Shown in pieces: positions 1 through 53,308 of a stretch of 53,308 bases of DNA. Source of the stretch: Candidatus Izemoplasma sp. (GTDB lineage: Bacteria; Bacillota_I; Bacilli_A; Izemoplasmatales; Izemoplasmataceae); contig SLOP01000017.1 of NCBI GenBank assembly GCA_007132465.1, positions 1-53,308 on the forward strand. The letters run 5' to 3'. Made by a program: the position numbers and the translations under genes. Position 1 is the stretch's first letter; each line of letters begins with the position of its first letter. The notes below the pieces were generated by a model. It was not told the DNA's origin, searched no databases, and worked only from the letters and a program-made list of their open reading frames with translations.

Positions 1-335
1 AGCGTGTCGTCCTCCCCTTCGCGCTTGCAGATATCATAGGTCATCTCATGAAAAGGCAACACCGTTACCGCCGTGGTTTCGATTACACAGCGCGGCGTGC
101 CTTCCCAATCGGTGACGATGCTTAAATCGCCTGGTTTTGGTAGCGGCTCGCCTTCTTTTTCGAACGCATACAGGCTACTCGCGGTGGCTCGCTTTTGCCC
201 TTGGAGCACAAGGGCTAAGAGTTCGTTCGCCAACTTCTCACTCAGTTCAAAATGAAAAACATCGATGTATGTCGTGTTTGGTTCTCGACCTGTCGTTTTC
301 AAGAAGCGTTGCCAAAATGCGTCGATGTCATTCAT
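1..335 (-). CDS. ASCH-domain protein (COG4405/YhfF-like), C-terminus cut by window edge
   Basis: This reading frame starts with ATG at 335 and runs off the left edge, so only the first 111 residues are visible. An AAAGG ribosome binding site lies just upstream. The visible part has the pattern of ASCH/PUA-like proteins of the YhfF group: an N-terminal helix (MNDIDAFWQRFLKTTGR), then GQKRATASSLYAFE, then PLPKPGDLSIVTDWEGTPRCVIETT split by a turn, and a following EMTYDICKREGE segment. ASCH proteins are thought to bind RNA or modified nucleosides. The substrate of this branch is not known to me. The family call is fairly secure and the exact function is open. Confidence 0.75.
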   Translation of the reverse strand, partial: MNDIDAFWQRFLKTTGREPNTTYIDVFHFELSEKLANELLALVLQGQKRATASSLYAFEKEGEPLPKPGDLSIVTDWEGTPRCVIETTAVTVLPFHEMTYDICKREGEDDT

Positions 336-368
336 GGTAGCACCCTTTCTTTAGGTTTAGCATGATGA

Positions 369-1391
369 TTATACGCAGTACTTTGTTTTCCCTATGTGTT
401 CAAGGGCGGCGTTAAAGGTCGCCGCAAAATGCGCTAGGTTTTGCAGGGTATCATAGACTTTTTCTTTGCCGAAGACGTCGTGGATAATCCCCCATATGTC
501 GTTGCCGACGCTGTAGAGTCGGAGCTGTTTTAAGGCTGGGATGTCGGAGTTTGCTTGATTGTCGGTACGCGGGTTCATCCAATATGTTTGAAGGTCATGA
601 TGCAAATCTTCTTTCGTGTAACAACCATCACGAATGGCTTTAACGGTGGTTTTGACACGTCGCATGGCTTCGTCAAAATCGTCGCGCAGATAATCCCAGG
701 TCCACGCATCCAAGCCGACGTTGACCGGTCCATCGTAAATGGGTTTGGATAAAACACCTTCAGCGTTGTTGCAGTATTTAACCGCCAGGCCTTCCCCCGA
801 AAAATAAAGGTAAAACAGCGACTCCAACGGTAAGGTTTGCATGTCCATTTTGCTTAAGAGTTTGTTAAACCCGACATGATGAACCTCGTGAGCCAGCGAC
901 GCAGACAGCTCCTCGGGTGTTTTTTCTTTCACCAACTGTAAAAAATCAACATGCACGTGGTGCTGATGCACATACCCAAAGCTTGCGCCAATTCCCAACG
1001 TGAACACGACATGCACCTCCGCCAACGCAAGGTCATCAGGAAGCCCGGCTTTGGCAATGGCCGCTTGCTCATCAAGGGTATGTTGGTCAATGTTAAGCAT
1101 TGACAACGATGCCTCGTAGTGATCGACGTTTTCAAACGCATCCAGGTAACACCGATGATGTGCTTTTAAATGCATGTTGTCAATCTCATCCTCTGATAAT
1201 TCAGGAAACCTCACCATGTACTCACGATACACATCCTTAGTCACATTCGCCCCATAGCGCGTAAACTCAACGTGATAATCAGGATGGTCCAACAACACAT
1301 CAAGCGCTTTTTCATCGGGTTTTCCTTGCTTAAGTAATCGTAAGTGATGCATCATGGGTTGCACGGTGTCATAACGCAATGTTATTTTCAT
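369..1391 (-). CDS. putative zinc-dependent peptidase (DUF5700-like)
   Basis: 340 residues. The frame is open further upstream, to 1532, but ATG 1391 is preceded by AAGGAGAT, and a likely promoter at 1485-1513 lies inside the longer version, so I chose 1391. At residues 168-172 is HEVHH, a zinc-binding HExxH motif, within the context SLAHEVHHVG. A glutamate about 30 residues later, in SGEGLAVKYC, could be the third ligand. This is the layout of gluzincin-type peptidases such as the DUF5700 group. No signal peptide or membrane segment is visible, so it is probably cytoplasmic. Substrate unknown. The metallopeptidase fold is well supported, but the activity is inferred. Confidence 0.7.
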   Translation of the reverse strand: MKITLRYDTVQPMMHHLRLLKQGKPDEKALDVLLDHPDYHVEFTRYGANVTKDVYREYMVRFPELSEDEIDNMHLKAHHRCYLDAFENVDHYEASLSMLNIDQHTLDEQAAIAKAGLPDDLALAEVHVVFTLGIGASFGYVHQHHVHVDFLQLVKEKTPEELSASLAHEVHHVGFNKLLSKMDMQTLPLESLFYLYFSGEGLAVKYCNNAEGVLSKPIYDGPVNVGLDAWTWDYLRDDFDEAMRRVKTTVKAIRDGCYTKEDLHHDLQTYWMNPRTDNQANSDIPALKQLRLYSVGNDIWGIIHDVFGKEKVYDTLQNLAHFAATFNAALEHIGKTKYCV

Positions 1392-1484
1392 GCTTATCTC
1401 CTTTTTTGTTATGCATTCTCCTCGCTCACGCACGTTGCCTTGGCTTTGGTCCTCCACCATCGTTTTGTCTCCATCTTTACGTTT

Positions 1485-1513
1485 ATCATAGCACAACGTG
1501 GTGTCGGTTAACA
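1485..1513 (-). promoter_or_regulatory. putative promoter for the zinc peptidase gene
   Basis: On the minus strand, TATGAT at 1490-1485 is preceded by TGC (extended -10), and TGTTAA at 1513-1508 lies 17 bases upstream. Transcription from here would begin near 1478, which excludes the longer reading frame and supports the start at 1391. Confidence 0.45.
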
Positions 1514-1597
1514 CAGTAAAGAGCGATTTCAAATCTAATCACTTCGACGTTTGCGCATCCATCATTGTGCATTCTTATAACAATTTTAAAAAACTCA

Positions 1598-1606
1598 TGG
1601 TATTAT
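1598..1606 (+). promoter_or_regulatory. extended -10 promoter of the DUF2177-fakA/degV-DUF1295 operon
   Basis: TGGTATTAT, an extended -10 element, lies 30 bases upstream of the first gene of the operon. No convincing -35 box is present. The same TGG-prefixed -10 recurs at several other promoters in the window. Confidence 0.5.
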
Positions 1607-1636
1607 TTAAACAAGATACACACTTGAGGTGAAACG

Positions 1637-2038
1637 ATGAATACGATACTCATGTTTTTCATCACGTTTGGCGTCTTCCTAATCATTGATTTGATTTGGC
1701 TTGGCGTCATTGCACGGACGTTCTATCAGAACCAGATTGGCCATCTCATGGCCAAAAACGTCAACTGGATTGCCGCCATCAGTTTTTATGTGCTGTTTAT
1801 CATTGGACTGCTCGTTTTTGTGATTAATCCAGCCATCGCAGCCGATTCTGTTATTCGCGCCTTGCTTCTTGGTGGGTTTTTCGGTTTCATCGCCTACGCC
1901 ACCTACGACCTGACCAACCTCGCCACCCTCAAAGATTGGCCGTTGCTGGTGACTGTGGTCGACCTTGCCTGGGGCACAGCCCTCGGCGCCCTCACAAGCG
2001 GGCTCAGCTATTTGCTTATTCAAGCCCTGGTACTCTAA
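1637..2038 (+). CDS. DUF2177 family membrane protein
   Basis: 133 residues, with a GAGGTG ribosome binding site 5 bases upstream of ATG. It has four predicted membrane helices: about residues 3-25, 45-65, 72-90 and 105-130. Family-typical stretches are DLIWLGVIARTFY near the N-terminus and YATYDLTNLATLKDWP followed by VDLAWGT in the second half, which identify DUF2177 (COG4852). No activity is established for this family. It is the first gene of an operon with the FakA/DegV fusion 16 bases downstream, so a membrane-lipid connection is possible but only inferred from position. Confidence 0.85.
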   Translation: MNTILMFFITFGVFLIIDLIWLGVIARTFYQNQIGHLMAKNVNWIAAISFYVLFIIGLLVFVINPAIAADSVIRALLLGGFFGFIAYATYDLTNLATLKDWPLLVTVVDLAWGTALGALTSGLSYLLIQALVL

Positions 2039-2054
2039 ATCAAGGAGGTTTCTT

Positions 2055-3839
2055 ATGCACACACTCACCCTAGACCGTGAACGTTTTTACCGTTCGTTCA
2101 TGGCCGGCGCCCGTGAAGTCATCCGGCGCAAAGACCATCTCAACGACATCAACGTGTTTCCTGTCGCCGATGGCGACACCGGCACCAACCTCGCATCACT
2201 CATGCAAACCATTTTGAGCGAAAGCACGCTCACGCAATCCAACAAGCAAACGCTCGCAAGCATCGCCGATGCTGCGCTGATTGGCGCCCGCGGCAACTCC
2301 GGCATCATTTTTGCACAGTACTTTAACGGCTGGCTTGCCAACCTCGAAGACAAAGAGGCAATTACGCTAGCCGATTTTGCGGCATCCATTGACGCTGCCG
2401 TCCCCTACGCCTATGATGCCATCGAAACGCCGGTGGAAGGCACGATGATCACCTTGATGCGCGTCTTCGCCGAAACGCTCAACAAACTTAAAGACAACGT
2501 CGAAGATTTCGTCGACGCCCTCCAGCATGCGTTTGAGGCGTTAAGTGAAGCGTTACACAAAACCAAAGAAGCCATGAAACGCCTGCGCAACGCCGACGTG
2601 GTCGACGCCGGCGCTAAAGGTTTCGTCCATTTCATCGAAGGCTTCATGATGTACGTTAAGACCGGAGAAGATGACCTCGATGACCCCCTTGATGACGTGC
2701 CTGCCCCCAGGCGTACCGACCACGTCGACTTTGATGGTGAAACATACCGCTACTGCACCGAAGCGCTCATCAAAGGCAATTTACTTTCGCCAAACGATGT
2801 CAAGGCCGCCATGAAAGGCTTAGGCGATTCGCTGGTGGTGGCCGGAAACGAACGCACCTTGCGTCTGCATATCCACACCGACAAACCTCAAGACGTGTTT
2901 TACCGGCTACGTCCGTTTGGCTCGATTGTTGAACAAAAAGTCGATGACATGAAAAAACAACACGACATCGTGCATCACCGTAAACATAAGATCGCGCTGG
3001 TGACTGATTCAATCGCCGATGTGCCGCTTGCGTATGTTGACGACAAACAAATTCATGTCATTCCCATCAACTTGATCATCGAAGACTCCAACTATTACGA
3101 TAAACTCACCATCTCTTCAGACAATTTCTACCGTTTTATGGATGAACTAGCAACCTACCCTACCAGCGCCCAACCCAACCAAAAACAAGTTGAAAACTTC
3201 TTTTCATTTCTCTCCAGTTACTACGACGATATTCTTGTGTTGAGCGTTTCTTCAAAGATGAGCGGGACCTACAACGTGTTTATGCAGGCCGCTAAAACCC
3301 TCAAAAACACCAACACCAACATCGAAGTGGTGGATTCCCGCCAAAACTCAGGGGCCGAAGGCTTGCTGGTCACCAAAGCTCAAGAATGGATAGAGGCAGG
3401 AAAGAGCCTTCAAGACATAAAAGAAGGTTTGGAACGTATGCGCGGGAAAACCCGCATCCTTGTCTCTGTGAAAACACTGAAGTACATGGTGCGTTCGGGC
3501 CGTCTCAAAAAAACGACAGCGGTGGTTGGTAAAGTGCTCAACTTAAAACCGGTCGTCTCCATTGACGAAACGGGTGAAGGCATCATCTTAGACAAAGCGT
3601 TCTCGCTTGCCAAAGCAACGCAAAAAATTCACCGTCACATCGAACGGGTGCACGACGAAACGGGCATCGAGCGTTACGCCATCGTCCACGCTAACGCCCA
3701 AAATCGCGCCGACGAGTACGTCGAGCGCTTCACTGACGTCATTGGCAAACCTCCAGCCTACGTCATCGACATCTCTACCGTCGTCGCCATGAACGCCGGC
3801 ATCGGCACTGTCGCCATTGCCTACATGGAGGAGGAGTAA
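2055..3839 (+). CDS. FakA-like (DhaL) kinase fused to a DegV fatty-acid-binding domain
   Basis: 594 residues. Start ATG 2055 follows AAGGAGGT. Residues 1-200 are a DhaL/DAK2 nucleotide-binding domain with NVFPVADGDTGTN (Mg-ligand aspartates D39 and D41) and GARGNSGIIFAQ. Residues 225-305 match the middle domain of FakA/YloV (YRYCTEALI, RLHIHTDKP). From about 310 to the end is a DegV domain (KIALVTDSIADVP, KMSGTYN, YMVRSGRL, NLKPVV). In Firmicutes, FakA phosphorylates fatty acids presented by the separate DegV protein FakB, giving acyl-phosphate for phospholipid synthesis. Here carrier and kinase appear to be one chain, with DegV in the place of the usual FakA C-terminal domain. Function is inferred from these domains. 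It is cotranscribed with two membrane-protein genes. Confidence 0.88.
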   Translation: MHTLTLDRERFYRSFMAGAREVIRRKDHLNDINVFPVADGDTGTNLASLMQTILSESTLTQSNKQTLASIADAALIGARGNSGIIFAQYFNGWLANLEDKEAITLADFAASIDAAVPYAYDAIETPVEGTMITLMRVFAETLNKLKDNVEDFVDALQHAFEALSEALHKTKEAMKRLRNADVVDAGAKGFVHFIEGFMMYVKTGEDDLDDPLDDVPAPRRTDHVDFDGETYRYCTEALIKGNLLSPNDVKAAMKGLGDSLVVAGNERTLRLHIHTDKPQDVFYRLRPFGSIVEQKVDDMKKQHDIVHHRKHKIALVTDSIADVPLAYVDDKQIHVIPINLIIEDSNYYDKLTISSDNFYRFMDELATYPTSAQPNQKQVENFFSFLSSYYDDILVLSVSSKMSGTYNVFMQAAKTLKNTNTNIEVVDSRQNSGAEGLLVTKAQEWIEAGKSLQDIKEGLERMRGKTRILVSVKTLKYMVRSGRLKKTTAVVGKVLNLKPVVSIDETGEGIILDKAFSLAKATQKIHRHIERVHDETGIERYAIVHANAQNRADEYVERFTDVIGKPPAYVIDISTVVAMNAGIGTVAIAYMEEE

Positions 3840-3840
3840 C

Positions 3841-4638
3841 ATGCCTATTCTCACCTTGTGGTCTGCGCTCTTTGTGCTTGGGTATTTCTTTCTAGGCTTC
3901 GTGGTTGCCCAAGTCAAAAAAGACAACTCCCTTGTCGACACGCTGTGGGGACTGGGCTTCGTGCTGTTGGCGGCGTTTCTTCTCATCATCACCGAGGAAG
4001 TGCACCCTGCCGCCTACCTCATCAGTGGCCTCACCGCAATATGGGGGTTGCGTCTCTTCTTATACATCGGCATTCGAAACTTCAAACAACCCGAAGACTA
4101 CCGTTACCAAAACATGCGACGCACCTGGCAAACGAAGCCTGGACCGCTTTGGTTACAGGCGCTTATTAAAGTCTTTTTGACCCAAGCGATTTTTCAATAC
4201 ATCATCGCCCTTCCCATCATGTTCATCCATGCCTATCCGCTTGACACAATACCTACCCTTGGCCTCGTTGGCATCATTGTCGGTCTTGGGGCGTGGGTTG
4301 TCGGGTTCGTGTTTGAGGCAGTGGGTGATGCCCAGTTAAAACGCTTTAAAGCGCGTCCCGAAAACAAAGGAAAAATCATGGATGAAGGCCTCTGGCAATA
4401 CACTCGCCATCCCAACTATTTTGGCGAAGCCGCAATGTGGTGGGGCGTCGCCATTATTGCCGTCACTAACACCGCGGCGATTGGCCTTATCGCCCTTATC
4501 AGCCCGCTTGTGATGACGTGGTTGCTGCGGTATGTTTCAGGGGTTCCTCTGCTTGAGGAGAAATTGAAAGAGAAACCCGGTTTTGAAGCATACGCCGCAC
4601 GCACGAGCGTGTTCATTCCTTGGCCACCGAAAAAATAA
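3841..4638 (+). CDS. DUF1295 family membrane protein (steroid 5-alpha-reductase-like)
   Basis: 265 residues, starting one base after the stop of the fusion gene, with GGAGGAG just upstream, so translation is probably coupled. It has six or seven membrane helices. The family signature is clear: KKDNSLVDTLWGLGF near the N-terminus, the TM-flanked FEAVGDAQLKRFK, then the C-terminal GLWQYTRHPNYFGE and a PLLEEKLKEKPGFEAY motif, as in DUF1295 (COG3752) and the isoprenylcysteine-methyltransferase/5-alpha-reductase superfamily. HPNYFGE is the likely cofactor-site motif. The substrate is unknown; its position beside a fatty-acid kinase suggests lipid modification, but this is inference. Confidence 0.88.
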   Translation: MPILTLWSALFVLGYFFLGFVVAQVKKDNSLVDTLWGLGFVLLAAFLLIITEEVHPAAYLISGLTAIWGLRLFLYIGIRNFKQPEDYRYQNMRRTWQTKPGPLWLQALIKVFLTQAIFQYIIALPIMFIHAYPLDTIPTLGLVGIIVGLGAWVVGFVFEAVGDAQLKRFKARPENKGKIMDEGLWQYTRHPNYFGEAAMWWGVAIIAVTNTAAIGLIALISPLVMTWLLRYVSGVPLLEEKLKEKPGFEAYAARTSVFIPWPPKK

Positions 4639-4663
4639 ACGCACGGGCATCGTGCGTTTTTTT
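4639..4663 (+). terminator. intrinsic terminator of the 1637-4638 operon
   Basis: ACGCAC and GTGCGT form a 6-bp stem around a 7-base loop, immediately after the stop codon, followed by a run of seven T. Confidence 0.8.
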
Positions 4664-4787
4664 CACATCGTGGGCGTCGACTGACGGTTAGGCTTGCTCG
4701 ATTCGGTGCCGAAGTTACCAGCAATCGCTTGACACGCTCACACACAACGACTATAAAGAAAGTAACGACATGCATGAGGTGAAACCA

Positions 4788-5552
4788 ATGATGGCATTCA
4801 AAGCGTTTGTCGTGTTGACGTATGTGGTGATGATTGCGATGAACTTCATCGCCAATACGCTCCCCCTTGGTGGGCAAACCACCGGGGATATTTCCAACAA
4901 GTATCCCTCGCTGTTCACACCCGCTGGTTTCACGTTCTCCATCTGGGGTCTTATTTACGTGTTGCTTGCCGTGGCCGTATGGCGGCTTATCAGTACCCCT
5001 TCAGACACATTTGGTGCCGCGCACGCGTTAGTTGCGTGGGTGTTGATTATCTCCTCCATCTTCAACGTAGCTTGGCTAGTGGCGTGGCATCATGATCGCA
5101 TCGTGCTCTCGACAATCGTCATGATTGCGCTCTTCACCACGCTCGCTATCGGTTTCACTCAATCCCCCGGTGAATGGACCTCGATCCGTGTGGCACTGAG
5201 CGTGTATTTTGCATGGGTGAGCGTCGCCCTTATTGCGAATGTGGCCATCATGTTGGTGGCCCTGAACATGCCGTTGCTTGGTGTGCCGGCATCGTGTTGG
5301 CTAATCGGTGTGTTGTTGATTGGTCTTGGGCTGGCGACTGTGACCGTCCTAACGCAGCGTGACATGGTTTTTGGCCTTGTGTTCATCTGGGCATATGTGG
5401 GTATCTTCATCCGTCACGTCGCCCCCTTAGAACTCAACCGCGCATACCCGCTTGTCATCCTCACACTCGGGTTGGCGTTGGCGTTGCTTTCTGGTGTGTC
5501 GGCGCTGCGGTTTGCGCTCAACGGTTTTTCCTTGTTCGGACGTCGTTCATAA
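4788..5552 (+). CDS. TspO/MBR-related membrane protein
   Basis: 254 residues. An ATG at 4770 is also in frame, but the GAGGTG ribosome binding site at 4776-4781 lies after it and points to ATG 4788. The N-terminal part contains NTLPLGGQTTGDISNKYPS followed by LFTPAGFTFSIWGLIY, the signature of the longer tryptophan-rich sensory protein group related to TspO. Seven or more hydrophobic helices follow, some with charged ends (FIRHVAPLELNR). TspO proteins bind porphyrins and other hydrophobic ligands; the function of this longer branch is not established. It stands alone between terminators. Confidence 0.75.
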   Translation: MMAFKAFVVLTYVVMIAMNFIANTLPLGGQTTGDISNKYPSLFTPAGFTFSIWGLIYVLLAVAVWRLISTPSDTFGAAHALVAWVLIISSIFNVAWLVAWHHDRIVLSTIVMIALFTTLAIGFTQSPGEWTSIRVALSVYFAWVSVALIANVAIMLVALNMPLLGVPASCWLIGVLLIGLGLATVTVLTQRDMVFGLVFIWAYVGIFIRHVAPLELNRAYPLVILTLGLALALLSGVSALRFALNGFSLFGRRS

Positions 5553-5570
5553 AAGCACTGTTTTAGACCA

Positions 5571-5602
5571 TTGAAAAAGCCTTCAAACGAAGGCTTTTTC
5601 AA
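5571..5602. terminator. bidirectional terminator between convergent genes
   Basis: A perfect 14-bp inverted repeat (TTGAAAAAGCCTTC and its complement) with a 4-base loop. A-rich and T-rich arms serve both directions. It overlaps the last codons of the ABC ATPase gene. Confidence 0.85.
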
Positions 5603-6303
5603 TGCACTTTATCCATGTAGTTGCGCATCGCTCGGGTTGTTGGTGCGTCCATGATGGAAGGTGGTCCATGTTCAACAATCGCGCCGTGTTCCATGAAGAT
5701 GACATAATCGGCAAAATCCTTCACAAAACTGATAACATGGGTCGCAAACACAAAATCTTTCCCCAGATCACGCAGTTTCTTAACCGCCATCAACACTTCA
5801 TGGGTCAAAATTGGGTCTAGGCTTGCGGTCGGTTCGTCAAGGAAGATGACCTCGGGATTGAGCGCGAGGGCACGAGCGATGGACGCGCGCTGCGCCTGCC
5901 CACCCGACACATGTTTAGGCAGCTTGTGCATCTGATCGGCAAGTTGAAGCGCTTCAAGGTTTTGTCTAGCGATGTTCTTTGCTTCGCTTTTCGGGATGTT
6001 GCGGGTTTCTTCTAAAATCAAGGTGATGTTTCGCTCGAGCGTCAGGTGGGGGAAAAGATTGTGGTCTTGAAAGACAAAACCCACCCGCTCTTTATAGGCG
6101 CGCTCATTGATGTTTGTCCCGTTGACTCGAACCGTTCCTGTGGTCGGTTTTTCAATGCCTGAAAGCAATCGCAACAGCGTGCTTTTGCCTGATCCACTAA
6201 CCCCAATCAAGGCAATCGATGACACATCTTTTAGGGTGATGGTGAGGTCTTTAAGTACCTCAACATCGTATTCATGCCTCAGTCCTTGAATGTCGATGTT
6301 CAT
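5599..6303 (-). CDS. amino-acid ABC transporter ATP-binding protein
   Basis: 234 residues; ATG 6303 overlaps the permease stop as ATGA, with GGAG just upstream. A GTG at 6312 is the alternative start. All ABC ATPase motifs are present: Walker A GVSGSGKST, Q-loop FVFQDHNLFP, signature HVSGGQAQR, Walker B VIFLDEPTASLD and the switch histidine in FVFATH. Length and sequence match the polar amino-acid uptake (PAAT) ATPases such as GlnQ and ArtP. It powers the permease encoded just upstream, and forms an operon with permease and binding protein. Substrate cannot be read from sequence. Confidence 0.92.
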   Translation of the reverse strand: MNIDIQGLRHEYDVEVLKDLTITLKDVSSIALIGVSGSGKSTLLRLLSGIEKPTTGTVRVNGTNINERAYKERVGFVFQDHNLFPHLTLERNITLILEETRNIPKSEAKNIARQNLEALQLADQMHKLPKHVSGGQAQRASIARALALNPEVIFLDEPTASLDPILTHEVLMAVKKLRDLGKDFVFATHVISFVKDFADYVIFMEHGAIVEHGPPSIMDAPTTRAMRNYMDKVH

Positions 6304-7079
6304 GTGCTCCACCGCTTTTCAACGAACTGAATGATACGTGATAACGGCAAGGTAATCATCAGATACAACAACCACATGATGAAAAACGTCTCGATGTTGC
6401 GACCGGTGGTGTTGCTCAGGGCAAAAAGCTCGTAATATATTTCTCGCGTTCCAACGATGTGCAATAGCGCGCTGCCTTTAATAATCAATGAAAAATTGTT
6501 CATCAACGGGGCCATCAACGCCCGTATGACTTGTGGGATGATAATGTAGCGGTACCGTTGAAACGTCGTGAAGCCAAAAAGATCCATCGCTTGGTATTGA
6601 CCCTCGGGAATGCTTGAGAATGCCGCTCGGAAAATGTTGGTCATGTAAGGAGTGATATAGATGGTTAACCCCACGAGTCCAAATGTCTCCGGCCCGGCAA
6701 TGTTAAAAGAGGCACGAAACACATAGCCCATCATGAAAATCATGACCAAAAGCGGGGTGCCGTAGATGACCTCGGTGAACACGTCGGTAAACGCGCGTAA
6801 ATAACGCACGCGGCTAATGGAGAAAAAGTAAAACACCAACCCTAGCACCAAGCTGCCAATCAAGGCTATAAACGACACGGTCACGGTCGTCACAAACGCG
6901 CGTTGAATGATCGATGAGCGCAACCATATTTCATCAAAAGCTAGGGCGCGTTGTTGGCGAATGACGACCATAATGGCTAACCCGATAAACGTTAAGATAG
7001 CAAGCGCATAGTTCAGCAAGACGTGTAGACGCTCGCGTGATGTATCGCTCAATCGGGCAGCAGATTTGACAGCCTCCAC
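6300..7079 (-). CDS. amino-acid ABC transporter permease
   Basis: 259 residues if started at GTG 7079, which has GAGGAG 4 bases upstream; ATG 7091 is in frame but has no ribosome binding site. It has five or six membrane helices. The conserved PAAT permease region is clear: EVIYGTPLLVMIFMM, then AFSSIPEGQYQAMDLFG (EAA loop that contacts the ATPase), then IIPQVIRALMAPLMNNF and KGSALLHIVGTREI. It overlaps the ATPase by four bases and starts one base after the binding-protein stop. A single permease gene implies a homodimer. Confidence 0.92.
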   Translation of the reverse strand: MEAVKSAARLSDTSRERLHVLLNYALAILTFIGLAIMVVIRQQRALAFDEIWLRSSIIQRAFVTTVTVSFIALIGSLVLGLVFYFFSISRVRYLRAFTDVFTEVIYGTPLLVMIFMMGYVFRASFNIAGPETFGLVGLTIYITPYMTNIFRAAFSSIPEGQYQAMDLFGFTTFQRYRYIIIPQVIRALMAPLMNNFSLIIKGSALLHIVGTREIYYELFALSNTTGRNIETFFIMWLLYLMITLPLSRIIQFVEKRWST

Positions 7080-7080
7080 G

Positions 7081-7938
7081 TTACTCCTCATAGAGGAAGA
7101 AATCAATGCCATACCGGCCTAATATGGCCCGTATGTCATCGTCCCATCGCTCCCGTAACTGATCGTTGACACCACCCGGTTCGTCAAGACTCGCAATGAA
7201 CGCGTTGGCCAGATCGCGAAATTCGTCTTCGCCCTGCCGTATGCCCATGGCAATCGGGCTGATGTCAAATGGATCCCAAAGAATCAACGTCGTGTCAGGG
7301 TTCACGTTGTGATTGCGTGCCACAGGAGAGCCACTCATCATCAGGATATCGTCGTCGCCTTGAACGACGCGAGCGACGGCGCTTTCCAAGCCGGTCATTT
7401 GACGGACACGGCTTTGGGGAATGCCCAACTCTAGCGGCAGCGAATACGACACTTGTCCGGCAATGCCGACAAAGCTGGTCGTTTCAATCGCGAGCACATC
7501 CTCGGCGCTTGAGTCCTCTGTGATGCCGTTGGCATCAGCATAATCTTGGTTAACCAAGCCAATGATTCGATAATACATGTAAGGATCGCTGAAGTCAATC
7601 AGTTGCGCACGTTGCGGCGTGGCGCTCATCGATGCGATAATCACGTCGATGTCACCCAGAGTAAGCGCATCAATCAGGTTAGCAAAGTTCACGTTGACAA
7701 TCTCAACGTCACACCCGATAAACTCCCCAAACGCATGCGCAATGTCCACGCTGATGCCTTCGGGTTCATTGGTCTCGAGGTTACGCATTTCAAACGGTTC
7801 ATAAATCAAGTTCATGCCGACACGAAGCGGTCGGTCTTCTTCCACTCGGCAATCAAGTGCCGGTGTCACACGGCTACCACAGGCTCCCAACACCATGGTA
7901 AACACCAGCATCATTAAACCAATCCACGTTTTTCTCAT
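7081..7938 (-). CDS. amino-acid ABC transporter substrate-binding lipoprotein
   Basis: 285 residues; ATG 7938 has GGAGG at 7-base spacing, better than GTG 7941. The N-terminus is a lipoprotein signal with lipobox VLGAC and acylated Cys20. The mature part is a family 3 extracellular solute-binding protein: PLRVGMNLIYEPFEM, GISVDIAHAFGEFIG, DVIIASMSATPQRAQLIDFS, then a hinge and a second lobe ending in NDQLRERWDDDI. These binding proteins deliver polar amino acids to the PAAT permease. It is the first gene of the three-gene importer operon. Ligand not determined. Confidence 0.92.
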   Translation of the reverse strand: MRKTWIGLMMLVFTMVLGACGSRVTPALDCRVEEDRPLRVGMNLIYEPFEMRNLETNEPEGISVDIAHAFGEFIGCDVEIVNVNFANLIDALTLGDIDVIIASMSATPQRAQLIDFSDPYMYYRIIGLVNQDYADANGITEDSSAEDVLAIETTSFVGIAGQVSYSLPLELGIPQSRVRQMTGLESAVARVVQGDDDILMMSGSPVARNHNVNPDTTLILWDPFDISPIAMGIRQGEDEFRDLANAFIASLDEPGGVNDQLRERWDDDIRAILGRYGIDFFLYEE

Positions 7939-7973
7939 CACAGTTCCTCCACCTTCATTTGTTCTTATACTTT

Positions 7974-8002
7974 ATTGTATCGGAAGGGCGTCAGTCTGAC
8001 AA
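7974..8002 (-). promoter_or_regulatory. sigma-A-type promoter of the amino-acid importer operon
   Basis: TTGTCA (8002-7997) and TACAAT (7979-7974) are 17 bases apart, upstream of the binding-protein gene. A palindrome GTCAG-T-CTGAC at 7990-8000 overlaps the -35 box and could be an operator. Confidence 0.7.
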
Positions 8003-8028
8003 CCAATGCACTTAGAAAACGCCTACAT

Positions 8029-8060
8029 AAAAAGCGAACCGCTGTTGACTGTCCGCTTTG
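8029..8060 (-). terminator. weak terminator downstream of the MFS gene
   Basis: On the minus strand AAAGCG pairs with CGCTTT across a 17-base loop, followed by T residues. It is placed right after the MFS stop. The stem is short, so this is tentative. Confidence 0.4.
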
Positions 8061-8083
8061 TGTCCAATGTCTGTGCTTTTAGG

Positions 8084-9247
8084 CTACGACGATTTCAGCA
8101 CATGTCGTGTGCTGATGGCAAGCATACCTAAGGCCATGATGGCCACGGTGAGCACGGCCATGTAAACCGAATGTGTCCGTTCGGTCACCTCAAGCATCGC
8201 CCCGCTTAGCCAAACCCCACCGAGCGCGCCAAACCCATACGCCGTGAACATCACCCCATAGGTTCGTGTGTAACCACTGAGCCCAAAGGCGCGTTTCAAT
8301 GCCGCCGGAACCATGGCCAACCAAGCGCCGAGGTTAAACCATAACAACCCAAACGAAAGCATAAAAACCACGGGTGAACGCCCTTGATTTATCATCGCAA
8401 GCAGCGCGGCAACACCGATTAGACCAAACGATACCGTGGCGCCAAAAGCAAAATCACGACGATCCATCAACCACCCAAACAGCGGTCGAGCAAGGCCGTT
8501 ACACACGGCAAAGAGACCGACCATCCACGCCATTGTACGTCCGTCATACCCATAATAATCAACGCCGACTTTATACGACAACCCGATCGTCATCAACCCA
8601 ATGGCGGAAGCCAAGGCAAACAGCAGATACATCGACATAAACAACATCGGGTTATGCGGTGGCGCTTCCATTGCTTCAGCCGCTTCGTGCTGGGTTACCC
8701 GTGGCAACCACACGGCGCACACACTGAGGCCGATTAAAAAGACCACGCCAATCCCGACAAACGTCGTCGCTACGCCATAAATACCAAGCATCCGCTCAAC
8801 AAGCGGTGCCCCAAATAGCGGCGACATGCCAAAGCCCAAAAGCACCAAGCCTGTGTAAAGCCCACTGCGCGTTGGGCACATGCGTTGAATCAAATAAATT
8901 GGCACGCCATACACCATGCCCACGCCAATGCCTACCATCACCCCGTAGGCAATGCTTAAGGCAAAGAGTCCCGTGGTAATGCTCGCAAGCAGCCACCCCA
9001 CCCCAATAAAAAGCGACCCCATCACGGCCATCATGCGCGTGTTTCTAGCCGTCATCAACCGGCCGCTTACCATCATCGACAGCGCATAAAACACAAGCGA
9101 CACCATGTAGGGCAAGCCACTTTGTGTCACACTCAAATCGTGTTGCGTCTCCACGTAAGGACGAAACACGCTCCATGTATAGATGGTTCCCATCATAATC
9201 ATCATGATCACGCCGGGTAATACAAGGGCAAGCGGTTTAGGATTCAT
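8084..9247 (-). CDS. MFS transporter, OFA (oxalate/formate antiporter-like) family
   Basis: 387 residues. ATG 9247 is preferred because AAAGGTG lies 5 bases upstream; ATG 9250 is adjacent. Twelve hydrophobic helices are visible. The N-terminus GTIYTWSVFRPYVETQHDLS is typical of the OFA branch (OxlT, YhjX and lactate or pyruvate carriers), and SGRLMTARNTRMMAV is the loop 2-3 motif of MFS proteins. A second copy, PLFGWLMDRRDF, occupies loop 8-9. OFA members exchange small carboxylates; which one is moved here cannot be told. Single-gene unit. Confidence 0.85.
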   Translation of the reverse strand: MNPKPLALVLPGVIMMIMMGTIYTWSVFRPYVETQHDLSVTQSGLPYMVSLVFYALSMMVSGRLMTARNTRMMAVMGSLFIGVGWLLASITTGLFALSIAYGVMVGIGVGMVYGVPIYLIQRMCPTRSGLYTGLVLLGFGMSPLFGAPLVERMLGIYGVATTFVGIGVVFLIGLSVCAVWLPRVTQHEAAEAMEAPPHNPMLFMSMYLLFALASAIGLMTIGLSYKVGVDYYGYDGRTMAWMVGLFAVCNGLARPLFGWLMDRRDFAFGATVSFGLIGVAALLAMINQGRSPVVFMLSFGLLWFNLGAWLAMVPAALKRAFGLSGYTRTYGVMFTAYGFGALGGVWLSGAMLEVTERTHSVYMAVLTVAIMALGMLAISTRHVLKSS

Positions 9248-9380
9248 CATGTCACCTTTTATTTTGAAGTTCAAAACACTTCAATCATTGTACCAAGGTT
9301 TCCACCGTCGGTCAAGCGAAAAATGCGGTACAAAAAAGCAAGCCCCCCCACGTCGTAGTGAGCGAGCTTATCAGGCAAAA

Positions 9381-10391
9381 TCACATCAACCCACGTTGGC
9401 GCATGAAAGACGCTAGTTCACCACTGAATATCATGGCCACCCGAGGCAATGCATCGACGGTTTGACAGTCCAAAACCGCCATGATCTTTTTCACATCCAT
9501 CAGCATGGTTTCGACGCGGGTGACGGCTGTCGCCAATGAGGTTTCACGCGCGCATTCGAGGAAGAATCTGCTCATGCCCACGGCTTTGGCACCGAGCGCT
9601 AGCGCTTTTACCACATCGTAAGCATGGCGCACGCCACCGCTTGCCAACACCGTCATGCCATCAACCTCCCGCGCCTCAAGCAAACTTTCCACCGTTGACA
9701 GCCCATGCGTGGCGAAACCTTCCATTGGTGAAGCGCTTCGCGCGTTTTCCACGGCAATGAAGTTCGTGCCCCCACGTCCGCTTACATCGACGTGCTTCAC
9801 GCCAAGCTTTTGTAGGCGCCTCATCGTTTCGCGACTCATCCCAAAACCAACCTCTTTGGCTATCACCGGCACGTTCACTGCACGCACCATCGCCGCAAGG
9901 TTATCAGGCCAAAACGTAAAATCGCGATCGCCTTCGTCCATCGCCACTTCTTGCGGTGCGTTTAGGTGAACTTGCAACGCGTTCGCCGCCAACAAATCAA
10001 CGGCCTGTTGCGCATAAGCAACCGGCGCCGACACGCCGATGTTTGCTGCGATGAACCCCTCGGGGTTCTCATCGCGTATCGGTGTAAAAGTGTGTGCGGT
10101 TGAGGGATCGTTCATCGCCACTGAACACGACCCGCTCGCCATCATCAACCCGAAGCGTGCGGACAGTTTTCCGAGCCTCGAATTAATTGCTTTCGCCTGC
10201 CGTGTGCCGCCCGTCATCGCGTTGATGTAAACAGGGTACGCGAACCGTCGATGAAAGAGCTCAACTGACGTATCCACGTTCGCCACATTAACCGTTGGTA
10301 GCGATGGATGCACGAATCGTACCCCCTCAAAATCATTCGGTACAATCGATTGCGTCATCGCTTCGCGCAGATGGTCATCTTTTCGTGACAT
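9381..10391 (-). CDS. fni: isopentenyl-diphosphate delta-isomerase, type II (FMN-dependent)
   Basis: 336 residues; AAGGAGG precedes ATG. The type II isomerase interconverts IPP and DMAPP using reduced FMN. Family motifs are all present: RKDDHLREAM at the N-terminus, INAMTGGTRQAKAIN, MASGSCSVAM, VHLNAPQEVAMDEGDRDF, VIAKEVGFGMS, DVSGRGGTNFIAVEN and LASGGVRHAYDVVKALALGA. It is the last gene of the mevalonate operon, 11 bases after the phosphomevalonate kinase gene. It is unrelated to the type I Idi fold. Confidence 0.96.
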   Translation of the reverse strand: MSRKDDHLREAMTQSIVPNDFEGVRFVHPSLPTVNVANVDTSVELFHRRFAYPVYINAMTGGTRQAKAINSRLGKLSARFGLMMASGSCSVAMNDPSTAHTFTPIRDENPEGFIAANIGVSAPVAYAQQAVDLLAANALQVHLNAPQEVAMDEGDRDFTFWPDNLAAMVRAVNVPVIAKEVGFGMSRETMRRLQKLGVKHVDVSGRGGTNFIAVENARSASPMEGFATHGLSTVESLLEAREVDGMTVLASGGVRHAYDVVKALALGAKAVGMSRFFLECARETSLATAVTRVETMLMDVKKIMAVLDCQTVDALPRVAMIFSGELASFMRQRGLM

Positions 10392-10402
10392 GATAGGCCT
10401 CC

Positions 10403-11383
10403 TTAAAAAAAGTCGTCTAACACACGGTAATCTTCAACAAGCGCGGATGTTACGTGTGATTTATCCGACGCCGACTGGCACGCGATAATCACACAATCAC
10501 CGCCACCGGCCCCGGAAAATTTTATCGCCACCGGTAGGGTTCTGAGCCGCTTTTCAATGGCCTTCATCGCATCCGTAAACAGCGTCACGCCGGTGATATC
10601 CTGTAAAGCCATCAGGTTGTCATGAAGCGCGCGAATCACAACCATCATCCGTCGCGGGTGTCGCACGTAATCTTCGACGAGCTTATCGCTTCGTGCCTTA
10701 AACCGGAAAAACGCCGGCGTATACCTATACGCGTGCACCGCTTTCACCATGGCCTGCGAATCGGCCGCATCGCCAGTGTGGACGATGGTCCACGGCACGT
10801 CTGGCATCGTGAAGGGTGTAATCATCAACCCCGACCACGGCCGACCGACGATATCCCTCACGGTGCCACGAAGCCCTTGTTTTAGTACGGCGAGGTCAAA
10901 TCGACGGTACACCATCGCATGGTTAAAAGCGCTCACCGCCACGTCGCCGAACGAACTGTAGGGATGGTTTTTATGTTGCGCCAACACCGCGAGCTTATAC
11001 AGCGTGAGCGGGTCTGCATCATGGCCATGGAAACGTAAAACCGCATCCAAAACCCCGACGCTCACAGCACCGCTTGAACCGAATCCGAGTTTCGGATGGC
11101 CATCCAATTGCAGCGGGCTGTCGACGCGTAGGGCATAGGGTCGCAGCGACTGTTTTGATACATACGCATGCGCCACGGCAATAGCATCCCGCACATACAT
11201 GTTGTCGATGGTGTAGGGATCGAACGGATTGAAGGTCGTTGACGCGTACATGAACGATGATGAGGACTCAGCCGTGACCCGCACGCGTTTGCGTGTTGGC
11301 ACCATGACCGACCATCCGCCATAAACGACCGCGTACTCTCCGGCAAGGTAAAGCTTCCCGGGTACGTCCACGCTAATTTTCAT
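10403..11383 (-). CDS. mvaK2: phosphomevalonate kinase (GHMP family)
   Basis: 326 residues. It converts 5-phosphomevalonate to the diphosphate with ATP. GHMP motif 1 is VPGKLYLAGEYAVVYGG at residues 7-23, the ATP loop is LGFGSSGAVSVGVLDA, and the C-terminal glycine motif is IKFSGAGGGDCVI. VPGKLYLAGEYAVV and HPYSSFGDVAVSAF are more like phosphomevalonate than mevalonate kinases. The start overlaps the end of the decarboxylase gene by 11 bases, implying coupled translation within the mevalonate operon. Confidence 0.93.
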   Translation of the reverse strand: MKISVDVPGKLYLAGEYAVVYGGWSVMVPTRKRVRVTAESSSSFMYASTTFNPFDPYTIDNMYVRDAIAVAHAYVSKQSLRPYALRVDSPLQLDGHPKLGFGSSGAVSVGVLDAVLRFHGHDADPLTLYKLAVLAQHKNHPYSSFGDVAVSAFNHAMVYRRFDLAVLKQGLRGTVRDIVGRPWSGLMITPFTMPDVPWTIVHTGDAADSQAMVKAVHAYRYTPAFFRFKARSDKLVEDYVRHPRRMMVVIRALHDNLMALQDITGVTLFTDAMKAIEKRLRTLPVAIKFSGAGGGDCVIIACQSASDKSHVTSALVEDYRVLDDFF

Positions 11384-12317
11384 CGATAACCACCGCCCCT
11401 ACTGTCGCGATGCGACTCACGAGCACACGAGCGAAGCCCGCCCGGCGCAATTCGCTTTTGAGTCTGGTAAGCATGCGCTCTTCCACGAGAACCTTAACGT
11501 TTGGCCCGGCGTCCATCGTGGCGTAGGCGATGATGCCACGCGCGCGAAGTGTCGTGATGAGGTTTCGTGCACGATGCGACGCGTCGCTTCGATACACGAT
11601 TGGTGGTACCGCCTGCGCCATCGCCTCGTGCATTGCGTCCTGGTTTGCTTCCATGATCTGTCCAACGGCATCGAGATCACCGTCTTGAAGCGCGCTAATC
11701 ATCTTTTTGACATCGCTATCGGCGCGATTGACGAACGCGTCATAGGTCGGTGAGGTTGCCACCGTCCGTCGCATCGCCTCCCGTGATCCAATCGTTTTCC
11801 TACGATCATCGATCACCACAAACACCATGCGCCACGCCTCGACGTCGACCGCCACCGATTCGATGGACCCGTCGCGATGCCACACCACCGCACCGCCAAG
11901 CAGACTTCGCACCGCCGACCCCGAGCCCCGGCGGACAATCGTCGCGAGTCTCTGTGTGTCGAGGTTGGCATTGAAATAGGCATTCGCCGCGACCCCGAGC
12001 GCCGCAAACCCGGCGGCGCTTGAAGCCATGCCGGCGCCCGTTGGAACAGGGTTTTTGCTGCGGACATGCACGTGAGGTGCCTCGTCGGTAAAATGCGCCA
12101 AAAAATCACTGACTTTTTCATGCTCAGCTTCGCTTTGGACAACGCCATCAATCGTGAAACAAAGCTCGTTTGAGGGTTCGACCGTCGTGGTCGTCAACAC
12201 ATCGCGCATGCTCAAGGAAAGGGAATCATTCATCGGCAACACCTTCGTTTCATCTCGTTTTCCCCAATACTTGCACAGCGCGACGTTGATGGGCGCCTTG
12301 GCCGTGACGCGTTTCAC
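11373..12317 (-). CDS. mvaD: diphosphomevalonate decarboxylase
   Basis: 314 residues if started at GTG 12317, which overlaps the mevalonate kinase stop as GTGA. A GTG at 12344 is in frame but would add residues not usual for the family. The enzyme makes isopentenyl diphosphate from diphosphomevalonate with ATP. Signatures: VTAKAPINVALCKYWGKRDE at the start, LPMNDSLSLSM, the ATP loop PTGAGMASSAAGFAAL, RRGSGSAVRSLLGG, and MDAGPNVKVL, holding the catalytic aspartate near the C-terminus. Third step of the operon's pathway. Confidence 0.95.
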   Translation of the reverse strand: MKRVTAKAPINVALCKYWGKRDETKVLPMNDSLSLSMRDVLTTTTVEPSNELCFTIDGVVQSEAEHEKVSDFLAHFTDEAPHVHVRSKNPVPTGAGMASSAAGFAALGVAANAYFNANLDTQRLATIVRRGSGSAVRSLLGGAVVWHRDGSIESVAVDVEAWRMVFVVIDDRRKTIGSREAMRRTVATSPTYDAFVNRADSDVKKMISALQDGDLDAVGQIMEANQDAMHEAMAQAVPPIVYRSDASHRARNLITTLRARGIIAYATMDAGPNVKVLVEERMLTRLKSELRRAGFARVLVSRIATVGAVVIDEN

Positions 12318-13237
12318 GTCGTCACGCCCGAGCGCATCACCCACGCCGGTTCATCTGTGCTTCTAGTGAAATACGCGCGCACGGCATCGGCGGCCTCCTT
12401 CGTGTCAGCGTAGGCGATCACCGAACCGCCAAGCCCCCCACCGGTCATCTTCGCCCCAAGGGCACCGCTGGCCATGGCACCATGAACCATGTTATCAAGC
12501 GCCTTGGACGTGACGCCAAGGGCTTGTAAGCGTTTATGCGCTTCGCTCATCAGCTCACCGAACCGTTCCGGGTCGGACGCGTGATCGAAACTCACAGCCA
12601 TGGTGGTCAGTTGACCCAGGGCACGCAGGTGACTTTTCGTTGCTTCGTTTGCGTACACGCCGGCGATTTTTGCAACCGCACGTTTCGTTTGGCCTGGGAT
12701 GCCGCTGAAACCGACAACGAAATACCCTGGCAGCGACAACGTCATCGTCATCACGCCCTCGCCTTTGACAAAGAGCACGGGACGGCGTTTCACAACCGTT
12801 GTGGCATCGACGCCCGAGGGATTCCCGTGCGCTATTTTTTCGGCCACTTGAACCCACTCGATGTGATCCTCATCATCAAGCGGTTCATCCATGAGATTAT
12901 AACAAGCGCTCGTAAGCGCCGCCGCCACCGCAGCGCTAGAACCAAGCCCAGCGTGGATGGGAATATCGCCGTCGACCACCACCTTGAGCGGTCCTGTCTG
13001 CAAGCGTTCATCCAAGCGTCTAAGCAACACCATCATCGGTCGGGTAAGGCCCTCATCATCGGTGAGATTCCCATGATAAACATCGCTCGTAAGCGTGTAG
13101 GTGGATGCTGGTTCAACCGTGATTCGTACCCGCACATCATTAAACGGTAAAGCCAGTGCCGGTTCACCATACACGACGGCGTGTTCGCCCATCAAGATGA
13201 CTTTGCCTCCGGCCTCTCCTTTGCCTTGTGGCTTCAT
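12314..13237 (-). CDS. mvk: mevalonate kinase
   Basis: 307 residues. ATG 13237 overlaps the permease stop codon as TGATG. It phosphorylates mevalonate, the entry step of the lower mevalonate pathway. Motifs: GGKVILMGEHAVVYGEPALA (N-terminal GHMP motif), IPIHAGLGSSAAVAAA (ATP loop), HGNPSGVDATTV with the catalytic aspartate, and KMTGGGLGGSVIA. It is the first pathway gene in the operon. The upstream mevalonate-forming enzymes, HMG-CoA synthase and reductase, are not in this window. Confidence 0.96.
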   Translation of the reverse strand: MKPQGKGEAGGKVILMGEHAVVYGEPALALPFNDVRVRITVEPASTYTLTSDVYHGNLTDDEGLTRPMMVLLRRLDERLQTGPLKVVVDGDIPIHAGLGSSAAVAAALTSACYNLMDEPLDDEDHIEWVQVAEKIAHGNPSGVDATTVVKRRPVLFVKGEGVMTMTLSLPGYFVVGFSGIPGQTKRAVAKIAGVYANEATKSHLRALGQLTTMAVSFDHASDPERFGELMSEAHKRLQALGVTSKALDNMVHGAMASGALGAKMTGGGLGGSVIAYADTKEAADAVRAYFTRSTDEPAWVMRSGVTT

Positions 13238-14619
13238 CAAAATACCCCCAATAGAAATCCGATTAACGTCGGTGCGGCGTACAACGACATGAACTGCACG
13301 CCATAGTTGACACCCATCTTATTGAGGGTGCCACACACCAAACCAACAAGCAGCACACCGAAGACATTAATCAACCCTGCATCCATGTACGCTAGCAACA
13401 CGATAAATGCGATAAACACACCTAGTACTGCTTCGTGTGGGATGCGACGTAAGATGAACATCGTGATTGGTTTGGCGTAACGGCTGATTAACACATAACT
13501 GAGCGTCATCGCAACGAACGCCCCAAGCACGACCGCAACCGTAAACTGCCACCCGCTAAGGATGTGGTGAATGTTGTGATCGATGGTGAAGTAGGGCGGG
13601 GTGTTAAAAAGCGCCGCTCCAGGGCCAAGGGCCACCGGCGATAGGGCAAGCCCGAGGGCAAGCAAGGGAATCACAATCCCACTCATGTAGGTTGCTTGAA
13701 TCAGCGCCGACATCGTTGTCATCGCCACATCGGCGCGATCTTCTTGTCGTTTCGCGCGGGCGCCGGCCGCTTGACCGATTAAGATTGTTAGTCCGACGGG
13801 ACTCAGCACAAAAAGAAAGTTCGCTAACACTGCCGACACCGATGCAAACCGTCGCTCTTCCTTAGAAAGCAACTTGAACGGGTTCAAGGTTCGTTTTTTA
13901 TTCGCTTCGCTGGGAACCACAATGGTTTTATTTGCATCCACCTTGACCTCATTTAACAAGCGGCGGTTCATCAAACGAAACAGCGACACCAACAGCGGAC
14001 CAATCGTGATGCCAAGGAAAAACGACACCGTGACCACGCGTGTTTCAGGCACAGCGCCCACGCCCCAATAAAGATGTCTTAGCGACATAAACAACATCGC
14101 TAAAGGCACGATGCTGACAAGCGACACAAGCTTGTGACGACTCGTCAGCGACAAGAAGATGGCCCCAAAGACAAACAAATATGCCGCATAGTCCCGGATG
14201 TTTTGCGCAAACGGAATAATCAAGTTCGCAATCACAAGCGCGATCGGCACCGATATGGCAACACCGATGGCACTCGCCGCGGCCATTTTCTGAATAACTT
14301 CAGCGCTCCGACCTTTTGCCTTAACGGCAATGGCGTGTTCAATCATCGGGCTGCTCATGACACCACCAGGCAAACAGACGAGCGCGGTGGGCATCGTGTT
14401 GGTCAAATTGAGCGTCACAATCGCGGCGATGAAAAACGTGAGCACAATCATCGGATTGGCGCCCGTCAACACGAGCGCAAGTGAAATTGGATAGAGCACA
14501 CTCGTTTCATCGGTGCCTGGCACAAAACCGATCACCGTGTAGATTAACACCGCCGATAACGCCGCGACAAGCATTAATCCGAGCACCCCGAGTTCAATCA
14601 CGTGGGTGCACATCCTCAT
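13237..14619 (-). CDS. TctA/DUF112-like membrane permease within the mevalonate operon
   Basis: 460 residues; GAGG lies 6 bases upstream of ATG 14619. About ten to twelve membrane helices. The N-terminal half contains IGFVPGTDETSVLYPISLA, then LTNTMPTALVCLPGGVMSS, and a second-half SGIVIPLLALGLALSPVALG. The glycine/proline-rich layout resembles TctA, the large permease of tripartite tricarboxylate transporters, but the match is distant and the usual TctC binding protein is not nearby. The gene before it encodes a two-helix protein that could play the TctB role. It overlaps mvk, so a link to mevalonate or isoprenoid handling is likely from context only. Confidence 0.6.
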   Translation of the reverse strand: MRMCTHVIELGVLGLMLVAALSAVLIYTVIGFVPGTDETSVLYPISLALVLTGANPMIVLTFFIAAIVTLNLTNTMPTALVCLPGGVMSSPMIEHAIAVKAKGRSAEVIQKMAAASAIGVAISVPIALVIANLIIPFAQNIRDYAAYLFVFGAIFLSLTSRHKLVSLVSIVPLAMLFMSLRHLYWGVGAVPETRVVTVSFFLGITIGPLLVSLFRLMNRRLLNEVKVDANKTIVVPSEANKKRTLNPFKLLSKEERRFASVSAVLANFLFVLSPVGLTILIGQAAGARAKRQEDRADVAMTTMSALIQATYMSGIVIPLLALGLALSPVALGPGAALFNTPPYFTIDHNIHHILSGWQFTVAVVLGAFVAMTLSYVLISRYAKPITMFILRRIPHEAVLGVFIAFIVLLAYMDAGLINVFGVLLVGLVCGTLNKMGVNYGVQFMSLYAAPTLIGFLLGVF

Positions 14620-14833
14620 CGAAAACCTCGCGTTTAGGCTTTAACACAAACGCCATGATGGCAAAGCCAAAAATTGCACCACCCAAGCCAAAAAAAAGGC
14701 CGAGTGTCTGGTTGTCCTTGGGCGCCATGAGATGCGCTCCCATCGTCGTTGTGGTAATCACCACTATAGCCAAAACGAGCGATTTAACAGCCACCACATC
14801 GCCCCATATATCAATCAAGGTTTCTTTTTTCAT
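14594..14833 (-). CDS. small two-helix membrane protein, first gene of the mevalonate operon
   Basis: 79 residues; GGAGGAGG lies 7 bases before ATG. Two hydrophobic helices, about residues 16-36 and 43-64, separated by a short MAPKDNQT loop, with charged ends (KPKREVFDEDVHPRD). No family recognised. Its last codons overlap the start of the permease gene by 26 bases, so the two proteins are probably made together and may form one transporter, as small TctB or TRAP subunits do. That role is inference. Confidence 0.7.
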   Translation of the reverse strand: MKKETLIDIWGDVVAVKSLVLAIVVITTTTMGAHLMAPKDNQTLGLFFGLGGAIFGFAIMAFVLKPKREVFDEDVHPRD

Positions 14834-14862
14834 GTCAATGCCTCCTCCGTGGACCTACCCTC

Positions 14863-14868
14863 ATTATA
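14863..14868 (-). promoter_or_regulatory. -10 box of the mevalonate operon
   Basis: A perfect TATAAT on the minus strand, 29 bases upstream of the small membrane-protein start. No good -35 box is seen at the right distance. Confidence 0.5.
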
Positions 14869-14942
14869 AGAAAGGCCGAGAGAAAACCACGCTGTGACAC
14901 GTTACTTTTTATCGTACCTAATGCCGCGGGTTTCACAGAACC

Positions 14943-14977
14943 AAAAAAAAAACCGGATGCATGCCATGCACGCATCC
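14943..14977 (-). terminator. terminator of the aldo/keto reductase gene
   Basis: On the minus strand a 10-bp stem (one G-T pair) with a 3-base loop is followed by CGG and a run of ten T, just downstream of the reductase stop. Confidence 0.85.
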
Positions 14978-14993
14978 AGCTTAAAGGCCTTTT

Positions 14994-15836
14994 CTAGGGT
15001 TTTTTTGGTGTGCCAAACTCAATGGAATGGATGTCGAGCATATCGAGCGCTCTAATATCGGCATCGGGCAGTGTGAAATCCACCTCGGCGTTCGCTTTGA
15101 TATGCGCGGGCTTGCTGGAGCGAGGCAGGGGAAGCGCGTTTTTTTCAAGCACGTAGCGAATGCACAGTTGTGCGGCGCTGATGCCGTGTTTTTTCGCGAT
15201 GGCGAGCACGCGACCGTCCGATAAAACCTCGCCGCGTCCAAGCGGCGAATACGCTTCGAGGAGAATGCTGTGCCGTTCGCACAAAGCACGCGTGGCTTTT
15301 TGCGGATGACCGATATGGTACTTAATTTGATTGACGTGCGGTACCATGCTGCAGTGGTCTATAATGTTGCGGATGTCATCAGGGTCGAAATTGGAAACGC
15401 CAATGGCTTTCACCAGCCCTTGTTCATACAACTTTTCAAGCGCTTTAAAGGCTTGAACATTCCCGGCGAAATGATTGCTGAACTTCTCGTTCCAAGGCCA
15501 CGGCGCATGAATCAGATACAAGTCCAAGTATTCCATGCCCAAGCGTTTAAGGGATTCATGAAACGCATCGATGGCTTCATCGTAGGATTTGATTGACGCA
15601 TCCAACTTCGAGGTAATGAACAGCGCCTCTCGAGAAACGCCTGAATCGCGGACAGCTCGCCCCACGTCTTCTTCGTTTCCGTAGATTGCCGCTGTGTCGA
15701 TGTGCCGATACCCTGCCTTGATAGCGTGGCTGACGGTTTGGTAGGCTTCATCGCCTTTGAGCGGCGCGGTGCCAAAGCCGATTTTCGGTATGGTGATGCC
15801 GTTATGCAGCGTGTACGTTTCGTGTAGAATACTCAT
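14994..15836 (-). CDS. aldo/keto reductase
   Basis: 280 residues; GGAGG precedes ATG. A NADPH-dependent carbonyl reductase of the AKR5-like bacterial group. The catalytic tetrad is complete: Asp47 (AGYRHIDTAAIYGNE), Tyr52, Lys77 (FITSKLD) and His110 (DLYLIHAPWP). Other family marks are GVSNFDPDDI, NQIKYHIGHPQ, AYSPLGRGEVL and PRSSKPAHIKAN, the cofactor-phosphate site. These enzymes reduce 2,5-diketogluconate-like sugars, methylglyoxal and other aldehydes; the true substrate is not evident. Single-gene unit. Confidence 0.92.
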   Translation of the reverse strand: MSILHETYTLHNGITIPKIGFGTAPLKGDEAYQTVSHAIKAGYRHIDTAAIYGNEEDVGRAVRDSGVSREALFITSKLDASIKSYDEAIDAFHESLKRLGMEYLDLYLIHAPWPWNEKFSNHFAGNVQAFKALEKLYEQGLVKAIGVSNFDPDDIRNIIDHCSMVPHVNQIKYHIGHPQKATRALCERHSILLEAYSPLGRGEVLSDGRVLAIAKKHGISAAQLCIRYVLEKNALPLPRSSKPAHIKANAEVDFTLPDADIRALDMLDIHSIEFGTPKKP

Positions 15837-15949
15837 GCATAGCCTCCTTTAGTGGTTGCGTGTTTTGTGGATTGAAAGAAAATGGTTGTTGATGACGCCT
15901 TGATTCATCGCACTCAAGCACACACGGGTGGACGGAGCGCTTGGCGAGG

Positions 15950-16627
15950 TCACAGTGTGCGTAGCGTATCTAACACATCGGCGTACGTATGCCGTGCTTT
16001 TTTCCCTTCAGAACTCATCTGATAGACGCCTCGCTCAACGCGTTCAAACCAGCCGTAATGATTGTCTTGTAACACCCTGGTGGTTTTCATGCTTCCGGTG
16101 AGCTCTACCAACGTTTTGATGGGCTTTGGACCGTTTTCCAACGCATCCAAGATACGAAGCGCAAGTTCGCGATAGGCGGTGATAATTTTGGTGCGCGTGA
16201 CACCGCCAACGTTCAACGCCGTCTTACGCAACTTGAACTCATCGATCAGTTTGCGTCGTTGTCGTGTGTTCTTGCCTTGGGTTTCGCTGGCAGGATCAAT
16301 GACAAACGTCACATGCTCACGCGGCACATCCACCAGCATCAACCCAAGCCCAAGCTGCTTAACAATAGCCTTCTTCTCGTTAAATGATCGTGATTTCAAC
16401 ACTCGGTCAGTGGGGGTAAATACCGCCAAATAAACCGCATCGGCGACAGATGAACGCATGATGCCTTGATGCATCAACGCAGTGGTCAGTGAACGTTTCA
16501 TCTCGACCACCAGCGCCATGCCGGATTTCATGGCCACCACATCGGCGTTTGAAACTTCGGCTTTGACGTCAAAACCAAGCGTCTCAAGCTGTTTCTTGAT
16601 GAGCGGATACATCGCTTTTTCGTCCAT
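15950..16627 (-). CDS. DUF2161 protein, PD-(D/E)XK nuclease-like
   Basis: 225 residues, AGGAGG-type site upstream. The N-terminal half reads as a PD-(D/E)XK core: a first helix, then Asp29 in NADVVAMKSG, then Glu42 and Lys44 in ALVVEMKRS. The C-terminal part (TRTKIITAYRELALRILDAL and the GSMKTTRVLQDNHYGWFERV region) resembles a winged-helix segment. This matches DUF2161 (COG5482), predicted to be a phosphodiesterase. No partner methylase or helicase is adjacent, so there is no evidence that it belongs to a restriction system. Molecular role unknown. Confidence 0.75.
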   Translation of the reverse strand: MDEKAMYPLIKKQLETLGFDVKAEVSNADVVAMKSGMALVVEMKRSLTTALMHQGIMRSSVADAVYLAVFTPTDRVLKSRSFNEKKAIVKQLGLGLMLVDVPREHVTFVIDPASETQGKNTRQRRKLIDEFKLRKTALNVGGVTRTKIITAYRELALRILDALENGPKPIKTLVELTGSMKTTRVLQDNHYGWFERVERGVYQMSSEGKKARHTYADVLDTLRTL

Positions 16628-16663
16628 CGTAGCCTCCTTGTTTCATCACGCTTTCTCACCCTA

Positions 16664-16672
16664 ATGTTACCA
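16664..16672 (-). promoter_or_regulatory. possible extended -10 for the DUF2161 gene
   Basis: TGGTAACAT on the minus strand, 37 bases upstream of the start codon. TTTCGA lies 17 bases further upstream as a weak -35. Confidence 0.35.
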
Positions 16673-16887
16673 CGTCGCAGGATGAATCGAAACCATCGGT
16701 TCAATCATAGGCTGACCCAATAAGACTAAAACGGTGTTCCTACCACATCACTCGTCATGATGTGGTTCGTTGAAAACACTTTCATGAAGACTTCGCAAAT
16801 CGACGCAGGATGCGCTTAACCACGCTTAGACCCTGGCATAAGGCACGGTCCAAACAGGGCCAGATAGTGCATTTTTTGGCTCAGGCA

Positions 16888-16896
16888 TGGTATAAT
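16888..16896 (+). promoter_or_regulatory. extended -10 promoter of rocA
   Basis: TGGTATAAT, 26 bases before the rocA start. The -35 position is poor. The rest of the 295-base gap upstream of rocA shows nothing else that I recognise. Confidence 0.6.
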
Positions 16897-16922
16897 GGAA
16901 TAAATCGATTGGAGGGATTCAC

Positions 16923-18479
16923 ATGGCCATCTACGATTACACGTGCAGCACCTTCACAGATTTCAACGACCCGAAAAACGTCAAACAATACAAACAAGCG
17001 CTCCAGACAATCACCGGTCACTTCGGTAAGCGATGCCCATTAATTATCAACGGAAAACGCGTTAAAACCGAAACTCAACTGGCATCCACGAACCCGGCTA
17101 ATCACAGCGAAGTCGTCGGACACATCGATCAAGCCGGCATCCCTGAAGCCGACCGCGCAATGGACGCCGCGCTTAACGCCTTTACATCATGGAAGACAGT
17201 GTCCGTCAACGTGCGCGCTGACGTGCTTTTCAAAGCAGCTGCCATCATGCGCCGTCGGCGCTATGAACTCAGCGCTCTCATGACCAAAGAAGCCGGAAAA
17301 CCTTACGCCGAGGCCGACGGAGACACGGCGGAAGCCATTGATTTTCTTGAGTATTATGGTCGACAAATCATCGCTTTACAAGACACCGATAAAGCCATTC
17401 TTAGCCGCCCTGATGTCGAACGCAACGAATACCGATACATCCCCCTTGGCGTCGGCGTCATCATCACGCCTTGGAATTTTCCGCTTGCCATCTTAACCGG
17501 TATGACCTCAGCCGCAGTGGTCAGCGGAAACACTGTGTTAATCAAACCCGCCGGCCCAACCGGTGTGATCGCGCACACGTTTGTCGAAATCCTTGAAGAA
17601 GCCGGGCTACCTGATGGGGTCGTCAATTTCGTTCCTGGCAAAGGCTCAGAAATAGGTAACTACCTGGTGAAACATCCAAAAACTCGCTTCGTCAGCTTCA
17701 CCGGCAGCAAAGAAATCGGCATCCTCATCAGCGAAAACGCCGCCAAAGTCCAGCCCTCACAAATCTGGCTGAAACGCGTCATTGCTGAGATGGGTGGTAA
17801 AAACGCCATCATCGTCGACGAAGGCGTCGACCCCAAAGACGCAGCCCGCTACGCAACGTCAAGCGCGTTTGGCTATAGCGGCCAAAAATGTAGCGCTTGC
17901 AGCCGCCTCATTGTGCACGAAAGCGTCTACGATGAGGTGTTAGAAAAACTCAAAGAAGCCACCGATGCCATTCGCGTCGGCGACCCGGCTGATGCCAACA
18001 CCTTTATGGGGCCGGTGATTGATGAGCACGCCTTTCAATCCATTGCTGAGTACATCGACATCGGTAAACAAGAAGGACGACTGCTGATTGGTGGCACCGT
18101 GGATAATAACACCGGCTGGTTCATCGAACCAACCATCTTCGCCGACGTCAATCCCAACGCCCGCATCATGCAAGAAGAAATCTTTGGTCCGGTGCTTGCC
18201 GTGACCAAGGTGAATAATTTTAACGAAGCGCTCGATGTCGCCAACGGCACCGAGTTCGGACTCACCGGTGCGGTGCTGTCAACAAACCGCGAACACCTTG
18301 AACGAGCCCGTGATGAGTTTCACGTCGGCAACCTCTACTTCAATCGTGGATGCACCGGCTCCATCGTCGGATATCAACCGTTTGGCGGTTTTAACATGAG
18401 CGGCACCGACGCCAAAGCCGGCGGTCCAGATTACTTGCTTTTGCATCTGCAAGCGAAAACCGTCACCGAAGCGCTGTGA
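16923..18479 (+). CDS. rocA: 1-pyrroline-5-carboxylate (glutamate semialdehyde) dehydrogenase
   Basis: 518 residues, the usual length of RocA-type enzymes; GGAGGG lies 7 bases upstream of ATG. It oxidises glutamate semialdehyde (P5C) to glutamate with NAD+, the last step of proline and arginine breakdown. Aldehyde dehydrogenase motifs are intact: ITPWNFPLAI with Asn185, FTGSKEIG (cofactor loop), Glu289 in VIAEMGGKNA, catalytic Cys323 in FGYSGQKCSAC, EEIFGPVLAV and the C-terminal QPFGGFNMSGTDAKAGG. GQKCSAC and the C-terminal motif separate it from GapN and general aldehyde dehydrogenases. Proline dehydrogenase is not in the window; glutamate dehydrogenase lies 20 kb away. Confidence 0.93.
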   Translation: MAIYDYTCSTFTDFNDPKNVKQYKQALQTITGHFGKRCPLIINGKRVKTETQLASTNPANHSEVVGHIDQAGIPEADRAMDAALNAFTSWKTVSVNVRADVLFKAAAIMRRRRYELSALMTKEAGKPYAEADGDTAEAIDFLEYYGRQIIALQDTDKAILSRPDVERNEYRYIPLGVGVIITPWNFPLAILTGMTSAAVVSGNTVLIKPAGPTGVIAHTFVEILEEAGLPDGVVNFVPGKGSEIGNYLVKHPKTRFVSFTGSKEIGILISENAAKVQPSQIWLKRVIAEMGGKNAIIVDEGVDPKDAARYATSSAFGYSGQKCSACSRLIVHESVYDEVLEKLKEATDAIRVGDPADANTFMGPVIDEHAFQSIAEYIDIGKQEGRLLIGGTVDNNTGWFIEPTIFADVNPNARIMQEEIFGPVLAVTKVNNFNEALDVANGTEFGLTGAVLSTNREHLERARDEFHVGNLYFNRGCTGSIVGYQPFGGFNMSGTDAKAGGPDYLLLHLQAKTVTEAL

Positions 18480-18495
18480 TTGCACTGATGATGAC

Positions 18496-18528
18496 ACACC
18501 CCCTCAAGCGATGAGGGGGTGTTTTTAT
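18496..18528 (+). terminator. terminator of rocA
   Basis: A perfect 10-bp stem (ACACCCCCTC and its complement) with a 7-base loop, followed by a T run, 16 bases after the stop. Confidence 0.9.
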
Positions 18529-18607
18529 AGCGTCATTGACGATGCATAATATGATGTCATGGTCTCATGGTTTCAATCAGTGTATGATGATGTTGCTTAG
18601 TGTTTTG

Positions 18608-18616
18608 TGGTATAAT
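18608..18616 (+). promoter_or_regulatory. extended -10 promoter of the CPBP protease gene
   Basis: TGGTATAAT, 20 bases upstream of the start codon at 18637. No clear -35. Confidence 0.6.
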
Positions 18617-18636
18617 GACACCACATGGAGGGGCCT

Positions 18637-19449
18637 ATGCGAAAAGCGATGCTGTTTGTTGTGTTAACCCTGTCGGTAACCTACGCACTGCACGGTGTGC
18701 TGGCCGTGCTTTTACGGCGTGGCATGCTCAACTTTTATGATTTCCCGAGCATTGTCTTGTTCACAGTTGGCGGAGCCACACCCACCGTGTTTGCGTTGGT
18801 TTTTGTCTACTTCTCTAAACATCGCCAGGAGCAACAGCGGTTTTTGGCTTCGCTCATCACCATAAACCATCCGCCTCGTTATTGGCTCTTTGCTTTGCTT
18901 ATCGCCCCAATGCTTGGCGGATTATTTCTGCTTGGATACTCAGTTCAGCAAAACGTTGCGGTGACGCTCACCAATCCATGGTATTGGTATTTTTACTTCT
19001 TCGCGTACTCGCTGGTGGTGGGGGGGCTTGAGGAGGTCGGCTGGCGCGGGTTTTTGCAAGAGCGCATCCAACGGCGATTTCACCTGCTTGGTGTCGCGTT
19101 GATTGTCGGTGTTGTGTGGGCAAGTTGGCACGTTCCTTTGTTGATCATGGGAGGCGTAGGTCGAACGTTTTTCGATGTGCTGCCTTACTTGCTTGGGCTT
19201 TTCATGTTTAGCCTTTACCTCACCGCTTTATACGCACGCACCGGCAGCATCCTGCTCACGGTGGTCTTTCATGCCACCATCAATGCCACAAGGCGCATGA
19301 CCGCTTTTAGGATTGTCTGGGATCATTCAAGCCTCACCTATGCGCTGTTGGCGGTATCGATACTCGTTGGTGTCATCTTTGTCTATCGCGCCAACCCGTC
19401 CGCACATCAGGCCTTCAAACGACCCTCGCTTTCCAATGAGACCACGTAA
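18637..19449 (+). CDS. CPBP family intramembrane metalloprotease
   Basis: 270 residues. Start ATG 18637 is placed by GGAGG 5 bases upstream; the in-frame ATG at 18625 lies before that site. About seven to eight membrane helices. CPBP (Abi, PF02517) motifs are all present: LEEVGWRGFLQERI (motif 1, EExxxR), VWASWHVPLL (motif 2, with His) and VVFHATINAT (motif 3, HxxxN). In bacteria such proteins process or protect against peptides, including bacteriocins; some act in signalling. No bacteriocin gene is nearby. The protease family call is firm, and the target is unknown. Confidence 0.9.
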   Translation: MRKAMLFVVLTLSVTYALHGVLAVLLRRGMLNFYDFPSIVLFTVGGATPTVFALVFVYFSKHRQEQQRFLASLITINHPPRYWLFALLIAPMLGGLFLLGYSVQQNVAVTLTNPWYWYFYFFAYSLVVGGLEEVGWRGFLQERIQRRFHLLGVALIVGVVWASWHVPLLIMGGVGRTFFDVLPYLLGLFMFSLYLTALYARTGSILLTVVFHATINATRRMTAFRIVWDHSSLTYALLAVSILVGVIFVYRANPSAHQAFKRPSLSNETT

Positions 19450-19474
19450 AAAGCCTCGACTGCGAGGCTTTTTT
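19448..19474. terminator. bidirectional terminator between convergent genes
   Basis: AAAAAGCCTCG and its complement form an 11-bp stem with loop ACTG; A- and T-runs on both sides. Confidence 0.85.
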
Positions 19475-19495
19475 ATGGGTAGGCTTTATTAATCG

Positions 19496-20143
19496 TTAGC
19501 TTTTTGTTGGGCGTGTCGATGATTGCTGCATCTGCAAAGTCTGGTTGATTTTTGTCGCAATCAAATCCACGGCGATGTCATGGCTTCGGTCGTTTGGTAT
19601 GATGACATCAGCGTACCGTTTGGTCGGTTTGATGAAGCGATGAAACATCGGTTTTACGGTTGACTCGTATTGTTCGATGATGTTGTTAAGGCTGCGTCCT
19701 CGTTCGCTCATGTCACGTTTCAATCGACGGATAAACCGAATGTCATCGTCTAGTTCGACGTAGATGTTCAGGTCGGAAAGCCCACGAATGTGCTCGTTTT
19801 CCAAAATCAAAATGCCTTCAACGATGATGATGGAGCGCGGTTGAATCGTTTCACTTTGGAGACTGCGTGTGTATTGCACAAAATCATACACCGGTTTCTC
19901 AATGGTTTCACCGGCAAGCAACGCCTTTAAATGGTCATATAGAAGATTATTATCAAGCGATTTAGGGTGGTCATAGTTAGTTTTCATGCGCGTCTCCATG
20001 GGCATGTCACGTTGGTCATGGTAGTAATCGTCGTGATTGATGATTAGCACGTCATCAAGGCCTGCGCGCGCCACGATTTTTTGCACCACGGTGCTTTTGC
20101 CCGACGCCGATCCCCCGGCCACTAAATAGAGTAAGGGTTTCAT
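19496..20143 (-). CDS. udk: uridine kinase
   Basis: 215 residues; AGGAGG lies 6 bases before ATG. It phosphorylates uridine and cytidine to UMP and CMP in pyrimidine salvage. Walker A is GGSASGKST at residues 10-18; INHDDYYHDQRDMP is the nucleoside-site motif, NYDHPKSLDN follows, and VEGILILENEHIR is the family-specific Walker B region; RFIRRLKRDMSERGRS is the lid. The length is normal for the Udk family. Single-gene unit. Confidence 0.93.
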   Translation of the reverse strand: MKPLLYLVAGGSASGKSTVVQKIVARAGLDDVLIINHDDYYHDQRDMPMETRMKTNYDHPKSLDNNLLYDHLKALLAGETIEKPVYDFVQYTRSLQSETIQPRSIIIVEGILILENEHIRGLSDLNIYVELDDDIRFIRRLKRDMSERGRSLNNIIEQYESTVKPMFHRFIKPTKRYADVIIPNDRSHDIAVDLIATKINQTLQMQQSSTRPTKS

Positions 20144-20172
20144 CGCTACCTCCTGTCCATATTGTTGACCTC

Positions 20173-20181
20173 ATTATAGCA
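20173..20181 (-). promoter_or_regulatory. extended -10 promoter of udk
   Basis: TGCTATAAT on the minus strand, 30 bases upstream of the start. No matching -35. Confidence 0.5.
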
Positions 20182-20220
20182 TGTTTACACGGCATTCTCA
20201 TCAGGATTGACGAGGTGAAC

Positions 20221-20252
20221 AAAAAAACGGGGCCCGCCGTGCGGGTTCCCGT
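20221..20252 (-). terminator. terminator of the GGDEF gene
   Basis: On the minus strand a GC-rich inverted repeat (ACGGG, ACCCGC arms) is followed by a run of T, directly after the stop. Confidence 0.8.
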
Positions 20253-20260
20253 TGGTTGGT

Positions 20261-21268
20261 CTATGAGGTGTTCTTCGTTTCTTTGAGGTCAGATTCGGTG
20301 GTGAACAGCCAGCGGTTTTTCCCCTCGGCTTTAGCACGGTATAACAACGTATCGGCTTTCGCGATGACGTCGTCGCGCTTATCGGCTTTCACCACACCGA
20401 TGGACACTGATGTATCCGTGTTAAACGCCTTCATCGAAAGTTCGGTGGTCTGACGAACGATGGCCTCAGCGATCTGTTTAATGCGTTCTGTTTTGTCAAA
20501 CAACAGCCCGATGAACTCATCGCCACCAATCCGATAAAAACGGCTTAGATCTTGTTCATGCTCGCGGAGTATCTCCGCAAACTGCTTAAGATAGCGATTG
20601 CCTTCTTGATGACCCAAGGCGTCGTTAAGAACCTTGAAATCATCCAAATCGCAAAACATGACATGAAAATCGTCGTGTTGATAGCGAAGGCCATAGTGGT
20701 AATCAAGCGTGTATTTGTTGAACAGACTTGTCAATGAATCATGGTGGGTTTTGATAAACAGCTCTTCTTCCTCAACAAGAAAATTGGTCACATCGGTGAT
20801 GAAGACTGCCGCCAACGCCGGTTGGTCACGAATGATGACTAGGTTGAGGCGAATCCAATGCTTCCCAGCCTCGTTGATGATCGGAAACGTGACGTTTGGC
20901 TCGTTGTCGAAATCAAACAACTGCTCGATTACGCCCTTATGGTATTGTTTTTTTCCGGCAACCTTAGCGTAGCCGTTATCATGGTCGAAACAAGCCAACA
21001 ACGCGGCGAACGACAGGGTTGGTTTATCCTCAAAACCAAGCATCGACCAGTTGCCAGACACCACCTCAAGCGTGATATCGTCGCGGTTTGACACGTCGGC
21101 GAAACAGACGATTTTAGTTGGTTGTGCCAAAATGAGATCTCGCACAATGTCGATGCCGTGTTGTGCTTTAAGTTTGGCTTTCATCGCCTCAAAATAAGCC
21201 CCTTGGGCGTTGTCTTGTTTGTGAAACGTTTTGATTTTTAGCGGTTTGTTTAGACTCGTGATTTTCAT
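20261..21268 (-). CDS. diguanylate cyclase (GGDEF domain)
   Basis: 335 residues from ATG 21268; a GTG at 21304 would add 12 tryptophan- and glycine-rich residues that look unlike coding sequence. Residues 1-155 form a PAS-like sensor region with no membrane helix. Residues 165-325 are a GGDEF domain with DSLTSLFNKYTLD, FCDLDDFKVLND and the intact active site RIGGDEF, so it should make cyclic-di-GMP from two GTP. The inhibitory I-site is not conserved: HEQD stands where RxxD is expected. It is one of three cyclic-di-GMP proteins in the window. Confidence 0.9.
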   Translation of the reverse strand: MKITSLNKPLKIKTFHKQDNAQGAYFEAMKAKLKAQHGIDIVRDLILAQPTKIVCFADVSNRDDITLEVVSGNWSMLGFEDKPTLSFAALLACFDHDNGYAKVAGKKQYHKGVIEQLFDFDNEPNVTFPIINEAGKHWIRLNLVIIRDQPALAAVFITDVTNFLVEEEELFIKTHHDSLTSLFNKYTLDYHYGLRYQHDDFHVMFCDLDDFKVLNDALGHQEGNRYLKQFAEILREHEQDLSRFYRIGGDEFIGLLFDKTERIKQIAEAIVRQTTELSMKAFNTDTSVSIGVVKADKRDDVIAKADTLLYRAKAEGKNRWLFTTESDLKETKNTS

Positions 21269-21435
21269 CCCTCTACCCCACCACCTGGTGTCCCCACCCC
21301 ACACAACACGGGGCGGTTGAATCGGTTTATTGGTTTTGGTAATACACGTTCAGGTTCAATTATACTCCACCCTCCGGTGTTTGTCACGCCCAAACCGTGA
21401 AAACATCCCCATCGCAGGCAAGGCAATCAACTTCT

Positions 21436-21457
21436 AAAAGCCCCTTAATGCGGGGCT
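21436..21457 (-). terminator. possible terminator downstream of the beta-propeller gene
   Basis: On the minus strand AGCCCC pairs with GGGGCT across a 7-base loop, followed by TTTT. It lies 85 bases after the stop. The rest of the 21269-21542 gap shows nothing else. Confidence 0.5.
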
Positions 21458-21542
21458 GATGCCATGTTTAGTGGCGCACACGTTAGGGGGATACGCGATG
21501 ATGGTGGGTGCTTCGCTGCGAACGCGCTTGCGTCCAATGTGA

Positions 21543-23414
21543 TTAATCCTCATCAAAGCCAATCGCATCAATCAACGAGAAACCATCGTCCATTGCATGG
21601 CGGCTTATGGCACCGTCTGATAGGACGTAGAGTTGGTTATTGATGGTGATGGCACGGTTCACGTCAAAGGTGTAGTACCATCGAGTCGTTTGCGCTTCGT
21701 TAAACAGCGCCATATGAGAAATAGTGGCGCCAATCTCGATAGGTTGATCGCGATGAATGTCGATGTCAAAAATGAGGTAATCGCTATGATACTCGTAGTG
21801 TTGTCCCCACGTCGCGCGGCCGATTGAAAAGCCGATAAAATTAAACGGTTCAGCGATAAGCATCGCTTTGTGGTTGTGGAGCGCTTCGCCATACTGCCAC
21901 CCTTGGGTTTCGTTGAGAAGCACAAGCGGTTGGCCGATTTCGGTCGGGTTTTCATGGTCGCTGATGTCAAGCAACGACAGTTTCAGCCCAATAATAAACC
22001 CTGCGTTGTCAGTTTCATAACCAATGCCGATGACCGTGTCGTTTTTCCACGGGTGTTGGTATGTGCTAAAGCCCGGCATGTCTAACTCACCGAGAATCGT
22101 CGGGTTGGTTGGGTCGCTAAGGTCGATGACGTAAAACGGATCGATTTCTTCAAACGTCACCACCGTGACAACATCGCCTTGAAAGCGCACCGACCGCACG
22201 GTTTCTTCAGGCTTACCAATGCCCTCATCAAGCAAGGCGCGTTGTTCAAGACGAGGCACACCCTCGTCAATGACGCGTTCAAACACATAAAGACGGTTGA
22301 TGGCATCTGCCCCCCATCCGTCGCGGGTCACAATGCGGAAATACCCGTTGTGTTCGTCCATCGCAAACTGGTTGATGATGATGCCTTGGTAATCACCGGC
22401 ACCGGCGTACTGAACTGAACCGGTATCGGTGAAGGCGTAGGCAATGATTGTCCCGTGGGTCGCAAACGCATCGGTATCAAGCGCATCGCGTTCACTGGTC
22501 GTTGCCCGGTAGTCGTTGGACGCCATGTATATGGCCTGTTCATTCACGTATAGCTGCCCCCACGCACTCACGCCAAGAAACACATCGTACTCAAAGGCGT
22601 TCGCTTCAGCCAACTTGATGGTAGAAATCACCGTGAACGCTCGCGTGGTCATCTCGGGCAAGTATTTGATGGCTTCATAATCGACCGTCATGCGCTCATC
22701 ATTGAGGTAATAATAAGGGCGTGGGTCATCATCGTTGCGTCCATGCGTATGTGAACCAATCAAGTAAAGGTTGTCGCCAATCAAGCGAGACCCGATCAGC
22801 TGTCCGCTGATGTGGATTGTCTCTTCACGTTCCATTGACGCTTTATCGTAAATATCAACCGTTGTCATGGTGTGATAAGCCGGAAAATAGATCCAATCAT
22901 CCATGTCAACACTTCTCAATGACTCGTCTTCATCCCGTGTTTTTGATGGGGTCGACCCGGCGTGGTAAAACATGCCGATGACGACAAGTTTATCCGCCGT
23001 CACGTAGAGTTCACGATAATGCCCCCACATGTTATCCTCACGCGCGTGGTTATGGATAAGCTCCATGGCGCCGGTCTCATCAACCTCAACCACGCTCACC
23101 GTATCGTGGCGAAGATAGTAGATGCGGTTTCCATCGGTTTTAACGATGTCCCCCTCATCAACCCCGTCGACTTGCACGTTGGTGGTCGAATGCGCTGGCG
23201 CATCATCTAAATCGGCCATCTCTTGGGCCGCCGACCCTATTGAGAAAAGATCGCGTAATCGCCACCCATCGTTGGTGCTCAACAGCGAACGTAAGTGTTT
23301 CTCATCCTGAACATAAGCGAGCCCTGCGCTGTCATACACATCGCGTTGACCACCGCATGCTTGCAGGGTCAACGACACGAAAAACACCAGCGCAATCAAT
23401 AGCCATCGTCGCAT
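21543..23414 (-). CDS. secreted beta-propeller domain lipoprotein
   Basis: 623 residues. Three ATG codons stand in a row at 23420, 23417 and 23414; AGGAGG spacing favours the last. The signal peptide ends in the lipobox TLQAC. The segment HSTTNVQVDGVDEGDIVKTDGN opens a family known from archaea and Bacillota as secreted proteins with a C-terminal beta-propeller (PF09826); blades follow at roughly 50-residue intervals, each with a YV or LYV strand. It is anchored on the outer face of the membrane. Function is unknown. A neighbouring divergent gene encodes a CotH-type lipoprotein, so this block is surface-related. Confidence 0.85.
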   Translation of the reverse strand: MRRWLLIALVFFVSLTLQACGGQRDVYDSAGLAYVQDEKHLRSLLSTNDGWRLRDLFSIGSAAQEMADLDDAPAHSTTNVQVDGVDEGDIVKTDGNRIYYLRHDTVSVVEVDETGAMELIHNHAREDNMWGHYRELYVTADKLVVIGMFYHAGSTPSKTRDEDESLRSVDMDDWIYFPAYHTMTTVDIYDKASMEREETIHISGQLIGSRLIGDNLYLIGSHTHGRNDDDPRPYYYLNDERMTVDYEAIKYLPEMTTRAFTVISTIKLAEANAFEYDVFLGVSAWGQLYVNEQAIYMASNDYRATTSERDALDTDAFATHGTIIAYAFTDTGSVQYAGAGDYQGIIINQFAMDEHNGYFRIVTRDGWGADAINRLYVFERVIDEGVPRLEQRALLDEGIGKPEETVRSVRFQGDVVTVVTFEEIDPFYVIDLSDPTNPTILGELDMPGFSTYQHPWKNDTVIGIGYETDNAGFIIGLKLSLLDISDHENPTEIGQPLVLLNETQGWQYGEALHNHKAMLIAEPFNFIGFSIGRATWGQHYEYHSDYLIFDIDIHRDQPIEIGATISHMALFNEAQTTRWYYTFDVNRAITINNQLYVLSDGAISRHAMDDGFSLIDAIGFDED

Positions 23415-23437
23415 CATCATACCTCCTATACACCTTC

Positions 23438-23466
23438 AGTGTACTGCGCTTTTGGTGCGGTCACAA
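23438..23466 (-). promoter_or_regulatory. promoter of the beta-propeller lipoprotein gene
   Basis: TTGTGA (23466-23461) and TACACT (23443-23438) with a 17-base spacer. Confidence 0.6.
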
Positions 23467-23609
23467 CGGTTATTAATAAGATACATTTTCAACACGGTCT
23501 CTTTCACCCAACAATGCTCTTAAGGCCGTCATTGACGAGGGGGTGTGTGACCACGACGTGTTGATGGTATAAATCACGTTCGGCTTCTCGACCATTCTCC
23601 TCGCAATGC

Positions 23610-23638
23610 TTCACCTTTCAAACAACTTGGTGTATAAT
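23610..23638 (+). promoter_or_regulatory. promoter of the CotH / LRR-lamin-tail operon
   Basis: TTCACC and TATAAT with a 17-base spacer, about 35 bases before the CotH-gene start. It is divergent from the beta-propeller promoter. Confidence 0.6.
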
Positions 23639-23674
23639 TGTGGGTAATGACGAATCGGAAAGGTTGTGTGCGTT

Positions 23675-25339
23675 GTGAAAAAGCTTCTGATAACCATGGC
23701 GTTAGTCGTGTTCGTTTTCATGCTTTTTTCCTGCACCCAACCTGACTTTGAACCCTCACCGGATTCCACGCCTAGAACAACGCCAGATTCCACGCCTTCT
23801 TTAACCCCTAATCCAACCATAGTTACCCCGGAGCCCACCGTCGAAACGCCGGCACCAACACCTGACCCAACCGTGGAAACGCCGCGTGATCCTGAAACGC
23901 AGTTAACCTTGTTTGGTGAAACGTTACCCCATCTACTGCCGAATCATGTTAACGCGGATTTCACCTTACCACGCGTTGAAGGGTTCGATCTCGTTTGGTC
24001 CTTTGAGGGTCAACCCCTAACTCACGTGTTTCCTTACCATCCCCCGTTATTTGACCGCTCAATCACCTTGACGGTTCAAGCAAGTTACGGGGACCTACAC
24101 GATACCTTTAGCCACGACATGATGCTCATTGCGCCGTCGTCCGGCTTAAATGAAAACGTCCTCCATATTCAGGTGGATATCCCCATCAGTGACGTCAACC
24201 GAGACGCGTATCGCAACGCCGCTGTGACGCTTTTCTCGACCGTCAACGATCGGGGCGAAAAGTTGTTTGACAACGCCATGGTCGAGATTCGTGGCCGTGG
24301 AAACTCCACGTGGGGAATGCCAAAGCGACCTTATCGCTTGAAATTCGCCAACGACGTCTCGATCCTTGGCATGCCGGAGGCCAGAAACTATGTCCTGCTC
24401 GCCGAATACGCCGATAAATCATTGCTTCGCAACACCGTTGCCTTCACGTTTTCAGGAATGCTTCGTCATGTAGAACACGCCCCATCAACACGTGTTGTTG
24501 AAGTGTATTTTAACGGGGAATACCATGGCGTCTACACCTTAACAGAACACACCGAAATTCATCAGAACAAGCTGTGGTTCGATGCGGATACCACCTCCTT
24601 GGATGCAGGTTTTCTCTTTGAACTCGATCGCCGCTTCTACGACCACGGTAAAATCGAAGGCATCCACGGTTTCAACGTGGCCGGCGTCCCTTATGTGTTT
24701 AAAGCGCCTTCACCCGGCGATGACTTGACCCCCGGACACATCGATTACATCAAGCAATACGTGATTGACATGGAAAGCGCCCTCATTGCCAAAGAAGGCT
24801 ACGAAGCCTACCTTGATATCGACAATTTCATCGATTATTTCATCGTGCAAGAACTGTTTAAAAACGTCGACGTTGGGTGGGGAAGCGTCTTTGCGTATAA
24901 GCGCCCGGGCGAGGTGTTGAGACTCGGTCCTATATGGGACTTCGATCTTGCTATCGGCAACGCCGATTACATCGATTACGGGCCCGAAAACTGGTATGGC
25001 ATGCGCGACCACAAAAACCGTTGGTTTCAGTTGATGATGGACATCCCTCAGGTTCGCGCCCAGTTCCGTACGCGCTACATCGAACTTTACCACACGAAAA
25101 TTTTTGACCTTTTGGACGTTGTTGAATCCATGGGTGATGCGCTCTTACCTGCAGCCGAGCGCAACTTCGAACGGTGGGATATTTTAGGCCATTACGTGTG
25201 GCCAAACCCGCCTGAAATGCTCAACGCCACAACCTATCAAGGCCAGTTAAACTACCTTTATGATTACATCGAAGCACGCGCGACATGGATGTATCATGCC
25301 GTGCAATCGCAAGCTTTTCATGAAGGTGATTTTGAGTAA
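23675..25339 (+). CDS. CotH-kinase family lipoprotein
   Basis: 554 residues from GTG 23675, giving the N-terminus MKKLLITM; a GTG at 23666 is also possible, and neither is ideally spaced from AAAGG. Lipobox MLFSC, then a proline/threonine-rich linker of about 50 residues with repeated TPxPT-like units, then a small beta domain (about 75-150). The CotH kinase domain (about 165-540) has EIRGRGNSTWG, MPKRPYRLKF, LLAEYADKSLLRNTVAF, VEVYFNGEYHGVYTLTEH and GPIWDFDLAIGN, as in CotH. CotH phosphorylates spore-coat proteins in Bacillus; related surface forms are common in non-sporulating bacteria. Operon with the next gene, 32 bases apart. Confidence 0.88.
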   Translation: MKKLLITMALVVFVFMLFSCTQPDFEPSPDSTPRTTPDSTPSLTPNPTIVTPEPTVETPAPTPDPTVETPRDPETQLTLFGETLPHLLPNHVNADFTLPRVEGFDLVWSFEGQPLTHVFPYHPPLFDRSITLTVQASYGDLHDTFSHDMMLIAPSSGLNENVLHIQVDIPISDVNRDAYRNAAVTLFSTVNDRGEKLFDNAMVEIRGRGNSTWGMPKRPYRLKFANDVSILGMPEARNYVLLAEYADKSLLRNTVAFTFSGMLRHVEHAPSTRVVEVYFNGEYHGVYTLTEHTEIHQNKLWFDADTTSLDAGFLFELDRRFYDHGKIEGIHGFNVAGVPYVFKAPSPGDDLTPGHIDYIKQYVIDMESALIAKEGYEAYLDIDNFIDYFIVQELFKNVDVGWGSVFAYKRPGEVLRLGPIWDFDLAIGNADYIDYGPENWYGMRDHKNRWFQLMMDIPQVRAQFRTRYIELYHTKIFDLLDVVESMGDALLPAAERNFERWDILGHYVWPNPPEMLNATTYQGQLNYLYDYIEARATWMYHAVQSQAFHEGDFE

Positions 25340-25371
25340 ATTAACGCACCGCAATCAAAGGAGGACTCCCG

Positions 25372-28338
25372 ATGATTAAACGCGTCATACGGCTCAGTGT
25401 TATCCTCGCCTTCATGGGCGCGTTTTTGGTGACGGTTTACGCCATGATGCACAACCGGCACGACACCATCGAGTTCGAAGATGCGGCCCTCGAAAAAGTC
25501 ATTCGAGACGTGATAGATTATCCGGAAGGCCCCATCACACGACAACAACTCGAATCGATTAGTGTGCTTGACATCCCCAACGCTGGGATCGAAACCTTAA
25601 CGGGCATCGAAGGGTTGACGTCGCTTCGCATCCTCAACCTCGAAAGCAACGCCATCCAAGATGTCTCGCCCCTAGCGAACCTGCGCCACTTAGAAGTTCT
25701 CAACTTGAGAAACAACGCCATCACTGACCTTGAGGCTATCCAACTCAGCGCGTTGGCTAACCTCGGTGCGCTCCGCGAACTGAATTTGCGCCATAACGTG
25801 TATCGTCCTGACCCCGACGATAGCCACTATCAATACCGCATTACCGATGTTTCTGTCTTGGCTGAGTTCACACAACTCGAACGGCTCATCCTCCGTGACA
25901 ATGACATCGAAGACGTTACGCCGCTTGCTGGTTTGACCAATCTGTTTTACCTCGATTTGAGCGAAAATCCGCTCACCGACCACACGCTGTCATCGTTGTC
26001 TGGGCTGTTTCGGCTTGAACATGTAAACCTGAGAGAAACTAACATCACCGATATCGCTGTGTTGGCCTCGTTTCCTTCCCTCAAATACGTGAACTTGCAT
26101 TCCAACATCGATGTCCACTCCCTAGCGCCCATCGCCGGCTTAACCAACCTTCAAACCCTCATCCTGCGTAATGTCCCTGTGGGTGAGGACATCACGTACC
26201 TCGCCAATTTAACCAACTTGCGCCGCCTCAACCTCCGCAACACCGGCATTGATGACCTCGCCGTCCTCGCGTCCTTGATGGAAGCCGGTGCCCTGCAAGA
26301 CCGCCCTGCCTTCGGCGAGTATGCCGACGTCGACATCCGTGACAACCCGATTCCCATAGTTGCCGGTGACACCGAAGGCGGTTATAACCCCCTACGAGAT
26401 TTTTGGCACCATGTGACCTATCGTCATCCCTACCTCTTACCGATAGATCCGACGCGTGAAGTTGTCATCAACGAGTTCATGGCTTCAAACGGTGACACCA
26501 TCAGCGACTTCGATGGTGATTATGAAGATTGGATTGAGCTGCATAACCCAACCGATTCTGCCGTTGATATTAGCGGATATTTTTTGTCAGATGATCGTGA
26601 CAACCCCTCCCGTTGGCGCTTTCCTGATGGCACAGTGATCCCTCCAGGCGGTCACCTCCTCGTGTGGGCTTCAGGCAAAGACACCGTTACTCCACATGGC
26701 GAAATTCACACCAATTTCCGCATATCACAAAGCGGTGAACCGCTCATCTTAACCGCACCAGACCGCATCACACTCGTCGACAAAGTTATTCCCATCGCCG
26801 TTCCTCGCAACATGTCTTATGGCCGTTATCCCGATGGCAGCGATGTCTGGGAATTCTTTGACCGTGACGAAATCACCCCGGGCGAGTCCAACCATGATCA
26901 TGACATCCTCGAGTTCGAGGATGAAGCCCTCGAACAAGCACTCCGTGATTATCTCGAGCTTCCTCAAGGTCCCTTAACAAGCCCCCGGCTCAGAACCATC
27001 ACCGAACTCAATCTCACCAACGCCGGCATTGAAACCTTAACGGGGATCGAGGCGCTGACGTCGCTTCGCGTCCTCACCCTCGACAGCAACGCCATCACCG
27101 ATGTGACACCGCTTGCGACCCTGGCCCGCCTCGAAACACTCAGTTTGAGAGACAATGCCATCACCGACCTTGGGTCTCTCCAAATCGGTGCGCTCGCTGG
27201 GCTTCCCTCGTTGCGCGAACTAAGCCTTCGTAATAACCACATCGATGACATCACACCGCTCGCCGTTTTAACCACTCTACGCGACCTTGACTTACGCGAC
27301 AACCGCATCGACGACACCTCGTTATCGTCGCTTAGCGCGATGCATCACCTCGACCATCTTAACTTAAGGGGAAACCAGGTGACCACCCTCACCCCGTTAG
27401 CCACCTTATCGTCGTTAACGTACTTAAACCTCCATTCCAACGTCGACATCATCTCTATAGCACCCCTCGCTAACTTAACCAACCTGCAAACGCTCATCTT
27501 ACGCAACGTCCCCGTAGGCGAAGACATCGTTTATCTCGCCACCTTGACGTCCCTGCTTCGTCTGAACCTTCGCAACACCGGCATCGATGATGTCAGCGTC
27601 CTTGCCTCGCTCATGGAAGCCGGGGTGCTTCAAGACCGTCCCGCCCTGGGCGTGTTCGCCGAGGTCGACATCCGTGACAACCCAATTCCCATCCTCGCCA
27701 GTGATGCCGATGGAGGTTATGCGCCGCTGCTTGATTTTTGGCCACACGTGTTGGATCGGTATCCCTACACTTTACCGGTTGACCCGACGCAAGAAATCGT
27801 GATTAACGAATTCATGGCTTCAAACGGTGAGACCATCACCGACGTTGATGGCGATTATGAGGATTGGATTGAACTGTACAATCCAACCGCTTCCGCCGTC
27901 GATATCAGTGGATACTACCTCTCAGACGACAGCGAAAACCCCCTGCAGTGGCGCTTCCCTGAGGGTACGGTTATCCCTTCAGGCGGGTTCCTCCTCGTGT
28001 GGGCATCGGGCAAAGACATCGTCGCTTTAAACGGTGAAATTCACACCAGTTTCAGCATTTCACGCAGCGGCGAACCGCTGATTATCACCGCGCCGGATGG
28101 CCACACCCTCGTCGACCAACTCCCGCCCATCAGCATGCTTCGCAACGTATCGTATGGCCGCTATCCTGATGGCAGCGACACGTGGGAGTTCTTCGATCGA
28201 GAAGAAATCACCCCGGGATCGTCCAACAACGACGCAGAACCCTATGATATACCCGACTGGCTCGATCCAAGGACGCATGCTTATCAACACAAACACCTCA
28301 GCGCCATCATCCATTACTCGATGCACAGTAGACCATAA
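25372..28338 (+). CDS. secreted LRR and lamin-tail-domain protein, internally duplicated
   Basis: 988 residues; AAAGGAGG lies 8 bases before ATG. Residues 5-26 are a signal peptide or anchor without a lipobox cysteine. Then come two tandem modules. Module 1 is residues 31-505: internalin-like leucine-rich repeats (LTSLRILNLESNAI, VSPLANLRHLEVL) to about 360, then a lamin-tail domain at 364-500 (VINEFMASNG, GDYEDWIEL, DISGYFLSDD). Module 2 repeats this at 509-952, with the second lamin-tail domain at 809-952. The two copies are about 70 percent identical by eye. A 36-residue tail follows. Lamin-tail domains often accompany CotH domains; here they sit in the adjacent gene. A surface binding role is inferred. 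Confidence 0.88.
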   Translation: MIKRVIRLSVILAFMGAFLVTVYAMMHNRHDTIEFEDAALEKVIRDVIDYPEGPITRQQLESISVLDIPNAGIETLTGIEGLTSLRILNLESNAIQDVSPLANLRHLEVLNLRNNAITDLEAIQLSALANLGALRELNLRHNVYRPDPDDSHYQYRITDVSVLAEFTQLERLILRDNDIEDVTPLAGLTNLFYLDLSENPLTDHTLSSLSGLFRLEHVNLRETNITDIAVLASFPSLKYVNLHSNIDVHSLAPIAGLTNLQTLILRNVPVGEDITYLANLTNLRRLNLRNTGIDDLAVLASLMEAGALQDRPAFGEYADVDIRDNPIPIVAGDTEGGYNPLRDFWHHVTYRHPYLLPIDPTREVVINEFMASNGDTISDFDGDYEDWIELHNPTDSAVDISGYFLSDDRDNPSRWRFPDGTVIPPGGHLLVWASGKDTVTPHGEIHTNFRISQSGEPLILTAPDRITLVDKVIPIAVPRNMSYGRYPDGSDVWEFFDRDEITPGESNHDHDILEFEDEALEQALRDYLELPQGPLTSPRLRTITELNLTNAGIETLTGIEALTSLRVLTLDSNAITDVTPLATLARLETLSLRDNAITDLGSLQIGALAGLPSLRELSLRNNHIDDITPLAVLTTLRDLDLRDNRIDDTSLSSLSAMHHLDHLNLRGNQVTTLTPLATLSSLTYLNLHSNVDIISIAPLANLTNLQTLILRNVPVGEDIVYLATLTSLLRLNLRNTGIDDVSVLASLMEAGVLQDRPALGVFAEVDIRDNPIPILASDADGGYAPLLDFWPHVLDRYPYTLPVDPTQEIVINEFMASNGETITDVDGDYEDWIELYNPTASAVDISGYYLSDDSENPLQWRFPEGTVIPSGGFLLVWASGKDIVALNGEIHTSFSISRSGEPLIITAPDGHTLVDQLPPISMLRNVSYGRYPDGSDTWEFFDREEITPGSSNNDAEPYDIPDWLDPRTHAYQHKHLSAIIHYSMHSRP
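25462..28231 (+). repeat. tandem 1.4-kb intragenic duplication
   Basis: Copy 1 is about 25462-26895, copy 2 about 26898-28231. Both encode a leucine-rich block plus a lamin-tail domain. Copy 1 carries a roughly 30-residue insertion within its repeats (around RPDPDDSHYQYRITDV), which accounts for the length difference. Confidence 0.85.
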
Positions 28339-28340
28339 AC

Positions 28341-28376
28341 AAACCGTCTGCGCTCACAAACGCAGACGGTTTTTTT
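28341..28376 (+). terminator. terminator of the CotH / LRR operon
   Basis: A perfect 12-bp stem (AAACCGTCTGCG and its complement), 8-base loop and T run, 2 bases after the stop. Confidence 0.92.
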
Positions 28377-28468
28377 GTTGGTTTATCTCTGTCATGTCAT
28401 CGTTGTCTCATCACCCAACGCCCCGATTAGTGTGCTTTCACACGTGCTGTGAGTGTCGTGTTAGCGCG

Positions 28469-31400
28469 TTAAGAGACAATGAAATCATCGTTTTCCCTCA
28501 CCATCTTACGGATCTCACGCATGATGGCGTTGGGGTCTTTGTACCAACTCGGCCCAAAGACGCGATATATGCTCCATCCCCGGGCGCGTAAGTATTTCTC
28601 CCGGTGCAATAAACTGTCACGCACGTCGCCGTTGGTGGTGGCGTCGAGGATATCGCAAACGATGCCGAGCCGGTAGGCTTTCTCCCCTGGTTTCCGTATG
28701 CCGAAATCAATCTGGTAACCGCCAATGCCAACATTGGCAATGACCTCGAATTCCTCCCGTTCAAAGCGTTTCATCATGTCCTCTTGGAGTTTGTTCAAAT
28801 GCCCTTCGGGACGGGCGAGTGCTTGGTCCGCAAGCGACGCCAAGACACGCGCGGCGCCCACCGAATCGCCTTTTGACACCGCGTGGCAATACCGGAGGTA
28901 CGCCTTCAACGTCTTCGGTCCACGTCCCTTCAAGTCTTCGACATGGAACTGATCGGGGTAAAAGGACGTGACGACATAAATTTTCTTCTTGGCGCGGGAG
29001 ATCGCCACGTTCAAGCGGTTTTCGCCGCCTTGGTTGTTCAACCAGCCGAACTGGCGCAAAAACCGTCCTTCGGCGTTTTTCGCGTAGGCGGTCGAGAAGA
29101 TGATGATATCCCGCTCGTCGCCTTGTACGTTTTCGATGTTCTTCACGAACAGCGTTTTGTCTTCACCGGCTTCCACGCGTTGCATCTCTTTTTCAAGCCG
29201 CTTGGCGTGCACGGTGTTCGAAAACAGGACCTCGTCCAACGAATCCTCGATGAGGTTACGTTGCTGGATGTTGAAGGTGATCACGCCGATGGTGTCGTGA
29301 TTGTCTTTGCTCCTGAGAACCCGCTTGATAACATTAACGACCTCGCGCGCCTCGACGAGGTTTTGGCGTTTGTCCCATATGCCGTCCTCGCAGACGATAT
29401 ACTCAATCGGTGGTTTGTCAGGTGTTGTTTGGTTGGGCGATACGAGCAGTTTCCCGTCGTAAAACGCGTAATTGGAGAAGGCGATTAGCTCTTCGTACTT
29501 TGAGCGGTAATGGTAGTTTAAAATCGTTTCTTTGTATTTGTACCGGGCCAAATCCAACAGGCTCTTAGCATCAAGGGTAATGTCTACATCCTCGCCTTCT
29601 TCGACCAACGCCTCTTCATCGAGCCTGCCGACCCCAAGCGAGGAGGGCCTAAGTTGTTTCGTGTCTCCGGCGATGACGACTTTTTGCGCACGGTAGATGG
29701 TGGGGATTGCTTTTTCGACAAACATCTGAGAGGCCTCATCGAAAATAACCAAATCAAACATCGCGAAGTTAAGCGGGATGATTTCCGAGACCACTTCAGG
29801 GGTCATCATCCATACTTTGATGTTTGAGAAGAGTTCAAGCTGATAGGTGTGAATGAACCGCGACACGCTCCATTTCCGTTCGCTTTCAAGCCGGCGTTTA
29901 ATGTCCATGATGCGTTTTGAGTTTGAGAAATGCAACGCATCCTGATAAAGCGCCATCGCAAAATCCTCCTTGGCGATATCCAGTTTTTCCCCAAACAGCA
30001 GCGTCAGGTCACGCATCATGTCATGGTAGTGTGCCAAATCGTAGACTTTGTCTTGGTTGACGGCTTCAAAGCGTTCTATGTACCCGGTGTAAAACGTATC
30101 GAAAATGCGTTTGTGTTGTAGGTGTGCTTTGTCGAGAGAAGTGAAGGGGGGATCCTGACGAATCATGTCCAAATACGTACGCTCGTGCTTTGTGGTGCGG
30201 GAGAGGTGGTGACGCGCCCGCTCGAACTCGTTGGTTTTCTTCTCGAGGACCTCGAAAAGCCGGCGGTCCTTAATCATGTGCTTGATAAGCTTCTTGGCGT
30301 GCCGTGTGCGTTTGAACAGCATGTCGATGGCTTCGATGTGCGTCTTGATGAAACGCTTCCGTTTTGTGCGTTTTCGCCAAAAAATCGTTCTGCGGTAGGT
30401 TTCCATGAAGTTGAGGAACGCTTCTTCAAAGGCTTTTTTACGGAGTTTCTCGCTTCGCGTCAACTTAGTGTTCATCTTCTTTAGGAACGGATAGTTGTCG
30501 AGGGCGTCGAGGTAGAGAAGCAACACCCGCAGTTTCTGCTTGTTCGCGAACCGTTTTTCGATGGTATCGAGGGTGGCTTTGTCGATGGTGTGGAAGCGCC
30601 GTGAAAAGGCCCGGTACACCGCGTCGGGTGTTAAATCTGGATGCCATTGCTTGATGGACAGATAGCGTGCGTAGACATCATGCACGACGATGTTGTGCGC
30701 GTCTGGTGTGTAAAACGTGCGGTACACTTTGTCGAGTTTTTCGAGTTTTTTCCCGATTGCCATGTCGATGGTCTCACGATCGTTGTTGTGAGAGCGGGAG
30801 GGCGGGAGCGGATCAATCATCTGCTTCACTTGACTATAGAAGGTGTTTTTATCGTGGGCGTCGTCCATGAACAAGGCGAACTTCGACGCGTAGCCAAGGC
30901 GGCTTTTGATGACGTCGAGCGCGACCTTTTTCTCACTGACGACAAGCACGTTCTCCCGGCGGTCAATCTGTTTAGCAATCAAGGAAGTAATCGTCTGGGA
31001 TTTTCCGGTGCCCGGGGGTCCCCAAATCACGATCTTATCGTAGTCGTTAAGTAATGACACGACCTTCTCCTGTGAGTAATTAAGGTCATTGATGTATGTC
31101 AGTTCACGTTCGTCAAGGGCCATGTAATCGGTGCTTTTGAATGGATGCTCGACGCTGTAGTCATACGGGTCATAGGGGTTGTCCAAAAGATCGTCGAGCA
31201 AGTGGTTGTATTTTTTATCGGTGATGATGGTTGAGATATCTTCTTGGATTTTTGAGGAGTAAATGCGGTAGCGACCGAGCACGAGGTAGTTCCGTACCAC
31301 CAATCGGCCTTTCTTGATGCGCTTGAAATCATCTTTCACGGTGTCCTCAAACGGTTCGAAATCGAACTTGCTTGCCGATTCGCGTTGCACAATCAGATGG

Positions 31401-32224
31401 TTTTTCGCCAAGAAGGGAAGCACGGTCGAATCGATGGTCTTAACGGTCAAATCTTCGGTGTCGGGCATGCCGGTGATGTCGCCGAGGTTGTTAAATTTGA
31501 CATGCGCAAGCAAAACATCACGGTTGATGACGACGTCACGTTCGCGATCGAAACGCAAGAAAAAGTCCATCGCCTTCCGCTCTAAGATTACCGGAAAGAA
31601 AAGCAAGGGTGCTTTCACTTCAAACCCTTCGCCGGGAAGCCTTCCCTGGACGAAGGGGTAGGCGATATGAAGCGGGTACGATCCTGTCTCCTTGGTGTCG
31701 CGGTTCACTTCACGATAGAGCGTCGTTAGCCGTCGATATGTTCCCTCATCGTCGCCTGAAGCGCTGTTTCGATTTGTCAGTCGCAGCGGTTTTCCGCCGC
31801 GAAACAGCAACATCTTCTTCAATGACTCGTGGTCGGTGATGGTCGTCAGATCGACGGCGTGTCGTCTGGCCAATCTTCCGGCGTAAAGGTTTCGATTACG
31901 CCGCGAGATGTCGGTCAAGCGGTCTTGGTAATCAGCAAGCACGCGTCGTGATTTTCGTGACACGTGAACCTCTTTGACCAAGGCGGTCTTGTGCTCGTAG
32001 ATTACTCGCAAAAAATCCTCAGCGTAGCGTTCGATGAACACGTCGCCAAGACCTTGAATCGCCAAGAAGTCGGATGGTTTAAGCGGTTTTCGTTTCGCTA
32101 TCTCTTTTAACGCCTCATCGGAGCACACAACCGGCGTGCGTCCATCGCGGTCGCGATGCATCGCTTTCAACCGATCCCGCGTATCCGACAGCGCTTCAAG
32201 CAGTGGGTCTTTCTTTAACGGCAT
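28469..32224 (-). CDS. HRDC-DUF4011-SF1 helicase with C-terminal Vsr-like nuclease domain
   Basis: 1251 residues; AAGGTG lies 7 bases upstream of ATG. Residues 1-80 are an HRDC domain (SDEALKEIAKRKP, LAIQGLGDVFIERYAEDFL). Residues 100-330 are DUF4011-like (DRLTDISRRNRNLYAGRLAR). The helicase core has Walker A GPPGTGKS at 402-409, a long basic helical insert (about 480-790), FDEASQMF, GDTKQL, NYHYRSKYEEL, VQGDERDIIIFS and GGENRLNVAISRAKKKIYVV. Residues 1155-1251 resemble the MTES_1575/Vsr-like nuclease (GGYQIDFGIRKP, ARGWSIYRVFGPSWY). This layout matches single-gene anti-phage helicases known as Hhe. The usual glutamate in the nuclease motif appears to be valine here (LGIVCD). Defence is inferred. 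Confidence 0.85.
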   Translation of the reverse strand: MPLKKDPLLEALSDTRDRLKAMHRDRDGRTPVVCSDEALKEIAKRKPLKPSDFLAIQGLGDVFIERYAEDFLRVIYEHKTALVKEVHVSRKSRRVLADYQDRLTDISRRNRNLYAGRLARRHAVDLTTITDHESLKKMLLFRGGKPLRLTNRNSASGDDEGTYRRLTTLYREVNRDTKETGSYPLHIAYPFVQGRLPGEGFEVKAPLLFFPVILERKAMDFFLRFDRERDVVINRDVLLAHVKFNNLGDITGMPDTEDLTVKTIDSTVLPFLAKNHLIVQRESASKFDFEPFEDTVKDDFKRIKKGRLVVRNYLVLGRYRIYSSKIQEDISTIITDKKYNHLLDDLLDNPYDPYDYSVEHPFKSTDYMALDERELTYINDLNYSQEKVVSLLNDYDKIVIWGPPGTGKSQTITSLIAKQIDRRENVLVVSEKKVALDVIKSRLGYASKFALFMDDAHDKNTFYSQVKQMIDPLPPSRSHNNDRETIDMAIGKKLEKLDKVYRTFYTPDAHNIVVHDVYARYLSIKQWHPDLTPDAVYRAFSRRFHTIDKATLDTIEKRFANKQKLRVLLLYLDALDNYPFLKKMNTKLTRSEKLRKKAFEEAFLNFMETYRRTIFWRKRTKRKRFIKTHIEAIDMLFKRTRHAKKLIKHMIKDRRLFEVLEKKTNEFERARHHLSRTTKHERTYLDMIRQDPPFTSLDKAHLQHKRIFDTFYTGYIERFEAVNQDKVYDLAHYHDMMRDLTLLFGEKLDIAKEDFAMALYQDALHFSNSKRIMDIKRRLESERKWSVSRFIHTYQLELFSNIKVWMMTPEVVSEIIPLNFAMFDLVIFDEASQMFVEKAIPTIYRAQKVVIAGDTKQLRPSSLGVGRLDEEALVEEGEDVDITLDAKSLLDLARYKYKETILNYHYRSKYEELIAFSNYAFYDGKLLVSPNQTTPDKPPIEYIVCEDGIWDKRQNLVEAREVVNVIKRVLRSKDNHDTIGVITFNIQQRNLIEDSLDEVLFSNTVHAKRLEKEMQRVEAGEDKTLFVKNIENVQGDERDIIIFSTAYAKNAEGRFLRQFGWLNNQGGENRLNVAISRAKKKIYVVTSFYPDQFHVEDLKGRGPKTLKAYLRYCHAVSKGDSVGAARVLASLADQALARPEGHLNKLQEDMMKRFEREEFEVIANVGIGGYQIDFGIRKPGEKAYRLGIVCDILDATTNGDVRDSLLHREKYLRARGWSIYRVFGPSWYKDPNAIMREIRKMVRENDDFIVS

Positions 32225-32327
32225 GCCTCATCACCTTACCTAATCGTCACCGTTAAGATACGTTGCCTACTTCTAGTGTACCACAGGGCACGCATTTCAT
32301 CGATTGTCATCACCGGGATGCGTCGAC

Positions 32328-32360
32328 AAAAAGCGCTTTGCGGTTGAACCCGCAAAGCGC
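32328..32360 (-). terminator. terminator of the first GlsB/YeaQ gene
   Basis: GCGCTTTGCGG and its complement form an 11-bp stem with a 6-base loop; on the minus strand it ends in TTTTTG. Confidence 0.85.
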
Positions 32361-32374
32361 ATGGCGTAAAATGC

Positions 32375-32614
32375 TCACAAGCGGCGCAACAGCCAAATAA
32401 AGAACACCGCACCTCCAAGGGCGATGAGGAACCCCTCAGCGGTGAACCGCTCAAGTGAACCAATGCCCAGAAGCGAGGCTAAAAAGCCCCCGATGAAGGC
32501 CCCGATGAGGCCGACGATTACGTTCCGTATCAGGCCACGTCGGCGGGTCTTCATGATGATGCTCGCAATCCAACCGACAAGCGCACCAAACACAATCCAT
32601 AAAAGAATATTCAC
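32375..32614 (-). CDS. GlsB/YeaQ/YmgE family membrane protein, copy 1
   Basis: 79 residues, GTG start with AAAGGA 8 bases upstream. Three helices. Typical transglycosylase-associated family layout: WIVFGALVGWIASIIMKTRRRG, GLIRNVIVGLIGAFIGGFLAS split by a turn, and a last helix LIALGGAVFFIWLLRRL. Members are linked with general and envelope stress. A close paralogue of the same length is encoded at 37402-37641, and both end in WLLRR plus one residue. Confidence 0.9.
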   Translation of the reverse strand: MNILLWIVFGALVGWIASIIMKTRRRGLIRNVIVGLIGAFIGGFLASLLGIGSLERFTAEGFLIALGGAVFFIWLLRRL

Positions 32615-32653
32615 CCTATCATTCCTTTCGTCTCGTCATTAAAACATCACGCC

Positions 32654-33130
32654 TCAGGCGTTGCTGTGTTCAGAAAAAACCAACACGCCACCCGCAACAA
32701 TCGCTGTGACCGTGAGAACGGTGGCCGCAATTAAGCCATGGCCAAGCGCCCAATCAACAGAAACAGTGGTTTCGGTGCCGCCTATGATTGTGAGAATCTC
32801 AACCGATTCAGGCAAGCGCACCATCAGCACCAGTGCAGTAATCAAAATGACCAGCGACACCAACGCCAAGCGTTTATTAGCAAGGGCGATGACGCCCGCC
32901 ACAAAGGGAAGCGTAAACGCCAAGAGCGCCGCAAGAGAAAACGGCAGGTGCGCGCTGGCGATTGAACCTAAATTAAACGGGTTGATGTTCAGCAGTTCCA
33001 TGCCGAATGCCACTTCATACCCGGTGTAGGAAAGGTCATCAAACGTCAATACCGGTAAGAGCGCCATCAACGCCACACCAGCGCCAAGGACGAAAAGCAA
33101 CGTGCGTAAACTATTGTTAAATGTCTTCAT
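32654..33130 (-). CDS. hypothetical four-helix membrane protein
   Basis: 158 residues; ATG 33130 is 7 bases after AGGAGG, while ATG 33136 directly abuts it. Four hydrophobic helices near residues 8-28, 62-84, 90-107 and 130-152. An extracytoplasmic loop of about 35 residues (TFDDLSYTGYEVAFGMELLN) lies between helices 1 and 2. I recognise no family. It precedes the GlsB-like gene by 39 bases on the same strand, so the two may be cotranscribed. Confidence 0.7.
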   Translation of the reverse strand: MKTFNNSLRTLLFVLGAGVALMALLPVLTFDDLSYTGYEVAFGMELLNINPFNLGSIASAHLPFSLAALLAFTLPFVAGVIALANKRLALVSLVILITALVLMVRLPESVEILTIIGGTETTVSVDWALGHGLIAATVLTVTAIVAGGVLVFSEHSNA

Positions 33131-33281
33131 TGTCATACCTCCTCACACCCTAGAACACATAAGACCGCTATTTTATTGGATTTATTATCGTTTCTCTCGT
33201 TATATCGCCCGAAAACGACCGCGTTATTGTCAACACGTGTTCTTCTTGGTGCGCTAGAGGCATCAAACAACGGATGACACC

Positions 33282-33449
33282 ATGAACAACACGCCGATGA
33301 TTGAAGAAAAAGGTTACATCATCATAGCCAAGTCAACAGATATCCCGATTCACACGGTGTTGTCCCCGACCGACCTCAACCGCGCCGAAGCGTTCATTTT
33401 TCCATCAAACCAGCGCGATGAGCTCTTGAACAGTCGGCTTCACGCGTGA
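33282..33449 (+). pseudogene. 55-codon reading frame, possibly a gene remnant
   Basis: ATG 33282 to TGA 33447-33449. The ribosome binding site is poor (GGATGAC). The segment LSPTDLNRAEAFIFPSNQRD faintly resembles the LSPxE..RA..F..ER motif of Sfp-type phosphopantetheinyl transferases, and a frame shifted by one base continues with a similar basic segment ending in ALRDY. This may be a decayed gene, or chance. The remainder of the 33131-33647 gap has only the hairpin at 33568-33603. Confidence 0.25.
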
Positions 33450-33564
33450 GCGTTACGTAAGGCAACACGCTTTCAAACGTGGTGCGTTGCGCGATTATCA
33501 AGTGTACACAGCGCTTCGTGGGGGATTGCACGCCATACGCATCGATGTAAGAAACGGTAACAAT

Positions 33565-33603
33565 GAAAAGACCACGTGCGGCAGATGCCAATCACGTGGT
33601 CTT
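33565..33603 (-). terminator. terminator downstream of the ADP-ribosylglycohydrolase-like gene
   Basis: AAGACCACGTG and its complement form an 11-bp stem with a 14-base loop; on the minus strand TTTT follows. It lies 45 bases after the stop codon. Confidence 0.65.
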
Positions 33604-33647
33604 CTTGTCGTTGGGTGTCGCGAAGCCATGCACATGCGGTTGGATAA

Positions 33648-34520
33648 TCAAGATGGCGCGACGTTTACTTTATCGCGCAACGTGCTCGGTACTTCGTAAA
33701 TCGCGCTCAATACATATCCAAGCATCAAGCCCCGGTCCATGCTTGCACCGCCGATGCGCGTGTTGATTCGAAGCGCCTCGGTGAACGAATCGGTTTGGGC
33801 GATGATGTGGTAAATCAACGGCAACGCATGCGCGATGTCGCATGACGTTTTCACATGGGTGCCAATAAATGCTTTCGTGTCGGTGTCGAGGGCGCGGGTA
33901 AACTTATCACGGAAGGCTTCTGGCGCACGTGCAGCGTGCGTTTTCAACACTGTGTCCTTATCGCCATCTTCAAGCGCTTCATATAAGCCGTCGAAAAAGG
34001 CATATAGATTGCTGAAAACTGCGGTACGGGTGAAGGCTTGAGCCAAGTCCCAGGCCTTGTCGGTGGACAAACCATGTGCCTTACAAGCGATGTAGGGCAT
34101 GAAACCGACCATCTGTGTGTCGTCGATGGCGAGTGGGTCGCGCCCCGTCTTTAACGCGTCGTTCAACCGATTGTAGATCAGTTTCATCGCGTAACTCTCG
34201 ACCCAACCCCGATAAGCCCCACCGGGTTTTAGTTTCTCAAAGACAAGATTCTCGTAGTCGCCTCGATTAAAGGCATCGTTTCTGTTGAGCGCCTGGTGGA
34301 GCCACTTGAGAATCTCGCCCTGAACGCTCACGTCGCCGACGGTGGCAAACGGGTAGGCAAAATACGCTTTACGTGCACGTTCGTAGACGTCCTTCATAGG
34401 CTTCTCAAACAACAAATCCCCTTCGTCGGCGAGTTTTTCCAAGTAGGGCATGTTGTAGATCCAATTGTATCCGAGGGCGGCCGCCGAACCAACGAGGGCT
34501 GCTTCGTATGCTTTTTTCAT
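33648..34520 (-). CDS. ADP-ribosylglycohydrolase-like protein
   Basis: 290 residues. The frame is open up to 34661, but GGAGG lies 7 bases before ATG 34520 and a TATAAT at 34539-34544 lies inside the longer form. The N-terminus ALVGSAAALGYNWIYN and the C-terminus INTRIGGASMDRGLMLGYVLSAIY follow the pattern of the ADP-ribosylglycohydrolase/J1-crystallin family, which removes ADP-ribose from proteins or DNA-linked targets. The C-terminal metal motif is usually GGDTDT; here it is GGASMDRG, so one or two Mg ligands may be missing and activity is uncertain. It is a single-gene unit. Confidence 0.65.
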   Translation of the reverse strand: MKKAYEAALVGSAAALGYNWIYNMPYLEKLADEGDLLFEKPMKDVYERARKAYFAYPFATVGDVSVQGEILKWLHQALNRNDAFNRGDYENLVFEKLKPGGAYRGWVESYAMKLIYNRLNDALKTGRDPLAIDDTQMVGFMPYIACKAHGLSTDKAWDLAQAFTRTAVFSNLYAFFDGLYEALEDGDKDTVLKTHAARAPEAFRDKFTRALDTDTKAFIGTHVKTSCDIAHALPLIYHIIAQTDSFTEALRINTRIGGASMDRGLMLGYVLSAIYEVPSTLRDKVNVAPS

Positions 34521-34538
34521 CATCACACCTCCGCTTCC

Positions 34539-34544
34539 ATTATA
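34539..34544 (-). promoter_or_regulatory. -10 box of the ADP-ribosylglycohydrolase-like gene
   Basis: TATAAT on the minus strand, 18 bases upstream of the start. No clear -35. Confidence 0.4.
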
Positions 34545-34644
34545 AAGCACTTCGTCCTTTTCCTTCCACCCATGTACATCATTCACAGCATCACAAGCTA
34601 AAAAACGATGAACACCATCGCCTGTCGCTCCTCGTATAAGAATC

Positions 34645-34677
34645 AAAACCGGCCAAGGCATATGCCTTGGCCGGTGT
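34645..34677 (-). terminator. terminator of the DEAD-box helicase gene
   Basis: A nearly perfect palindrome, ACCGGCCAAGGCA then its complement, followed by TTTTG on the minus strand. It also lies beyond the end of no other gene, so it serves the helicase 23 bases upstream. Confidence 0.75.
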
Positions 34678-34699
34678 TTCTGCTATTCAATGTGTGTGT

Positions 34700-35986
34700 T
34701 TACCAACCGCCACGTGCGTGTTGTGTGCGCATGGTGTTCTTTCTGCTTGCGCGTTTGTGCGATGGCTTGCGCCGGCGTTTCCAATCGTGTGATGACGCTT
34801 CTTTGGTGCGAGCATGCGGCATCTGATGGCGAACGGCGTGTGTTGGTTTCGGTTGGGCATAGCCATGCGATGCGTCGACGGGAATCATCATGCCAATGTG
34901 TCGTTGGATGGCTTTGACAAGGTGCGTCTCCTCGGCGCTGCAAAACGAGACACTACGTCCTTCGCGTCCAGCACGGGCGGTTCTCCCGATGCGGTGCACG
35001 TAGGTGTCTGCGGTTTCTGGCATGTCGTAGTTGATGACGTGCGACAAGTCATTGATGTCGATGCCGCGCGAGGCGACATCGGTGGCGATTAGGACACGGG
35101 TTTTTCCTTGCTTGAAACGATCTAGGGCATGTTGACGTTGCGATTGGGTTTTGTTGCCATGAATTGCGTCGGCGTCGATGCCGGCGTGCTGCATCGCTTT
35201 AGTCAAGCGGTTCGCGCCTTGTTTAGTGCGAACGAACACGAGCGCGTTCTTCATTGAGGCATCCAACAAAATGTCTCTAAGCAACGACGTCTTGTCGTTT
35301 TTATTGATGTAAAACACAGATTGTTGAATGGTTTCCAAGGGTGTGTTGTCCTTGGCGACTTCAATGCGCACAGGGTTATCAAGCATGGCTTTGGATAACT
35401 TAATGATGCTTGCGGGCAAGGTGGCCGAAAAAAGCATCGTTTGATGTGGCAATGAAATTTTGGCAGTAATCTTCTCGACATCGGGAATAAACCCCATATC
35501 GAGCATACGGTCGGCTTCATCGAGAACGTAATACTCGATGGCATCCAACGTGAGAATTTTCATGGCGAGCAAATCCAACAACCGTCCGGGTGTCGCGACC
35601 ACCACATCCACGCCGCGTTTAATCGACTGGATTTGTTGGCGTTTAGGGACACCACCGAAAATGGCAACGGTCTTGATTCCGCTGTATTTCGCGTACGTTT
35701 GAAAACTTTCTTTAATCTGTAAGGCAAGTTCCCGCGTTGGGGCTAACACAAGCGCGCGCGGGTGTTTGCGTCTTGAGATGACCATGGAGTTTTCTTGCAT
35801 GCGTTGAATGATCGGAAGCGCAAAAGCCGCCGTTTTACCGGTGCCTGTTTGCGCGCTGCCAAGCATGTCTTTACCGTTTAAGATGTGCGGAATGGCGCCA
35901 GCTTGTATGGCGGTTGGGACGGTGTAGCCGCTTTTCGTGATGGCGTGAAGCAGGGTTTGGTTCATGTTGAGTTGTGCAAATGTCAT
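34700..35986 (-). CDS. DEAD-box RNA helicase
   Basis: 428 residues; AAAGGAG lies 7 bases before ATG. All motifs are present: Q motif GYTVPTAIQAGAIP, Walker A AQTGTGKT, PTRELALQ, TPGRLLD, DEADRM, SAT, then in the second lobe ARGIDINDLSHVINYD and HRIGRTARAGREG. A basic, histidine-rich tail of about 60 residues (ending ARGGW) probably binds RNA. It resembles the CshA/RhlE group, which remodels mRNA or rRNA, often in the cold. The transcript has a roughly 110-base leader with a terminator-like hairpin (see 36023-36048). Confidence 0.94.
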   Translation of the reverse strand: MTFAQLNMNQTLLHAITKSGYTVPTAIQAGAIPHILNGKDMLGSAQTGTGKTAAFALPIIQRMQENSMVISRRKHPRALVLAPTRELALQIKESFQTYAKYSGIKTVAIFGGVPKRQQIQSIKRGVDVVVATPGRLLDLLAMKILTLDAIEYYVLDEADRMLDMGFIPDVEKITAKISLPHQTMLFSATLPASIIKLSKAMLDNPVRIEVAKDNTPLETIQQSVFYINKNDKTSLLRDILLDASMKNALVFVRTKQGANRLTKAMQHAGIDADAIHGNKTQSQRQHALDRFKQGKTRVLIATDVASRGIDINDLSHVINYDMPETADTYVHRIGRTARAGREGRSVSFCSAEETHLVKAIQRHIGMMIPVDASHGYAQPKPTHAVRHQMPHARTKEASSHDWKRRRKPSHKRASRKNTMRTQHARGGW

Positions 35987-36022
35987 TGTTACGCTCCTTT
36001 AGTGGTTCGGTCCCGGCCAAAA

Positions 36023-36048
36023 GAAAAACGTTGCAAGCATGGCAACGT
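36023..36048 (-). promoter_or_regulatory. terminator-like hairpin in the DEAD-box gene leader
   Basis: On the minus strand ACGTTGC-CATGCTT-GCAACGT is followed by TTTTCTTTT. It lies between the promoter at 36101-36109 and the start at 35986, so it may attenuate expression. Confidence 0.5.
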
Positions 36049-36100
36049 ACAGCATTGCGCATCTATTCCGGAACGATTACGTGGTTTATCGAACTGATGT

Positions 36101-36109
36101 ATTATACCA
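36101..36109 (-). promoter_or_regulatory. extended -10 promoter of the DEAD-box gene
   Basis: TGGTATAAT on the minus strand, giving a leader of about 110 bases. No -35. Confidence 0.55.
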
Positions 36110-36311
36110 TGTACGCGTAAAAAAGCCAGTGTTTTGTGAGATGTTGTGGGATTTTGATGGTCACGCGAGGTGATTTGCTTCCGCATGGCGGGATATGAAA
36201 CCTGTAATAAAGTCCTTAACCCAGACAAAACGCCTCTCATCATGCATGCATTTGTGTGGTTTTTGCGTCTTGAGCGACTCTCTGATGTATCAGGCCATAA
36301 GCATCTTTACC

Positions 36312-36338
36312 TTGACAAGTTTAGTCGTGTGATACACT
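36312..36338 (+). promoter_or_regulatory. promoter of the ATC-start membrane-protein gene
   Basis: A perfect TTGACA at 36312-36317 and TGATACACT (extended -10, TACACT at 36333-36338), with a short 15-base spacer. The transcript would begin near 36345. Confidence 0.55.
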
Positions 36339-36367
36339 GAAACTATCTAAAGGCATGAGGTGATACG

Positions 36368-36637
36368 ATCGATACTCAGACGTTTATTTCACTCGCCGTC
36401 ATCGCTGCCATCAGTTTCGCATTTGCGTCATTGGTCACCTTCATCATGAAGAAAATTCACCGTGCGTTGGTCTTCGTTTTACCGACAGGGCTGACGTTTC
36501 TATCTGGTTATTTCGCGCTGTATATCTTTAGTGGCGAGGCCGGATTGGGTGCGATTTTCCTTGTCGGGTTTATGGGTATAGCAATCATCGCAGCGCTCAT
36601 TTCCTGGGTCGTGGCCTTGTATGGTTATTTTCGGTGA
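36368..36637 (+). CDS. small two- or three-helix membrane protein, apparent ATC start
   Basis: 89 residues if initiation is at ATC 36368. The upstream in-frame stop is TGA at 36356-36358, and no ATG, GTG or TTG occurs in frame before TTG 36431, which lies inside the first helix. A GAGGTG ribosome binding site (36357-36362) precedes ATC by 5 bases, exactly as it precedes ATG in other genes here. Helices: about residues 8-26, 35-53 and 60-84, separated by a MKKIHR turn and the EAGLG loop. I recognise no family. Downstream is the PfpI gene on the same strand, 81 bases away. Confidence 0.65.
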   Translation: MDTQTFISLAVIAAISFAFASLVTFIMKKIHRALVFVLPTGLTFLSGYFALYIFSGEAGLGAIFLVGFMGIAIIAALISWVVALYGYFR

Positions 36638-36718
36638 TGGTGAGCATGAATAATGTGCTTTATTACGATGACGCTTCATCCATCCATTCACCACCTTTGA
36701 ACGGAAGGAGGAATACGC

Positions 36719-37225
36719 GTGAAACATGTGGCGATATTGATTGCAGACCTCTTTGAGGATAACGAACTGTTTTACCCCTATTTCAGGCTGCTCGAGGCAG
36801 GTCATCGTGTCGATCTCATCGGCGCTGAAGCAAACGCTGTCTACCGAAGCAAACGAGGCGCCAAAGCGATGAGCGACAAAGCATCTAACGATGTTTCTGC
36901 CGACGACTACGATGCCCTCATCATCCCCGGTGGTTACTCGCCAGATCACATGCGACGTACCCAGGCAACCGTGCGGCTTGTCAGCGACATCGACACCCAG
37001 AAGAAACCCATCGCCGCCATCTGTCACGGTCCGTGGATGATGGCTTCGGCATGCGACATTAAAAACCGGACGCTCACCGGTGTCGCTTCCATCAAGGACG
37101 ATCTCGTTCATGCCGGCGCTGACTTTGTGGATCAAGCCGTCGTCGTTGATGGCCATCTCATTACCTCAAGAACACCCAAGGACTTACCGGCCTTCATGAA
37201 AGCCATTCTCCGCGCATTAACCTAA
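36719..37225 (+). CDS. DJ-1/PfpI family protein
   Basis: 168 residues, GTG start after AAGGAGG. The family includes stress proteins, glyoxalases and deglycases of the YhbO/PfpI group. The triad-like residues are visible: Glu13 in LFEDNELFYP, and Cys102-His103 in AAICHGPW at the nucleophile elbow. The central DYDALIIPGGYSPDHMR and the closing GHLITSRTPKDLPAF are typical of the type 1 glutamine-amidotransferase-like fold. The length is normal. Substrate unknown. Confidence 0.92.
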   Translation: MKHVAILIADLFEDNELFYPYFRLLEAGHRVDLIGAEANAVYRSKRGAKAMSDKASNDVSADDYDALIIPGGYSPDHMRRTQATVRLVSDIDTQKKPIAAICHGPWMMASACDIKNRTLTGVASIKDDLVHAGADFVDQAVVVDGHLITSRTPKDLPAFMKAILRALT

Positions 37226-37295
37226 CTATCCTTCACGGACGAGGTGACTATTGTCTTCAACATGAAACAACCCGCATCTTGCTTGTGTACGATAG

Positions 37296-37333
37296 AAAAC
37301 CGCCTGTCACGTCCAACGTGACAGGCGGTTTTT
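37296..37333. terminator. bidirectional terminator between pfpI-like and GlsB-like genes
   Basis: A perfect 17-bp stem (AAAACCGCCTGTCACGT and its complement) with a 3-base loop, with T runs on both strands. Confidence 0.9.
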
Positions 37334-37401
37334 AGTTGTGACAACAAACCATGAAACACCAATCCACCCACGTGATACCGATGGGGGGGTGGTCATGTTA
37401 T

Positions 37402-37641
37402 TTACATACGGCGCAGAAGCCAAATCAACACAATGGCTCCACCGATGGCGATGCCAAACCCTTCAATGCTGAACGCACTCACCGATCCAAAACCGAAAAG
37501 CGACGCAATCCAGCCACCCAACACCGCGCCGAGCAACCCAACAACAATGTTGCGAATTAATCCGCGGCGGCGGGTTTTCATCAAAATGCTTGCGATCCAG
37601 CCTACCAGGGCACCAAAAAGTATCCAACTTAATATTCCCAT
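37402..37641 (-). CDS. GlsB/YeaQ/YmgE family membrane protein, copy 2
   Basis: 79 residues, with AGGAGG 7 bases before ATG. It is a paralogue of the protein at 32375-32614: FGALVGWIASILMKTRRRG, then three-helix layout, ending IAIGGAIVLIWLLRRM. The two differ mainly in the middle loop (GFGSVSAFSIEG against GIGSLERFTAEG). They are stress-associated membrane proteins of unknown mechanism. The two genes are 5 kb apart with unrelated neighbours, so they are not a simple tandem pair. Confidence 0.9.
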   Translation of the reverse strand: MGILSWILFGALVGWIASILMKTRRRGLIRNIVVGLLGAVLGGWIASLFGFGSVSAFSIEGFGIAIGGAIVLIWLLRRM

Positions 37642-37661
37642 GCGTATTCCTCCTATACTTA

Positions 37662-37670
37662 ATCATACCA
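37662..37670 (-). promoter_or_regulatory. extended -10 promoter of the second GlsB-like gene
   Basis: TGGTATGAT on the minus strand, 21 bases upstream of the start. It is a further example of the TGG-extended box. Confidence 0.5.
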
Positions 37671-37775
37671 CGAACACGGAAAAAACGTGTGTGATATCTG
37701 CTTTGTGGTCCGCTTAATTATGCGTCGTTCCCATCTTCTTTTGGATGGGTGTTCACCAACGTATCATACGGCTGC

Positions 37776-38381
37776 TCACTGGGTTTGTTGAGGGTTTGTT
37801 GAGGGTTTGTGGGGTGAGGGTGCGTCGCGTCGGGAAAGTCGCTTAAGCGATTCGGCCACCTCGACGACCCAAATCATGTGGGTGAAATCATGTTTTTTGG
37901 ATGGAATTTTGTAGGTCGGTTCACCAAACATCCTGAGCCAGATGGCTTTGGATGTTTCAATGATGGAATCAAAACAGACGGTGGTGACCCCGTGGTGGTG
38001 TAAGTGAGTTAAAAGGTAAATGAGAAGGCTTCTGCCATACCCTCGTTTTTGCATGGATGGTGTCACATAGAGCGATCCGATTTCCGTGGTGTCGATGAGT
38101 GCTTTTTTTGTGCGTTTCAAGATGCCCCAGTTCGGCGGTGAGCCATAAGCGATGGTGGCGACAAGCCTATCTTCGACAAACGCCAAGAAATACCGACTCT
38201 GCTTCGTTTTCATCGCTTTGTCGAACTGTCGTGTTTTAAAGGTGAGCTCTTCAACGGGGTTATGGTGTTTATCCGTCTCCTCACCTTCAAAGGCATCGCG
38301 AATTACCTCGTCCCATAAAGCTTGGACCACGTTGCGGTCTGCGTGCGTTGCTTCTCGAATGTGCATGTGTTCTTGTGACAT
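37776..38381 (-). CDS. GNAT family N-acetyltransferase
   Basis: 201 residues; AGGAGG lies 5 bases before ATG. The GNAT fold is shown by MHIREATHADRNVVQALWDE at the start (split in parts), TTEIGSLYVTPSMQKRGYGRSL (acetyl-CoA pyrophosphate loop QKRGYG), then LLTHLHHHG and SKAIWLRMFGEP, the C-terminal strand and helix. The substrate cannot be told. The last 12 codons contain a short direct repeat (ACAAACCCTCA twice), which gives the C-terminal KPSTNPQQTQ. Confidence 0.85.
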   Translation of the reverse strand: MSQEHMHIREATHADRNVVQALWDEVIRDAFEGEETDKHHNPVEELTFKTRQFDKAMKTKQSRYFLAFVEDRLVATIAYGSPPNWGILKRTKKALIDTTEIGSLYVTPSMQKRGYGRSLLIYLLTHLHHHGVTTVCFDSIIETSKAIWLRMFGEPTYKIPSKKHDFTHMIWVVEVAESLKRLSRRDAPSPHKPSTNPQQTQ

Positions 38382-38427
38382 GTGTCCTCCTGTTTATCGC
38401 ATCAAGTGAAGTGCATGGCGTTTGGCA

Positions 38428-39771
38428 TCACACCACGCCTTGTTGAAGCATGGCGTTGGCGAGTTTCCGAAAGCTGTACACATTGACGCCAAACTGCAAG
38501 TCGTCTGCCTTGTTAAATTCTTTGGCCGTTTGATGGATGGCTTCAAAAATGCCTTTCATGCCTTCTTTGAGTCGTTGGTTGATGGTGTCAAACGACCATG
38601 TGCTAAACTGCGCTTGTTGGGCAATTTCAAGCCCTGAGACCAACACGCCACCGGCGTTGGCGGCTTTCCCCGGCGCAAAGAGGATTTCGTGTTGTCTAAG
38701 TAAGGCAATGCCGTCTTCCGTGGTCGGCATGTTCGCGCCTTCGGCGACCATCATGATGCTGTTATCAACTAAGTGTTTCACCGCGGTTGCATCGAGTTCG
38801 TTCTGCGTCGCGCAAGGCAACGCGATGTCGGCGTCGATTTCCCACAACTTTGCCGGGTCATCATGGTATTTACCTTTGTCGTCATAATCTGGGTAGGTTT
38901 TAATGCGTTCCCGTTTTTCTTCTTTAATCGTTTTAATCGCATCCAGGTCAACGCATTCTTCGCAATGAATATACCCTGAAGAATCAGACATGGCGATGAC
39001 GTTGCCACCGAGCTCAATCACTTTTTCAGCAGCGTAGATGGCCACGTTCCCCGATCCGGAGATGAGCACCTTCTTGCCTTTGAGAGAGGTGTTTTTCATT
39101 TTCCTCAATGCCGTGTCGACGAAATAGGCAAGCCCATAACCGGTCGCTTCTTGTCTGACGAGCGATCCGCCAATGGCCGTGTCCTTGCCAGTCATGCTAC
39201 TTGTGACTTGGTTAGTGAGTTTTTTGTAGTAACCATACAAATAGCCGACTTCGCGTTGACCGACGCCGATATCACCGGCGGGCACGTCAACGTCTTCGCC
39301 TAAATGATGAAAAAGTTCGCGCATGAACGCTTGACAAAACGTCATGATTTCACGATTGCTCTTCCCTTTCGGATCAAAATCAGATCCACCCTTTCCCCCA
39401 CCCATTGGCAACGTGGTTAAGCTGTTTTTGAAGGTCTGTTCAAGGGCTAAAAATTTCAGCACCGATTGGGTAACGCTCGGGTGAAAACGCAAGCCGCCTT
39501 TATATGGGCCAATGAGTGCGCTGTGTTGGACGCGGTAGCCTCGGTTAACGTGAACCTGGTTGTTATCATCCAACCACGTCACTTTGAACCCGATGACCCG
39601 TTCAGGCTCTAGCAAGCGCTCAATGATGTTGTAAGCTTCATACTCCGGGTGGTCATCCATAATCGCATCAATCGAGGTTAACACATGGTGAATAGCCTGT
39701 AAGTATTCTGTCTCGTTCGGATAGCGTTGTTTAAATGCATGGTACTGTTTATCCAGGTATGTGTTTTGCAT
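38428..39771 (-). CDS. gdhA: NADP-type glutamate dehydrogenase
   Basis: 447 residues from ATG 39771, which lies 6 bases after GAGGTG; a GTG at 39780 is within that site. It aminates 2-oxoglutarate or deaminates glutamate. The hexameric S50 family features are visible: GYRVQHSALIGPYKGGLRFH, LPMGGGKGGSDFDPKG with catalytic Lys, DVPAGDIGVG, GGSLVRQEATGYG and the NAD(P) fold GSGNVAIYAAEKVIELGG. The length and the motif ATGYGLAYFV favour the NADP-preferring group, though cofactor preference is inferred. It works on the same metabolite as RocA, which feeds glutamate from proline and arginine. Confidence 0.95.
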   Translation of the reverse strand: MQNTYLDKQYHAFKQRYPNETEYLQAIHHVLTSIDAIMDDHPEYEAYNIIERLLEPERVIGFKVTWLDDNNQVHVNRGYRVQHSALIGPYKGGLRFHPSVTQSVLKFLALEQTFKNSLTTLPMGGGKGGSDFDPKGKSNREIMTFCQAFMRELFHHLGEDVDVPAGDIGVGQREVGYLYGYYKKLTNQVTSSMTGKDTAIGGSLVRQEATGYGLAYFVDTALRKMKNTSLKGKKVLISGSGNVAIYAAEKVIELGGNVIAMSDSSGYIHCEECVDLDAIKTIKEEKRERIKTYPDYDDKGKYHDDPAKLWEIDADIALPCATQNELDATAVKHLVDNSIMMVAEGANMPTTEDGIALLRQHEILFAPGKAANAGGVLVSGLEIAQQAQFSTWSFDTINQRLKEGMKGIFEAIHQTAKEFNKADDLQFGVNVYSFRKLANAMLQQGVV

Positions 39772-39834
39772 GACACTCACCTCACATCATGGTTTTTTTT
39801 GATGAACCATCTTGGTGAAAGGTTTCCTAAGTTA

Positions 39835-39864
39835 AGTTTACCACAGGAAGCCCACACCTCGCAA
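39835..39864 (-). promoter_or_regulatory. promoter of gdhA
   Basis: TTGCGA (39864-39859) and TAAACT (39840-39835) with an 18-base spacer and an extended TGG before the -10. It lies after the hairpin at 39904-39929. Confidence 0.6.
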
Positions 39865-39903
39865 AGCATAGCCATCAACACCCGTATTTTTACCAACCTA
39901 TTT

Positions 39904-39929
39904 AAAAAAACATCACCACTTGGGTGATG
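39904..39929 (-). terminator. terminator ending a structured intergenic segment
   Basis: On the minus strand CATCACC-CAAGT-GGTGATG is followed by seven T. It lies upstream of the gdhA promoter and closes the candidate RNA described at 39904-40063. Confidence 0.75.
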
Positions 39930-40034
39930 CTCATCGGGCAACAAGAACGGCCGTAGCTGACGCGATACTCTCAGCTTCTTACTGGCGATGTCGTGCCCAT
40001 CAACCAGCCTTGATGGCCTTAACCCTCGCCATTT

Positions 40035-40058
40035 AAAAAACCCTATCGAAATAGAGTT
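40035..40058 (-). terminator. UUCG-loop hairpin with T tract
   Basis: On the minus strand AACTCTAT-TTCG-ATAGGGTT (8 bp with a G-T pair) followed by TTTTTT. It could terminate readthrough from the CDP-alcohol transferase gene or form the head of the candidate RNA. Confidence 0.6.
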
Positions 40059-40097
40059 TGGCGATTGAATGACCTGGTAAGCTATTGGAAAAAAGCG

Positions 40098-40137
40098 ATA
40101 AAAAACACCCCCTGTAATTATTCTGAGGGGGTGTTTC
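40098..40137 (-). terminator. terminator overlapping the CDP-alcohol transferase stop codon
   Basis: AAACACCCCCT and AGGGGGTGTTT form an 11-bp stem with a 12-base loop that holds the stop codon; T6 follows. The last six codons of the gene are part of the hairpin. Confidence 0.85.
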
Positions 40138-40750
40138 CTCGATGGCTCAAACGTTGAAACATCGGCGTATCAATAATCCAATCTTTCAATTTTCGTTCTA
40201 TGCTAAGTGAGAAATACGACGTGGTGTCTTGATCGACGGGGCCAAAGCGGATAAAGATGATAATCTCTTCAACAAAACCAATCATAAAGATGATCAAGAT
40301 GACACTAAGCAACAACGTGGTGTTCATCATGAACGACAGCAACATCATAAAATACACAAACACGGCGTTGCTTCGTAAAATCATGGTGTGTAAGGTGTAG
40401 GCACGCTTATACAAGATTAACGGTGTCAAGAAGCTTAACCCATAGACGGAAAAGGCTGCGATAAGAAAATACTGATTAGAGAGAATCGCTTGGGGATAAA
40501 GGTAATACAAATAGTACGCGACTGAAATATAAAAAAACATGTCAGCCACCGTATCGAGCATCTTGCCCAACTGACTGACTTGATTCCACTTGCGCGCTAA
40601 ATATCCATCGAGAAAATCCGTGGACCCAAGCACGGTAAACGCAATGAAAAACAACACCAGTTGTCCCTGCCACAAAAAGAGGTAAAGCAGTGGCAAAAAC
40701 ACCAATCTCGATAAGCTTAAGCTGTTGGGTACCGTCAAAACGTTCCGCAT
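40118..40750 (-). CDS. CDP-alcohol phosphatidyltransferase
   Basis: 210 residues, AAGGCGAG before ATG. Five or six membrane helices. The signature D-x2-D-G-x2-A-R-x8-G-x3-D-x3-D is intact: DFLDGYLAR, then GKMLD, then VADM. It transfers a phosphatidyl group from CDP-diacylglycerol to an alcohol, for example glycerol phosphate as in PgsA. The N-terminal LTVPNSLSLSRL resembles PgsA, but the C-terminal third (EEIIIFIRFGPVDQ and the following 45 residues) is unusual and the alcohol cannot be assigned. It is a single gene. Confidence 0.85.
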   Translation of the reverse strand: MRNVLTVPNSLSLSRLVFLPLLYLFLWQGQLVLFFIAFTVLGSTDFLDGYLARKWNQVSQLGKMLDTVADMFFYISVAYYLYYLYPQAILSNQYFLIAAFSVYGLSFLTPLILYKRAYTLHTMILRSNAVFVYFMMLLSFMMNTTLLLSVILIIFMIGFVEEIIIFIRFGPVDQDTTSYFSLSIERKLKDWIIDTPMFQRLSHRGNTPSE

Positions 40751-40798
40751 AATCTCGCCTTCTCGACTACTCTATCACATAGAGTTATTTGTACCTTT

Positions 40799-40827
40799 AG
40801 TTTATCGAAATACACCGCATAAGTCAA
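40799..40827 (-). promoter_or_regulatory. promoter of the CDP-alcohol transferase gene
   Basis: TTGACT (40827-40822) and TAAACT (40804-40799) with a 17-base spacer. Confidence 0.7.
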
Positions 40828-41098
40828 TCGTTGTGTACAAAAATAATCGTTTCACTCACGGGGTCAACAGCGACCCCGACGAAACCTCAATAGACACTGG
40901 CTTTTTTTGCAGAGACCGTTGCCACCACCTCACGCATTGAACACCATGCCCATCTGAACGGTTGATATTCATCAATCGTCATCGGGCGCTTAAGTAAGGG
41001 AACCTTGGTCTGGTGATTCAATCCACGAACGAGCGTTGTGCGTTTCACAGAAAGTTTAGGCCAAGAGCCAGGGGTCTCATTGCGTGTAATCATTCCCT

Positions 41099-41127
41099 TT
41101 GATATTCAGGGCAATGAAAGCTATACT
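41099..41127 (+). promoter_or_regulatory. promoter of the baeRF-like gene
   Basis: TTGATA and TATACT with a 17-base spacer, about 50 bases upstream of the start. Confidence 0.7.
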
Positions 41128-41177
41128 ATAAGTACAAAGCACTTCACCATAACACCTAAACCTTAAGGAGGCGTTAC

Positions 41178-42326
41178 ATGAACTACATTATCGCAAACCA
41201 GTATCCGCACGACATCCTGAGCGACCATAGCGATCCGAAAGTGACCCTCTATGTTCCCACACATCGCGACACGAATTACAACGAAGAAGACAGAATTCGT
41301 TTCGGAAACCTGATACGAATGGTTGAGAAAAAACTTGAAAAAACCACCGACAAAGACACCAAGGAATCGATGGTTCAATCTCTCAAAGTCATGAAAGACG
41401 ACCGCACGCTTTGGAACCAGCGAGGCGAAGGGTTTTGCATTTTTGCCAACGCAAAAGCCATCGTTGTCCATGTTCTGCAAAACCCGGTTCAGGAGATGGC
41501 GATTGTCGGCCAGCGGTTTCACAAAAAGCCGTTGATTCGAGACTTCCAAGGCCTTGATGAATATCAAGTCCTCGCCGTCGATCGACAATCTTACACGCTT
41601 TATGAAGGGAACCGCACCGGATTTAGAGAGATTCCATTGAGCGATGACGAACCGCGCACTATCCAAGACTTTCTCGGTGATGAGTACACCGAGTCCTACC
41701 TTGCCCAAGGATCGTACGGAGGAGTCTCATCAAGCGCCATGTTCCACGGTCACAAATCCAAGAAAGACGAAGTCGATAAAGACATCGAACGCTACCTTCG
41801 GCTCGTTGACCAACACGTCATGAAACACCACAGCAACGTGTCAAAAAAACCATTAATTCTGTTCGCCTTGCCAGAGTACCACACGACTTTCCGAAAACAC
41901 AGCCATAACCCCTACCTCGTGGACGAAGGCATTAAACAATCGCCTCGCGGACTCAAAGAAGAGGAACTCAAAAAGCTGGCATGGACCATCATTGAACCCC
42001 GCTACGAAGCACGCATCGATAAACTTAAAGACACCTATCATCAGGCCAAGCAAAAAGGCAGTGCCGATGATAAAATCCACGCCGTCGCCAAAGCGGCGGT
42101 CACCGGACGCGTCGATGCCGTGTTCATCGAAGCCTACCGAGAAGTTCCCGGACGCATCGATACCGACAGCGGTCGCCTCATTGACCGCGCGAAACGACAA
42201 GAGAAATACGACGATGCCTTAGATGACCTCATGGACATCGTCATCAGCAACGGCGGGGACGTTTACGTCGTTCCGCAGGAAAAAATGCCGACAGACACCG
42301 GTGTCGCGGCCATCTATCGATACTGA
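41178..42326 (+). CDS. baeRF-family (bacterial archaeo-eukaryotic release-factor-like) protein
   Basis: 382 residues; AAGGAGG lies 7 bases before ATG. Soluble, no signal. The N-terminus KVTLYVPTHRD, the middle SSAMFHGHKSKKDEVDKDIERYLRLVD and the C-terminal GGDVYVVPQEKMPTDTGVAAIYRY, split in blocks here, match bacterial proteins related to the eRF1/Pelota fold. Known members are thought to act on ribosomes or in ribosome rescue and conflict. The GGQ tripeptide of true release factors is not present, so peptide release by that route is doubtful. It is followed by its own terminator. Family call moderate to good. Confidence 0.75.
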   Translation: MNYIIANQYPHDILSDHSDPKVTLYVPTHRDTNYNEEDRIRFGNLIRMVEKKLEKTTDKDTKESMVQSLKVMKDDRTLWNQRGEGFCIFANAKAIVVHVLQNPVQEMAIVGQRFHKKPLIRDFQGLDEYQVLAVDRQSYTLYEGNRTGFREIPLSDDEPRTIQDFLGDEYTESYLAQGSYGGVSSSAMFHGHKSKKDEVDKDIERYLRLVDQHVMKHHSNVSKKPLILFALPEYHTTFRKHSHNPYLVDEGIKQSPRGLKEEELKKLAWTIIEPRYEARIDKLKDTYHQAKQKGSADDKIHAVAKAAVTGRVDAVFIEAYREVPGRIDTDSGRLIDRAKRQEKYDDALDDLMDIVISNGGDVYVVPQEKMPTDTGVAAIYRY

Positions 42327-42347
42327 TGTTAGCTGTTGATTGATGAT

Positions 42348-42398
42348 AAACCGCACCCAAACCTTGGGGTTTCGCTCCAAGGAAAGGGTGCGGTTTTT
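42348..42398 (+). terminator. terminator of the baeRF-like gene
   Basis: Outer stem AAACCGCACCC/GGGTGCGGTTT (11 bp) and inner stem CCTTGG/CCAAGG, with T5 after it. Confidence 0.9.
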
Positions 42399-42459
42399 GT
42401 CTGGTGGGGCTCGGAACGTTGTCATAAAAGTGTTTATTGTCAAGCAATGTGTAAAATAG

Positions 42460-42468
42460 TGATACAAT
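42460..42468 (+). promoter_or_regulatory. extended -10 promoter of the DUF1475-DUF3159 pair
   Basis: TGATACAAT, 26 bases before the start. TTGTCA is 20 bases upstream, longer than the optimal spacing. Confidence 0.5.
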
Positions 42469-42494
42469 ATGACTACCAATAAGGATGTGATGGG

Positions 42495-42860
42495 ATGAAA
42501 ACGGTTAAAATTGTGGCTTTAATCGGCGCGGTTGCAATGAGCATCGCCCTAATCAACGGTTTTGTACGCGGTGACTTCTTTGAAGATGGTGGCACGCTGA
42601 TGCGCAACCCTTGGGGTGTGGTGTCACTTGTCGATTTGTATGTTGGTTTTGTGCTCTTCTCGCTTTGGATTATCTACCGTGAATCGTCGTGGATTGCGCG
42701 TGTAATCTGGGTGACGCTGATGATGGTGTTCGGCTTCCTTACCGCCAGCATCTATCTGTGGTATGTTTTTCACAAAGCCGGCAACGATGTCCTAACGGCA
42801 TTGCACGGACACCGCGCCAACGCGTTCATCGCAAAGGAAAGCGTTCATGAACGTTCATGA
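42495..42860 (+). CDS. DUF1475 family membrane protein
   Basis: 121 residues; AAGGA lies 9 bases before ATG. Three membrane helices (about residues 4-24, 45-62 and 68-92). The family motif NPWGVVSLVDLYVGFVLFSLWI is present and is followed by YRESSW, as in DUF1475, known from bacteria and plants with no assigned activity. The C-terminal 25 residues are hydrophilic. It overlaps the next gene by 14 bases, so the two are probably translated together. Confidence 0.82.
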   Translation: MKTVKIVALIGAVAMSIALINGFVRGDFFEDGGTLMRNPWGVVSLVDLYVGFVLFSLWIIYRESSWIARVIWVTLMMVFGFLTASIYLWYVFHKAGNDVLTALHGHRANAFIAKESVHERS

Positions 42861-43512
42861 AATACGCGACGAGCTGCGGAGCGTCTTAAAAGGGAAGACG
42901 CTGGACTCGTTGATTCCGCCCTTGGTGTTTTTGGTTGCTTACCAGTTTCTTTTGCTTGGCTACGCCATCGCTATTTCCATCGGCCTAGCGTTGCTTCTCA
43001 CCGGATGGCGTGTCGTCCGCGGCTCCTCAGTGCTCTACAGCTTATTGGGTGTCGCCGGCATCGGCTTAGCGACCTTATTTGCAATCCTCATGGGAAACGT
43101 GAGTGATTATTTTTTACCCGGGGTCATTGGCAGTGTGTTGCTTGTCTTGGTCACGTTGCTTAGCCTTCTTGTCAAGCGCCCACTACCGCTCTTGCTTTCG
43201 CACATTACCCGCGGATGGACATTCACATGGTTTTTACGGAAAGACATCTACCCCGCGTATTTCGAGGCGGGCATCTTATGGCTGATGTATTTTACCGTGC
43301 GTGCAGCGTTTCAAGTCTTCTTTTACCTGACGTCCAATGTCAGTGGCCTCACGCTCATCAGCACCCTCTTCGGCTTTCCCCTCACCGTCGGCATCCTAAT
43401 TATCACCTATGTCTATGGCATCTACCGGTTGAAAATGCTTGGTGGACCGGGCATCGAAGAGTACGACAATGACAAAGCACCGCCCTATAAAGGACAGACA
43501 CGAGGGTTTTAA
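42847..43512 (+). CDS. DUF3159 family membrane protein
   Basis: 221 residues, with AAAGGAAAG just upstream. Five or six helices. The pattern GKTLDSLIPPLVFLVAY, NVSDYFLPGVIGSVLLVL and KRPLPLLLS matches DUF3159, common in Actinobacteria, with a second-half AGILWLMYFTVRAAFQVFFYL. The role is unknown. Its stop codon lies in the terminator. Together with the overlapping DUF1475 gene it may form a membrane complex, which is inference. Confidence 0.78.
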   Translation: MNVHEIRDELRSVLKGKTLDSLIPPLVFLVAYQFLLLGYAIAISIGLALLLTGWRVVRGSSVLYSLLGVAGIGLATLFAILMGNVSDYFLPGVIGSVLLVLVTLLSLLVKRPLPLLLSHITRGWTFTWFLRKDIYPAYFEAGILWLMYFTVRAAFQVFFYLTSNVSGLTLISTLFGFPLTVGILIITYVYGIYRLKMLGGPGIEEYDNDKAPPYKGQTRGF

Positions 43513-43530
43513 CTCGTGTCTGTTTTTTTG
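43494..43530 (+). terminator. terminator overlapping the end of the DUF3159 gene
   Basis: ACAGACACGAG and its complement form an 11-bp stem around the stop codon region, followed by seven T. Confidence 0.88.
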
Positions 43531-43593
43531 CGCATGCGCACCCAAAGGGTAAGCGTGCTTTGGAGGACGCATCATGCCTCTTGAGTGATTGTC

Positions 43594-46500
43594 TTATCGG
43601 TCACCATGATCGAGCTGAACAAAAACATCAACAAGCGTCGGATCAAACTGTGTGTTGGCACACCGAATGATTTCATCAATGGCCTCATCATGCGTCATGG
43701 CTTGACGATAAGGGCGTTCAGACGTCATCGCATCATAACAATCCACGATGCTGATAATGCGCGCCCTTAAGGGTATATTGTTTTTAGCTAATCCTCTAGG
43801 ATACCCTTTGCCGTCGTAACGTTCATGATGAGCCAAAATATCTTCCGCAATCGGTGCGTATTCATCGGAGGCGGCAATAATCCGAGCACCAATTTCTGGG
43901 TGCTTCTTAATCTTTTTCCATTCTTCGTTATTGAGCTTGCCGGGTTTGTTCAGTATCGCTTCATCGATGGAAATTTTTCCAATATCATGAAGATGGCTGA
44001 TGGCGCGAAGCATTTTGATGTCGTTATCATCCATGTTTAAGGCTGTGCCCATTTTTTCACACAACGAGGCGACGCGGTTTGAGTGCGTTTCTTCTCGGGG
44101 GTTTTTTTCATGGTAGGCATGTAAAATAGCCTTGATGGAATTGCTTCGATAGGATGATGACTCATAGATTTTATTCGAGTACATCTCGTTTTCCGCGGTT
44201 ACAAACAGCTTGTCGATAGGTTCGCGTGATTTTTTAATCGCAATGCCGTAGGAAATCGATGTCTGAATGTCCTTGATACGATGCGCTTTCACTTGACTGA
44301 CGACGGTTTTCGCCAATGTCTGTGCGGTTGCTCGCAATGTCTTGGGCAAGATGACGGAAAACTCATCGCCACCAACCCGCGACACCACCGCGTCATCGTC
44401 AAACACATCGCGCAGCACCTCCGCCACATGCACGATGAGTTTGTCCCCGTATGCGTGGCCGTAGGCCTCGTTGATGATTCTAAGGCCATCCACATCAAAG
44501 TTGATGACGGCCAGCGGCAGGTTGGCTTGGGTATCCATCGCTTTGATGCGTTGATCGAAATACAAACGATTCGTTAACCCGGTCAGGTGGTCATGCATGA
44601 TGAGATGCTCTTTTTGCTTCTCCGCCTCAACTTGCTTGTTGATGACTTCGGTGTAGACGACAATGCCGGCAACGTAACCGTCGACATCATGCCATGGTCG
44701 CGATTCCCATCGCGTCCATAACAGGGTGCCATCGTGACGCATGAATCGATCCCTATCTTCGCTGATGACTTCACCTTGCAGTGATCGCTGATGGACGTCT
44801 CGCCACTTTTGTGGTAAATCCGGGAAGACATCATAATGATGTTTTCCAATGATGTCTTCTTCAAGCCCGTATTGTTCTAAGTATTTTTTGCTGACATACA
44901 CATAGTTCAACGCCTTGTCATGAACCGCGACCCCCGCGTTGTTGTGCTCGATGATATAGTTCAACAAGGTTTTTGAGTGCTGGAGTTGTTTTTCCCTTTC
45001 ACGTTGTTCTTCTTGGATTTTTTTGGTCATTGTCACATCATCAAAAACGACGGCGAAATACCCTTTTTTTGTGGAATAAGCGGACACGCTGAAATGCTTG
45101 TCTTGCGATTGAGCATAGCTTTCAAAACTCACGGGTTTACCGCTTAACGCGACGTCCCCATACCTTTCAATCCAGTGGGGTTCTGTGGCTGGTAACACGT
45201 CTTTCACGGTTCTCCCCACAACCGCGTCGGCGCGAAGTCCTGTCAAATCTTCAAACCCTTTATTGACGCTGATAAAGCGATAATCGATCGGGGTACCATC
45301 ATCATCACAGATGATTTCATGAAGCGCAAGCCCAAGCTGCATCTGCGTCGTCAATAGACGGTAGTTTTCTTCGCTTTCCCGCAACTTCATCTCGTTGAGC
45401 GCTCTTTCTTTTTCAAGGCGTTTACGTTCAGATATGTCGTAAAAAACCACTACCTGTCCAACCACTTCGCCCGCTTTAATCTGAGGCGAGGACGAATAGG
45501 AGACAGGAAAAAACGTCCCATCTTTGCACCAAATGATATCCTCATGGTTGATGATTGTCTCGGACTTCATGCCCCTTAGCAGCGCACACTCTTCTGCGGG
45601 ATACGGTGAACCGTCTTCATAGGAATGGTGCACTACGTCATGCATCTTCTTACCTCGTAACTCGTTTTCATCATCATAACCAAGCAGTCGCAAAGTGTTT
45701 TCGTTCACATAGGTGCACCGATCATCGTTATCGATGGCGTAGATGCCGCTTACCGTTGAGTTTAACACCATCTTGTGTTCTTCTAACGTGTTAACCAGCG
45801 CATCTTGGGCTTGTTTAAGTTCGGTGACATCACGAAACTCAACCACCCTGACTTGCTTTCCCTCATAGGGAATGGTTCTCGCTTCCAGTTTTAAGGGGTA
45901 TCGTTCACCGTTCTTTCGAATGCCCCATGTTTCGTAAGGTTTGTCGTAGCCTGATTGAATGTGATTCATCACGAAGTCACGTTGCGCTTCCGCAATCAAC
46001 AACATACCATTCATGCCAATCAACTCATCCATGGCATAGCCTGTGATGTCAGCTAGGCCTTGGTTGCATTCAATGATGCGTCCCTTGTCATGAACCACGA
46101 TGCCCCCAAACGAGGCGTTATGTAAAATTTTAAAACGTTTCTCGCTCTCGGTTAACGATGTAGTTAACCGGTCCAACTCCTTGTTTATCGCCATCAGTTC
46201 TTTGTTCGCTTTCATCGATTGCTCAAGGCGATTATACTGGTCGGCTTTTTCTTCATATTGTTGTTTGAGGTCATCGTTGATTTGCGAGATTCGCTTCTCA
46301 TGCATAAAACGTCGACGGTTCATCGCTTCAAACTGATAAGCACCCACCATTCCGATGAGGTTGGCGCCCACATAAAACAATGACCCAAACAAAAAAGTGT
46401 CAGAAAACGTCGTGTTGATTATGCTGTAGCCAAGCAGATGAAACAACAAAATCGACCATCCCGCAACCGTTGCATAAAGAAAGCGGAGCCGCACGAGCAA

Positions 46501-46878
46501 ATACCCCGCAAAATAAACCATGAACAACCCGCCATAATAGACGATGTTATGCGCATCAATAATAAGCATTGTAGCAATCCCGATGCCACCAACAAAGAAA
46601 CTGACAGCAATGAAATATTGATGATGTTTGATAAACGTTTTCGTGTATGAAAACAAAATCATGAAAGCAATCAGCGGAATCACCACGCCAAAGCGTATCA
46701 CGTAGAGCAACTGCCACGTGTCCGGATAATAAGTCCTGTCGGTTAACCCGAATAGGCCATACAGTATCATGAACAACACAAACATCGCGCGTATGTAGGG
46801 GCGGTTCAGTACTTGTTCGTTGTGTGTGAACGCGTGTTCGTCTTGCTCGTTGAATGCTGCTTTGATTTTCATCGGCAT
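43594..46878 (-). CDS. membrane-bound four-PAS GGDEF/HD-GYP cyclic-di-GMP protein
   Basis: 1094 residues; AAGGAGG lies 5 bases before ATG. Residues 30-180 hold about six membrane helices, 190-250 a coiled coil, then four PAS domains: about 250-370, 380-500, 515-640 and 650-775. Residues 775-925 are GGDEF (active site RVGGDEF intact, I-site not conserved). Residues 930-1090 are HD-GYP (HLHDIGK, HHERYDGKGYP), which degrades cyclic-di-GMP. One protein can thus make and break the messenger. Two GGDEF proteins also occur in the window. The gene is transcribed with a long leader of about 300 bases (see findings). Confidence 0.93.
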   Translation of the reverse strand: MPMKIKAAFNEQDEHAFTHNEQVLNRPYIRAMFVLFMILYGLFGLTDRTYYPDTWQLLYVIRFGVVIPLIAFMILFSYTKTFIKHHQYFIAVSFFVGGIGIATMLIIDAHNIVYYGGLFMVYFAGYLLVRLRFLYATVAGWSILLFHLLGYSIINTTFSDTFLFGSLFYVGANLIGMVGAYQFEAMNRRRFMHEKRISQINDDLKQQYEEKADQYNRLEQSMKANKELMAINKELDRLTTSLTESEKRFKILHNASFGGIVVHDKGRIIECNQGLADITGYAMDELIGMNGMLLIAEAQRDFVMNHIQSGYDKPYETWGIRKNGERYPLKLEARTIPYEGKQVRVVEFRDVTELKQAQDALVNTLEEHKMVLNSTVSGIYAIDNDDRCTYVNENTLRLLGYDDENELRGKKMHDVVHHSYEDGSPYPAEECALLRGMKSETIINHEDIIWCKDGTFFPVSYSSSPQIKAGEVVGQVVVFYDISERKRLEKERALNEMKLRESEENYRLLTTQMQLGLALHEIICDDDGTPIDYRFISVNKGFEDLTGLRADAVVGRTVKDVLPATEPHWIERYGDVALSGKPVSFESYAQSQDKHFSVSAYSTKKGYFAVVFDDVTMTKKIQEEQREREKQLQHSKTLLNYIIEHNNAGVAVHDKALNYVYVSKKYLEQYGLEEDIIGKHHYDVFPDLPQKWRDVHQRSLQGEVISEDRDRFMRHDGTLLWTRWESRPWHDVDGYVAGIVVYTEVINKQVEAEKQKEHLIMHDHLTGLTNRLYFDQRIKAMDTQANLPLAVINFDVDGLRIINEAYGHAYGDKLIVHVAEVLRDVFDDDAVVSRVGGDEFSVILPKTLRATAQTLAKTVVSQVKAHRIKDIQTSISYGIAIKKSREPIDKLFVTAENEMYSNKIYESSSYRSNSIKAILHAYHEKNPREETHSNRVASLCEKMGTALNMDDNDIKMLRAISHLHDIGKISIDEAILNKPGKLNNEEWKKIKKHPEIGARIIAASDEYAPIAEDILAHHERYDGKGYPRGLAKNNIPLRARIISIVDCYDAMTSERPYRQAMTHDEAIDEIIRCANTQFDPTLVDVFVQLDHGDR

Positions 46879-46957
46879 CGATTCCTCCTTAGTGGTATCA
46901 CCACCACTGATGACATGCGGCTAATACATGATGCTTGATTCGTTTGTGATGCCGATG
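46870..46957 (-). promoter_or_regulatory. complementary element able to mask the GGDEF/HD-GYP start codon
   Basis: GATGCCGATG (46879-46870, holding the start ATG and codon 3) is perfectly complementary to CATCGGCATC at 46957-46948 in the leader. A 6-bp hairpin AGTGGT/ACCACT at 46891-46908 abuts the ribosome binding site. Confidence 0.5.
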
Positions 46958-47189
46958 CCATCCAACACGCTACCTGATTGGCTGGCTCTCATCGACGCGC
47001 GACTATGGACGTTATTGAGACACTCTGTGCCAGTGTTTAGTTTTTTCGTTTCTTGATTGCGATTGCCTTTCAGCGTTGCATTCAGCAACGTCGCTCATCC
47101 TACCGTGTACCTTCTTCGCACGCCGACATCTGGGCATGGTTGAGCTTGCATGAGTGATAACCATGGTATGTCGTTACTACTATTATACA
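46879..47189 (-). promoter_or_regulatory. long structured leader and promoter of the GGDEF/HD-GYP gene
   Basis: A -10 box TGTATAAT at 47189-47182 implies a leader of about 300 bases. Hairpins: CATGGTT/AACCATG (47135-47165, 7 bp), CGTTGC/GCAACG (47074-47090) enclosed by GCGA/TCGC, ACACT/AGTGT (47020-47036), then the elements near the start codon. I recognise no cyclic-di-GMP riboswitch consensus. No gene is seen in it. Confidence 0.5.
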
Positions 47190-47337
47190 TTTTTTCTCAT
47201 AGATTTGATATAAATGAAGGTTTGCCTTTTGGTCTCGTTCGACTAAACCATCGCCATCGCTTCTTCCTTTTTGCCGCGAAAATCATGGCAGCGTGATGTA
47301 TCCATCGTGTGACATTGTACCCTTAACGTCGTTTCGG

Positions 47338-47346
47338 TGGTATAAT
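47338..47346 (+). promoter_or_regulatory. extended -10 promoter of the PAS-GGDEF gene
   Basis: TGGTATAAT, 27 bases upstream of the start at 47374. It is divergent from the leader of the GGDEF/HD-GYP gene. Confidence 0.6.
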
Positions 47347-47373
47347 GGAGTAACACTGAAAGGGGATAGTGCC

Positions 47374-48276
47374 ATGATTACACGAACGCTCTTGCCTTAC
47401 TTGTTTGAAGCGGCCTACATGGTCGACGAGCACCGACGAATTGTGTATTGGAATCAACAATGCGAACGGATTACCGGATACACCGCCGATGAGGTCGTCG
47501 GAAAACACTGTCACAGCAACATTTTACGCCACGTGACAGATAAGGGTGTTCACCTATGCCAAGAAGGATGCCCACTTCAAGAAACCTTGAAGACAGGCAA
47601 CACTAACACAGCCAAGGTCTTCTTGCACCACCGGAAAGGCCATCGCGTTCCCGTCACGGTAAAAACCATCCCGTATCTTGATGAAGAAAGCGGGAAGTGT
47701 TTCGCCATTGAACTGTTTACTGACATTGAAGACGATGCGTCGCTCTACCGCGAAAACATCGAGTTGAAGGAGCGAGTCACCATCGATGCGTTGACTGGCG
47801 TCGCCAACAAGGCGTTCATCGATTATCAACTCGACACGTGCATCAACGAGTACACAGTATTTGGCACCTCGCTTGGCTTGTTGTTTATCGACATCGACCA
47901 TTTCAAGCGTGTCAACGATACGCATGGCCATTCGACAGGCGATGAGGTATTGAAGATGGTCGCAAAAACGATTGCCTTGAACATACGGAAAAACGATTTC
48001 GTGGGTCGTTTCGGCGGCGAAGAGTTCATTGTGCTCTTGCGCGATGTGTCGAGCGAACAAATGGTGCTCATCGCGGAGAAGATCCGCATGCTTATCCAAG
48101 AAGCTCGAACTATCATCGGTGATACCAGCATCAACGTCACCGTGTCCATCGGTTGTGCCATGCTCTTTGAAGGCCAATCTAAGGCAATGCTCTTAGACGA
48201 ATCCGACCAAAACTTATACGCCGCTAAAAGCAAGGGACGGAATCGCATTCATGTCTCCAAACAACCAAAAACATAG
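47374..48276 (+). CDS. PAS-GGDEF diguanylate cyclase
   Basis: 300 residues from ATG 47374, which follows AAAGGGGA and lies after the promoter at 47338; upstream codons cannot be translated from that promoter. Residues 5-125 are a PAS domain with AAYMVDEHRRIVYWNQQCERITG and a cysteine-rich segment, HCHSNILRHVTDKGVHLCQEGC, split here, which could bind metal or sense redox. Residues 135-295 are GGDEF with active site RFGGEEF and a conserved I-site RKND five residues before it, so feedback inhibition by cyclic-di-GMP is likely. It is soluble and divergent from the GGDEF/HD-GYP gene. Confidence 0.9.
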   Translation: MITRTLLPYLFEAAYMVDEHRRIVYWNQQCERITGYTADEVVGKHCHSNILRHVTDKGVHLCQEGCPLQETLKTGNTNTAKVFLHHRKGHRVPVTVKTIPYLDEESGKCFAIELFTDIEDDASLYRENIELKERVTIDALTGVANKAFIDYQLDTCINEYTVFGTSLGLLFIDIDHFKRVNDTHGHSTGDEVLKMVAKTIALNIRKNDFVGRFGGEEFIVLLRDVSSEQMVLIAEKIRMLIQEARTIIGDTSINVTVSIGCAMLFEGQSKAMLLDESDQNLYAAKSKGRNRIHVSKQPKT

Positions 48277-48308
48277 AAAAAGGCCTGTCATCTTACAGCC
48301 CTTTTTTA
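48277..48308 (+). terminator. terminator of the PAS-GGDEF gene
   Basis: AAAAGG and CTGT pair with ACAG and CCTTTT around a 6-base loop, with a C-C mismatch; a T run follows. The rest of the gap to 48579 shows no gene or signal that I can support. Confidence 0.6.
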
Positions 48309-48579
48309 TGTCGCATTCCTAGACGGTATGGGTCGCACAAAAAGAGGGTCTCTTTGGTTTAGCCATTCGCCCTCAATGTCCACGTTGTGAATGGTCCACA
48401 AGATGACGGCAGCACTGACGATGCGCGGTATATCCCCTAGCATCTCGGCACGACGTTCTTGCCGTGGTGCGTCACCCAAAACGTCTGAAACGTTGGCATC
48501 ATCCTTACCCTTTTAATACAGAACCTCGACTCAAGGTACGGACATGCCTAACCTCAAGGGGTTGCTCGATTGCCTGTGT

Positions 48580-49416
48580 TTACATGCCAAAGCGTGTTTG
48601 TAACCACCCAAGGACGCCGCGGGCAATCCCTAAGGACAGATGCATGAGCGCCGCCGTGAACAGCACTGAAAACACCACGTCGGTCACGTAGTGCTCGCCA
48701 AGGCAGATACGAAGATACCCCTGCCATACAATCCAGACAAACACGGTGACAATGACCGGCTTGATGTATGGCCGAAAACGCGGAATCGTCATCGCAACGA
48801 CCACAAACCAAAGCGCTATTGAGACAAAAGTGATGTGTCCTGATGGTATCGAGTAGAAATCTCGATGGAAGACCATGCCGCGGATGTGATACCATTCGCT
48901 AAAGAGCGCCTCGTTCTCTGCAACCACATAATACCGTGCACGACCAAAGACGCGTTTGAGCGTCGTCACCACATAAAAGAGCGTAACAATGAGCCCTAAC
49001 CCGACGGCAGCCAAGTAATCGAACGCCCACCAACGATGGCGCATCGCTTGGCGACTCGCTAACGCCGCCGCCACCACCAAACCGGCAATCATGAACGAGG
49101 TCACAATGCGATAATACGGCAGAAACCGCATGGAGCGGAAAAACATATGTGACAGTCCCACGACGCCGATAATCCCGAGCGTGTACACCATGACACGGAC
49201 CCACCAAGGGACCGAAGGATGACTGAAGCGACGTGCGTAATAGCCGATGCCAAAAAAGCCGATGAAAAACGGTGGCACGTAGACCAGTTCGGAAATCACC
49301 CGGGGGAGTCCGTTCAAGCCGCTGAAAAGGGTCTGTGAGATCGCCAGATCGAAGGGCGTCACCACCAATAGCACGACAAGACCCACTGCGTAAGTCCACA
49401 GAAAAAACCGTTTCAT
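48580..49416 (-). CDS. PAP2 family membrane phosphatase
   Basis: 278 residues; AAAGGA lies 8 bases before ATG. Six or more membrane helices. The three PAP2 motifs are visible: C1 LKRVFGRARY (RP is RY here), C2 FYSIPSGHITF with PSGH, and C3 YLRICLGEHYVTDV with the catalytic His and Asp. These phosphatases act on phosphatidate, phosphatidylglycerophosphate or undecaprenyl diphosphate. The proline missing from C1 is a small deviation. The substrate is not evident. Single gene. Confidence 0.86.
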   Translation of the reverse strand: MKRFFLWTYAVGLVVLLVVTPFDLAISQTLFSGLNGLPRVISELVYVPPFFIGFFGIGYYARRFSHPSVPWWVRVMVYTLGIIGVVGLSHMFFRSMRFLPYYRIVTSFMIAGLVVAAALASRQAMRHRWWAFDYLAAVGLGLIVTLFYVVTTLKRVFGRARYYVVAENEALFSEWYHIRGMVFHRDFYSIPSGHITFVSIALWFVVVAMTIPRFRPYIKPVIVTVFVWIVWQGYLRICLGEHYVTDVVFSVLFTAALMHLSLGIARGVLGWLQTRFGM

Positions 49417-49535
49417 CCAATCATCCTTTCGTTGGTCAACCGTGTTGAGTGTGTCTCAACCCATTTTACCATGTCGCAGGCCGATTCCATGAATTTTCAT
49501 CGTCGGTGGGGATAGGTCGTTGAACAACGTCGGCC

Positions 49536-49569
49536 AAAAAACACCCATCCCGCAGAACGGGATGGGTGT
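49536..49569 (-). terminator. terminator of the InlB-repeat lipoprotein gene
   Basis: A perfect 12-bp stem (ACACCCATCCCG and its complement) with a 5-base loop; TTTTTT follows on the minus strand. It lies 145 bases after the stop. Confidence 0.8.
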
Positions 49570-49713
49570 GGCGTGCTTGATATCATCGGTCGACATTGTC
49601 GCTGATGGCGATGATTTTCTTAAACAGGGTATCAATTGCTTAGCAATACGTCTTACACCATCGGCAGCCTATGACAACGCGTGGTATACGATGGTTCTTC
49701 CCATGAACACAAC

Positions 49714-51972
49714 CTAATCGTTACCGGCGTAGCTATCTTCATGCAACACGGCCGCGTAGAACCCGGTGAAATCCATGCCATCTTGGTCTACACGAACGAT
49801 ATAGCTTGACACCAACACGTCGAGTTCAACCGTTTCTCCGAGGTGATTTTCTAGTAGGTAATCATGGTAACTCGATGATAGTCGTGTCAAATACACTTTG
49901 TGTGTTCCTGTGTCGACATAGATGAACTCAAAATACGATGTCGGTTGCGCCACAAGGGTGCCTTCAATGGTCATTCTCTCCCATAATACATCGTGATTCT
50001 CATCAAGGTCATCAAGCGTGCAATCACACGGTGCGATGGTTAAGTCAGAAGGACCTAAATCAGCGGCGACGGACTCATACGACTGAATGAACCTCGAAGG
50101 CATATTGACATAGGAGGGGTTGATGACAAAGACATACGTATGCCCGAGCGTCATGGTGTCGTCTGTGTCAATGCGATCAGGCATCATGATGTCAATCATA
50201 TCCGTGCCATCATGCACCACGATGCCCCGGCCATAATCGACGATAACGGTGCCCTCCATGTACAAGCGGTGGTCTCCAAATCGGTTTTGTATCACTTGAG
50301 CGATGGTGCTAACCTCAGGGGGTTCCAGTGCGAGCGTAACCTGAAACACCCGCGTCACACCGTTAATCTCAAGCGTGATGTCAAGGCGCACATCACGGGG
50401 TGCATCGGTGAATGCGAATCGGTTTTCATCGGCATCGAAATACGCCGCGTCCTTGTCGTTCACGTCAAAAGCATATATCATGCTGCCCTGAAGCGCACGG
50501 CTTATTGATGATCTTAGGATATTGCCTGATTGGTAGATTTTGCCTTCCCAATACCCGCGGATAAATGCTTCCATCCGATTGAGGATATCCTCATCGGACC
50601 CCTCGTCCAACTCGATTGGCGCCATCGTGACGTGGTGTAAAACGATACTATCAACGAATGAAACAAAATACGCCGTTGTGCTAATCAGCCTCGGGCCGTC
50701 AAAGGGTTCCAAGGTTTTCTCTGTAATCATTTCGACATATACCAAGGTGTCCGGGTCAACAATAAGCAACCTACCCTCACCCTGATAAAACGCGACACCG
50801 GCAATGGCTGTGTATCCTGGATAAAACGTCTCGTTTTGCAAGACACGGTCTTCAAGGGATTGCACCGGCGGGGGTAACACCGGATTCCCACTTGACTCGA
50901 CAGTCAGATTCTTTGCACCCCCCAGCATGATTTCATTGTTTCCGTACGTGGTCGCGTGGTCATAGGCATTCACAAGCGTGTCGAAACTGATTATGTCACC
51001 GACCGCAACCTCATCGGATTGAAGAAACAGCACTGGATAATACGTGAAGTCCGTAAGGATGACCACACGTATCCCCATCCCCAAGATGTTGATGACATCG
51101 ACAACCAGCATGTCGTTGAAACGATGGGCTTCCTGTTCGTCAGGAGGATTGAGATAGAACGCTTCCATGACACTTCCCCTCGCTGGATCATACACGAACT
51201 TCGCAAACAACGTAACGTCTTTTGTGAACATGCTTGACGCATCCACGCTGTGTTCGAACGCGTCATCGAGATACCACCCGTCAAACACATACAACGCCAA
51301 GTCAGGATTATCAGGGAATGACACGGTGCCGGTGGCTGACACCGGTTCAGAGGCGATAATTTCACCTAACACACTAAACATCACCGTGGCGTCTTCAATC
51401 GGTATCCAGGATGCGTACACCGTGATGGTACCATCGATAAAATGCTCATGCAAATCAAATGGGGTTGTCAGCGCGTCGTCGATGTACCAACCATCAAACA
51501 CATAGCCCGCTTTCACCGGGATCGGCAACTCGACCGTTGATGCAACGGTAAGAATCTCCATGGGATTGACCTCGTCGCCTCCATCCGAACTGAACACTAG
51601 CGTTAACACCATGCCTTCTTCCTCGACCGTGGTGGGCGCAATCAAGGTCACTTGGAAGGTGACGGTCTTCCCTTCATACCTCACCAGTATGGTGTGCGTG
51701 CCCGGTGTGGTCAACTTCGCCAACCCCTCCGAATCGAGCATCGCCTCACTCAGCGACAACGTCAACGTCGTGCCGTCGCTGTTGGTCACAATCAGCGTGA
51801 CCTCACTGAAATCAAAATCGTCCACAAAAAAATCACCTTGGACGGTGTCGAGATCAACGGCAATGGATTCGATATCCACCTCAGTCTGTGTGTCATCTGC
51901 CTCTTGGCATGCCACCATCCCGAAACCAACAACCAACGTGACCAATAAAGCCATTGTTTGCTTCACAGCCAT
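49714..51972 (-). CDS. InlB B-repeat lipoprotein
   Basis: 752 residues from ATG 51972; ATG 51978 directly abuts the GGAGGAGG site, so the internal one is preferred. Signal peptide with lipobox GMVAC. A cell-surface adhesin-like layout: an Ig-like or bacterial repeat region (about 30-115), then two InlB B-repeats (Listeria-Bacteroides type) marked by YVFDGWYIDDALTTPFDL and YVFDGWYLDDAFEHSVDA, each ending in VTLFAKF-like strands. A second part of about 450 residues lacks any motif that I know. Acidic overall. The function is probably surface adhesion or sensing, which is inference. Confidence 0.82.
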   Translation of the reverse strand: MAVKQTMALLVTLVVGFGMVACQEADDTQTEVDIESIAVDLDTVQGDFFVDDFDFSEVTLIVTNSDGTTLTLSLSEAMLDSEGLAKLTTPGTHTILVRYEGKTVTFQVTLIAPTTVEEEGMVLTLVFSSDGGDEVNPMEILTVASTVELPIPVKAGYVFDGWYIDDALTTPFDLHEHFIDGTITVYASWIPIEDATVMFSVLGEIIASEPVSATGTVSFPDNPDLALYVFDGWYLDDAFEHSVDASSMFTKDVTLFAKFVYDPARGSVMEAFYLNPPDEQEAHRFNDMLVVDVINILGMGIRVVILTDFTYYPVLFLQSDEVAVGDIISFDTLVNAYDHATTYGNNEIMLGGAKNLTVESSGNPVLPPPVQSLEDRVLQNETFYPGYTAIAGVAFYQGEGRLLIVDPDTLVYVEMITEKTLEPFDGPRLISTTAYFVSFVDSIVLHHVTMAPIELDEGSDEDILNRMEAFIRGYWEGKIYQSGNILRSSISRALQGSMIYAFDVNDKDAAYFDADENRFAFTDAPRDVRLDITLEINGVTRVFQVTLALEPPEVSTIAQVIQNRFGDHRLYMEGTVIVDYGRGIVVHDGTDMIDIMMPDRIDTDDTMTLGHTYVFVINPSYVNMPSRFIQSYESVAADLGPSDLTIAPCDCTLDDLDENHDVLWERMTIEGTLVAQPTSYFEFIYVDTGTHKVYLTRLSSSYHDYLLENHLGETVELDVLVSSYIVRVDQDGMDFTGFYAAVLHEDSYAGND

Positions 51973-52250
51973 AAACATCCTCCTCCTTTAGCTGCACTAT
52001 ATAAATAAATTATACATGTGGGTATTATCACAATTCAAGAAGAAAATCACGTTTACTTATATAACCATGGCTTGAACCATCGTGTAAAGCAATCACAAAA
52101 CGCTTCAGCATGGTCATTTCATGGGCGTGGTTGTTGACGTGGGTAATCAATGCCCCACCCAAAACAAAATAATTATATTGAAAAACCCAATAAAAGAACG
52201 ATTTCTCACGTATACCCTTTGAACACAAAAAAAACCAGGAGGAAAAACCA

Positions 52251-53308
52251 ATGAAAAAATTATTCTTACTGACCGCTTTATTGACTTTGGCGTTTGCCGC
52301 CGTGGCTTGTGACAGCCTCGAAGAACGCATTCGCGATGAGTTCGATTCAAATGAACTCTTCCAATCCAGCGAAGAGGTGCTCGGCTTTTCAGTCATCTCA
52401 TCGGTCACCGCGCTTAGCGCGATGAACTATGAAGCCACCACCGCCGATGCCCAACCAGCCATCACGCGATTGTCACAAACCGCCGATGTCTTCGAAATTC
52501 TAGAAGACATTGAAGCACTGGAGCCCTACTTGGCCTTGGTCATGACATTCATGGGCGAAGGAAACAGCTTTAGCGTCTCCGTTGATGCGTCTGAAGAAGA
52601 AGATTACGATCACGTCATGCTCATTCAAAGCATGAACCTTAAAGGCGAAACCGTCGTCTACACATTCCACTATAACGAAACCATTGAATACGACGACGAT
52701 GATGATGACACGGAGTTTGAAAGCGTCATTGAAGGCATCATGATTATCGACGGTGTCACCTACACGCTTTATGGGGAGCGCGAAGTGGATGAGGGCGAAG
52801 AATCGCTCGAGCTAACTGCATCGCTCGACGATGAAAACTACGTCACCTTCTACGTTGAAATCGAAGATGACGGCGACGAGTTCGAAAGCGAGTTCGAATA
52901 CGAAATGTTCGTCAACAACCAACTCGTGAAGCGCACCGAAATCACGTTTGAACGTGAAGAGGACGAAATCGAGATGGAACTCAAATTCATCGACGGCAAC
53001 CGTGAAAGCGAATATGAGTTTGAAATCGAATTTGATGAAGATGAAATCACCATCGAAATCGAATACAAAATCGTTGTCGACGGCAACACGATTGAAGAAG
53101 GCGACATCGAAATCACCATTACGTTCGACGAAGCCACCAACCAATACACAATCGTCTATAAAATTGATGTACAAGGCGAAGGCGAAGTCATCGTTGAACG
53201 CGACTTGAATGATGAAGACGCAGACGATACCGACGAACCCGATCCGACTGAAGAACCGGATGACACCGACGAACCCGATCCGACTGAAGAACCGGATGAC
53301 ACCGACGA
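52251..53308 (+). CDS. acidic lipoprotein with C-terminal 12-residue repeats, truncated by window edge
   Basis: 352 codons are visible; the 3' end is outside the window. AGGAGG lies 8 bases before ATG. The signal peptide MKKLFLLTALLTLAFAAVAC has a lipobox. After Cys20 the protein is rich in aspartate and glutamate: long alternating runs such as EYEFEIEFDEDE and DDDDDDTEFES. At 53223-53308 the frame enters a tandem repeat of 12 residues, DDTDEPDPTEEP. Such repeats usually form a wall-spanning stalk or bind calcium. The family is unknown. The 272-base gap upstream has no convincing promoter. Confidence 0.85.
   Translation, partial: MKKLFLLTALLTLAFAAVACDSLEERIRDEFDSNELFQSSEEVLGFSVISSVTALSAMNYEATTADAQPAITRLSQTADVFEILEDIEALEPYLALVMTFMGEGNSFSVSVDASEEEDYDHVMLIQSMNLKGETVVYTFHYNETIEYDDDDDDTEFESVIEGIMIIDGVTYTLYGEREVDEGEESLELTASLDDENYVTFYVEIEDDGDEFESEFEYEMFVNNQLVKRTEITFEREEDEIEMELKFIDGNRESEYEFEIEFDEDEITIEIEYKIVVDGNTIEEGDIEITITFDEATNQYTIVYKIDVQGEGEVIVERDLNDEDADDTDEPDPTEEPDDTDEPDPTEEPDDTD
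53223..53308 (+). repeat. 36-bp tandem repeat encoding DDTDEPDPTEEP
   Basis: Unit 1 at 53223-53258, unit 2 at 53259-53294, then a partial third that runs off the edge. Units 1 and 2 differ at two bases (gacgat against gatgac). The copy number outside the window is unknown. Confidence 0.9.

Follow-up and report, generated by a model that had tools for sequence, protein, structure and literature searches.

Can a gene begin at ATC, as the reading frame of a small membrane protein at positions 36368 to 36637 (forward strand) of this contig appears to do? Gene callers as a rule take ATG, GTG and TTG only as start codons, so that a gene of such a kind is missed or shortened to a two-helix stump. 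The window, by which we mean the whole stretch of DNA analysed, is one entire contig of 53,308 bases in a genome of 1.43 Mb and 45 contigs. Here GAGGTG (36357-36362) is followed by ATACG and then by ATC (36368-36370), from which the frame reads DTQTF...GYFR and is closed by TGA at 36635-36637, giving 89 codons when the ATC is counted and 88 after it. An in-frame TGA (36356-36358) lies directly upstream and overlaps the GAGGTG. No in-frame ATG, GTG or TTG occurs between this stop and TTG at 36431, the earliest canonical codon of the frame (codon 22), and the next is ATG at 36446 (codon 27). These elements agree with the preliminary description of the site, which had named the GAGGTG, the five bases, the ATC, the 89-residue frame and TTG 36431 as its first canonical codon. 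It had also stated that the same distance separates GAGGTG from the start at other genes of the window; the spacing there is similar, at 5-6 nt, but not identical.

The arrangement of GAGGTG and ATC can, by itself, arise by chance in a sequence of this kind, and it is homology that lifts it above chance. When the window was searched for GAGGTG followed after 4-7 bases by ATC, ATT or ATA and at least 40 open codons, just one other place was found, antisense to a 988-residue gene. For each of the 37 further window genes that were examined, a canonical start, ATG or GTG, could be assigned. We also considered a genetic code in which TGA specifies tryptophan, which would abolish the upstream in-frame stops. 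It was rejected given that 5 of the 15 genes sampled terminate with TGA, that TGG occurs 57 times and that homologues start at 36368.

The Shine-Dalgarno sequence, GAGGTGAT (36357-36364, forward strand), offers 8 contiguous pairs to the usual anti-Shine-Dalgarno sequence AUCACCUCC and ends 3 nt before the ATC. The predicted duplex has -12.5 kcal/mol with this anti-Shine-Dalgarno sequence, which is assumed here, since an exact search of the assembly did not find the 3' end of the 16S rRNA. A strong Shine-Dalgarno sequence thus lies at the proper distance from the ATC, as in the class of non-canonical starts against which IF3 discriminates, yet it is no stronger than those at several ATG genes in the window. 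The extended Shine-Dalgarno motif defined in Staphylococcus aureus (AGGNAT/AGGNGT; PMC13009471) does not occur at the site in its AGG-N-AT, AGG-N-GT or GGG forms, the window having AGGTGATACG instead. The RNA fold over the start region was no better than that of shuffled sequences, and Rfam returned no credible match there.

Upstream of the Shine-Dalgarno sequence, the extended -10 element TGATACACT (36330-36338, forward strand) predicts a transcription start near 36345. In the window, and also in five of six homologues (L006, L007, L009, L010 and L011), the stretch TGNTANACT precedes the start by 24-31 nt; counted over both strands of the window (106 kb), it has 5 occurrences. A promoter composed of TTGACA and TACACT had been proposed for the gene. 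TACACT survives as part of the extended -10 element conserved in homologues, whereas TTGACA (36312-36317, forward strand), a possible -35 element, stands only 15 nt from TACACT, a suboptimal spacing, and the pair was not among the matches of a consensus promoter scan with 16-18 nt spacing.

Searches within the same family recovered five full-length homologues in related genomes, 26-62% identical to the window protein: G007 (64% in these searches), G010 (58%), G042, G040 and G011. The first of these is also present as PWOH01000132.1. A Mollicutes metagenome assembly was the only relative recovered from the named genome collection. The codon aligned on the ATC is ATG in G007, G010, G042, G040 and a frameshifted copy in G002 (loci L005/L006, L007, L009, L010 and L012) and GTG in G011 (L011). 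Consequently, the window carries a codon other than ATG, GTG or TTG exactly where its homologues start. The N-terminal sequences MDPQT, MDAQA and MELET align on IDTQT of the window, with ATG at the ATC column, which bears out the conserved N-terminus that the preliminary description had proposed to look for; homologues starting at TTG 36431 or ATG 36446, which would have spoken against its proposal, were not seen. A Shine-Dalgarno sequence at comparable spacing precedes the starts of all five full-length homologues and of the G002 copy. A further copy, in G034, reads GAGGTG-AAATC-ATC-ATG, with ATG one codon later, and has an internal TAG. In more distant family members, from the same order and class, the start is mostly an ATG or GTG displaced by a few codons.

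Since both the distance to the Shine-Dalgarno sequence and the position of TGNTANACT are kept in homologues, the start is fixed at 36368 independently of the identity of its codon, and by our own estimate from the alignments this placement is very nearly certain. The sharing of start column, Shine-Dalgarno sequence and promoter with relatives further indicates that 36368 is the ancestral start and that the C at 36370 is a derived base. The best explanation of these alignments is descent from an ATG-started gene, the third base of whose start codon would now be C. The gene is single-copy, no second copy in its own genome and no second strain having been found, and an exact pattern around the start had no match in viral contigs.

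The encoded protein, of 89 residues and three predicted helices, belongs to an unnamed membrane protein family, and no Pfam or NCBIfam family scored above its curated cut-off. An AlphaFold2 model derived from six sequences places helices at residues 3-28, 34-54 and 58-88, with low confidence (mean pLDDT 69.6). TTG 36431 had been described as lying inside helix 1; in the model both it and ATG 36446 fall within this first predicted helix, which a protein begun at either codon (22 or 27) would be expected to lose. Differences from the G007 gene (L006) are distributed 31/15/63 over the three codon positions, and those between the two functional relatives 32/17/63. Among the three proteins compared, only five residues are unique to that of the window, all of them conservative replacements (I to V, V to A, S to A, R to K and T to S), against 10 lineage-specific residues in G007 and 14 in G010. 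The bias of substitutions towards third positions and the small number and conservative nature of the lineage-specific residues suggest that the protein stayed under selection, and to judge from its sequence it is without signs of decay. The gene has a GC3 inside the range spanned by its neighbours; its codon usage is some two standard deviations lower than that typical of 87-codon stretches in the window.

The gene is part of a variable segment of four genes (36138-38427), which encode the small membrane protein and DJ-1/PfpI-like, GlsB/YeaQ-like and acetyltransferase-like proteins, the last three names being judged by eye from translations. This segment is missing in the closest relative, G003, where 171 nt separate the helicase from the glutamate dehydrogenase gene as compared with 2441 nt in the window; the helicase-side flanking DNA of the two is 77% identical. 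In the same-genus copy of G002 (L012:1501-1760), frameshifts and stops appear after about 40-50 codons. Both this copy and the broken one of G034 (L008) could be pseudogenes or assembly errors. Three further genomes of the genus, 79-87% complete, yielded no copy of the gene. Its frameshifted state in G002, its apparent lack in these three genomes and its absence from the syntenic locus of G003 make it dispensable in the genus, so that a start lost only very recently has to be reckoned with as a rival explanation.

The initiation factor gene infC provides a reference for unusual starts in this lineage. It begins with a non-AUG codon in all 13 genomes examined (that of the window and 12 relatives), in each case behind a GGAGGTG-type Shine-Dalgarno sequence. 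In the window's own genome (L015:1226-1767) the start is CAGGAGGTGACACGC-ATT, and ATT is also used at least in G002, G007, G010, G011, G048 and G022, while ATA is found in G045 (L067) and G032. A clear ATC occurs in one genome, G042 (L065), as AGGAGGTGACACCACC-ATC; G038, G016 and G029 each present two neighbouring non-AUG candidate codons, one of which is ATC. The survey extends the non-AUG start of infC across an uncultured family, ATC included. The IF3 encoded in the window's genome is ordinary when aligned to solved IF3, and a scan of 30 tRNA loci in its assembly, which is 99% complete, turned up no tRNA-Met. Note that a hairpin-like repeat with a T-run, of the type GTGTGGGTA...TACTCACAC-TTTTT, lies upstream of infC in most relatives (L064-L066 and others) and resembles an attenuator leader.

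Taken together, we favor the reading that the organism has ATC at 36368 and uses it weakly as a start, with a probability of roughly 58%. The claim of an ATC start rests on one base in one metagenome-type assembly, and it is possible, if less probable, that the C at 36370 either reflects an error of the consensus or belongs to a minor strain variant, and that the true start codon of the gene is the ATG of its relatives. A single base separates the start codon of the window from theirs, the assembly is fragmented (45 contigs) and offers no second copy or strain for comparison, and genuine AUC starts are rare enough for an error or variant to have comparable prior odds. However, the consensus of the window bears no signs of poor quality, its 37 other genes being open with assignable canonical starts, and AUC, AUU and AUA starts do occur in the clade, as judged by infC homology. 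Were the base real, it might still be a fresh loss of the start in a gene on its way to becoming a pseudogene, with residual translation that serves no function. We consider this unlikely. The accessory nature of the gene speaks for it, given the frameshifts and stops of G002, the internal TAG of G034, the three same-genus genomes that appear to lack a copy and the syntenic absence in G003; but all 88 of the 88 downstream codons are intact, substitutions are conservative, GC3 is typical, and with Shine-Dalgarno sequence and promoter both preserved the loss would need to be very recent.

Initiation at another codon of the frame is the least probable explanation and a highly improbable one. TTG 36431 and ATG 36446 are canonical and in frame, and the frame also contains ACG 36365, which begins three bases ahead of the ATC. 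The first two, however, lie within helix 1 and are not preceded by any Shine-Dalgarno-like stretch, the ACG is too close to the Shine-Dalgarno sequence, and none of these three columns is the start of a family homologue.

If the ATC is indeed the weak start that we favor, a short-leader mRNA beginning near 36345 would be held on the 30S subunit by pairing of GAGGUGAU, and fMet-tRNA would decode AUC with a mismatch at the third position, in a complex disfavored by IF3. Output of the full three-helix protein would then be at most about one tenth of that obtained with AUG. Such a lowered level is more likely to be tolerated than selected as an IF3-sensitive control, since no relative shares the ATC. 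Rare starts of this kind had been put forward as usually regulatory, but conservation does not support this here: ATG or GTG stands at this position in all close full-length relatives, so that the locus does not represent a conserved regulatory non-AUG start of the infC or ccpN type. It seems doubtful to us that a functional AUC start was selected in this species so as to keep the small membrane protein low and tied to the level of IF3, which would give this Mollicutes-like lineage another IF3-sensitive gene besides infC.

Published cases make weak initiation at AUC, together with the infC starts of the lineage, the expected outcome if the base is real. AUC is counted among bacterial start triplets (PMC4611024), and expression of a Bacillus subtilis rny fusion persisted, though much reduced, when its start was mutated to AUC (PMC10303841). 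In S. aureus, AUU and AUA starts yield about 10% of the AUG level (PMC13009471). Streptomyces uses ATC for infC, and its sigR has a GTC start that is repressed by IF3 behind AGGAGGTG (PMC5472188). A reconstruction of 61,358 ancestral AUG starts recovered a switch from AUG to AUU once, and AUC is absent from its list (PMC5622118). A real C at 36370 would provide a rare natural AUC start outside infC, whose ancestral ATG can be reconstructed from relatives, and a simple test case of how far a poor start codon can be made up for by a strong Shine-Dalgarno sequence.

The small membrane protein gene would probably join, as a weakly used member, the known class of non-canonical starts discriminated by IF3. 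With infC, whose start in the same genome is ATT, it shares a codon of the AUU/AUC/AUA group behind a strong Shine-Dalgarno sequence and the discrimination by IF3 that this would entail; infC, however, is autoregulated and keeps its rare codon across bacteria, whereas the ATC is confined to one species and to an unrelated membrane protein. Streptomyces sigR (PMC5472188) is similar in being a gene other than infC with a non-canonical start that ends in C and a strong Shine-Dalgarno sequence of the AGGAGGTG type, but its codon is GTC and its regulation by IF3 was established by experiment, while the ATC is a start predicted from sequence. The S. aureus genes cvfC1 (AUU) and ccpN (AUA) likewise combine a start of the AUU/AUA class with strong Shine-Dalgarno pairing in a small or regulatory gene (PMC13009471). 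They differ in having been ribosome-profiled and, for ccpN, in a codon common to B. subtilis, whereas the gene described here has AUC, a spacer outside their extended motif, and a start codon specific to its lineage.
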